A DNA stretch of 64,000 nt, taken from assembly GCA_950295325.1 (NCBI GenBank), contig OX485804.1, positions 39,234,429-39,298,428 of the forward strand, in the 5' to 3' direction. Shown piece by piece: positions 1 through 64,000 of the stretch. The DNA comes from Polytrichum commune. Its lineage: Eukaryota; Streptophyta; Polytrichopsida; Polytrichales; Polytrichaceae. Numbering within the stretch: the first letter of the stretch is position 1; every line of letters begins with the position of its first letter. The notes below the pieces were generated by a model, which was given only the letters and a program-made list of their open reading frames with translations, ran no database searches and was not told where the DNA came from. A program made the position numbers and the translations under genes.

Positions 1-3000
1 AAAACGATAATTGGTGACCCTGCTCATTACCCTTCTCTACAGTTTCTATACATGGCCCACTGTGCTTGGGCGGAAACCAAACCTGCAGCTGCCTCAGAAT
101 GAGCTCAAAGCTTGTAAAGGTAATAACAGCAGCAGGGGTGGTTCTCAGCAAGTTTGTCGCACAGCCCCGATAAAATCCTGCCACACCCTCTTCTACTGAT
201 ATTTTCTTGATGCAATCTACCACACCATTGTATCTAAGCTTGTGAAGCTTCGAGTGCCCTTGTTCTTGCAGCCTTGATCTCACAACCTGCCAGATGTACG
301 CCAGTTTCAATCTAAATCAATTTAGACTTTCACTGAGGAGACCCTACTAGCACATGAGGGAGCACAGGGAGTACATCACAAGATATAATATAATCCTCAC
401 ACAGCATTACAAGTCCTAACAGGGGGTTGAGAGCTGCACCTCATGAGGATAGGTGAGTGTGGATGCAATTATCTTTGAGAACGAGGACGACATAGCTAAT
501 CTGTGTGTGCTCAGTCTGTCCACAGTTGTTTCATCTGAATACATCACAGAATCCATAACTTAATCCCATACACCTTAACTTGAAAGAGAAACCCCAAAGC
601 TACCATATTATAAAATAAAGTTGCCACATGTCCAAATGTTCTTGGAAGTATGTAAGCCCTCCTATTGGAAAGATACCAAGCTGAGAAAACTTCACTCCAG
701 AATAAAATGAAAGGTTGATTGATTCATGCCTTGAGTCTACATTACAGAAGTATAAGCCACAAGATCATAGATTATGATCAAAAGACAGAAAAATACCTCG
801 GTCCGCAAAGTAATCCTTCATATATTCATACACAGGAAACTGGATGGCCACATGGCTTATTCCTGCCAAAGCTGGTACTAGTCCACTGCTCAAGACAAAC
901 ACCACAACAAGGTTGGAATCGCTAGTGACTTTAAGTATTATAAGTGACTTCTAGTGGAACCAAAAGGCTCAGCACAACCTTTGCCATGTGCATTTTCAAC
1001 ATAATCATGCACTGGAGGTAACATCAGCACAAGAGTCAAGAACCTCCTATGCTTGATGCATGCATGACGGTTATGGCGCTCAACCTGTAGAGACCTCGGA
1101 CACCCTCCTCAGCAAATATGCGGTGCAGAGCAGAAAATGTGCTCTTGTACGGTACAAGTTCTGGTCTCAACCGTTGTGTCTATAGGATATTCAACACAAC
1201 ATATGAATCAGTATGACCTTCTCTACAAGAAAACATCAGCAACATGATTTTCAATATTACATGTGCATAGAAAATCTAACCAGTGTGTCTATGTGAAATG
1301 TGGGAGTGTGGGAGTGTGGGAGTGACAGCACCCACCTGGAGACGTGTCTTGACCACCCATAATGGGTTAGTTACCAAAATAGTAGCTGCTCCAGCCCCAC
1401 CAGCTGCCAGCACATTCGACCCTAATGACATCCTGTGATGAATTGTGTGCCCTCCAACCACTGTCTGAAGATCTGTTTCACATTTGATAAGCATCAGAAC
1501 TCTTGACCTCACCACTTCAAATCATTAACATCTCAATCAAGAACCCCTAGCACTGCAACCTTCCATTCTGATTCTTTACTCAGTTCTGCACTGATAAATA
1601 AAACTTGCTATACATCATTGATAATATCAGAATTGGCATCACTTAAATAAATTACCAGAACCTTTGTGGAGGTAATAAGATAATAGCAGATAATGATCAT
1701 TTGATGATTCCAAGTACCGAAAAAATGTAGAAATTGAGAATGATGAAATTCATCGCTAGTAGAAACAACAAGGGGCAGCTTGTGTTGGTTCCATGTACAT
1801 ACGGGCTAAGCTAGGTGAAACATGAGAAGCGCTGCACCAATTGAGCTTACAGGCTAAGCAACTCACGATCATCATGGACCGGATGTTCACTATGTAAAAC
1901 CCGTTTGAGCTGCTCATAAACAGTGAAATAAACCTGCAAACAAAGAACAGCCTTCCATCATCAGAAACCACAGCCCAGGATAGCCAATTAAGAGTGGACA
2001 TAAAACATACTCAATCAAAGGGAGGGGAGAAAGCAGTAGGAACAGGACAAGCACTGAAGCTATAGTACCAAGAAATTGGCCACTTGCTCATACCAAATTA
2101 GGGTGCAAAAGCAGAGCTGAAACAAACTCCTATGTAACAAGGTAAAGATTCAAAAACATAGGGCATCCTTGATGAATATTCTGCAACATTTTAGTTGAGA
2201 AATATAGAATTGTCCACTAAAACAAGGTTTCCTTGTAGAGGATGCAAACCAACACAACGATACATGTCCAGGAAGTACACAACTAGAAATGGCACAACAT
2301 CATTCTTGAGAGGGAAATAGAAAGAGACCGCCCAATTTGGAAGCAAAGCCACCATAGTTGGAGATAAACCACGATAAAGACCCCTTACACCTTCCTCCCT
2401 AAATAACATCCTCAAGTTTCCCAATATAACCCCACCTGCAAAAACCCAATTCTAAAGAATTAATAAATCCACATCCCAAAAGTAGCAGCGGACATACTCC
2501 AAAGCCAAAAAAATCCTCTGTTCTACTTTCATCAAAAATATTTTAACCACCAGCTGAGCTCTATCAAAGACTCGGTAACTTCAACCATCATCCATGATAC
2601 ATTCACCTCTTTACATGGTTGAGATCCTTTCGATGAACAAGATGAACCAATTGATCTTTGAACTACACTGTTCTAAGACATCACCTCTCTTAGTCACTCC
2701 AATCTCTTGTGCTCAATACCCTACATTGTAGCTCCAGCATTTCAAATGAGCTCACAAAATATTTGAGAAACGTGGTAATCCAGAATACCTTTCAGCTGTG
2801 GATCGGTTTTCATAGGCAACCGATGCACCTGTAACCGGGTCTTGAGCACATCTAACGGGCACACAATAGTTGCCGCAATAGCCCCTGCACTCAATCAACC
2901 ACAAAGATTACGACCACGAAATTAGAAGCAAAACATAATCACAGTATGAAATATCAACAAATTTAGCCCTAATGACCAATCCTCATCCCTCCTACATGAC

Positions 3001-3238
3001 ACAAGCTGCAATTAGAGTCCAGCACCATACCAGCTCAACTAAGAAACACATAGACAATGACATCCTCTAATACTCAAGTAGCCAACATAAATAGGGAATT
3101 CAGAAACTCCAACATCCTTAGCAACATCCATAGACTCTGATGGTTCCAAAGGACTGAAAAGCACAACATAAACTAAGTACCTGCAGCTGCCCCAGCTGCG
3201 GCATTGAAAATTTTCGAGCGCTGCTGCTCCTCAGGCAT
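1..3238 (-). CDS. mitochondrial carrier, NAD+/folate-transporter type (NDT-like), 9 exons, 3' end beyond window
   Basis: This gene encodes a six-helix inner-membrane solute carrier of the plant NAD+/folate branch of the mitochondrial carrier family. My exon model on the minus strand is 3238-3181, 2884-2789, 2435-2329, 1933-1867, 1460-1336, 1179-1085, 885-797, 534-440 and 286 to beyond base 1. All introns are GT-AG and every junction keeps phase. The three carrier signatures are visible: [11 protein letters not shown] (exon 2), [11 protein letters not shown] (exon 5) and [14 protein letters not shown] (exons 8-9). The Trp in the second repeat is typical of the NAD/FAD/folate/pyrimidine-nucleotide subfamily. 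Other hallmarks are [38 protein letters not shown] and [19 protein letters not shown]. The ATG at 3238 gives a short N-terminus ([16 protein letters not shown]) as in relatives. About 339 codons lie in the window without a stop, so the C-terminus is probably near. The exon 3 donor (GTCTCT) is weak. The exact substrate and organelle (mitochondrion, plastid or peroxisome) cannot be read from sequence. Confidence 0.9.
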
Positions 3239-3740
3239 GGCGATCGTAGGATTCCAATTCCTCTGCAAGCTCGCACACCTCGATACAATCCTAAGCGCAT
3301 GTCCTACGTATCGTATACGCAACCAATCTCTGTTACTCTACTCTCGAGTCTCCAAACCCCAAAACCCAGACCCTAACCCCCACCCCACCCACCCCACTCC
3401 CCCCCCCCCCCGGAATTCCAACTCTCCACGAAAATCTCGTCGCCACGCCACAATCAGCACATCGAGGCAATTCGCACACGGACGGCTCCCACAGTGGCAC
3501 TAAGGCCGTGATGGCATAGAACAATCCCGAGAACCCCAGTGTGTGAAACCCTAAGCACAGAGTAGGGTCTCAATTCCCCACTGAAGACGGTAACCCGCAC
3601 ATCGACAGAACTGGCGAAGAGCGACGAGACCAGGAAGATGCACGCCGTGATGCCGCTTGCATGAGTTGGTCGGGATCTTAGTTGGTGCGATGGCCATGTC
3701 CTCCTCGCTTCACAATCGCATGACAAATGTTCCTCGTTGT
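3239..3740 (-). promoter_or_regulatory. 5' flank/UTR of the carrier gene
   Basis: This GC-richer stretch lies directly upstream of the carrier start codon and should hold its promoter and 5' UTR. It includes a C-run near 3401-3411 and a pyrimidine/CCCC-rich patch at 3355-3412. I see no convincing TATA box. Several overlapping small open frames occur on both strands, but none shows a recognisable domain or a splice link to exon 1, so I do not call a gene. Confidence 0.4.
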
Positions 3741-6700
3741 CGCCTTCGCGGGTTCAGCCCTGTGGCTTTAGGGTAAGTTTGAATGACATGCTGGCTGCGG
3801 GGATGGTGTTCGCCAGATGCCTTTCAGTTGACTCTACTCCGGAGTTCACATCTCCCCTTTACCCCTTCATCTACTTTACCCGCTCCCATCGTTCGTTCAT
3901 TCATGCTTTGCTGTGGGAGGGGAATTGACTCTCTTATTAATTACTCATGGTGTCTGAAATGAGTCAAAAGTTTGGCAGCCAATCAGAACCAGCCACGTAT
4001 GTGATGTGATTCAGCAGTAGTGCTAGTGTTGGCATCTCCTTCTTCAAGTAGAGTCCAGATGCAAATGATTGTTGATTTCAAGTGCCCTCTAAAATCAGCC
4101 AAAGCACCAATCAAAACTAGCCATGTGCACATGAGGATAATAATAGGGCAAGCACTCTTGCGACTATCCCCATGTTTTGTTCTTTTAGGAACCTTTGAAC
4201 CCCTAAAATCGATTGTCATGCGACCCTCAGGTAGGTGGGTATTTCTCATGTTCTCCATCTTCCAACGATTGGATTTGTATAACGAAATATGTGTTGCATT
4301 GGCAACACATATTTCGATGAAGCAACATCAACAAGCGTATTGAATCTTTGACTGACCTCCCCTTATTTAGTTATGGTTGTCACGAGTGCATGTTTGTTGA
4401 TGATTTAATTGAGTACATAGATCCTCCGAATTGTGTTGTGTTGACTATTGAGTGTGGAGTAGTTGATATACTTTGAAGATACAGTCGAATCTCTTTTGAA
4501 CATGTGCATTCATGGTGTTTGTTCTTTGAACCTCACCTAGTCACACACCAATCAACACATAGGTGTTTAATCGAAAAAAATAACCAAATAACACCTTTAT
4601 TGTGGGGCCTTCCAAGTTTGCAAACCCTTAGACAATTTTGGTTGTTCGACCAAATCAAGAGTTGATACACTTAAGTTGTCAAAGTTTAAAGTGATGTTTT
4701 ATTTCTTGTAAGACCTCAAGACCATGTTAAGTATTCAGCCTATAACTGGTGCCCATATTTTGAGCACATAGTCCAATTTTATCCGTTCCTAACAAAAAGT
4801 CTTGCTATATGCCAGTCAAATGTAGATGTTTGATCAAGGAAGCATGAGCATGTAAGGTCCCCCAAAGGTCCACATATCCTTGTGCGCGGAGAGAACGTTC
4901 ATACAAACCCCAAACAAGCTTAAAAGTCAAATCTTGTTGGGTGCATAAGATTGAAATTGTATTCAACACAACCTACTACAAAGAGAAAGTAAAATACAAT
5001 CATATGTGATATGTATTTGATCTTGGGCCATTTATGTGTTGGTGGAAGAAATATATAAACCATCCGGTACATTTGCAAATTTTATAGTGGCGTATTACAA
5101 TTATCCAATTGATGTATGACAATGGCTTAGGACTCATATGCTTGACGTGTTCATGTTGACACACCTAGACCCCACCCAAATTAACAGGCAACTCTTCCGC
5201 GGTGATTATCTTCAAGTTAAATGGGTTGATTTTAGGAGGAGGCTTGTAGCGGAAGCACTCGACGCCCCTCACCGAGATCCTCCCTGCATTTCAATTGACA
5301 ACTAAAAGAATAAAAAACAAGCCTAAAATAATTCAAAGAGGCATGCCATCATTCAACAACAAGCTCTTGCACCATGGGAGTGGTAATAAAACGGAAATTT
5401 TGTCCCTTTTATGTTGGGAATGCATCACAAAACGCACGGTACTCAACATGGATGTTTTTCATTATGCTATAGTAATCCGACACCTGGATTTTTTGGAATT
5501 TGCCTCCCTAGCAGAAAATTATGAGTTCCTTACAATCGATGCAAGGTCAATGCAAGTTTGGCGGCATTTCCTTGGGCCACGTGGGGACAATGACTTGCCA
5601 AACCATCACGCCAAGAATTGTTGCCGAATAGTCGGACTTGCTTAAGCCGGAATGTTCTCCACACATCAAGCTATTGGGTGTTGCCTATAGGTTGCCCTCG
5701 TCTTTTAGAAAAGGGAGCTAAACTTGGAAGGTTAGGAATGTTACGGGATTCCAACTAACAACATAACAATACAAAATAAGACTATATGCATGCCCTTATT
5801 CACAAGGACACGAGAACAATTCTCTATATGTAGAACATGTTTTGGAAAGTGAGGGTGAGCTTTAGAGTATGGATGCACGAATAGAACCATGAGATCAACA
5901 ACGCCAATTTTATATTTGAGGTATTTGAGGTGCCCATGCTCAAAAGTTTCTTTGATGAGTAATCTAAAAGGCACTAATATTAGCAAGCCATTTTCATGAT
6001 TGGTGAGCACTCAAAGGCATGGCTTAGGTGATGGGTCTTAAATGGCTACTTTTTCCAACTAGCCCACTCCTCGTAGGATATGAAACACATGATAAGTACA
6101 AGATGGTTAGTAAATCCATATCAAGGTCATAGCCACTTTCCTCATAATTTTTGTAGCTTGTAAGAAATATCTCTTATATAATAAATGAGAATATTCTCAT
6201 GTTTGTTAAATGATCATATAAAATTTCCTAACTTTGTTGACTATTGAGTCTAGAACAGTTACAAACACGGTTCAATCTCTTGTGAACACATTTTAGTTTA
6301 TTTATTTTTGTAAACATCAAGGTAGGAAAACATAATTGGTGAATGACCTCTACTGGTGCACCAGACTAGGAGTAAAATGATTTTTTTGTGGATCCAAAAT
6401 GGCTAATTCTGAAAGTGGTGGCCCAAAAAAGATGTAGTGATAAGTTGGATGTAGTGATTGGGCAGATAGGTCATGCTTCACACCGCCTGGGATCATTTTT
6501 TGGTGCCATTGAGTTAACCATTTTGTGTACATTTGTATGCAAAGTAGGATATTATGATGCCCAAGTCAAGGAGACTCTCGTGTACAAGTAGGGGGTTTGA
6601 CTTATTTGCCCCTTTGAAAAAACGCAACTAATTATTTACATGGAATAAAATTACAAAACAACTTGGATTCCTCAACATTTCCTCTACTCTATCTCTCAAA

Positions 6701-8290
6701 GTTATTGCACAAATTTCAAGCGACTCTTTATGGCTGAATCAATTTATTTCATTGTTTTTTGTATTTCTACCCTACTACACCGTACATGGTATTTAGTGTC
6801 ATGTGCACTATATGTGAAGGGCCTAATCTAGATGCCTGGAGATCTCAAAGTGTCACGACCGCTAATTGCGAATACGATACTAGTTGTCAACATAAGTAAC
6901 TAGTTTAGGCGCACAATTGTTCACGTTATGGCATTTAATATAGTACATTGGGATGCTTGAGATGATAATTATGCATTTTAATATGCAAGGGGAAGGTTTT
7001 ATTGAGCATACTAATGGCAAGTTTCATGTGTTTACATTATAGTATGCAAGCGGAAAATATTCTTGAGCATACTACACTCTAACCTCCCTATTATCACGCA
7101 TGTGGAAACCAAAGTGCACATGATATTAGAGAGGTATGTGGTGTTAACTTGGATGCATGAACCTAGAGAATTAGTGTAGCATGTGACATCGTGGAATAGC
7201 ACAATGTCAACATTGCAATAATGAAAAAATTACAATGATGACAACGTGATGGCCTGGGCACCTTGCAAAAAGTAGTAAACCACGTGAGTTGAACTATAGG
7301 GTTCATTTTATTCATTGAAGGGGAACAAGACTTGGATCTACCATAGCCTTCAATTAATGCTTGAAACGTCATTATATGCTAAATAGGGTATTGGAAAAAA
7401 CCTTCATTTTTTTCATGATGACATTTGATAGTGAATGATGACACACTACCCTTGATTTCATTATCGCTCACACAAAGCGAACTCTCAATTATTAAACAAA
7501 ACATGCGAATACCCACACTAATTCTCCACCCACATCAAAAATTGGGTACTATTGAGTGGATATGTAACTCCTTTCACTAGTATGGCCCAACACCCTAAAT
7601 TCAATGTAGTAAGAAGGACCCATGAACACCAACTCATGTAGATGTTCTTAGAGGACGGGTCTGCAACCATTATAAACAATAGAGTTATCCATAAAGTCCA
7701 TCAAAGAGGGGCGAAACCGTGGGTTTGATCCTTCTTTGCAAACACTTTCTATCATAAAATTGTTAGCTCATTGTAAAATGGAGTCTATTTTGAGAGTTGG
7801 GTGAAATTTTTTGGAAGTTCTTTTTTCCTCCTCTCAAACTTTAAGACAAATTTGGGATTTAAAGTAGGGTATGCGCAATATGAGAGCATTTGTCCCAAAT
7901 CCCATATCAACTTATTCAAGGTTAGCTTGGCTCACCCATCCTAGTTGAAGAAACTAGAAAGCTGGATTTTAATAGCCCGACACCACTCTTTGTGTATGAT
8001 AATTTAAGCATTCATAAAACTTGGGTGGCTTCATGTTGATTCTCACAAAGTTAGGGTTTGGGACTAAACCCATGATTTCATCTGCTTTAATTTACAAATA
8101 ACTCTATTACAGACCCACACTTGACAATCAAACATTGTCATATTTGATAAATTTGTATTCCAAAGGACAATACCACTAAACCTACCAACGCAATATGATG
8201 ATTGATGGCTTGTTGGCTAGTCTTAGACACATGGCCCCTTGGGATTCACATACTACTAAGTCAATCATATCCTAGACCTCCGTAGCATGT
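3741..8290. other. gene-free AT-rich spacer with decayed repeats
   Basis: No supportable gene. Short open frames are scattered and have no family resemblance. The stretch around 6010-6140 resembles 41330-41470 (both read 'tagga-atgtgaaa-ac...gatta/gttagtaaatcc'), so part of it is a dispersed repeat that also lies inside the CACTA element. A perfect small hairpin is listed separately. Confidence 0.5.
4283..4316. repeat. perfect 15-bp inverted repeat with 4-base loop
   Basis: The arm CGAAATATGTGTTGC is followed by ATTG and then its exact reverse complement. No U-tract follows, so it is not a bacterial-type terminator. It is probably the remnant of a small foldback element. Confidence 0.7.
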
Positions 8291-8522
8291 TCTACATTGA
8301 TTATCCCATTTAGTGTGTGTTACAATTTGGAATTTATTACCCAATGCAATATCGCCGTGCTCAAGTGTTCAATTTTTACCGACACAAGTTCAATAGGTTG
8401 TTGAGACATTATAGAACATACACAACTTTGCTTGGTACAATATTACACTCTCAATAAAGAATTATAGCACCATGTAACTCAAAATAGTAACACACACTAA
8501 TTGGGATAATTAGTGTAGTTGC
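8291..8522. mobile_element. MITE, CACTA-ended type (family B)
   Basis: About 230 bp with long inverted ends: the left end reads TCTACATTGATTATCCC, and the right end is the complement of CAACTACACTAATTATCCC. Both continue inwards into TAGTGTGTGTTAC and a TTTGGA/TTTTGAG patch. No coding capacity. Related copies lie near 21140 and 21430, and the ends resemble family A MITEs elsewhere in the window. Confidence 0.65.
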
Positions 8523-10200
8523 CATACTTAATACTAGGGTGTCAAGGTCAAATGCATTGCTTAGTAAGGGAGGCCCACAACACGGTGGATGGAAATATCA
8601 AGGTGAGCCCATCATGTGTGTCCTATGATATTTTATGTGGTAACTTTTCTAATGACACTTCGTATGTATAAAGTTTACAAGCATTGTCATGATTGAAGTT
8701 TGAATGAATTCCATGCCAATTATCGAAACAAAATTTAGTATAATTGTACATCTTTACAATTCTATAATGAAATATTGTCATGGAAGATTGAAATTTGGAT
8801 GAAGAGTCACTTAGTAAGTGACAGTAATTGTGACATTGTTAATCTACATGTAGACTTGGGCTCCACCATGTCGTGTAATAAATTGTAACATTCCACAGCT
8901 TGAGCTTCCACGTCACAACATACAAGTTGTCGCAAATTTACCACATCCAAGACAGAAAACTATCACATACCAAGCATTGCTCTCAATCATCCAACATGAA
9001 AGCACTGAAATTGTATACAACCCAGATGTTATGAATTTTAGTTGATTTGATGCCAAATTTAGCTTTAAAAACCCTGAATGCAGGTTGTCATTTGAGATGA
9101 AACAGCCACAAACTTATGGGGCAGTCAAGTTTTTTATGTTGGATGGATGAGAGGCAACAAATTCCCTGTCTCCCAAATGCAGTTCCTGGCCTTTCTTGGC
9201 GATGGTTAATTTACACAACTTAATGTAAAGAGGGCAATTTGTAACCCAATTGAGGATTGTGCTTAGGATTCTGTGGTTTAGAATTTAAAGTGTTGGAGTC
9301 AGTCTTTCAGTTGTTGGTGATTTTGAGAATCTCGTCATTCGGTACTTCTGTCAACACAAGTAGGACCTGATTCTTATGTGCACCACAGAGGACTACTAAA
9401 ATCCAGCTACAAAATTTCATCTAGACAAAATAAAAAATGAGGAGATTAATATACATCTCATTTGAAAGTCAACTATGGCAAATGTACTCCCCTTGCCTCA
9501 GCAACTCTTAACTACTACACGATTCAACTAATACAATCACAATTGTCATGCCCAACTACCCGAGCAGAATTAATCGTTCCTCCCCTGCTCAGGATAGGTA
9601 CACAGCAATGTTGGTCTGGTACCATCTTTTTTGACACCATCTGAGTGTCTACAATGGATTTCACATTTTTTTTAACCAATCAGATATGAAAATTTGACAA
9701 TATTTTTGTTTTTGATATCATTTGGGCTTCTACACCATGCAAGGACCTTCATATCTAGACAAAACCGTTCGAGTATCAATATGCTTTAGAATGGTATTGA
9801 CCCAAATAATGGCTCAAGTAGACAAAATTTTTCCAATCTTGACATACCCACCAAATATCAATATTTGACTGGTAATACAATTTTGATACCCACGAGGAGG
9901 TTCTTTGATTCCATTAATTGATGTTGGTTATTTGACGATAGTTGTAATGTTGGCAGCCTTATTTTACGTGTGCTTCCACCAATGACAGATTCAATCCTGT
10001 CTATATTTGGAGATTTTGGATTCAGATGCCTTGTCTCACATTTTAAGACTTACAGAAATGCCTGTAATGTTGATGTAGGTACTAGGTTAAACTTCTCAAC
10101 ACAATCCATGAACCTATATAACCTTTCTTGCCTTATCCAGCCACTCGAATTAATAGTACACCTATATTTTGAGCGCTAAATGGGAAGGCTCATAGTTAGA
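8523..10200. other. gene-free spacer
   Basis: AT-rich, with only short unrelated open frames. I see no exon-like block, RNA gene or intact mobile element. Confidence 0.5.
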
Positions 10201-10330
10201 AACAGACGATAAAAAGTGATGTGTTATGATGGGATTGGACTAGGTGCTCAAAATGTAGGACACCATTCTAGACTCAGAAGTCTAACATAACTGGGAGGAC
10301 CTGTCTGACCGTTTTGAGGAGAATGAGTAT
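10201..10330. repeat. dispersed repeat R, copy 1
   Basis: Contains the block 'gattggactaggtgctcaaaatgt...accattctaga' followed by 'aactgggaggacc'. Similar blocks occur at 12356-12470, 17935-18310 and 40990-41310. It is non-coding and the class is not recognised. Confidence 0.5.
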
Positions 10331-10789
10331 TCTTCACTGTGATCACTACAACATTTGCAGCTGAACCCTGAATCTGAAACTTGAAATGACAATCTTTGTG
10401 GTTGATTGCAATCACTAACCGGATGAGATGATTCCCGATTCAAGTTAATGGCCAGAAATGTATGTGGAGTTGGAAGTGCCCCCAATAGCGCCACTCCACC
10501 CACCTTACATCATATGGGGTGAAGAATAGTGCTGCTTAATAAATCACATTGTGTGAAGTTGGATTTTGTTGAGACAATTCTGGAACTCTTCAGAAGAGAA
10601 AGGTTGAGCTGGATGTGCCCCCCACATTGGGCCTGGCCATGCGATATCTGACTTGAACCGTGGAACAATATGAATATGCAGTTGCGCCACCTGTGAGAAC
10701 CGCACCAAGTGAGAATTACTTGGTTTTGTTCCATTTGTGATCATTACACAAAATACTCATTTGAGACTTCTAAAAGTATCTCGTTTGTA

Positions 10790-11145
10790 TCTCAATTCCA
10801 TTTGTCTTGCTCAATACTAATTGTAACCCGCCCCTATAGTGTCACTAACACTAAATGTAGACCTAATATTATTTGTCATTCCTTGTAAAATTTTTTGGGC
10901 ATTATGGATTTACAATGTTGCAGTTACTGTCACTTACTAAGTGATATTTCATCCAAACTTTAATCATCCATGACAACATTTCATTACAAAAATGTTCAGA
11001 TGCAAAATATGTTGGGCAATGGATGAACTAAAAATAAGTTGGGACGACATTACTTGTGAACTTATTCATATGAAGTGTCATTAGAAAAGTCCCCACAGTG
11101 ACATAGAATGCCATATGACACTAAATACAATATTAAGTGTAGTTG
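10790..11145. mobile_element. MITE family A, 5'-truncated copy
   Basis: Shares the internal text TTGTCTTGCTCAATACTAAT, 'ATTATTTGTCATTCCTTGTAAA' and 'CAATCATCCATGACAA-ATTTCAT' with copies at 16216 and 24728. It ends with GACACTAAATACAATATTAAGTGTAG, the family's right terminal block. The left CACTA end is missing or diverged. Confidence 0.6.
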
Positions 11146-12355
11146 AGGAAGCCCCATAAAAAGTGAGATATTAAATAGCAGCAACCAGTGAGAGCAAGAG
11201 GCAATGAGGGGTATATAAAAGAGTTGGGGTAGGGACCTATTAGGTCATGTGCGTATTGTTTAATGTAGACAATGTACATGGTGGCGAGGGAAAGATCCAA
11301 GGAATGCATAAAGGGTAGGAACAGAGAGAGAAGAGGAGAGGAAACTGAGGGAGGATTAAATGCAAGGTAGAATATACTTGTTTTGTTAGATTACATTGAG
11401 TCATGTGTCCAATGATTTGGCACCTCTATAGAATTCTCTTCCTCTCAATATATATAGGATTTAGAGTTATCCAATTAATTCAACCGGAGTTTTGGTCAGG
11501 AGCACAATACTTTCCACGTTTGGTAAATTTTAGGTGGATGATTGGAGTCGGTGTTTGAGGTATCAGTGAAAAAACATTCTGTTTTGGTTCATTGAAGGTC
11601 AAATCCATTTGTAACTCCAAGCATGCGCTGAAAACTTAACGAGCGTGAAAAGTGTTGTATGCAAAACAACCAACTCCTGACCAGAATTCCAGTTGGATTC
11701 AAGGATAAGTTTAATGTTGAAAAGGGTCTACTCTTGGATTCAGGAAGTTGCAGTTAACATAGTATCCGAAGGGTAGGTAAGGAGGGAGATTGTCCACTTA
11801 CCACATTGCCAAGGGCGCCAACGTTCAGTTTGTCAGGGCTAAACAAATCTTTCACCACTTGTGATGCCTTGCTTATCTCCTGAATCAGCTGAACCTAATG
11901 CACACGACGCAAAACCTTACATTACAAAGTTGCTTATTCTGTAACACTTTTTGGTCGTGTGCACCTTCGAGATGGTTTACACTCCCTCTTCATCTATTGC
12001 TCCTATGTTTGCTATGTGAATTGAAAGGATCAGTAGCCAGGATTGTCATTCTCGATGTCACAAATAGCTGGTTATTTCTTTTCTCCTCAATGTTAAGATT
12101 ATGTACCAAACAATTTTCAAACCCATTCATCTATGTACACACACACATACATATATATAAATATATAAATTATGACCTCGAGACTTGGTGAGGCTCATTA
12201 AAATTGTGTAGACAGGCTGTACATTGAGCCCCTTAGGTTTATAATACACAGAGGCTTACATCAAATTGGTGGAGGAGGACACCAAAAGGTAAGCAGACCT
12301 GTCGAAAACAGACACCTATATTTGAGTGATGTGCGGTAAGGGGTGGACCTTAGAA
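11146..12355. other. gene-free spacer with a TATA-like site
   Basis: At about 11212-11221 the plus strand reads TATATAAAAG in a purine-rich setting, which looks like a TATA box, but no gene or LTR boundary could be tied to it. The remainder holds no supportable coding region. An (AC)n(AT)n patch lies near 12137-12170. Confidence 0.35.
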
Positions 12356-12470
12356 CAGACACCATAAGACATAAGTGTAAAAGAGATTGGACTACGTGCT
12401 CAAAATTTGTTAACCATTCTAGTCTCAATAGCCATCAACATAATTGGGGGACCTATATGATCATTTAACA
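12356..12470. repeat. dispersed repeat R, copy 2
   Basis: Reads 'agagattggactacgtgctcaaaattt...accattctagtctc', matching the copy at 17935-18310 and more loosely those at 10201 and 40990. Confidence 0.5.
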
Positions 12471-12799
12471 AGGAGAATCTTCAGCTTGACAGCGTATAAG
12501 ATATTCATATGAGCTCTGAAAATCATGAGGAAAATGGCTACAAGCAAGATTCGGATTTGCTGATAATCTCCCACTAATTGTGTGTGTGTTTCATATCCTA
12601 CGAGAAGTGTGTGCAGAGCTAAAAGTGTCCGATTGAGGCCCGCTTACCTTACCATGCCATCTGAGTTGAGAATGAGGCTCAGATTAGATTTACCCACCTG
12701 CTGCTCAGTTGAAAGTTGGAAAATCTCTTGCGCACCACAGACTCGGGGTACAAGGACCAGCCAGCCAGGGTAGAGAGAGTCGTTGACAAGGTACACATC

Positions 12800-14665
12800 A
12801 CACAGGGACCAAGAACACACCATTTCCTTGCCCTCCGCGAGCTCCTTCCAAATCACAAACTCTTTTGCCTCTTTCTTGTTTCCAGCCTCCTGAAGCTCCA
12901 TAATCCTAGCTCTGTCTCTTCCTCTCTCTCTTTCTCAACCTCCTGCCACCTTCTGCAGGCAATGTAATGCAACGTCAAGCCGTTGCCGTAATTTTGGGAA
13001 CTGACCCCTTCGTGATCGTTTGAGTGAGCTGTTTACAGTAGAGTGATTCCCATGAGGAAGAGATTGCTCCCACCACCTGAGTGAATCACATTTTCAAGCG
13101 CATCCAAAAATGTCATAGGTACCAACAGAATGTAGACGGAGTAGTTTCAAATGATGTGCAGAATCTCTTCGTCGCGATGGAAATTATGTTAGATAATTGG
13201 GTGGAACCGGCCAACGGTCAAGCTTTATCTAGTACGTAAGTACTTTGCAAAATGCAAAAAGATCACGGTTACATCAGACATGGGCCAAGAACACACCCTC
13301 TCCATTCTCTCTCAACCTCATGCCAGCTTCTCCCCAGCAATGCAATGCAATGCAATGTCAAGCTGTTACCCTAATTTTTGGGAATTGGCCCATGAGTGAC
13401 TGGACCGTTTGAGCTGTTACAAGAGCGTAATTTCCATCAAGAAGAGATTATGCCCTCCACTAGAAGTTTCTCAAGGTGAATCGCACATTCAAGCACATCC
13501 ATTCACTACAAAAATGTCATTTGATCCAACATACAGTCTACAAAGTAGTTCTAAATAATGTTCTCCTCCTGATGAATATTACGTTTAGATAATGAACATT
13601 AAGTGGAACCGGCTTAACGCCACGTTTATCTTGTACTCAAATTACTTCACAAACTGCAAAATGATCTAGATACAAATCACACATGGCCCAAAAACACACC
13701 CTCTCCATTGCCCTCAGCCAGCTCCCTCCACATCACAAACTCTTATACTCCAGACAATGCAATGCAATGCAATGTGAAGCCATTGCCTTAATTTTGAGAA
13801 CTGGCACATGAGCGACCAGACTATTTGAGCTGTTCCAAGAGCGTAATGTCCATGTCCCTCGACGCGATTATGCCCTCCACCCAAAGTTTCTTAGGGTGGA
13901 CCACACATTCACGCACATCCATCTCACTCAAAAAATGTCATATGGTTCAACAGATTGACTACAAAGTTCGACACGATCTGCATAATCTCTTCCTGATGGG
14001 AACTACATTAGACAATGCCCATCGGGCTGCACTGGCTCGTGGCCACTCAATCGATCGCCAGTACTTAGTACATAAATCTCTGTTCTAAAATGCCAAAAAA
14101 AATCGTTAAAATCAGATGTCCTCTTTGAAGATAGGTACACATGTGGCACCTTTCGAAGCGAAATTTGCACCACTGAGTGAAACAAGCTAGCTCTGGTTTG
14201 AAATGACCGTCCCTGTTTTGTTGAGCAAAATGTTAAGGTAGGATTAAATTAGGTTAGCCCAATTTCTTTCTCAATGATCTCTACACCTCGATTCAAACCT
14301 AAAAACCTAAACCTCCTGCCACATTTCAACATAGGTATCCAGAATAACTTTACTCTCCCACCAATCTGCAACCACACATTCAGGCACATCCATCTTTCTT
14401 AAAAAATGTCATGTGATCCAACAGATTGACTACAAAGTTCGACACGATCTGCACAATCTCTTCCTGATCGAAATTACATTAGATAATGGCTATTGGATGG
14501 AACCAGCTCATGGTCACTCAATCAATCGCCATTAACTTTTCTAGTACTTAAATTACTTTTCTAAATGAAATAATGACAACAAAATCAGAAATCATCTTTG
14601 CAGATAGGTACACATGGGGCACCTTTTGAAGCAAAATTTACAACGCCAAGTGAAACAAGCTACAC
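12800..14665 (+). repeat. tandem array of ~400-480 bp units
   Basis: Successive units begin with 'acatgggccaagaacacacc' near 12800, 13278 and 13680. A partial fourth unit covers about 14380-14665. Landmarks in each full unit are an AATGCAATGCAATG run, an AATTTTGGGAACTG/AATTGG block, a TCAC-CATTCA/ACATCCA block and a GGAACC-GC block. The units have diverged by substitutions and small indels, so the array is old. Small open frames across the units are not conserved between them. Confidence 0.75.
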
Positions 14666-14933
14666 TGTTTTGTCTAATTAGTGTGGGTGGGAAATTCATG
14701 TGGGTTGGAATTTAGTGCGGATCACATTAATTTTATTGTACTTGCCTTTGTTAACATTAGTAATTTTATAGTACATGAATGGCCTTGAAATTTCATCCAA
14801 ATATGCAAGCAATAAACCCCACACTAATTTTTCACACATGAAATTGGTATGGGTCACTTCACAATAAATTTTTTTTGAAATAGTGTGGGTAATTGAGAGT
14901 TAGTGTGGCCCACACTAATTAGACAAAACAATG
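14663..14933. mobile_element. mariner-like MITE with TA target duplication
   Basis: 271 bp with ~25-bp TIRs (CACTGTTTTGTCTAATTAGT at the left; the right end is its complement with one change). TA flanks both sides (14661-14662 and 14934-14935). The related tandem unit reads aagcTAgct at about 14185-14192 where this unit reads aagcTA-element-TAgct, so the empty site confirms the duplication. No coding capacity. Confidence 0.8.
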
Positions 14934-14935
14934 TA

Positions 14936-15963
14936 GCTATGCTTTTACATGACTCTCTATTTCTATTCAACAATAAGTTCAATAGGATTGGAGTAATTTA
15001 GATTAGCCCAATTTCATCCTCAACATAACATTAGTTAATTGATGAGTTTTGTTCATGAACCCAGTAGTAGTTTCGAGAACAAAGATTTTAGATGCCGAAA
15101 TCCCATTGCTTCATACTCAATATGAAGTCCTGGTAATTGAACACGACTCGTTAGCTAAATAATGTTATGAATCTCCGATACACTTTGATTCAAACCTCCT
15201 GTCACGTTTCAACATATATATCCGGAATACCTTGACTCCCCCACATATTTGCAACAATTGTACTTGCAACTCACTTTGTTATTGAAGCTTGACAAGAAGT
15301 AGAATTAAAATGTTATGTACAAAGATAAGTAGAGGCCCATTCCCACATGACTTTACCAAACAACCAAATTCTTTCCTAAAAACCAAGTAAAGTTCTCTCG
15401 CTTATAACAAAGGCACCTAGCTATTCTAGTGCACCTACAAAAACTTGCTCCAAAGATTTTCAAGTAGCTTCGGTTAGGTAGCTTTCACGCATATTCATTG
15501 TTCTATCTACCAACGACATGTTGGATAGTTTTTGTTCCATCCCCAAATGCCTTACCACTCATCTATTTTATATTGGTTTTTTGATGATGGGAGCTCCTCA
15601 CACCCTTATAGCTAAGACTAAAAGCAACCAATCGCACATGGCCGGAGGCAACACTTTTAAAGGCCCTACATTCTTGCCTCATGTCTAGGTGTTGAAGGGA
15701 GGGTCAGCACTTGAGGTTTAAAACCTCCATTTATAGACCATGCCACGTCCTTTACCAACTAGGCTTGGGGGTAGATAACATCAATGGTGCGACAACCATG
15801 TTTTTTAGAACAAATTTTAGGCTAAGCTGAAGTCGGGTGGGAAGGGGCAATTGGTTGGGTCTGAAATGGAAAGAGGTGAAGTGCCTAATGCACTAGTTGT
15901 GTAACAAACACCAAAGCCCAAAAATCATTGTATCTAATTTTCAAACACATAGATAGCAACTCA
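14936..15963. other. gene-free spacer
   Basis: AT-rich sequence without an exon-like block. I see no inverted-repeat boundaries. Confidence 0.45.
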
Positions 15964-17484
15964 GGGGTTGTTGACATCATGGACCATGAAGTTGTCCCAT
16001 GTTAGATGGCCTTTTTCCATGATCACACTTTCATTGTCAGCTTTTTGAAAAATACAACTTTTAAGCCTTGTGGGCCCCTCACTAGGTGTATACCAAACGT
16101 GGATCAAGGGGAGTGACGATGCACCAAACAGTGGATGTGTTGATTTATTTTTAATATTCCTTTGGTAAGATGACTTCACAAAAGTGCAAACTCAATGTCA
16201 TGAAGGTTCCAATCAACACTAAATATGATATTTAATGTCACCAATTCTAATTGTCTTGCTCAATACTAATTGTAAACCACAATATAGTGTCGCCAACACT
16301 AAATGTCAACAAACATTATTTGTCATTCCTTGTAAATTTTTTGGGGGATTAGAGGTTTATAGTGTTGCAATTATTGTCACCTACCAAGTGATTTTTCATC
16401 CAAAAATCAATCATCCGTGACAATATTTCATCACAAATTGCTGACAAGAGAAGGTAGGGTTGTGGCCAATGGATGAACTCATCCATCATCGGTGACAATA
16501 TTTGTTCACTTATTCATAAGAATGTCATCCGGAAATTTCATGAACCTTCCAACCAATGTTATCGGAGTATTCTACCAATTTCATGAACCTTTTAAATTAG
16601 CAAATGATTCTTCTCAACCGACTTGACATGTGGCACACCACAACTTCGTGATAGTGACCAGCAACTTCATGAATCTTCCAAATCAATTTTATAAATCTTT
16701 TCGCACTTTGTAGTATTTGTACTCTCAACTTATCAATTTCTCAACTTTTTGGCCCCTCGTTTTGCATTCTTTGCCTTCTCGTTGTTCATTGATTCCTCTT
16801 TGTTTTATGTTTACATAAAAGCCTCTAGCCTTGACATTGATTTTGGTAGAGCCAGTCGTTGGGAGCGATTAGGAAAATTGTATACATGATGTACCATTCT
16901 TTACGAAGTTGTGAATATGGGTTTTAAATCATGAAATTGTTCACAATATGTGGTGAAATTGGTTGGAAATTCAAGTCCACTTGGTTGTCTATATAACGAA
17001 CTTGTTTCATGATTCCAATGAAGTTGGTAGAACCTATTGCCAAATTGGTTTGCAAAATCATGAAATTGAGTTTGCACTTATGTGAGTTTATCTTACCAAA
17101 GGAGTATATCCCAAAATGGGCAGTTGTGTAATTTCTACCTTCTCCCCTTCGTCCTCCCATTCTTTCCTCTTAACTACAATAACATTTTCCCCCAAAAGAA
17201 GTGTTTTAAACAATCATAAAAAATTAGATGGCATTTCTATGCTACAGTCCCTTGACTTTTGCATCGAGAGAATCTCTTTTGCCTCTCTCACCACAAAATT
17301 CGTTGAACCAGGACAGTGGATAATGTAGGCCTAAAATAAGTCTTTTGGACACCTCAAGCTCCACGCTCACTTTGACATTTTTTCCTTGATGTAAATTGAA
17401 GTGGTCTTGGGACAAAATCAACACCAATCACATGTTTTAGGGGAGCAAGGGACGACTTCATGGTCCATAATGTAAACAATCCTT
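15964..17484. mobile_element. TIR element, degraded copy of the 25921-27047 family
   Basis: The left end (GGGGTTGTTGACATCATGGA, then CCATGAAG) and right end (CTTCATGGTCCATAATG...) match the TIRs of the intact copy at 25921-27047. Internal matches include 'gcccctcactaggtgtataccaaa' on the left and 'ttgcctctctcaccacaaaattcgttg' on the right. A MITE family A copy is nested inside. No transposase; a non-autonomous element, possibly PIF/Harbinger-like, though the class is a guess. Confidence 0.6.
16216..16525. mobile_element. MITE family A, 3'-truncated copy nested in the TIR element
   Basis: Starts ACACTAAATATGATATTTAATGTCACC and carries the family's TTGTCTTGCTCAATACTAAT, ATTTGTCATTCCTTGTAAAT and CATCCGTGACAATATTTCATCAC blocks. 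The right TAGTG end is absent. It is younger than the TIR element that surrounds it. Confidence 0.65.
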
Positions 17485-17934
17485 TAATTATCCAGGTTCA
17501 AATCACATCGATGAGCAACTACTAAATTGATTAATGAAGTGTTTCCTCAATGGCCAGGTGTCCATTTTGCCTTCTAACTTCTAAGCTTAAGTAATGAGGT
17601 GGTAGTCGAGTATAGGTGTCCATGTTCCCCATAGTACACTCCCTCAAATGCATTACCAAACATAAAGGCCCAAGAATGAATTCCAACAACTTTGATTGGT
17701 TGGAGAAATGTAATGCCTTGTCCACAAACATAATGTATACCAAACTACTTGGGGTGCAATACGCAAAGTAAAGGTGCCTCATATTACAAAGGAAAAATTA
17801 GCTTGGGTCTTCATGTCAGTGGAGAAAAATTACCACAATGGAGCCGATGGAACCAACTAATGAAAGAAGGGCATGACTCGTTGTTATCCGCTTACTTTTC
17901 TAAATTGGACACTAGTATTATATTGGTGTGTGGT
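17485..17934. other. gene-free spacer
   Basis: No supportable gene or recognised repeat boundary. Confidence 0.4.
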
Positions 17935-18310
17935 TAGGTGAGGATCAAAGATCAAACACTATAAAGACACATGTTTAAAAGAGATTGGACTACGTCTCCA
18001 AATTTGTTGACCATTCCACAATGAATAGTGAACACAATTGGGAGGATAGATATATTCAGTTACGAAATCAACAAATATACGCTTTTGATAACCATAACTA
18101 AAGCATGGTAGGTTCGGTTACCATTGATGCTTCATTATAGATATGCTAATGCAACACAAGTTTCGTTATGTAAATCTATTGGTATAAGTTGGAGAACATG
18201 ACAAACGAACCAAATAACATCCACATATTCATATGGTCCTATTGTGGGTACTTCCAACAACATAAACATTTTTGACCGTTCGATGGAATTGGGAATGGTC
18301 TCATCCCATT
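17935..18310. repeat. dispersed repeat R, copy 3 (longest outside the CACTA)
   Basis: Matches 40990-41310 along several hundred bases: 'gtgaggatcaaa', 'attggactacgtctccaaattt', 'gaacacaattgggagga', 'gttacgaaatcaacaaat'. Non-coding. Confidence 0.6.
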
Positions 18311-19774
18311 AGCAATTGCAAGTATGAATTGTCATTCAAATTGTAGAATTAAAGTTAAGATGCAATTATTATAAGATACTTATTTATCTTTAAGTGATCA
18401 CGAAGGCCATTCCAATTGTGTTCATTGTTGAACCTAAATGGTGCTTACATCTTGAGAATGAACTAAAAGAATAATTGCATGATCCATGATTTCCAAAGAG
18501 ATTAAAGCTATCCACACGGGGGGTGCATCTACACTTGATTTATGTATACACGTGCGAGAACCCCTTATTTAATGGAGCGGGGGGGGGGGGGGAGATGTAC
18601 CTTCCTTCATTGAATATTTTCCACCTTATAAGTAGCTAAGTTTATAGTGGATGGTATTTTCTAACACCCTATCATGATATATAAATTTTAGAGTTGCATA
18701 ATTATAATCACCCTATTGTATTAGTAAGTAATAAAAATTTCGTGTGAACAATATGCACATACATTACACTGCGCATAGATTACTCTGCACATTACACACA
18801 TACAATTATCATTCTATAAGCTTTAGCATATTGCATATGGTTATTGAAACCCCTAGGAAACCCTAAATAAGCCAATCAACCCTTCCATCGCCAGATGACG
18901 GTACTTTTCTTCCAAAGGCGACCATTTCAACAAATCCATTCACATGTCCACATACATTTTGCCTATTTCTCATCCAATGCCACTAATGGCAGATGCTTTA
19001 TGTTGAACCTATAAATAAATAAGATCCAGACTTAATTATATTTATGCTATTTTATGTGTAATTTTTAAAATACCACAACTTAAACCACACCGTACATTAC
19101 ATATAATTCCCAAATTCACATTTAGAGAACACTACTGTATATATAAGAAAATTGTTAAAATCATGTGTCTTGAATAAAATCCACCCTACATTTTCTTGTA
19201 CGTGGTTTTCTACATTTCGCCATTGCCCCCCTCCCTGGCTATCCGCCAATTATGACATCCTAACTGATTCGCTATCAAGCAACGTAAGGTAGGGGAATCA
19301 AAGATGCATTACAAAGTACAATTTGACGACTTATTTTGGAGTTCACTTACAAAAGAGAGTGTTATGGAATATAAATCTCACATTACATTGTCATTGTTTG
19401 TCACCAAATCAAACTAGAAGTACAGTTATCTTTTCTAATTAGCCATAATGCCATTAAGCATTGAAATCAAATGAGCTTTGGTGTGATTGATTACAAATGT
19501 AAGCCGCATAGACATGGTTGAAAGATGGGAAAGTCATCATCTCAAGAATCAATGTACCTTCCCCATGCCATAAATTTGTAACCAAAAAATAAAAATAAAT
19601 TGAGGGTTGTCATAGCATGAAGTAAGATTGGTGTCTTGTATTAAAGTGTTCTATGTGCCATGTTATGGGAGGAAGAAATTCACTAAATCACTCTTGATCA
19701 ACTACCCAAAGAGCCCATGGAGGTTAAGCGGGAATTAAGTCCTAAATGCCCAAGGGCTAGTTCACAGAGGGTCC
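18311..19774. other. gene-free spacer with a G homopolymer
   Basis: Very AT-rich. A G-run of about 13 lies near 18579-18592. No exon-like block. Confidence 0.45.
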
Positions 19775-20066
19775 AAAATTCTAAGTCCCAAGTCCTAAGT
19801 CCCAAGTATGAGATGGATGCCTACATGGCAACACTTTTCGGAGGTGAGGTTTGGGACTTGTGTTGAGAGTTGAGTCGAGCAAAAAGCTAGACCCAACTTT
19901 CAACACAAGTTTTATAAATATATGTGCATGAAATAACCAAAATCTTATTTAATTTTGACGATGAACCGTATTTGAATGGTTTCTTGAGGCTCAAAATCGG
20001 GACTTTGTCTCCATGTTGGAACTTGCTAACATGAGTGGACTTGGAACTTGGGACTTGGGACCCCAT
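19775..20066. mobile_element. MITE-like element with repeated GTCCCAAGT ends
   Basis: The left end holds AAGTCCCAAGTCCTAAGTCC and the right end holds the inverted form (GGAACTTGGGACTTGGGACC). About 290 bp, no coding capacity, and class and target duplication undetermined. Confidence 0.5.
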
Positions 20067-20795
20067 GGGGACCAGCCGTAACCAGCTAAATTGATATTGA
20101 AAGTTTTCATTTGAAATCCTTTTCTCAAGGACAATTTGTTTTCATTTCCTTTTCTTTCTTTTCCTTCATCTAGAACTACATCAACAAAGAACCAACAAAA
20201 TTGTCTTGCATCACTTTGAACAAACCGAATGGAATTGTCTATTAACAAAAGGGAAACAAAAATGATGGGCCTCGAAGCAGGTGGAATCAATGTGTATTTT
20301 TCTCAAAGTTTTTGCAAGTTTTTGACATTTGACACTTGCGAAAACATTAAAAAAATGCACGTCGATACACACACACACACATACAATTTAGAAATTGACA
20401 TGTAGTGTGACTAGTGAAGAAAAAAGCCACGCGTCAATCGACACGTTAGAAATTGAAACGACACGTACTACTAAACATATGGCATTGAGGTGACATTTTA
20501 GAAGAAATACAAATATCCATAGAAATTCATTTTGTTGTTGTTGAAAACGTCACGTGGCACTTTGGATTCGAAAGTGAACGTCAAATGAAATTTGCAAAAC
20601 ATACACACTAGGTGGAATGTTGGAATTTATTATTAGTTGTTACAATATCTATTCTTAAAGAAAGGTAACAATGTCGGTGGTGATACAATATTTTTCTCCT
20701 TTTCAATCAAAGCTAAAAAACTCATAGTACTCTTAGTCAAACCACATGAAGGTCAAGTGATTGTGGAGTATCTACACATGGACACATCTCATCTC

Positions 20796-20803
20796 AATAT
20801 ATA

Positions 20804-20838
<35 letters not shown>

Positions 20839-20840
20839 GA
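20796..20840. repeat. (TG)n(TA)n microsatellite
   Basis: An alternating TATATGTGTG... tract grades into (TA)n. Another (CA)n tract is near 20368-20384. Confidence 0.85.
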
Positions 20841-21139
20841 AGGTGTGGCCATGAAAAGTGGTGATAACATGATGTGTACCAATGACAAGAAATTTTATAA
20901 AATAATAGAAGAACATGAATATTTTTGAATGACGTGGAATGTTGTGAGGCCTTTAAGCTCGCCCGGTACCATCCAAGCCTAGATTTTCTTGTTACAAAAC
21001 ACCAATGTTGTACAATGGTTAATGGAGGTACACTATTGCTTTCGGTTCGAACAAATGAGCTTGCAAGCACGTTGTGGCTTGTCGTGGGATCCTCCTTGCA
21101 TGTGATACGACCACTAAACCGATTCTCTCAATTACTCCG

Positions 21140-21345
21140 TGTTACTATTCGGAGTGGCACGTTGCAATAATGTCTTATTCGGGAGTTCAATTTTTAGTAA
21201 CGAAAGTTCAATAGGGAGTTCAGACATTATACAACTTAAGTGACTTTGCTTGGTAGAATATCACATTCTCGTCAAGTAGTTCAAGCATTGTGTGACTCCG
21301 CATGATAACGTGCACTTATTGGGATAATCAATGTACTACAATGTT
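21140..21345. mobile_element. MITE family B, degraded copy
   Basis: The left block GTTACTATTCGGAGTGGCAC and the right block (GTGTGACTCCGCATGATAAC...) are inverted, and ATTGGGATAATCAATGTA near the right end matches the family terminus. It lies just left of a second copy. Confidence 0.5.
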
Positions 21346-21429
21346 ACAATGTACCCTCTAATATCCCATTGCTTTACACTATTGATTTAAAAGAAAATAA
21401 AGTCACCTCTACAAGGAAGCCTGAATTAT

Positions 21430-21606
21430 TCCTATTTGGAGTCACACAATGCAATAACATCTTGTGACTTCGATTTCAACTAACGAAATTTCAATAAATG
21501 ACATTGTAAAAAATGAATGATTTTTCTTGGTAAAATATCACAGTCTTACTAAATATTGTGTAACTACAAAAAGTATCACACACTAATTGGGATAATTAGT
21601 GTATGA
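21430..21606. mobile_element. MITE family B, second copy
   Basis: The right end reads ACACACTAATTGGGATAATTAGTGTA, identical to the right end of the copy at 8291-8522. The left end retains TATTTGGAGTCACACAATGC. No coding capacity. Confidence 0.55.
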
Positions 21607-22958
21607 CAATGTTACCATGTAATACTCTAATATCCCACCATTGTACACTGTTGATAGTTTTTTTTTTTTTTCCCTCAACTCTACAAGGAATCTTAAGCGG
21701 CATTTCGCATTTGGAGTGATAAAATCAACTACATCCTTACTATAGTATGATATGGATGAAAGCACACATATTCCTTCAAATTCATGATATAGTGAATCTT
21801 TTACTCTCTTGTTAAATGTTGGAGAATTTGTATGATTTGATTTGCTAAAAACATAATATTTAAAGTATTACATATTATGTCTAGTTCTAGGTACATATGT
21901 GGCATTTCATTATCATTGATTGTATTTTTACATTCTCAACCAAAGCTACGAAATATTCTCATTGTCAAAGTTCACATGTGCTTAGATTGGCATGTTAGTA
22001 GCACCAAACAACGTCTTGAAGAGAAGTTTGCCACATTCAATGTGTTTGACACTTTGTTTGCGAGCATGTTTTGTGGAAACTTGGGGCCGACACTTCCCAA
22101 GAATCAAAAACTGTGTGCAACCAATGATAGGGTCCCACACAGTATGCGACTTTGACTTCTAATTCAATGTAGGTTGTTATAAATTCCATGAAATCAAGTT
22201 TACATTATTTCTAAGATATCTTGGTATAAATCGTATATCATCAATCTATGGTTCCACAATATATACAATTCATGATGTTTGTGAGTGCATATCTATTTTG
22301 TGTACGTTTATTTTGTGTTGTGGAATTTTTAAATTGCTTTGAGGTTCAATCACATTGCAATAAATTATTGGCTTTGCCTATTAAGATGGTTTTTGAAATG
22401 AGCCAAAGGCTGGCCTTGATCGGACAACCAACTATAATTGGCCAAGTATGGTGGATAACCATAGGGCAGAGCCAATCTCGTGACAAGCCGCTTGTTGATT
22501 TATAATAAACATATGGTATATGAAATTAACCCACCCCAACAGTTCAAAGTAATTGATGGATACTACAAAATATGCACAATTAGAAAATTACCTCATCAAA
22601 CGGGTCATTTCATTGTGTCTCGCCAAAATATTACCCCCCCCCCCCCCCAAACTATTATACCCGTGTTGCACATGGCTCTCATAAGTCACACTAAGTGTTA
22701 ATCCCAGGTGTGGAGATCCTCCCGAAGTGGTTATAAGTAATACTTCGATTCTTCTTCAACTGGTATTGATTTTGCTTGTTCTTCAACTCCCGGCATCAAG
22801 AGCCATGAAAATAATGAACATTTCTATCAAGGTTGTGAAATTATGTTTGGAGTGGTAAGTGCCATTCAATGTACTTCCAAAATGGTTGGCCGTTGATGGC
22901 AACATGTTGAGCGGATGGCCTGAGAGAATATTCTCTAATCCTTTTAGGATTATTTCCA
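21607..22958. other. gene-free spacer with T and C homopolymers
   Basis: T-run near 21658-21671 and C-run near 22634-22648. The open frames here are short and without recognisable domains. Confidence 0.45.
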
Positions 22959-23067
22959 TGTAGGCTGCTTGCCCACCAGATTATAGTGGCAACGTAGATT
23001 CTACTAGAACAAATCTACATTTCCGCTAGAATTTGGTGGGCAAGCAGCCCACATAGACACTAACCCT
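22959..23067. mobile_element. ~110-bp foldback element/long hairpin
   Basis: The left arm (ATGTAGGCTGCTTGCCCACC...) and right arm (complement ATGTGGGCTGCTTGCCCACC) pair over about 45 bases with a few mismatches around a short loop. No coding. Could be a foldback MITE or a miRNA-precursor-like hairpin. Confidence 0.65.
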
Positions 23068-24727
23068 TAGCATGCTCGTACTAGTGGTGTATTCTCTAGT
23101 TGTATTGCATCATATGCAATATTCCTCGAACTCTTTCCAAGTTTTTGTCTTCAAGTTTTTGTCGTCAAGTTTTTGTCTTCAAGTGAGGAATAGCCTTGCA
23201 AGACAACTTGTCATCACTATCTACAAAAATATCAGGTCACAATCTATGGGCAATATACATTCATATTGTAGAATTTCATACTATTGCATGCCGCAAGAGG
23301 CCCAAATTGGCTCAAAAGCATTTGAAGGTTAATCCATATGGAAGTGTGCCATGGGTTGGGACAACATGGGCCCAAACTTGTACCTTACATGCGACATGGC
23401 TAGCTATCACCTAGAGAAGGTGAGCCAAAAGCAACGACAACAAGTACAGTCGGTTTTCCTATTTTGGCAACCTTCAATCATAGAATGTTTCATTTAAAAT
23501 CAACAAGTTTCCCCAAACCGGTAATGTACATCAAGGCAAATACAATCAAGTGACCATATTCAATTGACCAACAAGTTGACATAAACGTCCAACCAATCAT
23601 GTCAAACTTAGTAATTGTTGCATCGGCTTCTTTAGGTTTGGTAGTGAAGGGGGGACAACCCATGTTGTGAAACTGTCGGTTTCCTCCACTAACCCCACCT
23701 TCCTAACATTCCGGGGTCTAAATAAAAAGTTGATTCTTCATTAAACCAGTAACCAGGTCACGGGGGTTTGCCTTCCCACCATACTATCCAACTCTTGAAA
23801 ATGATGGGGCAGAAACACGGCCCATGATTTTGGAAGCCATTAAGAATGCAACATCGGATCTCAGATCTTTCAAATTTATGTGTTTTTATAAAGTAGTCAT
23901 ATTCGAGGTGGGTTGCCATTAAACAAACAAAAGCGGCAGCTCATTCGAACATGTAGTGTGGCCCCAAGTTTCAAAACATCCGGTTTCACCTCTCCGGCCT
24001 AAGACGGTTTTTGGGTGCAAACTTCTGGTTTTGGGTGTATGTGGCCTCCACTTGAGATGGTGAAACCAAGAGCCACTTCCTTTGCACCTAAACATAAATA
24101 AAATTTGTGTCAATCGGCAACTAAGAGTGGGAGTAAGAATATCCATCATCACTTGTTAAATCAATTTTCTTTAAATCTACCCACATGGATAGAATCTCTA
24201 TACTATTTCTACATCTTAAGTCTTTGCGTCTACCGGTTTTGCCCCGTCCTTGGTCCTTTGTGATCTACCAAGGTAAGTCTACCAATCACTTTTATCATAT
24301 CAATCTTTAATGGTGCTTGCTTATGGTGACGATCACCCTCTAAACATACTCAAATATAGACGATGGGCCCTACCATGCCACCGGTTCATTGCACATTCCT
24401 ACCACAAAGTTTGTTTTGTGCTAAATGGTAAATCTCCTTTATGACGGTTTGTTTTCTTGTATATCTATTATTAACCATCCTAAACATGTGAACTTGTTTT
24501 ACATTTGCAGTAGAAATTTACAAATGTCTCTTAAGCATAAGTCCCGCAAGGTAGGCAGTAAACCATGCCTTACACCAAGGAGATTCTTAAGCAGGGTTAG
24601 GCCAATGGGCTCAAATTCACATAAGATTGCATGACGTTGTTTCTTTTTTTTTCTTCCCTAAGCACAAATCTTCAACTTAACTCCAAGTGATATTACAAAT
24701 ATATGACTCATACCGAGAAAAAATGTA
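23068..24727. other. gene-free spacer
   Basis: A short direct triplication of a 'tcaagtttttgtc' motif lies near 23147-23180. No supportable gene. Confidence 0.45.
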
Positions 24728-25042
24728 CACTAAATAGTAAATTTAGTGTCACCAATTCTAATTGTCTTGCTCAATACTAATCGTAAACCATGGTGTAGTG
24801 TCACCAACACCAAATGTTAACCCAACATTATTTGTCATTCGATGAATATGGATTTACAGTGGTATGTCGAGGCCACCTTCAACCCTCAGCCTTAGACGGT
24901 GTAACCCGCTGCTGAACCGGTTTACATGGAAGTCACTCCCACCAAAATTAGATCATTCTCAGTTTCCATTTCTATGAAGGTGATTGCATGTCTACTAATA
25001 TTGGTTACTTAGATGTATGATATGTTCTTACGATGCTTTCTT

Positions 25043-25224
25043 GAATTCTCAAGGAGTAGTTGACCTAAGCTTGCAAGTTTATGTTCCCCGAAATCCTAAT
25101 GTCAAGGTTAAGTGTTCTCTAAGGAAAATCACGGAATTCTCAAGGAGTAGTTGACCTAAGCTTGCAAGTTTATGTTCCCCGAAATCCTAATCTCAAGGTT
25201 AAGTGTACTTAGAGGAACTTCATT
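25043..25224. repeat. two tandem 91-bp units inside the LTR
   Basis: Two near-identical units each begin GAATTCTCAAGGAGTAGTTG (at 25043 and 25134). The related LTRs carry this sequence once, in inverse orientation, near 59390-59470 and 62380-62460. The duplication is therefore specific to this copy. Confidence 0.8.
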
Positions 25225-25920
25225 TTTGCATACAATATCTTTCATGGTTTGAATGATTAAAACCTTCCTTACTCTCTCAAAGTATTTCACGAATGTTCCC
25301 TTGAGAGAGTTTATAGTTTTCAAGCATACTCTCTCACTAAGGGAATCTCATGAGAATTCTCTAGTTCCTCCCATGTTCATTTGAAGATCCTTGCCTAGTT
25401 TCTATTACAAGGCAAGCATACTTTCTCTCTAATTCCAAACTCCTTAGTTTAGATAATTCCCTTGATGACATGGAATCCCTATTCATTCCATTATTCATAA
25501 GTGCGTATTACTCCGACTGTTATTCCAAAGTGCTTTGATGAATAATCATCCATGTATCTAAAGGGGATTCCAATTCTTGCCTAAATTCCCCAAGTGTCCC
25601 CCTTAGTTGCTTTACATTCCCCTAAGTCCACATATAGGTTAGGCTAGGTGATTCGATGGCGAGGTGGCGGCTTAGCCCACTTTAGATCATCTCTTCTTGC
25701 TTGCGTAGCACTCGATAGTTTAGGTATCCCTCAAGTAGATTTCGCCCATCAATTACCTCAAATCCGAAGTTACTTGGAGGAAGGTAATCACAGTCTTTAC
25801 CACCTAGGTGTCCACTCCGAATTTGACAGCCTCTCGTTTCAATCTTCCGCGTATGCCTTGCCCATGTGGGACGGTGCTAGCCACTCGGCCACCTCCCTCT
25901 TTACTTCAACCCTTTACTAA

Positions 25921-27047
25921 GGGGCGGTTTACACTATGGACCATGAAGTCGTCCCACGTAAGAGGCCTGTTTTGCGTGGGACGACTTCATGGGACGACTT
26001 CCATGGTCCGAGTTACTAAAATATTAGTTTTCATGGTTCATGGGCCCTTCACTAAGTGTAAACCGAATGTGAACCATGAAGAATGACCATGCACCAAAAA
26101 GTGGAGGTGCTGATTTTTTTAATACATGCCCAAAAAGGGCAATTTTGAAAAAAATTAAGTTTGATCATTCCTTGTCTTCTCTTGGGCTTCACTTGTCTTC
26201 ACTTCTTGTTAAATGTGTCGAAGATGTGGCTTGCAAATCTTCTCACAACAATTTTTTTAAATAAAATAAAATGAGCAGTTTAATTTGTACATGCTCAATG
26301 TAATTTACATGTGACATGTACCTTGTGTTGTCACTACACTAAATAGGATATTTAGTGTTTGATTATATTTAATGTTGTTACCACCCTACCTTGCTCAACA
26401 CTAATTTTCAATTCTTTGATAATTAATGTTAGAAGATTTCCCATTGCACTTCTTTTGACTACCCTGATCTACAGTCACTAAACCACTACAGATTTTTCTT
26501 TCTTGTTTAGCAACTGCATTTTGTAAGCATATTGGGGTGTGTAATATACCGTTGGAAAGGTATTTTCAAGAACTTTCCAAAGGTATATTACAAGCCCAAA
26601 AATTACAAACATTACATTTGGTAGACCAAAAAAACAAATCTGCACTTGAATTCTTGAGTTCTAGATGTCCCGCGTTGTTTGGTGAAACACGTGTGAGCCG
26701 GTTTAAGGGGTAGGGCAAGGTAGTGCTGGTATGTCTCATGGGCTATGGTATAATTAAGGCGCTTAAAAGGTAGATTTAAAAATTATTGAAATGGTATTTC
26801 TCTGACATGGGCCCTTGCCTTTTCCTACCAGACCACCTCTCTTGCCTCTCTCAACGCAAAACCCGTTGGACCATACAATGCATTTATTAGGCCTTAAAAA
26901 TTATATTTTGGGGACCTCGATCTCCATGGTCCCTCTGCCATTTTTTCCTTAGTGTAAACCGAAGTTGTCCTGGGAGAACTTCAACAGCCAATCAGCTGCG
27001 TTGCAGAGCCCTGGTCCAACTTCATGGTCCATAGTGTAAACCGCCCC
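25921..27047. mobile_element. 1.13-kb non-autonomous TIR element inside the LTR
   Basis: Terminal inverted repeats of about 29 bp begin GGGGCGGTTTACACTATGGA at the left and are complementary at the right (…CCATAGTGTAAACCGCCCC). The flanks are TAA and TTA, so the terminus and target duplication are ambiguous (TWA-type suggests PIF/Harbinger). The left third repeats the TIR motif internally (CGTGGGACGACTTCATGG). It includes a CACTACACTAAATAGG block at 26332, a MITE family A scrap. Confidence 0.75.
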
Positions 27048-27294
27048 TTATTTTTGTATATGACGTAATTGTCCAAAGCTTTAATGTGCAAGTCTCGGTG
27101 TTGGTCCCTCGCAAGGTTCCGATGGATGCACATGCAAACTCCTCTCTCCCGTAAATTACTTAATGGTCGAGAACAATTTACCCAATTCCATAAGTCATAG
27201 GTAACTTTAAGGTCGCATGTATTCCCTTTAATTTATTTTCTTCCCGAATGCTTGATTTCCTCACGACTCAAGCTAAGTCTCCAACATTCAAATT

Positions 27295-27490
27295 AGATTG
27301 CACCACGGGTGCCTCACGTCTCAAGTTAGTTTGCACCTCGGGTGCCTCACGTCTCAAAGTGCTCTCATATTAGTTTGCACCATGGGTGCCTCACGTCTCA
27401 AAGTGCTCTTATGTTAATTTGCACCACGGGTGCCTCACGTCTCAACATAGTCCAAGGTTCGGACGCTCATACCTCACGTCTCAAATAAGT
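27295..27490. repeat. minisatellite with GGGTGCCTCACGTCTCAA core
   Basis: Four copies of GGTGCCTCACGTCTCAA preceded by TTTGCACCAYGG occur from 27300 to 27450, and the core CCTCACGTCTCAA recurs at 27472. It lies within the solo LTR. Confidence 0.75.
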
Positions 27491-28762
27491 CCGAGGTCCG
27501 GACACTCATGTAAAATTGTTCTTGTAAAAATGAAGTGTATTATGGCCCTTAAGTTGGCCTTCTTATATAGTCGTCCACATCTATGTTTTTGTAAGATTTC
27601 TTTAATTGTCAGCTGCAGCTATATTTAGGACTGTGTCTAATAATAGCCTGAATTAAGAGTTCAAGTTCTAATTTTCTAAATCTACATTACTCTTAATGTC
27701 CTTCCTACTTACATAACTTTTCGTATCACCTAGTTGGATTCTCATCCATCCTAATTTCATTAATCACATGCTCCTATAAACGGGAATACGCCCGTGCCTC
27801 TTCACTTCTCGGACTGGCCCTATTCCCATTCACCTTCACCCGTCCTCCTCGCCCATGTGGACTGGGTTTTATTCTTACTAGTGCCCGAGCCTGAACCAGT
27901 TCGCCCCTACTTAGTGTCTCGGCCTGGAACCAGTTCGTCTTTACCGCGGCTCAACCGGTTCGTCTTCCCTAATTTCTCGGGACCTGGGATCAGTCCGTCT
28001 TTACTGCGGCTTAACCAGTTCGCCAACCCTAATTCCTCGGGACCTGGGATCAGTCCGTCGTCACTCTTACTCTTTGCTCCAACCCCGTTCTCACCACCTG
28101 CCCGAGATCTCAAACAACCCCGTTCTCACCTGTTGCCTCGACTCTGCTCCCGAACCGCGACTCCGCTCGCTCCCGTCGGTCTCCTTCGGCACTCTCTCCT
28201 TCCTCTGCATTCTTTGCTGGCACAATCTGATTCCTGATGCCTCTACATGGTACAAATACTGTCACTTGTGAAGTGGTTTTTCATCTAAATCTCAATCATC
28301 CATGACAATATTTCATCACAAGTTGCTGACAAGAGAAGGTAGGATTTTGGCCAATGGATGAACTCATCCATCATCCATGACAGATTTTATTCAATTATTC
28401 ATAAGAAGTGTCATCCAAAAAGTTACCGTAGTGACACAAAATGCCTTATGACACTAAACATCATATTTAGTGTAGTTGTGGTATGCATCACTTGTTATGG
28501 CATTAAAAAATGTTCTAACAAAAACACCACACATCTTCAATACTCTAACTCTCCATTATACACATTAAGCAACTCTTCTTACCCCAACAATTCCTATCCT
28601 AATCCTCACCGTTGTTCAACCCTTGTATCATAAAGAGCCACGATATTGGTCCGCCAAGTCATCTTATTTTGAAGTCTTTTCTCGATCACCCACACTATTA
28701 ACATCACCGCTTACTACATTGAGGTGAACTTGTTGTGTTGCAATCCACCATTAGAATATTTA

Positions 28763-28979
28763 TTTAGTGTCACTTACTATTTGGAGTTACACGGTGCTAT
28801 ATCTATAAATACTACATCTCATATTTTTGTTCAACAAATTCAAATTGGTTGTTTGGACATGATAGAGTATTAACAACTTTACTTGGTAGAAAGTTACATC
28901 AATAGTAAAAAAACAAATTGATATAGCATTGTGTAACTCCAAACAGTAAGTGACACTAAACATCATATTTTGTGTAGTG
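28763..28979. mobile_element. foldback MITE, CACTA-ended
   Basis: The right end, read inward, is CACTACACAAAATATGATG followed by TTTAGTGTCACTTACTGTTTGG. The left end carries the same TTTAGTGTCACTTACTATTTGG. Pairing arms run ~40 bp, with a core unrelated to family A. Confidence 0.65.
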
Positions 28980-31849
28980 ATATATGACAACCTCGCCTTT
29001 GAGATTCCATCCACTAAGGTGCGGGTCTCGAATGCTAGTGCCGATAAAGGGGCAAAACTAAGCGCCACTTCACACACGAGCCAAGAGCCGTGTCCACGAA
29101 ATTGTGAGAGCCCAAAAGAAAGTGTCCAAAGGTCGTCCCAACACACCTCCAAAATCATGTAGTGTGGTCACGGATCCTCAAGTGTCGTGTGAAGTCATAT
29201 GTAACCAGGCCCTCAACCAAATGCTATGTCAATGAATTTCTATTCATGCAAGTCCTCACACATGATAAAAATAGAATAAATCAACGGTTGTGAGCGTTTG
29301 AAGTACCATGGTCTCATGGTTTTGTGTTAAGCCTACTTCCAAGAAGTGGTTTTTGAAAATAGTCCAAGCAACCATGTAACATGATCCATTTGATGCCATG
29401 TAGGAATCCATGTAGACTTTACATCCATCTTGCATTCACATACTCCGTTGGTCCCTCAAGTGTAGTGTGAAGCGAACTTGGACCGGCTCCGCCTTTTCCA
29501 CCAATGAGAGTGCTTGAAGTGCAATGGTCACGGGCTCTCAGTCTCGTGTGTGAAGTGGCCCTAAGTTAAGCTTGTCAATTCCTCCGTCCATAATATGTTT
29601 TCCAGTATTCAAGAGTTTGTTATAACTTTACTTAAACTGGAAGTAGTGTAAAGGAAACACATCCATTGGAGTTTCATAAAGCCATCATGGATGCATATCC
29701 GTGATTTGAAAGGAGGAAGACACAAAGGGTCACAAAGTGAGATTTTTAAAATAAAAAATAAAAAATAAAAAATATTGATATATTTATTATTTTGGGGGGG
29801 GGGGGGTGTTTAATGGGGGCACTAGAACTAGAGGAAATAGCAATCTCTTATTTTTTTGTTGGATTCATTAACCGAGAGAACCATGGGGAGGAAGCACCCG
29901 TTCCATGAGACCTTAAATTGACAAGTGTATAGTTGTATGCGGCAAGTATAATCAATGGCTTCCAAATAGGTTAGTCATCATAACACCCATATGTTTGAAC
30001 AATAGAAGACAACCACTCGCAAGTAGGTTAATCACTCGTGATGCTTGGTTAGTTGGGAATAGAAGACGACCACAAGCAAAGTAGGTTAATCACATGCAAC
30101 ACTTAGTTGTTTAAGAAATGGAAGGTGGATGTGTGCACACATGTAAGAGGGGAACCTTCTTTGAGAGGACTTATGTGATCACAAGTTCACGCTTTGCCCA
30201 TGGGACTATATATGGAATACTTCAAGTTTGTCATGTCATGTAACTTGCTCTCTTTTATTCTTTTATTTTTAGGTGGTGAATATTTAGGCATTCAAAAGGG
30301 GTACTAGTGCTTCAAAAGGTTATATGCACCGCGTATCTTAGTGCATATCTTTTTGGCACATGCACGTCCAATAGTTGACGATCGTGCTTTAAGATATGTG
30401 GTCCTATGCTTCCAACTTCACAAACAACATTGGCCATTGGATTTGATCGGGAGCTATCGAATCCAATAAGCGATTGTGAATCGCAAAGATTGCCATTTCG
30501 TGTTTCAGGATCGAAGTTGGCGTGTAAAAGTTGAATGAGGTCCATGTGAAGTTTCTCGAAACAATCACATGGACCCTCTCAATTGTCTTAGCTATTCACC
30601 CGGCAAAGGTTTCTTTATTTTGAGCACATAACCCAATGTCATCATACTCAATAATTTTGGTGAATATCATGAGCATGCTTCAATCCGATAGGAGTGGCAT
30701 CGGACAATCTCCATGTTATTTCTTATTCTTACAAGAAAAAAATAAGTTAGAAAGGGAAAAATAATTAAATATTCGATTACTTGGCTACATTCATTGGGAC
30801 TATGTATCAAACATCACAAATCCCCTTTGATTACGGGATTCCCGGTTTATGGGGAGCACTTAGGCTATGTACTATAATTTGGGTGAATGTCGTGTAAATA
30901 GCGATCGTGTGTCATTGTAGCTCGAGTACCAACCACCACTAACAAACAACAGTAAAACGTAGCAAAGTCACATATAAACAACACACCTTGAAAATGAAGA
31001 AAGTCAAACCCTTGCAAGAGCTCTAATTCTCTCTTCAAATGCACACAATGAGTCAAGCTATTTCTCACTCCACCATGGGAGAATCCAAGAGTGTAAGAAA
31101 GGGGATAATAACTCAAGATTTATTGCAAAAACATGCAATCTTCACCTCACACAAGCTCTATCCACACACTCACTCACAATACTTGACTTGGCAAGAATGT
31201 CAAGCCAAGGAGGAGGCTCCTCGCTTAGGAACCTTCCTCTCCACATCTAAGATTCATCCATCCAAATCTAAATGGATGAAGCCCAACAAATAAGGTGGGG
31301 CCGCCGACACTACATACCGCGATATGAAGATGGATTGACGGGTCAAAGTTTTTCAACTGTAGCCTCGTTCTTGATAAAGGGACCATTATATAGTTGCTTA
31401 GTAAAGTTATGATGTCCTCATGTTGAGTATTGTTTGAAGAATAGTAATATAAAAACTCGTATTCCTCGATAAATTGCATTTCAATCAAAACCCAACAATA
31501 ATTTGGTGTATTAAATTTCTCCTTAAAATGATAGGATAGAAGGAGAAACACAAGAAAAATTATCTTATGAGCGATGAACGGTGAACGGTAAGCAGTAATA
31601 CATGAGCAATGAATTCAAATTTAATAAAGACACACAAGTTTAAGGTACACAACCAAAATTTTGACAAATTAATTTCATATTTTTAATTGTAAATTGCTAG
31701 TATTTTAAATGAAACACAAGTGAAAGGGCCCTATTGCCATGGATCATTTAAAACATTGTCAATCCATTGTTGATTTTTATTATAATAATCCAAACCAATA
31801 CATGTAATTTATTGACATCCTTATACATGTAGTTACAACCAACACTTGC
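28980..31849. other. gene-free spacer
   Basis: Contains an (AAAAAATA)n patch near 29750-29775 and a G-run near 29795-29808. The open frames on both strands are short and have no recognisable domain or splice context. Confidence 0.45.
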
Positions 31850-32406
31850 ACAACTACTCACATTCTACAGTATCAACAAGTTCAAGTAGGCACATAATCT
31901 CATTATACGTATATGTAGGTGCATGGATGAACTTATCACTCTTATAATCCACCTTGCACAAAAATCTCAACACATAATAAAGATGTTTGCAATATATTCA
32001 TTTCCTTTTCTTTCCCAATGCTTGAGAGGACATTTTCATGAAGTCTGAACACGTGCAATGCAGGATGTCACCAATTGTGATGCGATATGTGATATCATCT
32101 TTGGAAAAAATGTTGATTATCACTCCATGGCCTAGATATGGAATGGCAGTGACACCAACCACATAGTAACCGTCTATGACTCTAACGCTCTCCCATTTGT
32201 TTTTGTAATCTGTCGTCGGTGCCGTTGGATTGCGGTGCACTATTTTTTCAAACCTGAATGTAGGGTGGGCATATGGGTTCAGTGACATACAAAAATGCGA
32301 ACGAGGGATAGAAAATGTTGGTATTGTTGAAAGTCTACGATAAGGGGACAATGTTTCCCTCTGTTGTAGTTGAAATCCGGCGTCCTCCAGTGCCAACACC
32401 TCCTCA
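31850..32406 (-). pseudogene. 3' part of a MULE-like transposase relic: SWIM zinc finger
   Basis: Minus-strand continuation of the relic at 47963-50973, cut off from it by the CACTA insertion. Reading from 32406 the frame gives SSEEVLALEDAGFQLQQRET and later a SWIM finger: Cys-Thr-Cys in ILHCTCSDFMK, then YCKHLYYVLRFL supplying the Cys-x-His pair. A TGA stands where Trp would be expected just before YCKH, so the finger is interrupted. The frame then runs to a stop near 31852. SWIM fingers are common C-terminal DNA-binding parts of MULE/FAR1-type transposases. The gene was already decayed or decays now. Confidence 0.7.
32404..32406. other. CACTA target-site duplication, left (TCA)
   Basis: TCA immediately precedes the left CACTA end, and the identical TCA follows the right end at 47960-47962. 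Three-base duplications are diagnostic of CACTA/EnSpm elements. Confidence 0.9.
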
Positions 32407-32435
32407 CACTACAACAGATTGGGTATTTTGTGACT
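32407..32435. repeat. CACTA left terminal inverted repeat
   Basis: 29 bp, identical in inverse to the right end. It begins CACTACAACAG and ends TTTTGTGACT. Confidence 0.95.
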
Positions 32436-33150
32436 GTAATTTATGACTGCCTTAAGTCATAAAATCCCAAAATATGACTGACAAGGCTCCGGATGCGGAT
32501 GACGCGCGCGGTGACTGGGTCTAGTCATTACGGACGAGTCGCTTCGGACATGAGTCATATGAATATATACGGTTGTGGAGGCGTATAAAATGACAGATTC
32601 TACGATCCCCACTGCACGTGGGGCATACCTTGACTAGCCTTGGAGTATGTGCCCTTTTTTGACCTGCCCGGGCAGAAAAAATACCAAACCGACGTGGCAT
32701 GTGACTCCATGTAGTCATGTTTTCTGTTGACGTGTAATATGACTTGCATGTGTCATAATTTTGCCGACGTGGCAGGCCACGTGGAATGTGACTGCTAGTT
32801 TTTTGACTGCTTGTAGTAATGTTTTTTGGGGCGTTGGTCACATTTCTTGCGGGAATGACATTATTATATGACGTTCTGTAGTCATATTCTTAGTAACATG
32901 TGATGTACAATGTGACATGATGGAGTGATATTCGCGTAGATAGAGAGTCACATTGTGTAGTTCTTTGTGCGTTGTTGTAACTGTATTGAGTTAGATTCGT
33001 ATTACTTGCAATTCTGAATGTCAGTCACATTTCGTGGTACATTCCAAGCAATGACGACATATTCAAGTCATGTGCTACATGACTGAGCCAAATAAGAAAT
33101 TGAGCACACAAATTGAGCAGATAAATTTCAATAACTTGAACGATATTATG
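32420..33150. repeat. left subterminal ATGACT-motif region
   Basis: Between the left TIR and the end of the TNPA-like gene, copies of ATGACT, TGTGACT and AGTCAT recur every 20-60 bases (for example 32443, 32479, 32524, 32552, 32702, 32715, 32741, 32880). The same motif fills the right subterminal region. Typical of TNPA-type binding sites. Confidence 0.7.
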
Positions 33151-33225
33151 TAGTCCATGTCTCCAAGCATATTCAAATGTGTTCATCTTTCCTACATGAT
33201 TCCTAAATGCGTAAACTACCGAAAT

Positions 33226-36200
33226 CTAAGTGGTTTGTTGAGGTTCCGGCGGGATAGCCTTCAATGCTTTCACATGCCACTTGGTGATGGACTTCAGTGC
33301 ATCGCCCAGACGCAGCATCGGAGGATCGTCGTCGTTGTTGCCTTCGTACAGCAACACGGACTTTGCTCCCGGCTCGATTGAGGACACGCAAACTGATACG
33401 TTGCCTTTCTCAATGAGGCGCTCGTGGAGTGAGCCTCCTGCAAGGCTCACGATGATGCCTTGCGCCACTACGTTCGCCTTGGCCTTGTTCTCCTCGTCCA
33501 AGTCAAATAATTTGACATTGGACCCCGTGGCCAACGGCAAGGGTGCGTCCTCCACCAACGCATTAGCCGTCTCCGACAATACGAGAGTGTCCTCTTCTGC
33601 TTGTGTCTGCAGCAGAAAACGTAATTATCAACAATCAAAACAATCCGCGTGGAGTTACTGGAGCTTCAATGCTCAAAATATGACCTCACACTAGGCTATG
33701 ATTGCATAATATGACAAGACATACTCATATAACGCACCGTAGTCATCAGATATGACAACAATGAGTAATATAATTACAACCTATAACTGACCATAGTCAT
33801 ATGACTGGACATAGTCATACAACCCATGACTAGCCATAGTCATATGAATGAACATAGTCATATTTCCTATGACTGAACATAGTCATATGACTGGACATAA
33901 TTATATTGTATGACCATAATAAGTTACATATTCACCTAGGGTCCTCATATTACTTCGTGGAGTGACATACCTATGCGGACATATGTTATCAACATTTTCC
34001 TTGTTTGCGATTGGAGTGAGAACCAAATAGAAACAAAAAATATCCAAGAGCAGCTTACCTATGTCGATGAACCTACCAGGTTCGCAGGTACCGACGCTAG
34101 ATGGACCTCCTTGGTCAGATACGCCAAGCAATATTCAATATCGGATTGCTTGCGGGCCAATGCTTCGAATGGCCCGTAGATTCTGCGGAAGAAGTCATCG
34201 TTGGGGTTTAGGGGATCCCAATGCGGAAAGTTTAGGACATTTGAGAGGGGAGAACGCGCCGTCGCCGTTGTATCCCAATCGATTTGGAGACATCGTGTTG
34301 AGCTGTGCGTGGGGTCCGGAATCATATCAAATAGATTGCGGAGGTCTCTTATTGGGTTCTGGAGGGGGTAAGTCCTCCCCCACAGAAAGCTCCATTGAGC
34401 TGTCGTTCCCGATGCAAGAAATGTACCTACAACCTCTAGTACGTTCTGCTCTACGGGGGACCATATCCCGACATCAAAATTAGAGAACAACATCGATAAA
34501 AACTTATCGCAATCGGTTTTTTATTTTATTTTTACATTCAGATCCTTTGCGTGGTGGATCACTAGATCCGGGCCCCACTCTCTCCTATCGTGCAGAGGTC
34601 TGATATCGCAAAAAAGTCCTACAACATTCAACACTATAATTTTCCTACGCCCGGAGTTCGACACTCTTACCGAGGGGACCTTCGCAGCTAACGGCTGGAT
34701 CTTCGGAGCATTGCCAGCCTTCTTCTTCTTCTTCTTCTGTGGACTGCCTCCTTTATGTGCCTGTTTTGCCGGCCTCTTTGTCGCAGGCTCCTCATGGTCC
34801 TCGTCCTCCTGCAAGTCCACGGGTTGATCCTGATTCGCTCCAACCGTCATAACCTGGAAGGCCACGACCCAGTAACACTCTAGCGTTAGATTATGACTCG
34901 GCCCTGTCATACATGACTGCTTGTGATAACCTCATGTCATGTTATATGACTACTACTTCTCATGTGTTATGACTGCAGTGAGTCATATAGTATGACCGCC
35001 TATAGTCATATAACATGACTGCCTAGAGTCATATTATATGACTGCCTAGAGTCATATTATGTGACATAGTCATATGACTGTCCAATGTTGAGGCCAAATT
35101 AAAGACATAAAGCTTACACGTAAGTATAACTATCTGACAAGTATAATGTGCATATGACATGAATGCCAACCTCTTTCTGTCGAGCCATTGCACGCCGGAT
35201 AGGCCGTGCATCGCGTTCCGCCAATAGCTTCTCCGCTTCGCCCTTCCTCTTCTTGGCTATGGGTTTCTTCTTTTGAATGACAGGTTGGCAACCCATATCT
35301 GCTAGGGTGTTACGCAGGGGCTCCGATGCCGCAGTCGACCCAGTATGCCCGGATTCCGCCGACTTCCTAGTTGCCTGCATATTCTAATGATCCACATGAG
35401 GCGTGTATTAGTGAATGATCTTCATGCATGACATACAACATTGCTGAAGCAAAGGTGTTCCATACATGTACTCGAAGCGAGTACTAGAGGGTATACAGAC
35501 GCAACCTTTTCGGCGGTTACTTGGATCACGTCGACTCCCGCTTCTGCCGTGGCTGGCGGTTCCATGTCCGTGGCCGTCGTTCGCTTCTGCACCTCCAGCA
35601 GCAGCTGCTTCACCATAGCCTTTATATCTTCCATCTCCCCCTTCATGCTATCCTGGAAGTCGTGCAGCTCGCTCCGCGTAACAAAGAGGGCTCTATCTCC
35701 CGCTCTTGCATTTGGGAGTGGCCCTCTGGACGACGATGACCGGCCCCGTCCTGATTTTTCGGGTGTCGCTAGCTCGGTCTCCACCTCCAGCTGCGTCGGG
35801 GGCCGCTCTAAATTTGCGGCCTGTGAAAGGAGCAACTGCGGATCCATGAAAAATACGTAAACATACTAAATATGACTAGGTAAAGTCATATGACTCAGAA
35901 TATGACTGGGTAAAGTCATATGACTCATAATATGACTACCTGAAGTCATATTACTCAACATATGACTAGGTGAAGTCATATGACTCACAATATGACTAGG
36001 TGAAGTCATATGTGTCTGAATATGACTAGGTGAAGTCATATTCAGGTCACATGTGACTTTCTATGGCCATATGACTCACGGTATGACTATGTAAAGTGAT
36101 ATCATTCATTATATGACTGAATTGTATGACTGCAGGTTGTCACCTATTTATGTTTGAATGACTTGCACACAAAATCACTTACCAGTCTAGAGCGCACCTT

Positions 36201-38696
36201 CCCCTCGGACCTTCCAGAATACGACAGGGTCTGCACGGTCTGCCGTGCGGCTTTCATACGCGTAGCTTCCGCGATTTTGTCCGTCCGGGCAATTAAGCGC
36301 TTGAAGTTGTCGACGTGCGCCTTCTTCACATACGGTGGGAGCGGGCCACAACTCTCTATGAGTTTCTTCATGTTCGACCTGCGAGTCCGCATCTACTGGC
36401 GCAAAATCTGAAAAAAAAAACAGCTTCAGACACGTCTCCAAGTCCACCACGGTACTCGAACTGTGCGGCCATCTTGTCTTTAATCGCCAACAACAAGGGC
36501 CGTGGGTGTGCCCTGAAGTTGTCGACGCTCCAGTCGAGGTCGCGAGAGTACCCGCGTAGTCGCGTCAGCCAGTCATGCCTGTGTATCCCTGTCGGGCACC
36601 CGGCCTCGTCGACGTCGACCCACAAACGCTGACCACCACTGGAAGTGTGCAGCTCGTCACTCTTCTTCAAGGACCGCCTAAGGTTCTTCAACTTCGACTG
36701 TCGATGCCGCGCGTTTCCGTCATCGCCTTGAACCTCTGCCGTCCGGCCAAGGCAACGCACCTTATCGCGAAGTTGTGTCGGATCGGCTCCTTTTTGAGCC
36801 ATACGCCGCAAAATGCTTATTTCCCTGAGTTCCAACTCGTCAAGGAGCTCGTTACGATGCCCTGCGCCATCCTCTTCCTCCTCGTTGTCCGCCGATGCGT
36901 CGTCTGCGTCCATCTCGCAAGCCCGGAGAGTATCTTGCATGTCTTGGGACAACAGGATATCCTCCTCATCGACCGCCTTGCCCTTCTTTCCACTAGATTG
37001 CAACGGCCATGACCTGGGTTCATTTGCATTTCCCTACACACCCAGACGTACAATACATTATATGACTGCATGGAGTCACCCTACATGACTGTACTAAGTT
37101 ACATAATATGACTGGACAAAGTCATATGATTACCTATAGTCATATGACTACCTATAGTCATATTACCTATAGTCATGTAACGCGAACGACTGAATGCGGA
37201 AGCAAATGCAAGAAACTACGGAGATGTATGTTTTTACCTTCCGCCTCCTTGGTTTGGGCCGCTCGTCCTCAGAAGTCTCCTCTTCGTCCTCTTCGTCCTC
37301 GTCATCATCGAGGTCCGTTTCAGGAAGTTGTTTTTTTCCCTTCGCTCGAGTGGTCACACCCCAGCCACCACCCTGCTCTAGAGATGGGCCCGGCTCTCCC
37401 ACAGGCACGCCACGGCTGCTCTCAAAAACACGCGCAACCTCATTCCCCACTCTCTCCAAAACCGGCAACTAGCAATTGTGCGAAATACTTCCACTTGCAT
37501 GCCATCAGGCATATTAACTATTTTTGTTATCAAATTGACTAGTACATTGTTCATTTCGGCATTTTTGGTGGAAGTCGCGGGAACCACACTGTTCAGTACG
37601 AGCGGGGGTTATTAGACGGACATTACATCTCGCAAAAATTGTGACTCCAACACATGCCAATGCTGAAACATGACTCAAATGAGTCATATGGGTGAAAATT
37701 AGTATGACTGGGAGGAGTCATAATCATGAAATTGTTCACAACATGTAATGAGGATGGTTGAAAATAAAAATTGAAATTGAATGTCTATTACTGGAACTCA
37801 GTTCAGGATTCCATTGTAATTGTTAGAACCTATTGCAGAGTTGACAACACATACACCTACACATACACAACACATACACGTACACATACACAACACATAC
37901 ACATTGTCAACACATAAAATTGAGTTTGAACCTTTGTGAATTCATCTTACGAAAGGAATATGTAACAAACACATACACGTGCTCTAGCTAGTATTAATTG
38001 AGTTCCAATAATTCAAACTTTCATTATCATCACGGGCACCAACCAATCATGCATGTGAGCAGCTTAGTTAGCCCCCACTACATTGTTCCTCAATATGACA
38101 CCCGAAATATTTAGCCTATGCAGTATGGTTTCAATTCCCTTTCAAATTTGGTAACTCTGGACTGTTGGGTAGTATGGAATTATTCATTCATTATGTGATG
38201 TCAAAAAAAACATTGTTCATACACATGATCATAAATGCACGATCATAGAAAACCAATAGAAGCCACATATGATGCACAACAACAAAGTTGTGGGAAGAAG
38301 TTACAATATTTTTAGGACTGGGAGGAGTCATAATCACAAAAATGTGACTGGACTGTGTCATAATGACCTTAAAGTATGACTACGGTGAGTCATAATATTT
38401 TGAACTATGACTACATGGAGTCATAATACTATGAACTATGACTGCAAACAGTCATGTCTTCAGCAAGTTGTATGCAATTTATGACTACAAGGACTCTTAA
38501 AAGTTTCAAAATTCATAAGCAACCCTAGCTGTAGCGGGTCCGTTGTATTAGGGTTTGGTCATACATACCCGGGGTCCTCAGGTCTCTTGAAATGAGAAGT
38601 CCCAATCGGTGACAGACCCAGTTCCTGCAGTTTCTGGTTGTTGGCCTCGATGTTTTTCTTCCGCATCCTCTCATACTCCGGAATTTCCTCCTCCAT
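33226..38696 (-). CDS. TNPA/PTTA-like CACTA accessory protein, multi-exon
   Basis: This minus-strand gene encodes the second protein usual in plant CACTA elements (PTTA/En-Spm, Transposase_24-like), thought to bind subterminal repeats and assist TNP2. Exon 1 (38696-38569) gives MEEEIPEYERMRKKNIEANN..QKLQELGL, a familiar start in this class, and ends at a GTATGT donor. Further coding blocks are about 37590-37238 (acidic DDDEDEEDEEE tract), 37033-36412 (core, RLWVDVDEAGCPTG..HDWLTRLRG, IKDKMAAQFEYRG), 36392-36183 (MRTRRSNMKKLI, SEGKVRSRL, donor GTAAGT), 35822-35523 (helical, MKGEMEDIKAMVKQLLLEV), 35350-35170 (basic), 34855-34668 (KKKKKK tract), ~34493-34059 and 33579-33226 (DUF8039-like, LRLGDALKSITKW, stop). 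The block near 37465 needs a one-base shift to stay open. Several junctions are approximate, and introns are loaded with ATGACT motifs. Confidence 0.7.
33690..33950. repeat. ATGACT motif cluster between coding blocks
   Basis: Many TATGACT / CATAGTCATA units, for example 'gaccatagtcatatgactgg' near 33791-33810. It lies in a putative intron of the TNPA-like gene. Confidence 0.7.
34900..35090. repeat. ATGACT motif cluster in intron
   Basis: Repeated 'atatgactgcctagagtcat' units near 35015-35060 with flanking single motifs, between exon-like blocks of the TNPA-like gene. Confidence 0.75.
35860..36125. repeat. dense array of TATGACT-spacer-AGTCATA units
   Basis: Six or more near-identical 20-bp units of the form TATGACTAGGTGAAGTCATA, spaced about 27-32 bp apart. 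Each has palindromic arms (TATGACT and AGTCATA) around a short GGTGA/GGTAA spacer. It lies in an intron between the helical and basic-core blocks of the TNPA-like gene. Confidence 0.85.
37731..37985. repeat. captured repeat, also present at 16930-17110
   Basis: Reads 'atgaaattgttcacaacatg', then 'gttagaacctattgc', 'aaattgagtttg' and 'ttcatcttacgaaaggaatat'. The same blocks occur in the same order at 16930-17110. A short ACACATACAC array near 37848-37905 interrupts it. It lies upstream of the second coding block of the TNPA-like gene. Confidence 0.55.
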
Positions 38697-39589
38697 GATT
38701 CTACAATACCCAAATGCACATTAGTGTTCATTGAGGACAATAAGGCTGTCCCCATTGCTGCCGTTCCAGCTACACCGTGAGCGGAGGAGGTGGAGAACAA
38801 CCAGCACCTCCACAACTGAGCGACACGGAAGTTGCGAATTCAAGTGAGCTCACCTTTCTCCTCTTCGTATTACTTTGTGTGTGTGGGGTATTAGTATGAG
38901 GCGTCTAAAGGAATCCAATAGGAAACCACATTTAGTGTCCGAATTATGATTGATCATTTCACAATTTACATTGTCGTCTTTCAAGGTACAAGTTTTGAGA
39001 TTTTTGAAGTGTTAATATTTAACCTAAAATCTTAACCTTGGAGATGAGAGAGTGCACAACCTTGGAGAGTGAGACAATCTCGAAGAGAGAGAGAGACGCC
39101 CAAGAGAGAGATTTAGTGTCCGAATTAGGGTTACCCTCAGCCCAAAAAGTTAAGTGGTGCTGCCGAAGGATCAAAGTGCACCCAGCTCTCTTTATGCACC
39201 GAAGTAGAAGAATCTGGTAGAAGCAGCGAACCCAGCACCGAACTTAGATTACAACCCAGCACCCTGCACTTTGAAAAGTAATCCCACCCAACACCGAACC
39301 CCAACACTCTCCCGAAGCTCCCGGGGACCCTGCACCTCGGAACCCTGCACCGAGGACCCTGTATCCCTTCGCCGACCCTGTATCCCTTCGCCTTACTATC
39401 GAACACCGGGGACCCTACACCCTGCACCCTCGGAAGAACACCAACACCCTGTTCGCCTTCGAGCACTGAGACCCGCCGCTCCCCACAGAGACCCTTCGGC
39501 GAACACCGAGACCCTGTTCAGTACACCGATCGCAGCACTGCCGAATTAGATGAGTTCAGAAGGCGAGAGGTTTAGGTCGAAAAAAGAAA
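38697..39589. other. CACTA central region upstream of the TNPA-like gene
   Basis: Probable promoter side of the minus-strand gene. A 16-base direct repeat (ATTTAGTGTCCGAATT) occurs near 38932 and 39111. The stretch 39250-39530 is C-rich with many ACCCTGCACC and ACCCTGTATCCC units, a degenerate short repeat. The open frames here follow this low complexity and are not called. Confidence 0.5.
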
Positions 39590-39965
39590 ACAGATGTCCG
39601 AGGGAGTGAGGAAGGGAGAGAGCGCGGGGATGGAGGGGGGGGGGGCAGAGAGAGAGAGAGATAGATAGAGAGGTCCGAGGGAGGGAGGAAGGGAGAGAGC
39701 GCGGGGAGGGAGGGAGGGCGGGCAAAGAGAGAGAGAGAGAGGTCCGAGGGAGGGAGGAAGGGAGAGAGCGTGGGGAGGGAGGGAGGGAGGGAGGGAGGGG
39801 GGGGGCCAGAGAGAGAGAGAGAGGTCGGAGGGAGGGAGGAAGGGAGAGAGCGTGGGGAGGGAGGGAGGGAGGGAGGGGGGGAGAGAGAGAGAGAGAGGTC
39901 GGAGGGAGGGAGGAAGGGAGAGAGCGCGGGGAGGGAGGGAGGGGGGGCAGAGAGAGATATGTGAC
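39590..39965. repeat. GA-rich minisatellite, ~70-82 bp units, 5 copies
   Basis: Units begin GTCCGAGGGAG or GTCGGAGGGAG near 39594, 39673, 39742, 39824 and 39898. Each continues with GGAAGGGAGAGAGCG, a GGGA tract and a (GA)n tract. Open frames on the C-rich strand (Ser/Leu/Pro repeats) are an artefact of this repeat. Confidence 0.9.
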
Positions 39966-41814
39966 TGAGAGAGAGGGGCAGTCACAAATTATAAAAATGG
40001 AATGTGGCTTCAAAATAGATCATGAATTTTAATTTGCACCTAAAAAGTTGAAATTTTAGATTTATTTATAGTAACAAATATTGCGCTATGAAAAAGTGAC
40101 TGTAAAATAAGTGATTGTTATTGGAACACCATAAATCTATAATCACCCAGAAAAAAGTGAAAAGTGAAAAGTGAAAAAAGTGTGAAAAGTGTTCTCGTTT
40201 TCAATAACAGGGTAAAAAAGGGTCCGATCATGGATTTACTTAGGGCCCCATTGAAATTACTTTTACAAAAAAAGTATGGGTTTCATCACACTTATATGGG
40301 TTTTATCCATATACAAAAAAGTATGGGTTTTATCCATGTGATCTTTTATACCAATATAAATTTATCTCTATCAAATGAAGAATTATCCAGTAGGTCAAAT
40401 ATTCATTTTTTCTAAGGGGATTCTAGCTCTTCTCCCTAATTTACTTTATAAGGCATGAACTTGACGAGGGATTTGTGGTGTCTATGTAAACTCATCCATT
40501 ATGAAGGAGGAAACGTAGTGAATTGTAGTATAACTTGTATTTGACTCCAAAAATAACATCAAAGACCCTGAATTAATCTTATGGAGTCTAGTTGGAATAA
40601 ATCGACCCTCAACCTTTACGGGGACCTTTTTTAAACTAAATCCCCTTCATCCACATTGGATGACTTGACACAGACGCCACAGATCCCAAGCGAGGCATGA
40701 ACTACACATGCCTCCAACACAACACATAATAGTGGTCAATTATTGCTTAATATAATACCTATGTGTGTATTTGGTACCTTCTTAATATTTAAGTGTTTTG
40801 TTAACAAATGAAACCCATCTATCAGGTCGGTGTTCATTGAGTCTGCTTTGCACTTCTAGGACGAGTTTTCATTTAGAAGCGAAAAGAAATGTTGATGTTG
40901 AATTGGTCCCTTGGTACCACCTTTTCTAAGTATGTAAGGTAGATGGGCTTAAGTGGCTCACTTCTTTAATCGGACTTAAAGATATGATTGATAATTGGTT
41001 CGGTGAGGATCAAAAAGAAAATATCATAAAGACATATGTTTAGAATTGATTGGAATACGTCTTCAAATTTCAAAGAACTACTCTACATTCAACAATGAAC
41101 ACAATTGGGAGAACCCGCGTATTTAGTTAAGAAATCAACAAATGTTATGCATTTCTCATAACTATAATTAAATCAAATGAAACTAATGCTTGGTGTTTGC
41201 TCGGCTTTGAAAATAGGAAACTTTAGCTCACTATGTGTGAGCTCCCATATATAATTGTGTACACTCAATGACCAAGAAGATACATATTGTGCACAATGGT
41301 CCATAAGGTCACATTAGTGGTCACTAAAGTAAGTGGGTCTTGAATAAACACAACTCTCTTTAAACCCTCTTCTCATAGGATGTGAAATACGCAATTAGTG
41401 CAAAATGATTAGCAAATCCAAATTGTGCCCATAGCCATTTTCCTAAGTATGCTTTACAACATGTCCCATGATCAAGGCTTTAAAAAGTGACGTGAATATC
41501 TATTGGTCGTGGTTTTTGGACAATGAGACATCCTAATTTTCTTTCCTCACAGCCCTTGATATCATATTGGCAACAACCCTTATCCAACTCAAAGAGAATA
41601 AGCTACTTAGTTTATGACTTGTCGAGTCTTCTCAACCAACTCAACTAGGATACTTTTATTTAAATCATACAATCATATGCCATGATTTATCAAACACGTT
41701 CATGAATGTTGTAAAAGAAGATTCATACAAAGTGGATTGGGTTCATGATGTTTCATAATATTCCTTCAAGTTGCTTCACGGCTTAGGTTAGAGTATTTTC
41801 ATGCCTTCTAGTCA
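39966..41814. repeat. older dispersed-repeat DNA nested in the CACTA
   Basis: AT-rich and poor in ATGACT motifs, unlike the rest of the element. 40990-41310 matches repeat R at 17935-18310 and 41330-41470 matches 6010-6140, so host-genome repeat DNA has been inserted into or captured by the element. No gene is supportable. Confidence 0.6.
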
Positions 41815-41965
41815 TGAGCTGATGACTGGCATGTGTTATATGACTCCCGCGTGTTATATGACTGCCATGTCTTATATGACTCCCCTGTGTTATATGACTG
41901 TCATGTCTTATATGACTCCCCTGTGTTATATGACTGCCTTGGGTTATTTGACTCCTCAACCGTAT
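41815..41965. repeat. tandem TTATATGACT array upstream of the SET gene
   Basis: Six units of about 20 bp, each containing GTGTTATATGACTCC or GTCTTATATGACTGC, end just before the first SET-gene coding block. Its position fits a regulatory or protein-binding array for the plus-strand genes. Confidence 0.8.
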
Positions 41966-42016
41966 TAATCCACATAGATACGTGACTGCGTGCATACGAG
42001 CACTTCCTCCTTGTAA

Positions 42017-42967
42017 GGTATTCCCATATCACAAATTGACCCAGCGCGTATGCCGTGCACACCACAGGATGGCAGGAGGGGAGGTCGAAAGCTTGAAGCA
42101 TTTACAGTTCTGGCAAGAAGAAGAGGTCCAAGCAGATGCAATGCGGCTATCCAAGTACCCATGCCCATGCATGGAGTAGGCAGGAGGGAAAGTCCTCGAT
42201 CGAGCCACAATTCGAAAGCATCTTCGCAGCAAAAAAAGGGACCCTGTGTTTACAGCCTCTATCTTGGTGAGTCATTCCATGAAACGACTTTTGAATGAGC
42301 GTAAGCGGGTGGTCCTACATTGAGCGAGTTTTCATCTTTGTGTACATGAATTTTGTAGGCCCGATGGAGACCCATTGTAAAAGCTGCTTGCAAGACATCC
42401 CTGAGAAAGTTTCTAGGAGGACACGAAATGCCTTCACAGTCAATGCCAAACACAACGTCTGCAAAAGTACGAGCCTTGCAGACATGGGGGTCAAACGTGT
42501 ATGACGGACAGTGGTGTGACGGGCCCATCCCAAAACTTATAAAGTTTTCATACTGGAATAGAGAATGGGAAGTAAGGGTGTCCAACTTCCCATTCATGGG
42601 TTGGGGTTTCTTTGCACTTCAACCCGCCAAAGAGGGAGAAGAACTGCTGCCATTTGTAGGACCACAATACACCTTGGGAGAATACAGATCTTTGAAGAAG
42701 GCACAACCTCGAGTGAAGTCATATGCGATGCAAGTTGAGCCGGACTTGTACATCGATGGAGATGTAATGAAGGGGAATGTCGCTGGCTTCATAAATAGTT
42801 CCATAGGACGCAAAGAAATAGGAAATGTGGTGTGGGAATTTCGCATGTTACCAAAACCCTAGAACAAACAGGAATGGGGGTATGTAATCACCATAGCCAC
42901 AAAGGACATTTTGGTCGGAAAAGAGTTGTATGTACACTACTCTTTGAACCCGCACACCGCATTGTAG
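42017..42967 (+). pseudogene. SET-domain protein gene of the CACTA element (two exons; two in-frame TAG codons)
   Basis: Coding block 1 (about 42017-42266) begins after a TTGTAAG acceptor-like site. It reads PYHKLTQRVCRAHHRM, then KYPCPCME, an in-frame TAG (42177-42179), GGKVLDRATIRKHLRSKKRD and a GTGAGT donor. CPC followed by ..IRKHL resembles the transposase-associated domain found N-terminal to TNP2. Block 2 (42359-42967), in the same phase, holds a SET domain of about 130 residues: FMGWGFFALQPAKEGEELLP (GxG and GEEL motifs), a Tyr-rich middle, GNVAGFINSS (the FINHS position with His and Cys lost), NVVWEF, an in-frame TAG (42860-42862), then YVITIATKDILVGKELYVHY (terminal Tyr) and a stop. 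There is no pre-SET or post-SET Cys cluster. The SET fold transfers methyl groups to lysine in proteins, and activity here is unproven. The stops make this copy probably defective unless read through or edited. Confidence 0.75.
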
Positions 42968-43499
42968 GCTGACACCCATTAGTCCACATTCGGGATGACT
43001 AAAGTGAATCATGTGTTCACTAACATGACTACACGAAGTCATATTTTGTTTTGACAAAATTTTGTATACATGTCCGGACCACGGTATACATGCATACGTG
43101 GAACATGACCATTTTTTTACATCCAATGCTTGTATTTGTATGGTGCATGAAATTTCTTTCACCTGACACACTCTTGTCTTTATAATCGATGAACATCCCC
43201 CCACCTCCCACGCATGTTACACGTTCATGTTATATTCGGCATTTTATGATTGCCCCTCGTTAGATACAGCGCGCATTTTATGACAGAATCATGTAACACA
43301 GAAGTCACAAATTTATGACTCATCCATGTGACACAAAACTATTTGTGATTGCTCCTTGTTGTTTTTATACATTTGTATATAATATGTGCATGTTATATAC
43401 AATCCGTGTTCTGTGATTGTCATTGTTATGAGTCCTTGTCGTATGTTTCTGCCAAAGCGAAAATATATAACGTGCGCACAAATTTATCACTCTCTACAG
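42968..43499. other. spacer or intron between SET and TNP2 blocks
   Basis: About 530 bp with several ATGACT/AGTCAT motifs (for example 43025-43042) and no supportable gene. A GTAGGC site overlaps the SET stop codon and a TCTCTACAG acceptor precedes the TNP2 block, but the phases do not match directly. Whether this is an intergenic promoter or an intron is open. Confidence 0.4.
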
Positions 43500-46400
43500 G
43501 ACGAGTACAGCCCGATTGACTTGTTCTCCCATGCACCCCGGACTGGGCAAAGAAGCCAGACATACCCTAACACAAACGATGGACAAGATGGAGAAGTTGA
43601 GGTGCTACGTATGGTGGCAGAGTGCTTTGGTAAGTACGATGGCCTCAAATTTGACGGACACGAAACCGAAGCCACCATACATGAGGGACTCGGGGATGCA
43701 TTGGTTGAAGACGATGAAGGAGAGGATGGTTTCACAACGAAGGACAGTGAAGGTAGCGAGGGGGAAAGGGAAGAAACGAATGACCCCATGGAAACAAGAG
43801 GGAGTACCATGAACAGTGAGGACCCCAGTGGGGTAGACCACCAGAAGCTCTTATGCGAAGCTGGAACTCCACTGTATGAGGGAAGCCCCTCGAACCGTCT
43901 CACATCGACACTCTTGATATTATTGTGTTGCACCACCTTCGCTGTACCAAACAACTTTGTGGACGAGTTGTTGAAGTTGTTGAAGGAGACAATTTTATCC
44001 AAGGACAACACACTACCGAAATCATTTAACGAGGCGAAAGGCTTGTTGATGAAGTTGGGGTTGTCCTACAACTCAATACATGCGTGTAGAGATGGATGTT
44101 GTTTGTTTCGGAAAGAATTGGAGAATGCAACGGAGTGCCCAACATGCCACAAATCGCGCTTTGTCGAGAACTCCAGTACAATTCCAGTCAAAGTTTTGAG
44201 ACATTTTCCTTTGATTCCTCGTTTGCGAAGGATGTACAGCTGCACACGGATCGCGGAGCTAATGAAGTTGCATGTAGGTGGGAAAAATAAGGACAAGGTG
44301 ATGAGGTCCGTGGTGGACTCGAAGGCTTGGGACCACGTAAATAATAGGTGGCCGTGGTTTACGGAAGATGAACGGAACGTTAGGCTTGGCCTTGCACTGG
44401 ATGGCGTAAATCCATTTAGAAACCAAAGTCTCAGCCACTCTACTTGGCCCGTGGTCATGCTAAACTACAATCTCCCCCCTTGGTTAGTGACCAAAAACTT
44501 CTTCTTGATGCTTGCGCTAATCATACCCGGAAAAGAGAGTGTAAGGGACATGAACGTGGATGTGTACATGGCACCGTTGATTGAGGAGCTCCAAGAGCTT
44601 TGGAAAGGGATCGATTGCTTGGACGGATCGCAAGGAAACTCCAAAGAGAAAACATTTAAGCTACATGGCATGCTTTTGTGGGCGGTGAATGATTTCCCGG
44701 GGTACGGTTTGATTTCGGGGCAAGTAACAAAAGGACATAGGGCTTGCCCCGTGTGTGGCCCCAACGTGGCAACACGGCGTTCCAAAGCGTTTAAAAAAAA
44801 TGTTTACCTTAGGCATAGACGACAACTGCCAATGACCCACCAATGGAGACGACAGAGGTCCAATTTTGATGGGCAGCCGGAGATGAGACCACTGCCAAGA
44901 AGGATGAGTGGTCGAGAGCAATTGCGATATGCGAACGAGCGAGAAGAGTGGACGAAAAAACACTACAGAAACCAAACTGGGCAGACGACAGACCCCGTAC
45001 ACGAACATGGAGTGAAGAGGAGGACATGTCTATATGACCTTCCATACTGGAAAGTACGTGTATATTATTATGAGAATTAAGGGAGTGGACGTAGTAACAT
45101 GATTACATATAGTAATATTGTTTATGAGTATTATGTGAGTGGACGTAGTCATGTACAATCACATGATTGCACGTAGTGATATTGTGATTCGCTTCGGAAA
45201 ATTTCTCACTGGGTCGAGTCATTGTGCAGGATCTTCTAATTCGGCACACATTGGATGTTATGCACTGTGAGAAAAACATCGCTGAGAATGTGATAAAAGC
45301 CATATTTGGAGAGAAGGATACACTTGGAGTTCGTATGGACATGAAGGAGGCGGGTATACGCCCGCATCTTTGGCCCGTAGCAGGAACAAAACCCGGTAGC
45401 GTGATTCTACCTCGATCCTCGTACGTTATGACGAAAAAAGAGCGTGAAGTCTTTGTGGAGCAAGTGCGTGCACTGCGAACCCCCACTCACTATGTGGGAC
45501 AGTTGAATAAGCGCGTAAACGTGGATGGGAGCATAAAAGGCCTGAAATCCCATGACTACCATGTCCTCATGCAGCAAGTGTTGGCACTATGTGTGCGTTG
45601 CACAATGGAAAAGGAAGTGCGGACATCCATAATAATGTTGAGCCGTGTATTCAGGAGGATGTGTGCTAAGTCCATTGATCCTGCAACAATACAGGAGATG
45701 AGGTGTGAAGCGGCCATAGCACTATGCATGTTGGAAAAAGAATTCCCGCCATCATTTTTTGACATCATGACCCATTTGGTCCTGCATCTCGTGGAAGAAG
45801 TGGAAATTTGTAGACCTGTACATACACGTTGGATGTACCCTATCGAGAGGTACCTGAAGACTCTAAAAGGGTATGTCCGAAACCGTACTCGACCAGAGGG
45901 TTGCATGGCTGAAGGCTACGCCATAGTAGAGGCATTGGGATTTTGTACGGAGTATATGCAAGAATATACAGTCACCACTCGAAGAATGTGGGATGACAAA
46001 GAAGACCCATCAATGTATGATGAGATCCTCGAAGGTGGCAGGCGGGCGTGTCATCTCCCATCCGACCTTCGACAATGGATACATGAGTTCGTGGTGAACA
46101 ATGCGGCACCACTGGAGGAGTGGAGGAGGTGAGTTCACTGTTTACTGGAAGAACCTTAAATGCACCACCTTTGTTAGAACAACAGTCCAGACCATACGAA
46201 CTACAACAAAACACATCTTTTGTGACCTTATAGTCATGACTGCACTCAGTCATATTTTGGAATTTATGACTGAATACAATCACAAAATGTAGTTGTAAAA
46301 TATGCATTTCGTTGTAGTTATCGCGACACACTACGACTACTGTTGTACGCAAATATGACTGCCCTTAGTGATTTCAGCAAGTCCCGGGTAATGATGTGAT

Positions 46401-47300
46401 GGGCTGTATCCAAAATGCAGGAAACACGAGGATGACATGTCACGGCGGGAATGTGAGCGGCACGAATACAGGCGCAAGAAGCAGAAGGCGCGGGTAATGT
46501 ACCCAGCGGAGCTGCGCGACGAAGATTTCCACATTTGGTTTCCAAAAGCAATGATACGCGCCATAGAAGAAGGCACTGAGGAGGTACAAGAAGACGTTAG
46601 GGCCTTGATGTTACCTCCATCGGATGCAGCGAAGTCGTATCGATCCATGTATGCGTTTGGAAACCACATCCGTGTCCGAAGCGCACAGGCGCAATTGACA
46701 ACGATGGACTCAGGGGTGGCCGCAACATTTCGACAATTATGTCGCTCGGGCCTAAAGGACACAAATCCAAAGGCAGCGAAGTTGGAGTATGTGGGTTGGG
46801 TGGAGGAAATCCTATCTGTGGACTATGGATTCTTCGAGGTGGTGGTCCTCTATTGCAATTGGGTCGTTGCAAACATTAAGGGAAATGGGGCGACGATGAA
46901 GCGCGATGACTATGGTTTCACCATTGTAAACTTTGACAGATTGATTCCGTTTTCAGTACAATCATTTGCATTTCCTCTCCACATCGAACAAGTTTTTTTT
47001 GCACCTGACGTAGCAAAGTGTGGATGGGAAGTTGTTTTGCGCAAGGAACCGAGAGGGGTTCGGGTATTCTCCAAACAACAAAGAACGGATGAAGTACAAT
47101 GCATAGCACTAGGTAGGACTTCTGATTTTCCCGGATTACAAGTGACAGCGTTTCATGACGATATCGTACCGAAAACACCCATATTGGGCGATGCAGTGGA
47201 AGTAGGGCCAGGAGTGGTTGCCAAGGCATTAGAATGTCTAAAGGGACCGGATGACGTATCGGTAGATGACTCCGAGCACTGCGACTCGGACGGTGATTGA
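43386..47300 (+). CDS. TNP2-type CACTA transposase (Transposase_21, DUF4218, DUF4216)
   Basis: This is the catalytic transposase that cuts and joins the element's ends. Exon A (43386 or, after a CTCTACAG acceptor, 43500, to 45053) encodes an acidic N-terminus, then HACRDGCCLFRKELENATEC with the CPTC zinc-binding pair, LALDGVNPFRNQS (likely first catalytic Asp, about residue 339), and AVNDFPGYGLISG (second Asp) followed by HRACPVC. A 176-bp GTACGT...GCAG intron (45054-45229) splits LPYWK from DLLIRHTLDVMHCEKN, a hallmark junction. Exon B (45230-46128) is the DUF4218 part. A 292-bp intron with ATGACT motifs follows (46129-46420). Exon C (46421-47300) is the DUF4216 part, ending with a Ser/Asp-rich tail and TGA. 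No internal stop or frameshift was seen, so this gene looks intact. The true start is uncertain. Confidence 0.93.
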
Positions 47301-47930
47301 CTTCCCGTCCGAGCAAGAAGTTGTATTGGTGAAACTTAGGTGGGTATATATTTAAGTTCAATTATATACATGTTCAATTAGTCTCTTGGCAATAGTAAAA
47401 ATCAAATTTCCTCCCCAATTTCCCCCCTATACTCCCTAAAACATCAATCAATTAATTATTCGATCAATAAATAAACATGGGCCATTCCCAATTTTCATTG
47501 CCGTTCATACTATAACACACAAAGTACTTAATTTTGACCATTATCTGTCATTATTAAATAAATACTCCAAACCATAATACTAGATAATGAGTCATGGGGC
47601 AAAAACACAGGAGGCCCGTCTAGGGCAGCCTGAATTATCAAGGGCTGCCCAAAAAAAGTAAAAAAAAGGTCCTAGTCAGAATGTGACTAAAGAATATGAC
47701 TCGCAGAAAAATGTGACTGGCACATATGACTGGGCGTCCACCATACACGTTCCCCGTCGTTCCCTATAAAGGCGGTCATCGTTCCCATACGTCGTATACA
47801 GTACATTTTCCGAATACGACAGTAAAATATGACTGCGAGTCATATTTTTGAATTTCGTACCCACCAAAGGTCGAGGCCTAGGAAAATGTGACTGCATGTA
47901 GTCACCAATCATCCCCAGTCATATTTCCCT
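47301..47930. repeat. right subterminal region of the CACTA
   Basis: The first 300 bp are AT-rich UTR-like sequence. From about 47680 the ATGACT/AGTCAT motifs recur every 15-40 bases (for example 47696, 47716, 47726, 47828, 47840, 47920), mirroring the left end. Confidence 0.75.
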
Positions 47931-47959
47931 AGTCACAAAATACCCAATCTGTTGTAGTG
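47931..47959. repeat. CACTA right terminal inverted repeat
   Basis: The exact inverse of 32407-32435, ending CTGTTGTAGTG, and followed by the TCA duplication. Confidence 0.95.
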
Positions 47960-47962
47960 TCA

Positions 47963-50900
47963 CTTGATAAATTGGTACCTATCTTCACTGGCCAAGTGTT
48001 GGGCACTATAACCCATATCCAACACATATTTCTTCTTAGTGCCACCTGTACAACGCTTGATGTCATCAGGGTAAAACCAAAATTCATATTTCACAGTGTG
48101 GGTAGAATGAAATTCCTTCTTGAGCCCTTTATATGTTGGTGCAGGTGTGCCATGTTTGTTGCTCCCGACTTTGGCATTGCACATAGTCTCTGTAATGGCT
48201 TGCAATGTCCAACATCGTTTAGCTGAGTTGGATGATAATTTTGCAATGTGCCAATTGGAAATGAGACATTCAGTCTTTAACACAGATGTAATATGAACCA
48301 CATCATGCTCTACAAAAGTCAACAATTCTTCTATGCATTGGCGAGTTGCCCGGGTGTTAGGACAAGGAATGGAATAATTCACTTTGTCGGGTCGATGAGA
48401 GTCGCAATTGGCACCGGGTGGCAGGTTGAGTTTTGTTTGGTGGATCCAAATAACTCGGACCCTTCCAATGCACAATCTTTGGTATTGGCGCCTTCTACCC
48501 TTGGGTAAGACTTCATAGCATCAACCAACATTTTTGGATCCCCACACCTAGCAGCTGCTTTGAGTTTCAAGGACGCAGAATCCGGACCTTCACCATCTAA
48601 TCCCCCTTTCAACCATGTCTGATAATCTGCAATTTTCATGAAGACACGAATCATGTTATCCACTATTGCTTTATATAAACAAGTCATCTTGTTGCCAGAT
48701 TGTTGGAGCCATTTGTTGTGTACAGTTTATGTAAGGTTGTATGTTGGCATTTCTGCACATTCTTCGATTGTCATATTCTATGAACCACACACAAGTATAG
48801 GGTTAGAAAAAATGAGTTACAGATATGTTAGAATTAAAATAAATCAACAAAAATTCAATGACATTAAATAACGTAGATCACTATGCACTTACAAGTAACA
48901 TGTGACCACCCTATTGTTTGTAACGGAAATGCCAAAATTCCAACCACTTTGGAAGGCCGAGGATGCCTTCCTCTCTGGCAGCTCCGGATGACAACCACTA
49001 AGAACGAATGACAGAGTACTTAGTCTCACCATCGTCCATTATTTTTGCATCTTTATAATCCTTGCAAAGTTGTTTGTGTTGAAATTGTAAGGATGGTTTA
49101 ATATACTTCTGTGTCACCTTATCCAAACTTGCAGATCAATAAAAAAGACATGTACGCTCATGTGCGACCATGGGCAAAGTTCGATCACCATTACCGTAAA
49201 TCATCCTCACTGCATTCCAATTAGCTTGAGCACCGTCTGCTATGAACCCTTTGAAATTTACCTTTGAAACACCATTCTCTGCCATTACAACATACGAATT
49301 TTCCCAAAAAAGAGTGTACTATACCATCCTCAAATTGCATATCACAATACGCAATGGTTTACACTTTATAATATTGACTATCGTACACATGACAAGCCAT
49401 TGTTATCCAATGTTTCACACGTTTAACATGGTCAAACATAATCCAAAATTTCTTCATGTACCTCTTGACTTGCATTCATTTTACAAGCTCCACACCATTG
49501 TCTAGAAGATCTACGAACATCTTAAAAATAAACACTTTGTTTTTTTATTGTCTTAGGAACTGAATGTCATGGACAAAATTGAAAGTATAATGGTCTTTAA
49601 ATGCCATAATACTATCCATAGTTCTCATTCCACTACGCATAAAGCGTTTTGACCCAGATACAAAATTACAACAATTTGGGGATGCAAGAGTACTAAATTT
49701 GTCCATGACCACCTCTAATGATTAACCAACTAGATGATGGCTTTCACCAATAGTGGGAGGTTTGAGAAGATAATCGACCAAAACTATAGCTGAATTTATT
49801 GCGGTGGATGTTTTCAATACTTCATTTGCAACGCACTGGTATGTTCACGGCATATACTATTGGATACGTAGTGATCATGCATACCAAGATGAATGCAAGC
49901 CCTTGACATTTCAATAGATGTGGATTGGACATAAGTCATGCGAGCATGATACAAAGTAAGGCACACATGTGTTGATCCATACCTTACACTCAAAAGTGGA
50001 TCTAGTAGGGATAACATCATCCACAATATATGGGAGATGAATTGAACTTGGCCACTCGGTAATCGCAGTGATCATTATGACATTGGAGACGACCTGCACA
50101 AATAGATTGTCGAAAGGACAATCTAAAGTCGATCTGTATATTCGTGGTTTCGGTGGTATGCCAAGGGTGACCATCGCACATCTTGTCCATGTCATCCATT
50201 GAGCCGCCATATGCACTTGGAACTCCAAGTGGTACATGGGGTAAGACAAACAAAATATCATCATCGAAAGAAGATGGTAAATACTTGACATTGCGAACAA
50301 CTTTATTCTCAAAATCAATTGCGGTAAGATTCGACTTTGACATTTTCCTATACTTTGTGAACTTCAAGGCATCAATGATTGTCAACCCTATAGATGAAGG
50401 CGAAGGATGTAGTGGAGGGCGTTGAGAAGATGTGTTGTGACAAGTAAACTTCTTGTACAAAGGACTGCATAAGGATTTTGAAGCATGTAAAGCAACTTGA
50501 GAATGAGTATTTAAAAAAAGAAATGACGACTCGTCCAACAGATCAACGGTTGTACAAATATTATCATCAAAAATTGATAATACACATACATTATTATCAT
50601 GAGGCTCCAATTTAACATTTCCAACATTTGGCATTTGAATTGTGAATGCGTCAGATTGGTTTGTCAATACAACAGTTGAAGCTTGCAATTGGGACTCATA
50701 AAGACCTATAATTTTGAATGAACCAGGCCCCAAAATCCATATCGAACCATTTTTAGTTCTATTCTTTTGGATCATAATTGTTTCATAGACTTGTCCATCC
50801 GTAGAATACATCTCATGCTCTATGTACATGTTTCCCATCTGGAGATTGAACCTCAAACTGAAAATATCCTCTAAGACGCCTACATGATCATCATCTTGAA

Positions 50901-50973
50901 GTGTGAACATGAATGGAACAAAAAATCCATAAGATCTAATGGTGGCCATAAATATCGAATGCAATAGATGCAC
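47963..50973 (-). pseudogene. 5' and central parts of a MULE-like, SWIM-finger transposase relic
   Basis: A minus-strand relic beginning near 50973 with an open frame of 318 residues (to 50017). It contains an acidic N-terminal region, RGxLPxxxDD-like LPSSFDDDILFVLP, and a Cys/His cluster near its end (CAGRLQCHNDHCDY). Downstream frames carry ACIHLGMHDHYVSN and then, around 49230-48900, FIADGAQANWNAVRMIYG followed by RTCLFYW and WLEFWHFRYKQ, which resembles a MULE-type DDE core. 48687-47963 leads toward the SWIM finger found at 31850-32406 beyond the CACTA. Several stops (TGA or TAG where Trp fits) and frameshifts show decay. Family assignment beyond 'MULE-like with SWIM' is uncertain. Confidence 0.65.
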
Positions 50974-52640
50974 TATACAATATTATCGGACATAATGGGC
51001 TCTTTATGTTGAATGTTGTATAATATAATATTGAATGAAATTGAAATGCATGATATATTAATATCTAATAATAGACAAATAGACAACTCACAATAACAAC
51101 CAAAAAATATTTGTAGACGAAACATAGAACGCTAAAGCAAATCCTAAAAAATATCTCATTCAAAAACCTAATCATACATAACCCAACCCTAAAAAATATC
51201 TCATTTGAAAACCTAATCATACAGAATCCAACCCACGAGTGGGATGTGAATTATAATTTCATCATAACATTATTTCTAAATAAGATCAAGTGTGCACAAA
51301 AGACAACTTATAAATGCAAGAAGAAGGGTGCACGACTTTGACAAAGAGGAGAAGAAGGAAGAAGAGTTTAAAATTTTCTAGCACGAATCAATTACATAGG
51401 GCCAAAATGGAACGACAAATGGCTAGGATCATTTTATGTGACATCAAAAATACTACACACGTACTAGAATTTCTTGCAATAGAAGAAAATGATAATGTTA
51501 AAATCGATACGCAAGATAGCAAATAACCTCTCATCTTTAGAAATGATAATGACCACGGATAGATCACTTAGTGCATTTTAAAAACGACGTGCGGCATAAT
51601 ATAGAGAGGATTAAAATCACTTGAAATAAAAATTATAAAGGAATTCCAAATAATGAAGGGGCCATTAAATTTAGATAATCCCATTATAAGTAAGTTAGAT
51701 GGACATAAAGCGAGGGCCATTATTTTTTTGTAAAATTAATATAGGGGCTAAAGATAAGGATCCTAGAAGGTATGTTTAGTATGGTATGTAAATGGGTTTA
51801 GGACTCACCGGGGATGGATGATAATTGGGATTTCCGTCTGTCCAAAATTACTTAAAAGGAATATAGAGTACAAAAAATTGCAGTGACTTGGACAATATAA
51901 GTAATGGAAGGGTGCAAACAAATGGGCCATTTTTGAAATTTAAGTAATTATAGGGAGGCTTTAATTCAACCCTTGAAGGTAATAGCCTCAAAACAAAAAA
52001 ACCCCAGCCGCACGTGGTGCACAAAAATGCCTTAGAGTGATCTACCCGTGATGATGACAAACAAGTGAGCAACACTACTAACGATATGTCTAATGGAAAA
52101 CAAGAAGAATAATGTATTTCCATTTACAATCAACCGGTAAGTTTTTCATGGTTTTTATGTATAGATGAGGCAATTAATGTCACTTCCTAAACTTCTAAAG
52201 TACCTAAGCATAGAAATTGTGTTTCTTACGTAAAATTTGATTGTAAGGATTTGAAAACATAAAATCACATAAAAAAATGGGAATGTTGTTAATAAAAATA
52301 TTGTATGCATATTAGTAGCTATTGCGTCTAGAATAATGTGATAAGGCAACATGCAAACCTTAACCCTACAAATCAGAAGGAGTTTTTCCCCCGTTTTAAA
52401 ACAAATCTTTGCCGGGAATTTTTCTGTTTTAATACATTCCCAATGGATTTTTCCCCATTTTGATCCGCTCATGTGGAGGATCAAATTATATCCATGGGGG
52501 ATGTTCTAGAAATAGACATCGAATTGGTCAGAATCTTTAAGGGAAATTGAATGGTTTGGAACGTTCGAAAGAAAAAATGACCATTTCATGAGGGTTGTGC
52601 GCAGAAGGCACACGAAGTATAGAGGGAGGCGAACGCTCCA
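50974..52640. other. gene-free AT-rich spacer
   Basis: A direct repeat of 'cctaaaaaatatctcatt' with a following 'aaaacctaatcatac' occurs at about 51145-51175 and 51190-51225. No supportable gene. Confidence 0.5.
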
Positions 52641-52652
52641 AGTGGAGCACCA

Positions 52653-52838
52653 ATGGAAAATCCAAGCGGAAGAACAATGGCCAACGCGTTTGCTATAGCA
52701 AACGAGGTCCTTCGTCAAGTGGCGAACAAATCACCCTCATCCGCTAGTGTATACAAAGCGTCCGATAACGATGATGAAGCGATGGTTGGCAAAGACATGG
52801 AGTTGGTAACGCCATTATCAGACCCTTCTCCAGAATAA
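52653..52838 (+). CDS. possible first exon or small open frame, unrecognised
   Basis: A 61-residue frame starting MENPSGRTMANAFAIANEVL and ending in an acidic, Ser/Pro-rich tail. Codon use is more coding-like than its surroundings. It is followed at once by a ~135-bp hairpin-type repeat unit and, after a solo LTR and the repeat array, by the exon-like block at 56744-56983. It could be the first exon of that decayed gene, but no clear donor links them. I do not recognise the family. Confidence 0.3.
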   Translation: MENPSGRTMANAFAIANEVLRQVANKSPSSASVYKASDNDDEAMVGKDMELVTPLSDPSPE

Positions 52839-52879
52839 CATATAAGTCTCTTTTTTATTCTATTTATAAGTGTTTTCCA

Positions 52880-53047
52880 AATGTCAGTAGTCATAATCAT
52901 TTTTGTAAATGTTTTAAAAGAAAAGTTTGCAATAGGGCTTTTGATATCGAAACTCCTATTCCAAACTTCTCTTTCAAAAAAATACTTATCATTTACCAAT
53001 TTTATATTTTTGCCATAGCCACCGTCCTCATTTTTTTCTATGCTTAT
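52880..53047. repeat. lone unit of the ~135-bp hairpin repeat, left of the solo LTR
   Basis: Contains 'gcaatagggcttttgatatcgaaactcctattcc', the palindromic core of the array at 55159-56440, followed by 'aattttat...gccatagccaccgtcctcattttt'. It is separated from the array by the solo LTR insertion. Confidence 0.75.
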
Positions 53048-55158
53048 TGATGCGCGCCGTGGGTCGTTTCTTTGCAATTTAGCTAAGAGGACTCACGATG
53101 AGACATCATGTAAATTTATATTTTCTTGAGAACTACCGTGTCTCATTAATATGCTCGGTCTTAATTTAGTAACCTCTCTTCTCCTTATGATTTGAATATA
53201 ATTGATTGAAGCAAAACAATCTCATCCTCAATTTTTCTCACTTTCAATGTAAGGCTCATTGATCATAAGAGCAACTAAGGTAGAAAGGTTTCAAGAGGTG
53301 TATCAATATCCTAAAAACATATCCCATATATATAACCATATCATTAATAATTGATAGCAATATGATTATTTAATAATTATATAAGTCTCCGATAAGAGTT
53401 AAAACTCTTAGTTATAAGTTCCATAGTTCATAAACGTCAATTACATTCATTAATTCTCTTTTAATAACATTATAAGTATATTACTTTTATATCTTATAAC
53501 AATAATGAGGAGTTAGCATGTTCTTGAGTCTTTCTTCTTTTAAGCTCAAGTGTTACTACTTATAATATAATATTACGATCTCAATAATAAGCATAAATAT
53601 CATAATTAGAACGTCAATCTTACCTCTACTTAATCACATATCACATATTTAGAGAATTCCTCTCTGATTGTATAATCTTTCAACTTGTAATAACATCCAA
53701 CAACTCACAAAGAATCTTTAAGAGAAAGAAATTCCAATTTAAATAACAATCGTTGTGAGTAATTCATCAATAGCTAATATTAATTCATTCATATAGAATC
53801 AAACTTTGATGTGTTAGTTTAGATAGATAGATAGAAACTCCGGTCCCTGGGGTAGGGGCTATGTGTTAGTTTACATAGTATCTTGTCAATGTCTTTATAA
53901 TTCTTTAGAGTGTTAAGCATAGAATAACTTCAATACTCAAACATGTGTCATACAATATATTATGCATAATGGTTATCACATATACGAATCAAACATGTGG
54001 TTTATAGTAATAAGCTTCTCTTCCATTTATCATATCTCTTCTTTTAGTAATCGTTAAGAAGACTCGCTCATAATCATTCAAGACGTGTGTTTAATTTTTA
54101 TAACTCGATCTTAATCACTCAATCACTTATATATATTTCCCTCTTGAGGATTTCAATTATAACTTCCACTTTGAAAGACAAACTTGTTCTCTTCATTCAA
54201 ATCGTGTGAGTTGAAGTTCAATTCAACATCACGACGTTTCTCAAAGTTCCATTGATTCTCTAAATATCCTTGAGCGTTTTGTTCTCACCCTCACACTAAT
54301 CTTTTGAGTTTTTGCTCAAAAGAGTCTACTCTCCTCTCGGTTGTTTAGTCACTTAAGTAACACAAGTACCGCTTAGCAACTTGTAAGTCTAATTGAGAGA
54401 AAAGAGAGAGATCACACGTATTTGTGTAAAAGATAAATATATTGCAATAGTGTTCCGGGAGGAGAGATACAAAACAAGCTCAAGTGGTTTTGACACTCAA
54501 TCTTAAGATAACCTCGTTGCATTGAAATAAGGTGTAGTCTCCTAAAATTTCTCCCTTTATATAGTCTTTTCTACCTTCAAAATCTATATTAAAGTGGTTG
54601 TAATCTTCACTACTCTAGATAACTACCTATCTATGACGTTCATGGATCGTGCTTTATCACAAACGGTTACAACCGTCAAAACACTCTAATGTTCGTATCT
54701 TTAAGATTTCATCTACATTCTTGCCGTGGCTACATTATAATTCCTTCTTTTAGAATCAACCAAATCTTGATAGATTCAATCAAGATGATTTGTACTTAGT
54801 AAAATTATACTAGTAGAATGTAAAACATAGTCCTATATACTTCTTAAATTCCTTATAATAAGTCCTTACATTCCTACATAATGGTCCTTAAACAAAATTC
54901 TAAGATTTCCTTCACTAAACGCTGATGGTCCTATAGCCGTGGGTACGGGGCCCTATGACCGCGCGTCGTCCTTGCATTCCGTGGAAGAGGGCCCTATAAC
55001 TGTGGCCGAGAGCGAAGTCCCGCTCCTCTCCGACCTTATCATCTCCTTTCGGTGATGTTTCTCTTCTCCTTTAGGTGATGTTTCTCCAGCTTGTTTGGTT
55101 GATGACATTGGGTACTTTATTTTGCATCTTCTCTCTTTGATAATGTTGTTACTCAACA
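53048..55158 (-). mobile_element. solo LTR (family L2), TSD CTTAT
   Basis: 2,111 bp, from TGATGCGCG to CTCAACA on the plus strand, flanked by CTTAT at 53043-53047 and 55159-55163. A minus-strand TATA box (CTATATAAAGGGAG, about 54564-54551) suggests minus orientation. There is no internal coding region. It inserted into the ~135-bp hairpin array, splitting off one unit. The sequence is not obviously related to family L1. Confidence 0.8.
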
Positions 55159-56440
55159 CTTATTTCTTCAAAGAAAGCTCTGGAATAGGGGTTTTGGTAC
55201 CGAATTATCTATTCCAAACATTTCTTTCAAAAAAATACTTTTTATTCACCAATTTTATGTTCATTTCATAGCCGCTGCCCTCATTTCCTTCTATGCTTAT
55301 TTCTTCAAAGAAAGTTGTCGAATAGGTGTTTCCGTATCAAAACCCTTATTCCAAACCTTTCGTCTAAAACAATGTACTTCTCATTCAACAATTTCATGTC
55401 AATGCCATAGATGTTGTTCTTATTTTCTTTCTTGTTTATTTCTTGAAAGAAAGTTGTGGAATAGTTGTTTCGGTACCGAAACCCATATTCCGTAATTTTC
55501 TTTCAAGAAAAAAAATTCTTCTTCATCAATTTTATGTTGATACTATAGCAGTTGCCCTCATTATTTTTCATGATTGTTTCTTTAAAGGAAATCGTGAAAT
55601 AGGGGTTTCGGTACCGAAACCACTATTCCACAATTTCCTTTAATCAACCTACCTCTTCTTTGCCTATGTCACGTCAATGTTATAGCCGCTGTCTTGATAT
55701 TCTAGTATGGATGTTTTTTGAAAGAAAGTTGTGGATTAGGGTTGCGGTACCGAAACTGCTATTCCATAATTTCTTTCAAATAATATCTTCTTTTTCATCA
55801 ATTTTATGTTGACGCCATAGTGGCTGCCCTCTTTATTTTTCATGGTTGTTTTTTCAAAAGAAGTTGTAGAATAGAGGTTGCGGTACCAAAACTTTTATTC
55901 CACAACTTTCCTTCAAACAATAATTTTTTCATTCAATAATTTCATGTTGATGCCATGGCCGGTGTCCTCATTTTTTTCCATATTCAATCTTGAAAGAGAG
56001 TTGTGGAATAGGAATTTCGTAACCGAAACCCCTATTCCACAACTTTCTTTCAAACAAAAGTTTTTGTCATTCACCAATTTATTTTGACATTACAACCAAT
56101 GTCCTTAATTTCTTAGTTGCATATTTCTTGAAAAAATGTTGTGCAATAAGGGTTTTGGTAGTAAAATTTTTATTTCAAAATTTTCTTTCAAGTATTAAAA
56201 TTTCATGTCCATGATAAAACTGTGGCCTTTGTTTTTTGGTATGGCTATTTTTTGAAAGTAAGTCATAGAATAGGGGTTTTAGTACCGAAATTCTTATTCC
56301 ATACTTTTCTTTTCGGAAAAGTACTTTTAATTTATCAATTTCAAGTAGAAGGGTTAGCCACTCACTTCGTTTATTTCTAGAAATGAAAGCTTTGGAATGG
56401 GGATTTCTTTGCTGCAACCCTTACTCCAAAATTTACTTGA
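55159..56440. repeat. tandem array of ~135-bp units, each with a ~50-bp palindrome
   Basis: About ten units with palindrome centres near 55199, 55343, 55476, 55613, 55750, 55886, 56021, 56161, 56288 and 56414. The best preserved core is GGTTTCGGTACCGAAACC inside GAAAGTTGTGGAATAGG and its complement. Between palindromes lies a conserved linker (CATCAATTTTATGTTGA..GCCATAG..GCTGCCCTCATT). The palindromes stay paired while arms drift, so the fold may be maintained or the array was built from a foldback element. No coding. Confidence 0.85.
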
Positions 56441-56743
56441 AAATAAATATTGCCTTAAGCAAACTATTTTTGTGTTTTCAAATTTATATGTGTGTTTTGT
56501 CTTATATCAAAATGTTGATGGTTATGTCAATTATACGGTCATTTAGATGGCGTTCATTCATTTTTGCATTGAATGTTAATTATCAAGTATATTTTATTTT
56601 ATAGTCTAATTTTTATTTATTTATTTGAAGTTGCTTATAATGTGCATTTGATATTTTGTTGTAAAGTGAATGATTATTTGTTGCATGATCTTTTACATTT
56701 ATTATAGGCTTTGATTTGGTTGTTAATATGTAGGATAACATTT

Positions 56744-56983
56744 TGGCGGACACTGACATTGAATAAGCATCAAAAGAAGTTGGAGAAAATAGATTTCAAC
56801 TTTGTTATCAATGGATTGCGAATTCGACCTCTTTCTAAATCTCATTTATCCATTCCTATATGCCGCTTGGAGCCATTGCCTTTGGTTAGGCTGAATCTAG
56901 AATTTGATCTTCAGTTGTTGAAGAATGAATTTCTCAATGGATATAGAGAATGTGATCGTGTCTTAAATGTAGATGCATTCTAA
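56744..56983 (+). pseudogene. exon-like block 1 of an unrecognised decayed gene
   Basis: After a TTAATATGTAG acceptor the frame reads TFWRTLTLNKHQKKLEKIDF, VINGLRIRPLSK, ICRLEPLPLVRLNLEF and LKNEFLNGYRECDRVLNV, then stops where a truncated LTR begins. It has a coding-like, charged character with no domain that I can name. Together with blocks at 59763-59952, 60064-60235, 60321-60371 and 62628-63850 it appears to form one plus-strand gene broken by LTRs. Confidence 0.45.
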
Positions 56984-56984
56984 T

Positions 56985-57668
56985 TTTAACCAGCTGGATC
57001 TATTTACAGTAGAAACCATGTGCTAAATTTAGATGTACTCATGAGGTGGATTTGTTGTCATTCATTTGATTTCCTAGATGTGCCGTGTGGATACGGTTTC
57101 CTTCCGCATGCTCCGTTCATTCAAAATACCAATATTCATTGCTGGCGGTTGAAATAGTTATGTTCATCCAAGGGATTCTCATCCCTTGGGTATGTCTTTC
57201 ATCTACATCCCCCAAAAGGGTACTACGTGTCTACTAAAGGTAATTAAGTGATTAAGTGTTTACTCTTTCCTAACCCTAGTCTACTCATGTCTATATCCGT
57301 TCTCGCCGGTCTAGTCTCGTTCCCGATGGCTCAATACCCGTTCCCGTCAGTCTCGGCTCGACCCCGATAAGCTAAAACCCTAATGGAGATTGTGATGTCC
57401 CCGTAAGGCCACCCCTCAGTCGCTTCGAATCGGCTCCCCGTGCCTTTAAGTACCCAGCCAAACAGGTCCTTGGACAGTGCCCTTCCCACCCGCCGATCCG
57501 GGCTTCTCCAGCCTGGCTTGCTCCCGAGCCTCCACCTGGCCTCATCTTCGGCTCCTGGCTTTGTCTCCGCCCCCCTCGCCTGCTCGATCACCTGGTATCG
57601 CTACTCCATTCGGTGTTGGTTACTCTGCATTTGTGTTTGTTACCCTCTTATGCTTGTTGGATCTACAG
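56985..57668 (-). mobile_element. truncated LTR fragment, family L1, minus orientation
   Basis: Inverse match to the left part of the LTRs at 57784 and 60372. It ends GGATCTACA (complement of the L1 start TGTAGATCC) at 57668 and carries the 'ccaagggattctcatcccttgg' palindrome and the 'cgttctcgccggtctagtctcg' motif. The inner end is cut near 56985. It faces the next LTR head to head. Confidence 0.75.
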
Positions 57669-57783
57669 TATAGGATGGTAATTACCAAGTTATAGCATGG
57701 AGACGACACATTGATAAAGTTTATGCTGATGAAGAAGAATGATATTATAATGTGGATTGTATATGCCTTAATACGATGGATGA

Positions 57784-59627
57784 TGTAGACTCCACTCTAA
57801 GCTACATCCAGGAACAAAAAAAGGAAGAAAACACAAAGCCAGAGCAACTGAGGACAAGAGAAGAGAACCAGTGGCCAACAGCCGGAGAAGATGGACGAGT
57901 AACCGAGGAGGAGAGGACGGCGAGCGGCCGAGGAGACGACGGGCTGGAGCGAGGCCAGGTGGAGACTTGGGATCAAAGCCAGATTATTGAGGCCCGGACC
58001 GGCGGGTAAGGGACTCCGGTTGAAGACCCCACGGTGCCGAATATTTGAAAGACGGGGAAGCCGACTGGAAAAGACCAGGAGGCGGCTTGAAGTGACAACA
58101 CCGTTCAAGTAGGGTTTCACACCATGAGAACGAGTTTAAGCCATCGGGTACGCACATGGACACATTAGTATAATAGGACAGTAGGAACTAGTATACACAT
58201 AGTGACTTTTGGAGGTGTATATGAAAGGACATGCCCAAGGGATGGCCATTCCCTTGGATGAACACAAACTACTTCAACCACCGTAAATGAATGTATGCAT
58301 TTTGGATGAACAGAGTACACGGGATGTAACCGAATTCCCCCTAGCATATCTAGGAAAGCAAAGAATTACACCAAATGCACTCCACAAGTACATCCAATTA
58401 TAACATGTGATCATGATTGTAAATAGATCCGCTTGGACTAAAAATAGACTACATCTACATCCAGGCTTAAAATAGCCGATTCATACATATGGCATTAGGG
58501 GAATGAGACCTAACCACCATATCAATTAATTGGTAGATATTACAACCTATTTAAGGAGGCACAAATGAGACCTATAGGAGCTCATTTTCATCGATCAAAT
58601 CGACGTGAGCGCCGCGAAGCATTTCGGGAGCGCACGATCCCCGCAAGACTCTTCAAGAGAACGAAGCTTGGACTTCAAGAAGATAAAGATTTTCGCTGAA
58701 ATCCGAGAAGACTCGAAATTGAAGAAAATACTTCAAGGGAATTCCGAAGGCTAAACGAGTTGCAGACAAGAAGACTTAGGATTCTCACGAACCTTAGAAG
58801 ATTCAAGGTTGTCATAAAACTTTTGAAAATGAAGGATTGAAGAACATTGGAAGACTAAGGGTTTTCACAAACCTTAGAAGATTTAAGTTCTCACATAACC
58901 TTTTGAAGACCCGGATACTTTAGGAAGGGGAGATTTGAGATCTCTAACACTTTAATTCCTCAAGAGAAACGAGTGAATCAAAGTGACAAGAAAAGTTGGA
59001 ATCGGCAATACGAATTCATCAAGTATCATCCAACTAAGTTAAAACTAAAAACTCAACATTCTCTCCATTATCTAGACGGAATCTTTAGATAAATATGCAA
59101 GAGATATAGAATGTACATGAAGATTAGAATATACCCCGAATATTGTTCAAATACTTTGATACAAAGAGATTGATATTACATTGAGAAATTAATGCATGAA
59201 TGAAAACTTTTGTACTTGAATATTCTCTAAGTGAATAAACTTACATTAGTGAAGGAGTATGCTTAAAATCTATAACTTTCTTAGTGAAACATTCTTGGAA
59301 TATTGAATGGAATAAGAAATAGTTATAAGTTATTCAAACCATAAAAGAGTTTGAAAAAACTCTCCAAGATAGTAGACATAATAATGGTTTTCCTCTAAGA
59401 ACACTTAACCTTGACATTAGGATTTAGGGGAACATCAACTTGAAAACCTAGGGCACCTACTCCTTGGAGATTCACTCGACGAGAATACCATATTGAATAA
59501 GTATGCATCAGTCCACCTTCATAATGGAAACATAAAGAGTGCTAATTTGGATAGGAGTAATGTCTGTGTGAATCAGTCTACAACAGATTACACCGTCTAA
59601 GGCTGAGGGTTGAAGGTGACCTCGATA
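57784..59627 (+). mobile_element. solo LTR, family L1, plus orientation, 1,844 bp
   Basis: Starts TGTAGACTCC and ends CCTCGATA (one change from CGACA). Flanks GATGA and GATGC match at 4 of 5 bases. A weak TATA (TATTTAAG, about 58548) sits where the better-preserved copy has TATATAAA. It is shorter than the 2.25-kb form through internal deletions. Confidence 0.75.
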
Positions 59628-59762
59628 GATGCGACTGGCGTTCTTTTGGATGTCATGAATGACGTCAATATGTAAGGCCTGAAGCCCATTGATTTTAATT
59701 TTTTTTGTCAAATGCATTAAATTTTATATTTACAAATTTATTTTGTTGAATGACTAATCCAC

Positions 59763-60371
59763 GGAGAATGATCAAGTGAAGACCAATTTGGTTCATAAAA
59801 TCCGTCGCATTCAGAATTTTGAGACTTTGAAGCTACCAAAATTTAAAAATCTTTTGTCCCCTGATGATTATGCTAAGTGCGAGAATAAACGCTCATTAAC
59901 TATATGGAATCCTCTTACCACAGACATTTTTACAACTTTTATCTACAAGGTGAGTCTTTAACATCTCAATGTTTACATCAATTTCATGTTCTTATATTAA
60001 ATTATTTTATTATTTGAAACTAAAAAATTTAATGTTGTTTTCAACGTAATGTTGTGACAACATCAAAAGAGGTCTGTCGTAAGTACAGGGACAATACTCC
60101 ATTGGCCCAAAGATCTCTTAGGCTTGAATTGGAGGCTATAACAAATGTGGTGAGGAAAACAATGAGGGCATAGGTCAAAGGAGTTTGATCAATTCATTGT
60201 AGTTGTGGCTCCCGCAAATGGCGTTGATTTTGTGAAAAATATAAATCTTTACATTATTCGTTTGATTTTTATAATGTATTTTGTTACATTATGTATTTTT
60301 TATTCAACATTGTTTTCAGGTAAATGGGCATTGGAGTTCTAATCCTAAGCCAGAAAAATGACCTAGGAGAA
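59763..60371 (+). pseudogene. exon-like blocks 2-4 of the unrecognised decayed gene
   Basis: Block 2 (to 59949) reads ENDQVKTNLVHKIRRIQNFE, then LSPDDYAKCENKRSLTIWNP and ends TFIYK at a GTGAGT donor. Block 3 (about 60064-60235) reads TSKEVCRKYRDNTPLAQRSL, then LELEAITNVVRKTMRA and, after a one-base shift, FDQFIVVVAPANGVDFVKN. Block 4 follows TTTTCAG at 60321: VNGHWSSNPKPEK, then TGA and PRR, interrupted by the LTR at 60372. Splice sites are good, but stops and shifts show decay. Confidence 0.45.
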
Positions 60372-62627
60372 TGTAGATCCCACAACACTTAGGCGAGCAG
60401 CGAAGAAGACAGAGGAAGGCCTCCAAAGACAGAGGGCGAGAGCGACGGCCGAGGAAGGAGAGCGAGCGGCCATGTGGCGGCTTGCGAGGGACCGAGAAGG
60501 GAGAAGCCCGGACTGGAGAGAACGCCGGGTTGATGCCTAGGACGGCATGGTACTTAAAGGCTCAAGGGAGCTGGAGCGAGAAGACCGGGAGGCGGCGAAA
60601 TGATTTGACGGGGTGAGAGAACACCGGTTATTTTAGGGTTAAGCAGATGGAAACGAGCCGAGACTATCGGGAACGTACCAATACCGATGAGAACGGGTGT
60701 TAAGAGGACGGGAACAAGCCGAGACCATCGGGAACGTGCCGAGACCAGTGAGAACGGGTGTGAGCCATCGGGAACGAGACTAGGCCGGCGAGAACGGATA
60801 TGGACATGAGTAGATTAGGTTTAGGAAATAGTAAATACTTAGTCCTCTCTTAGTAAACACCTAGTTACTTTAGTAAACACTTAGTGGACACGTACTTACT
60901 CATTTAAGGGATGTAGATGAAAGACAATGCCAAGGGATGAGAATCCCTTGGCTGGACATAACTACCTCGACCATTCGGGACTGAAAATTGGGATTTTGAT
61001 TGAATGAATCATATGGATGGTAACCGAATACCTTAGGCACATCTAGGAAAAAGGAGGATTACATCATATGCATACCACATGAACATTTAATTTAAGCATG
61101 TGCTCATTACTAAATTAGATGCATATGTACTAAAATTAGACTACATGTATATACATGGCTAAAAATATCTGATCCCTACATATGGTATTAGGGGACTAAG
61201 GCTTAACCGCCCAATTAGAAAACGCATAGATTTCATACCCTATATAAAGAGGGCACTTAGGGGCCCTAAAGCACCTCATTCTCAAATACGACTATTCAAC
61301 GTGAGCGTCATTGGAGTTTATCGGGAGCGAAATCAAAGACTCGAAGAATTGAAGAACCTTTTTGAAGAACTTGAAGATTGGAAGGCCTCGAGCTTCGAGA
61401 CTGAAGGCCCGCGGGACTGAATGACCGCAAGACCAAAGGCGGGAAGACTCAAAGACCTTTTGAAGAAATCGAAGACCCGAAGGCTTCAACCGCAAGGCGA
61501 GAAAACTTGAAGACTTTTTGAAGGACTGAGACTGAAGGCCCGCGAGACCAAATCTGGAGGCCCGTGTATCCAAGACCGGAGGTCGCAAGAATGAAGACAC
61601 TTTGAAGACCGAAGACTAAGAAGATTTTGTAGGCCGAAGACTAAGAAGATTTTATAGGCCGAAGGCTAAGGAGATTTTCAAGACCGAAATCTAAGAAGGG
61701 ATTTCTTTTCAAGACTAAAGGGCGTTTTTGAAGACTAAGGGATTTCTTTTCAAGACTAAGGAGTTTTCTTTCTCGACGAAGGTCTTTCAAGGAGATTGAA
61801 GATTCCTTCAAGATTAAGGGCAAAAAGGGACTTGAAGAAGAATCGCTTGAAGAATGAAGACCGGAGGAACCCTTCAAGATCGGAGGATTGAAACTCACAA
61901 TTAGAGAAGTCAAAGGGAAACCAAACAAAAGGAGCTCTAGTAATTGAAGACATTAAGAAGGCTTTAGGCCATCATTCGAGAATAAGAGAATTCGAAGACC
62001 ATCAAGTAGTCAAATCTTACATTGAAGTTATTACATCATACCAATCTAGATGGATTGTTAAATATGATTAATAAACACTCGAAAGTAAAAGATTGTGAAC
62101 TTGATTGAGGATATTGGAATTCTAAATGAGGGCAAAAGGATTTAGAGGAATGAGAATTTGAATAAGAACGGGAACAAACTCTTTGATGAATGAATAAGGA
62201 AATTCTTATACTTGAATACTATCTAAGTGAATGAACTTGCATTAGTGAGGAAGTATGCTTGAGACCTATCAAAGATACATTATCTCTTAATATAACATTC
62301 TTGGAATATTTGGAAGAATAGAAATGATCTTAAGCATTCAAACCATGAAAGATATTGTATACAAGAATGAAGTTCCTTTAAATACACTTAACCTTGACAT
62401 TAGGATTTAGGGGAACATAAACTTGCAAACCTAGGTCATCTGCTCCTTGAAAGTTCAAAAGAGCACGGAAGCAAAATGTCACGAATCTAAATAATAGTAT
62501 ACAAGCAACCACCTTCATAGAAAAGGAAACCTAGAAAGGTCTAATTTCGGTGGGAGTGACTTCCATGTAAACCGGTTCAGCAGCGGATTACACCATCTAA
62601 GGTTGAAGGTTGAAGGTGGCCTCGACA
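60372..62627 (+). mobile_element. solo LTR, family L1, plus orientation, TSD GAGAA
   Basis: 2,256 bp, from TGTAGATCCC to CCTCGACA, flanked by GAGAA at 60367-60371 and 62628-62632. A TATA box (CTATATAAAGAGG) is at about 61240. Upstream lies a palindrome (CCAAGGGATGAGAATCCCTTGG, near 60931) seen in all L1 copies. Downstream of the TATA box the sequence is a purine-rich run of GAAGAC/GACTAAG repeats (61320-61900). It interrupts the decayed gene and has no internal region. Confidence 0.9.
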
Positions 62628-63850
62628 GAGAAATTACATAAAATTACAACAACTCCGGTAGATGGCAAGTATAAAGTGAAATGGTAGAAGTAGTGGAATT
62701 CATCTTCGATAACACGCGAGGCTTTGCGTTTTTTGCATCAAATTTTATAGACAATGATCTTGATTTGTGGTTGGTGAAAGCATCATTTTGGGCTTAGATT
62801 ATATTATGAATTATCATTGTAAGTGTATTTATGCTTATGAAAATATCATAATTATTATATGGCGTTTGTATTTGTTAAGATAGTTATTTGATATAACGCT
62901 TTATATATGAATTCTAATTTTTAGTTGAAAGAGGGTGTCATCAATGAATTTCATACCATTCTACCACAATTGGATGATATGGTTTGGGATAACGTCCTCC
63001 AAATTGAAGATTACATAGAAAAATGACGTTGTCTTCTCTGGAACAAATCGTACTCCAATGTTACGCAGTTCAGCACCATTTGCAAAATTCACAATATTGA
63101 TGAAGAATCATGAAGGCAAATTGACAGTCAAATGTGTGATATATATTTATTTTTCTACTCTTGACTATTTCGAAGTAATAAAATTTAGCTCCATTAGTGA
63201 TATCGAACTAAATTTGTTTATTGCATTTATATAGGTATCTAACAAGGTAACTTGAATGCCGGAAAATAATTTTATTGCAAGCATTGTCTTCATTCTTCAA
63301 CTCATGGGTTGATAGGTCAAGTGACCAATGTATTTTTCTAGCGTTCTAGTTGATATTGTGGACTCATAATTTATTGGTTTATTGTCTATGATTTATTGAA
63401 TGTCCAACAAATTTCCATCCCGCTAAAAAAAACTTTGAGGCTGTCAATGGAGCCATCATAACCAATGGAAAAAAATCCTCATGAGGAGAAACAACATGTT
63501 GGTAGATGAGGTAAACGTAAACGGAAAGCGCATGCTACCCCAACACCTTCTGTACCAACGAAAATGGTTGTATTATCTCCGTTGTCGCCACCATCTGCAT
63601 CAATGTCGTAAAATAATTAAAGCAATGTTGATTTGCACCTTCATGATATTATAGTAAGTTTTAGCCCACCCCAAGTTGTTATTGCTTCGACACCTTTAAA
63701 TTTAGTTTTTCAATCTCAACGTGTGGTTGTTGAAGCTTCTGATGGATCCAATATATACAAGGTTTTTACGTTTGTAAAGAACAAATCCATCTCCAATATG
63801 TTGGAGAATGGTGCAATTGACAACCCAATGTTGATGTTTGCGTTTGAATT
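62628..63850 (+). pseudogene. exon-like blocks 5-8 of the unrecognised decayed gene
   Basis: Directly after the LTR the frame resumes: EKLHKITTTPVDGKYKVKW. Then VVEFIFDNTRGFAFFASNF and DLDLWLVKASFWA, and after a TTTTTAG acceptor LKEGVINEFHTILPQLDDMV, DNVLQIEDYIEK, a TGA where Trp fits, then FSTICKIHNIDEES and another TGA. A later block (about 63640-63850) reads QRVVVEASDGSNIYKVFTFV and SNMLENGAIDNPMLMF. A basic GKRKRKAHATPTPSVP stretch lies near 63510. I do not recognise the family; it may be a host gene or an unclassified transposon protein. Confidence 0.4.
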
Positions 63851-64000
63851 TTTTTTTAAATTAGTAATTAAAAAAACAATGTTTTTACAATTTTTTTGCT
63901 TTAAAACAATTTTTTTTGTTTATGGAATTCTAATGTATTTCATTTTTATTTATAGGTTGGCCATGCTCGTAATTCTCGTGTTTCATCCGAAATTTATAAA

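Follow-up and report, generated by a model that had tools for sequence, protein, structure and literature searches.

CACTA elements belong to the best-studied transposons of plants. For VANDAL elements, plant transposons of the MuDR superfamily, the accounts available describe an element-encoded counter to silencing, and the likeness to the element described here lies in this possible purpose. The VANDAL anti-silencing protein, to our knowledge, has no SET domain. Mobile elements with SET genes are known from Phytophthora. In the accessible part of the source, SET genes are described in HarbingerS and MuDR elements (PMC12730594, citing Repbase Reports 2014), and the partial text on proto-Helentron-Pi describes a short SET frame of approximately 153 amino acids, similar to Clr4 (PMC4067079).

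Like the present CACTA element, HarbingerS and the SET-bearing MuDR elements are, according to the same accessible text, DNA transposons with a SET histone-methyltransferase gene (PMC12730594). They belong to other superfamilies and to oomycetes, whereas the element described here is a CACTA element with TNP2 in a land plant, and its SET sequence differs from theirs, as far as that text describes them, in being an exon between a transposase N-terminal motif and TNP2. Proto-Helentron-Pi is likewise mobile and has a short SET frame, but it is a rolling-circle element, and the available part of its description (PMC4067079) mentions no shared transposase exon of the kind proposed here. In SETMAR, as described in the excerpt of PMC6326780, a SET methylase is directed to transposon ends by a DNA-binding part of transposon origin to which it is fused, which is the likeness; SETMAR is a host gene with a mariner inserted downstream, whereas here it is a transposon that took in a SET sequence. 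Fungal DNA transposons bearing TET/JBP, EnSpm among them, show that CACTA-type elements occur among those with an enzyme for a silencing mark; in the accessible text (PMC12730594) the enzyme is a dioxygenase acting on DNA methylation in fungi, whereas here it is a SET domain in a land plant. No report of a SET gene in a CACTA/EnSpm element was found in the open literature searched, Repbase and subscription papers lying outside that scope. Transposon-borne SET genes are thus known, and what is new here, as far as we have seen, is their presence in a CACTA element, in a plant, and as an exon between the transposase and its N-terminal motif.

The window, the whole 64-kb stretch of Polytrichum commune DNA analyzed here, lies on contig C2, and the searches of the own genome covered the 408-Mb assembly. 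On contig C8, Pfam marked an rbcL gene with best matches of plant type, and reading by eye placed an accD frame behind it with a trn-like gene between the two. A complete CACTA (EnSpm) element of 15,553 bp was found at 32407..47959 on the plus strand. Its ends were intact, as first described: the 29-bp terminal inverted repeats (TIRs; left, 32407..32435, plus strand; right, 47931..47959, minus strand) are identical, have CACTACAAC as their starting letters and open with CACTACAACAGATTGGG at both ends, and direct comparison of the flanks gave a TCA target site duplication on either side (32404..32406 and 47960..47962). The same 3' end was found in loci L024, L027 and L028. The assignment to CACTA/EnSpm rests on the CACTA-beginning TIRs, the 3-bp duplication and TNP2 (PF02992). 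The transposase is of the TNP2 class, and so it is neither the Harbinger transposase of HarbingerS nor the MuDR transposase of VANDAL.

In the Pfam profile search, TNP2 was distributed over three frames of the plus strand. Exon a (43500..45053, right border placed by eye) holds Transposase_21 (PF02992, E 1.8e-70), and its acceptor in the window copy is CTACAG/GACGAG, in phase 0 (a slash marks the splice junction). Exon b (45230..46129, borders by eye) matched DUF4218 (PF13960, E 2.5e-36). Exon c (46421..47300, left border by eye) contains a stop codon and gave a weak DUF4216 match (PF13952, E 1.1e-5) of 26.3 bits, under the Pfam cut-off of 30.6. On the minus strand, stop-free frames at 33226..38839 form a probable second, divergent multi-exon gene in a TNPA-like position. 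None of the four frames of it that were scanned had a Pfam match over the cut-off, and the gene may be a TNPA-like partner. TATGACT/AGTCATA repeats occurred at 5.0 and 8.2 per kb near the element ends and were densest over the minus-strand gene (9.4 per kb), compared to a background of 0.12 per kb in two stretches outside the element. A long G- and A-rich repeat tract was seen between the two divergent genes, at 39590-39960, and is partly present in L024 too.

The preliminary description had placed a SET-domain frame at 42017..42967, upstream of TNP2 on the same strand and inside the CACTA element, and this arrangement was confirmed. The SET exon itself covers only 42359..42967 of that frame (plus strand, 202 codons and a stop). 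It was identified by PF00856, by the acceptor and stop seen in relatives and by the predicted fold; it follows a TAG/ acceptor, with a phase-0 start, and ends with the stop at 42965-42967. The remaining part, 42017-42358, turned out to be not SET sequence but an upstream exon at 42069..42266 (plus strand) followed by a 92-bp intron (42267-42358). This shared first exon carries a CPCxxC...HL zinc-like motif, was recognized by its protein-level conservation between subfamilies, with borders taken from sequence, and ends in phase 0 at ATCTTG/GTGAGT. The SET similarity of the frame is real: PF00856 matched the window copy over positions 1-104 of 105 (E 3.5e-8, 34.3 bits against a cut-off of 22.4, the internal stop being read as X) and an open copy joined to its own first exon with E 4.5e-10 and 40.3 bits, and a SET fold was also predicted. 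The window's own SET gene is dead, with stops in both coding exons. In the first exon, the codon for the third Cys of the motif reads TAG (42177-42179), where L024 and L028 have TGT (Cys), and a TAG at 42860-42862 stands in the SET exon where relatives have Trp. The window copy also reads GWGFFA, compared to GWGLFA in relatives.

When the assembly was searched with Pfam, 119 SET matches were found at E <=0.001. By match length and place, 88 of the 119 were judged to be of the same kind, beside the window; left out were the six best-scoring host-like places, the partial ones and the window itself. The first 20 of the 88 by SET score, an order which favours intact SET sequences, were fetched as L009-L028, and TNP2 lay downstream on the same strand in 19 of them. 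One, L012, was a host-like SET and was dropped from the transposon-type set. With the L017 SET frame as the protein query, 209 candidates were obtained, of which 150 were scored, at identities from 100% down to 29%. Among the 95 of these 150 rows that were counted, 91 aligned over at least 141 residues and 69 at full length, and 45 of the 69 full-length frames were free of stops. The SET frame is therefore present, and often open, in many further CACTA copies.

The same pairing was found from the transposase side. Among 150 scored TNP2 places (643 candidates), 73 were preceded by a SET on the same strand at a distance of no more than 8 kb, whereas 0.22 pairs were expected by chance. The SET-TNP2 distance was 900-1430 bp in 69 of the 73, the SET frame was full length in 53 and stop-free in 41 of those 53, and no SET was found near TNP2 in any other arrangement among the 150 scored places of the 643 candidates. 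Because 150 of 209 SET and 150 of 643 TNP2 candidates were scored, these copy counts are lower bounds. The other 77 of the 150 scored TNP2 places had no listed SET within 8 kb, indicating that not every CACTA element here needs one. An element was called SET-less when none of the 150 scored SET places lay within 8 kb; the upstream DNA was read in five such elements (L031-L035), and a full-sensitivity search found no hidden SET in them. Three TNP2 places in SET-bearing clades (L062, L063 and L085) were without a listed SET within 8 kb. They could be single losses, carry insertions between SET and TNP2, or have SET copies among those not scored. In addition, L039 (C3:18193363-18194699) was seen to be a deletion derivative whose SET frame continues straight into the last TNP2 exon.

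Several origins of the SET sequence were considered and rejected. A host SET gene struck by a transposon does not agree with a SET lying inside the TIRs and diverging in parallel with TNP2. A close host progenitor was sought among the host-like loci L001-L006 and L012. Only two of these (L004 and L002) gave a score, which was weak and lower than that of two viral loci. The viral loci, themselves weak matches at 27-28% identity, were the yield of scanning viral contigs with the 21-row SET alignment for a possible viral source, and no phage match was found. Fold matches of the SET model in BFVD were general SET proteins.

Selection on the SET frame was estimated as dN/dS by Nei-Gojobori counts over subfamilies A, B, C, W (the group of the window) and D. 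The codon alignment was made without L021 and L025; L025 was included in a second alignment, in which L021 was in no group. Between A and C, dN/dS of the SET frame was 0.16 (dS 0.68), and 0.18 with the second alignment, compared to 0.13-0.16 for three parts of TNP2. Values were 0.12-0.17 for B against C and 0.31-0.33 for A against B. In comparisons against W and D, synonymous sites were near or at saturation. The first (zinc) exon gave dN 0.047 and dS 0.47 between A and C over 44 codons, and when the window was aligned with loci of other subfamilies, blocks of more than 120 bp were found only in the SET and TNP2 coding parts. Within groups, dN/dS of the SET frame was 0.22-0.25 in A, 0.17 in C, 0.58 in W and 0.62-0.68 in D. 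The low values within A may come partly from the choice of loci by SET score, and the W and D values speak for relaxed or decaying copies. The expectation of purifying selection across copies was thus borne out between subfamilies, whereas within W and D a part of the copies seems to be relaxed or decaying.

By these comparisons, selection has preserved the SET reading frame for a long span of evolution, which suggests that the elements put it to their own use. Passive capture of the Pack-CACTA type, in which a fragment of a host SET gene is carried without use, would agree with the dN/dS of 0.58-0.68 within W and D and with the ability of CACTA elements to acquire gene fragments (a Pack-CACTA study is named in the reference list of PMC8616336, the part of that source available). 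It is opposed by the constant position of the SET, the many open frames, the low dN/dS between subfamilies, a divergence parallel with that of TNP2 and the absence of a close progenitor among the seven host SET loci examined, and we consider it very improbable. In a group of CACTA lineages, then, the SET gene is a lasting component of the element and is under selection. Our best overall explanation adds to this the proposed steps of expression, activity and targeting set out below, and as a whole we hold it with about even confidence.

The same five groups (A, B, C, W and D) came out of the SET tree and the TNP2 tree of the same 20 loci, and the branches separating them were of similar length in both. 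A larger SET tree of 40 rows added further lineages, named E and F. It holds 39 distinct loci, since L049 is the L020 locus (which also stands twice in the 21-row alignment), and two of its rows, L039 and L046, are damaged copies. The two genes did not agree everywhere. By TNP2, L021 joined A and B (100/99); by SET, on the 40-row tree, it joined C (87/98). The deep lineages also branched in a different order for the two genes, weakly supported in each case (88/70 and 85/71).

On a TNP2-domain tree of 54 rows (29 SET-bearing and 25 SET-less, L020 being absent for too few columns), the SET-bearing elements fell into several separated clades, with six changes between the two states. Eight changes were counted on a 43-row TNP2 tree with L093 and L094 as outgroup, from which 13 near-copies had been dropped. 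L093 and L094 belong to a remote lineage, with TNP2 pieces 27-43% identical to the window and a SET 34-38% identical to those of other lineages, and they have the zinc motif, SET and TNP2 in the same order as the other SET-bearing lineages. PF00856 matched the L093 SET with 23.0 bits (cut-off 22.4). Three copies of the SET frame of this lineage are open, and two of these are identical in protein over the query. The three open and very similar copies (L093, L094 and C5:1795593-1796177) were seen beside old, decayed ones. The remote SET-bearing lineage may have been recently active or may have recently arrived.

We read this history as a probably old, single gain of the SET followed by several losses. 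Repeated gain of the SET, or its exchange between CACTA lineages, would also place SET-bearing clades apart from one another between SET-less clades, as in the six changes over 54 rows and the eight over 43, and would fit a deep order that is discordant between the SET and TNP2 trees, albeit with weak support. Under such a history, however, one would have to account for a slot that is constant between the zinc motif and TNP2 in the loci read, for one SET family throughout with the same odd motif in all its members, for the zinc exon retained in the SET-less L031 and L032 and for the parallel divergence of SET and TNP2. Repeated gain or exchange is therefore rated as unlikely, and a single old gain remains the preferred reading.

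The arrangement of the first exon bears on how the SET is expressed. Exactly one CPCxxC...HL motif was found in 18 of 20 SET-bearing loci, the motif being lost in the window and in L027, and it sits in an exon of approximately 66 codons upstream of the SET. In the SET-less elements L033, L034 and L035 the zinc motif lies in the same frame as TNP2, and PF13963 (Transpos_assoc) was over its cut-off in L034 and L035 and just below it in L033. L031 and L032, also SET-less, have a separate zinc exon followed by TNP2. When PF13963 was applied to the first exon of SET-bearing elements, alone or joined, scores of 17.7-22.2 bits were obtained, under the cut-off of 27.7; the matches in relatives (E 1.6e-4 to 4e-3) likewise stayed under the Pfam cut-off.

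In groups A, B, C and W, the zinc exon ends and the SET exon begins in phase 0, and the likely acceptor of TNP2 has this phase too. The phase-0 site CAG/GAGGTC was the sole acceptor-like site in seven of nine A and B copies, whereas D has equally good rival acceptors in phase 1. With all phases listed, 30 acceptors were in phase 0, 12 in phase 1 and 8 in phase 2, and no clean TNP2 acceptor was present in L019, L021, L023, L025 and L026. In the groups examined, the zinc and SET exons share one frame, which is closed ahead of TNP2 by a stop belonging to the SET exon. A fusion of SET to TNP2 through a donor near the SET end was rejected, as no donor common to all groups was found by eye. The simplest gene model, with splicing read from the sequence, would be one first exon giving two products. 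Splicing of the zinc exon to the SET exon would yield a zinc-SET protein, and skipping of the SET exon would yield a zinc-TNP2 transposase with the same N-terminus. We consider this step probable, and our confidence in it was raised slightly by a comparison of U-box matches at the junction.

In that comparison, the zinc exon joined to SET was scored with the U-box profile (PF04564, cut-off 21.4 bits), giving 24.6-24.9 bits in A, 24.3 in C, 26.0 in W and 16.9 in D, so that the joined zinc-SET proteins of three of four relatives were over the cut-off. With the first exon alone, W scored 22.3 bits, and C and D were below 21.4. When the zinc exon was joined to SET, the match extended at least 20 residues into the SET exon. 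When it was joined to TNP2, the match stopped near the junction (14.9 bits in A and 22.6 in W), and no U-box match was found in the zinc-TNP2 joint of the SET-less L031. A match that crosses the junction only in the zinc-SET joint favours a real zinc-SET joint.

The same in-frame exon and its stop before TNP2 would also suit a poison exon, the inclusion of which ends the frame before TNP2, lowers the amount of transposase and so lets the element limit itself, with the SET sequence being less important. The conservation of SET at the protein level (0.16-0.18 between A and C) would not be needed for such a role, which we find improbable. A U-box-SET protein is rated no higher. Here a U-box-like ligase domain would arise from the first exon together with the beginning of the SET exon, and the protein would ubiquitinate and methylate silencing factors or the transposase instead of acting through binding to the element. 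The scores over 21.4 bits in the joined A, C and W proteins, and a junction crossed only with SET, favour it. Against it, D is below the cut-off, the scores are weak and come from homologous, non-independent sequences, and the same exon precedes TNP2 in SET-less relatives and resembles Transpos_assoc. The U-box-like scores do leave the targeting role of the N-terminus unsure, and this region could be a targeting part, a U-box-like part or neither. A shared first exon with two alternative products, zinc-SET and zinc-TNP2, is the model retained below.

Whether the SET product is likely to be an enzyme was judged from its residues and fold. In the 21 aligned transposon rows (one locus being present twice), the GxG, the Asn residues and the C-terminal Tyr were invariant, and eight columns, Gly, Asn and Tyr columns among them, stayed invariant when four host SET domains were added. 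The His of NHxC was replaced by Ser or Asn in all aligned rows, as IN(S/N)(S/F/T), in contrast to NHS in the four host SETs. The FINSS motif, which had been taken for an alteration of the window copy, is thus no peculiarity of it; the accompanying suggestion of a dead SET holds for the window copy through its stops but is not a necessity for the family, in which GxG, Asn and Tyr are kept. No pre-SET or post-SET cysteine clusters were seen, there being no Cys among the invariant columns of the 21 rows, and the frame ends a few residues past the C-terminal Tyr.

The nearest solved proteins by sequence were Set1/MLL and ASH1L, and the SET part of LegAS4 (NCBIfam) matched weakly, at 17-33 bits against a cut-off of 550. 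A model of the SET core was obtained with pLDDT 78.8 and pTM 0.73 from an alignment that held four host SETs, which can steer the fold; a model of the full SET exon without host rows had a pLDDT of 39.9 and was discarded. Among the best 50 of 469 solved matches in a fold search, MLL1 and SET8 came first and SET7/9 was included, with TM scores of 0.57-0.68 by query length.

PRDM9 is active without NHxC. With NHxC lost and the pre-SET and post-SET cysteine clusters missing, activity of the present protein is not to be assumed, and we lean only slightly towards an active lysine methyltransferase that tolerates the loss of the His. A kept, non-catalytic module would use its SET fold to bind SAM, a partner or a histone tail, and would in this way tether the transposase or the element to chromatin. 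It would explain the Ser or Asn in every aligned row, the lack of post-SET cysteines and the early end of the frame, and purifying selection would look alike under both readings. It does not explain why the usual SAM-binding and catalytic residues (GxG, Asn and Tyr) are invariant in the 21 rows, and most of them also against the four host SETs, and the case of PRDM9 takes weight from the missing His. Such a module seems to us unlikely, and an active methyltransferase stays the reading carried forward.

If the SET protein is active, the N-terminus that it would share with the transposase could bring it to the element ends or to the transposase, where methylation of histones or of a partner would favour expression or transposition, an anti-silencing effect. 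This step is tentative, and our confidence in it was lowered slightly because the N-terminus may be U-box-like and not a targeting part. The same machinery could have the opposite outcome, self-restraint of the element. Taken together, inclusion or skipping of one exon would decide between methyltransferase and transposase, and each copy would be both source and target of a methylase, anti-silencing or self-limiting, retained from before the deep CACTA lineages split; as a whole this proposal is doubtful, somewhat more so than its targeting step. In a bolder form, the N-terminus would be U-box-like, and the element may combine a ubiquitin ligase with a methylase.

The genome holds SET-bearing and SET-less relatives side by side, so that their methylation, expression and spread can be compared directly. 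Should the SET protein prove active and reach the element that encodes it, these CACTA elements would provide a land plant with a naturally occurring chromatin writer that targets itself. In that case, they would make it possible to test directly by what means a transposon resists or establishes its own silencing.
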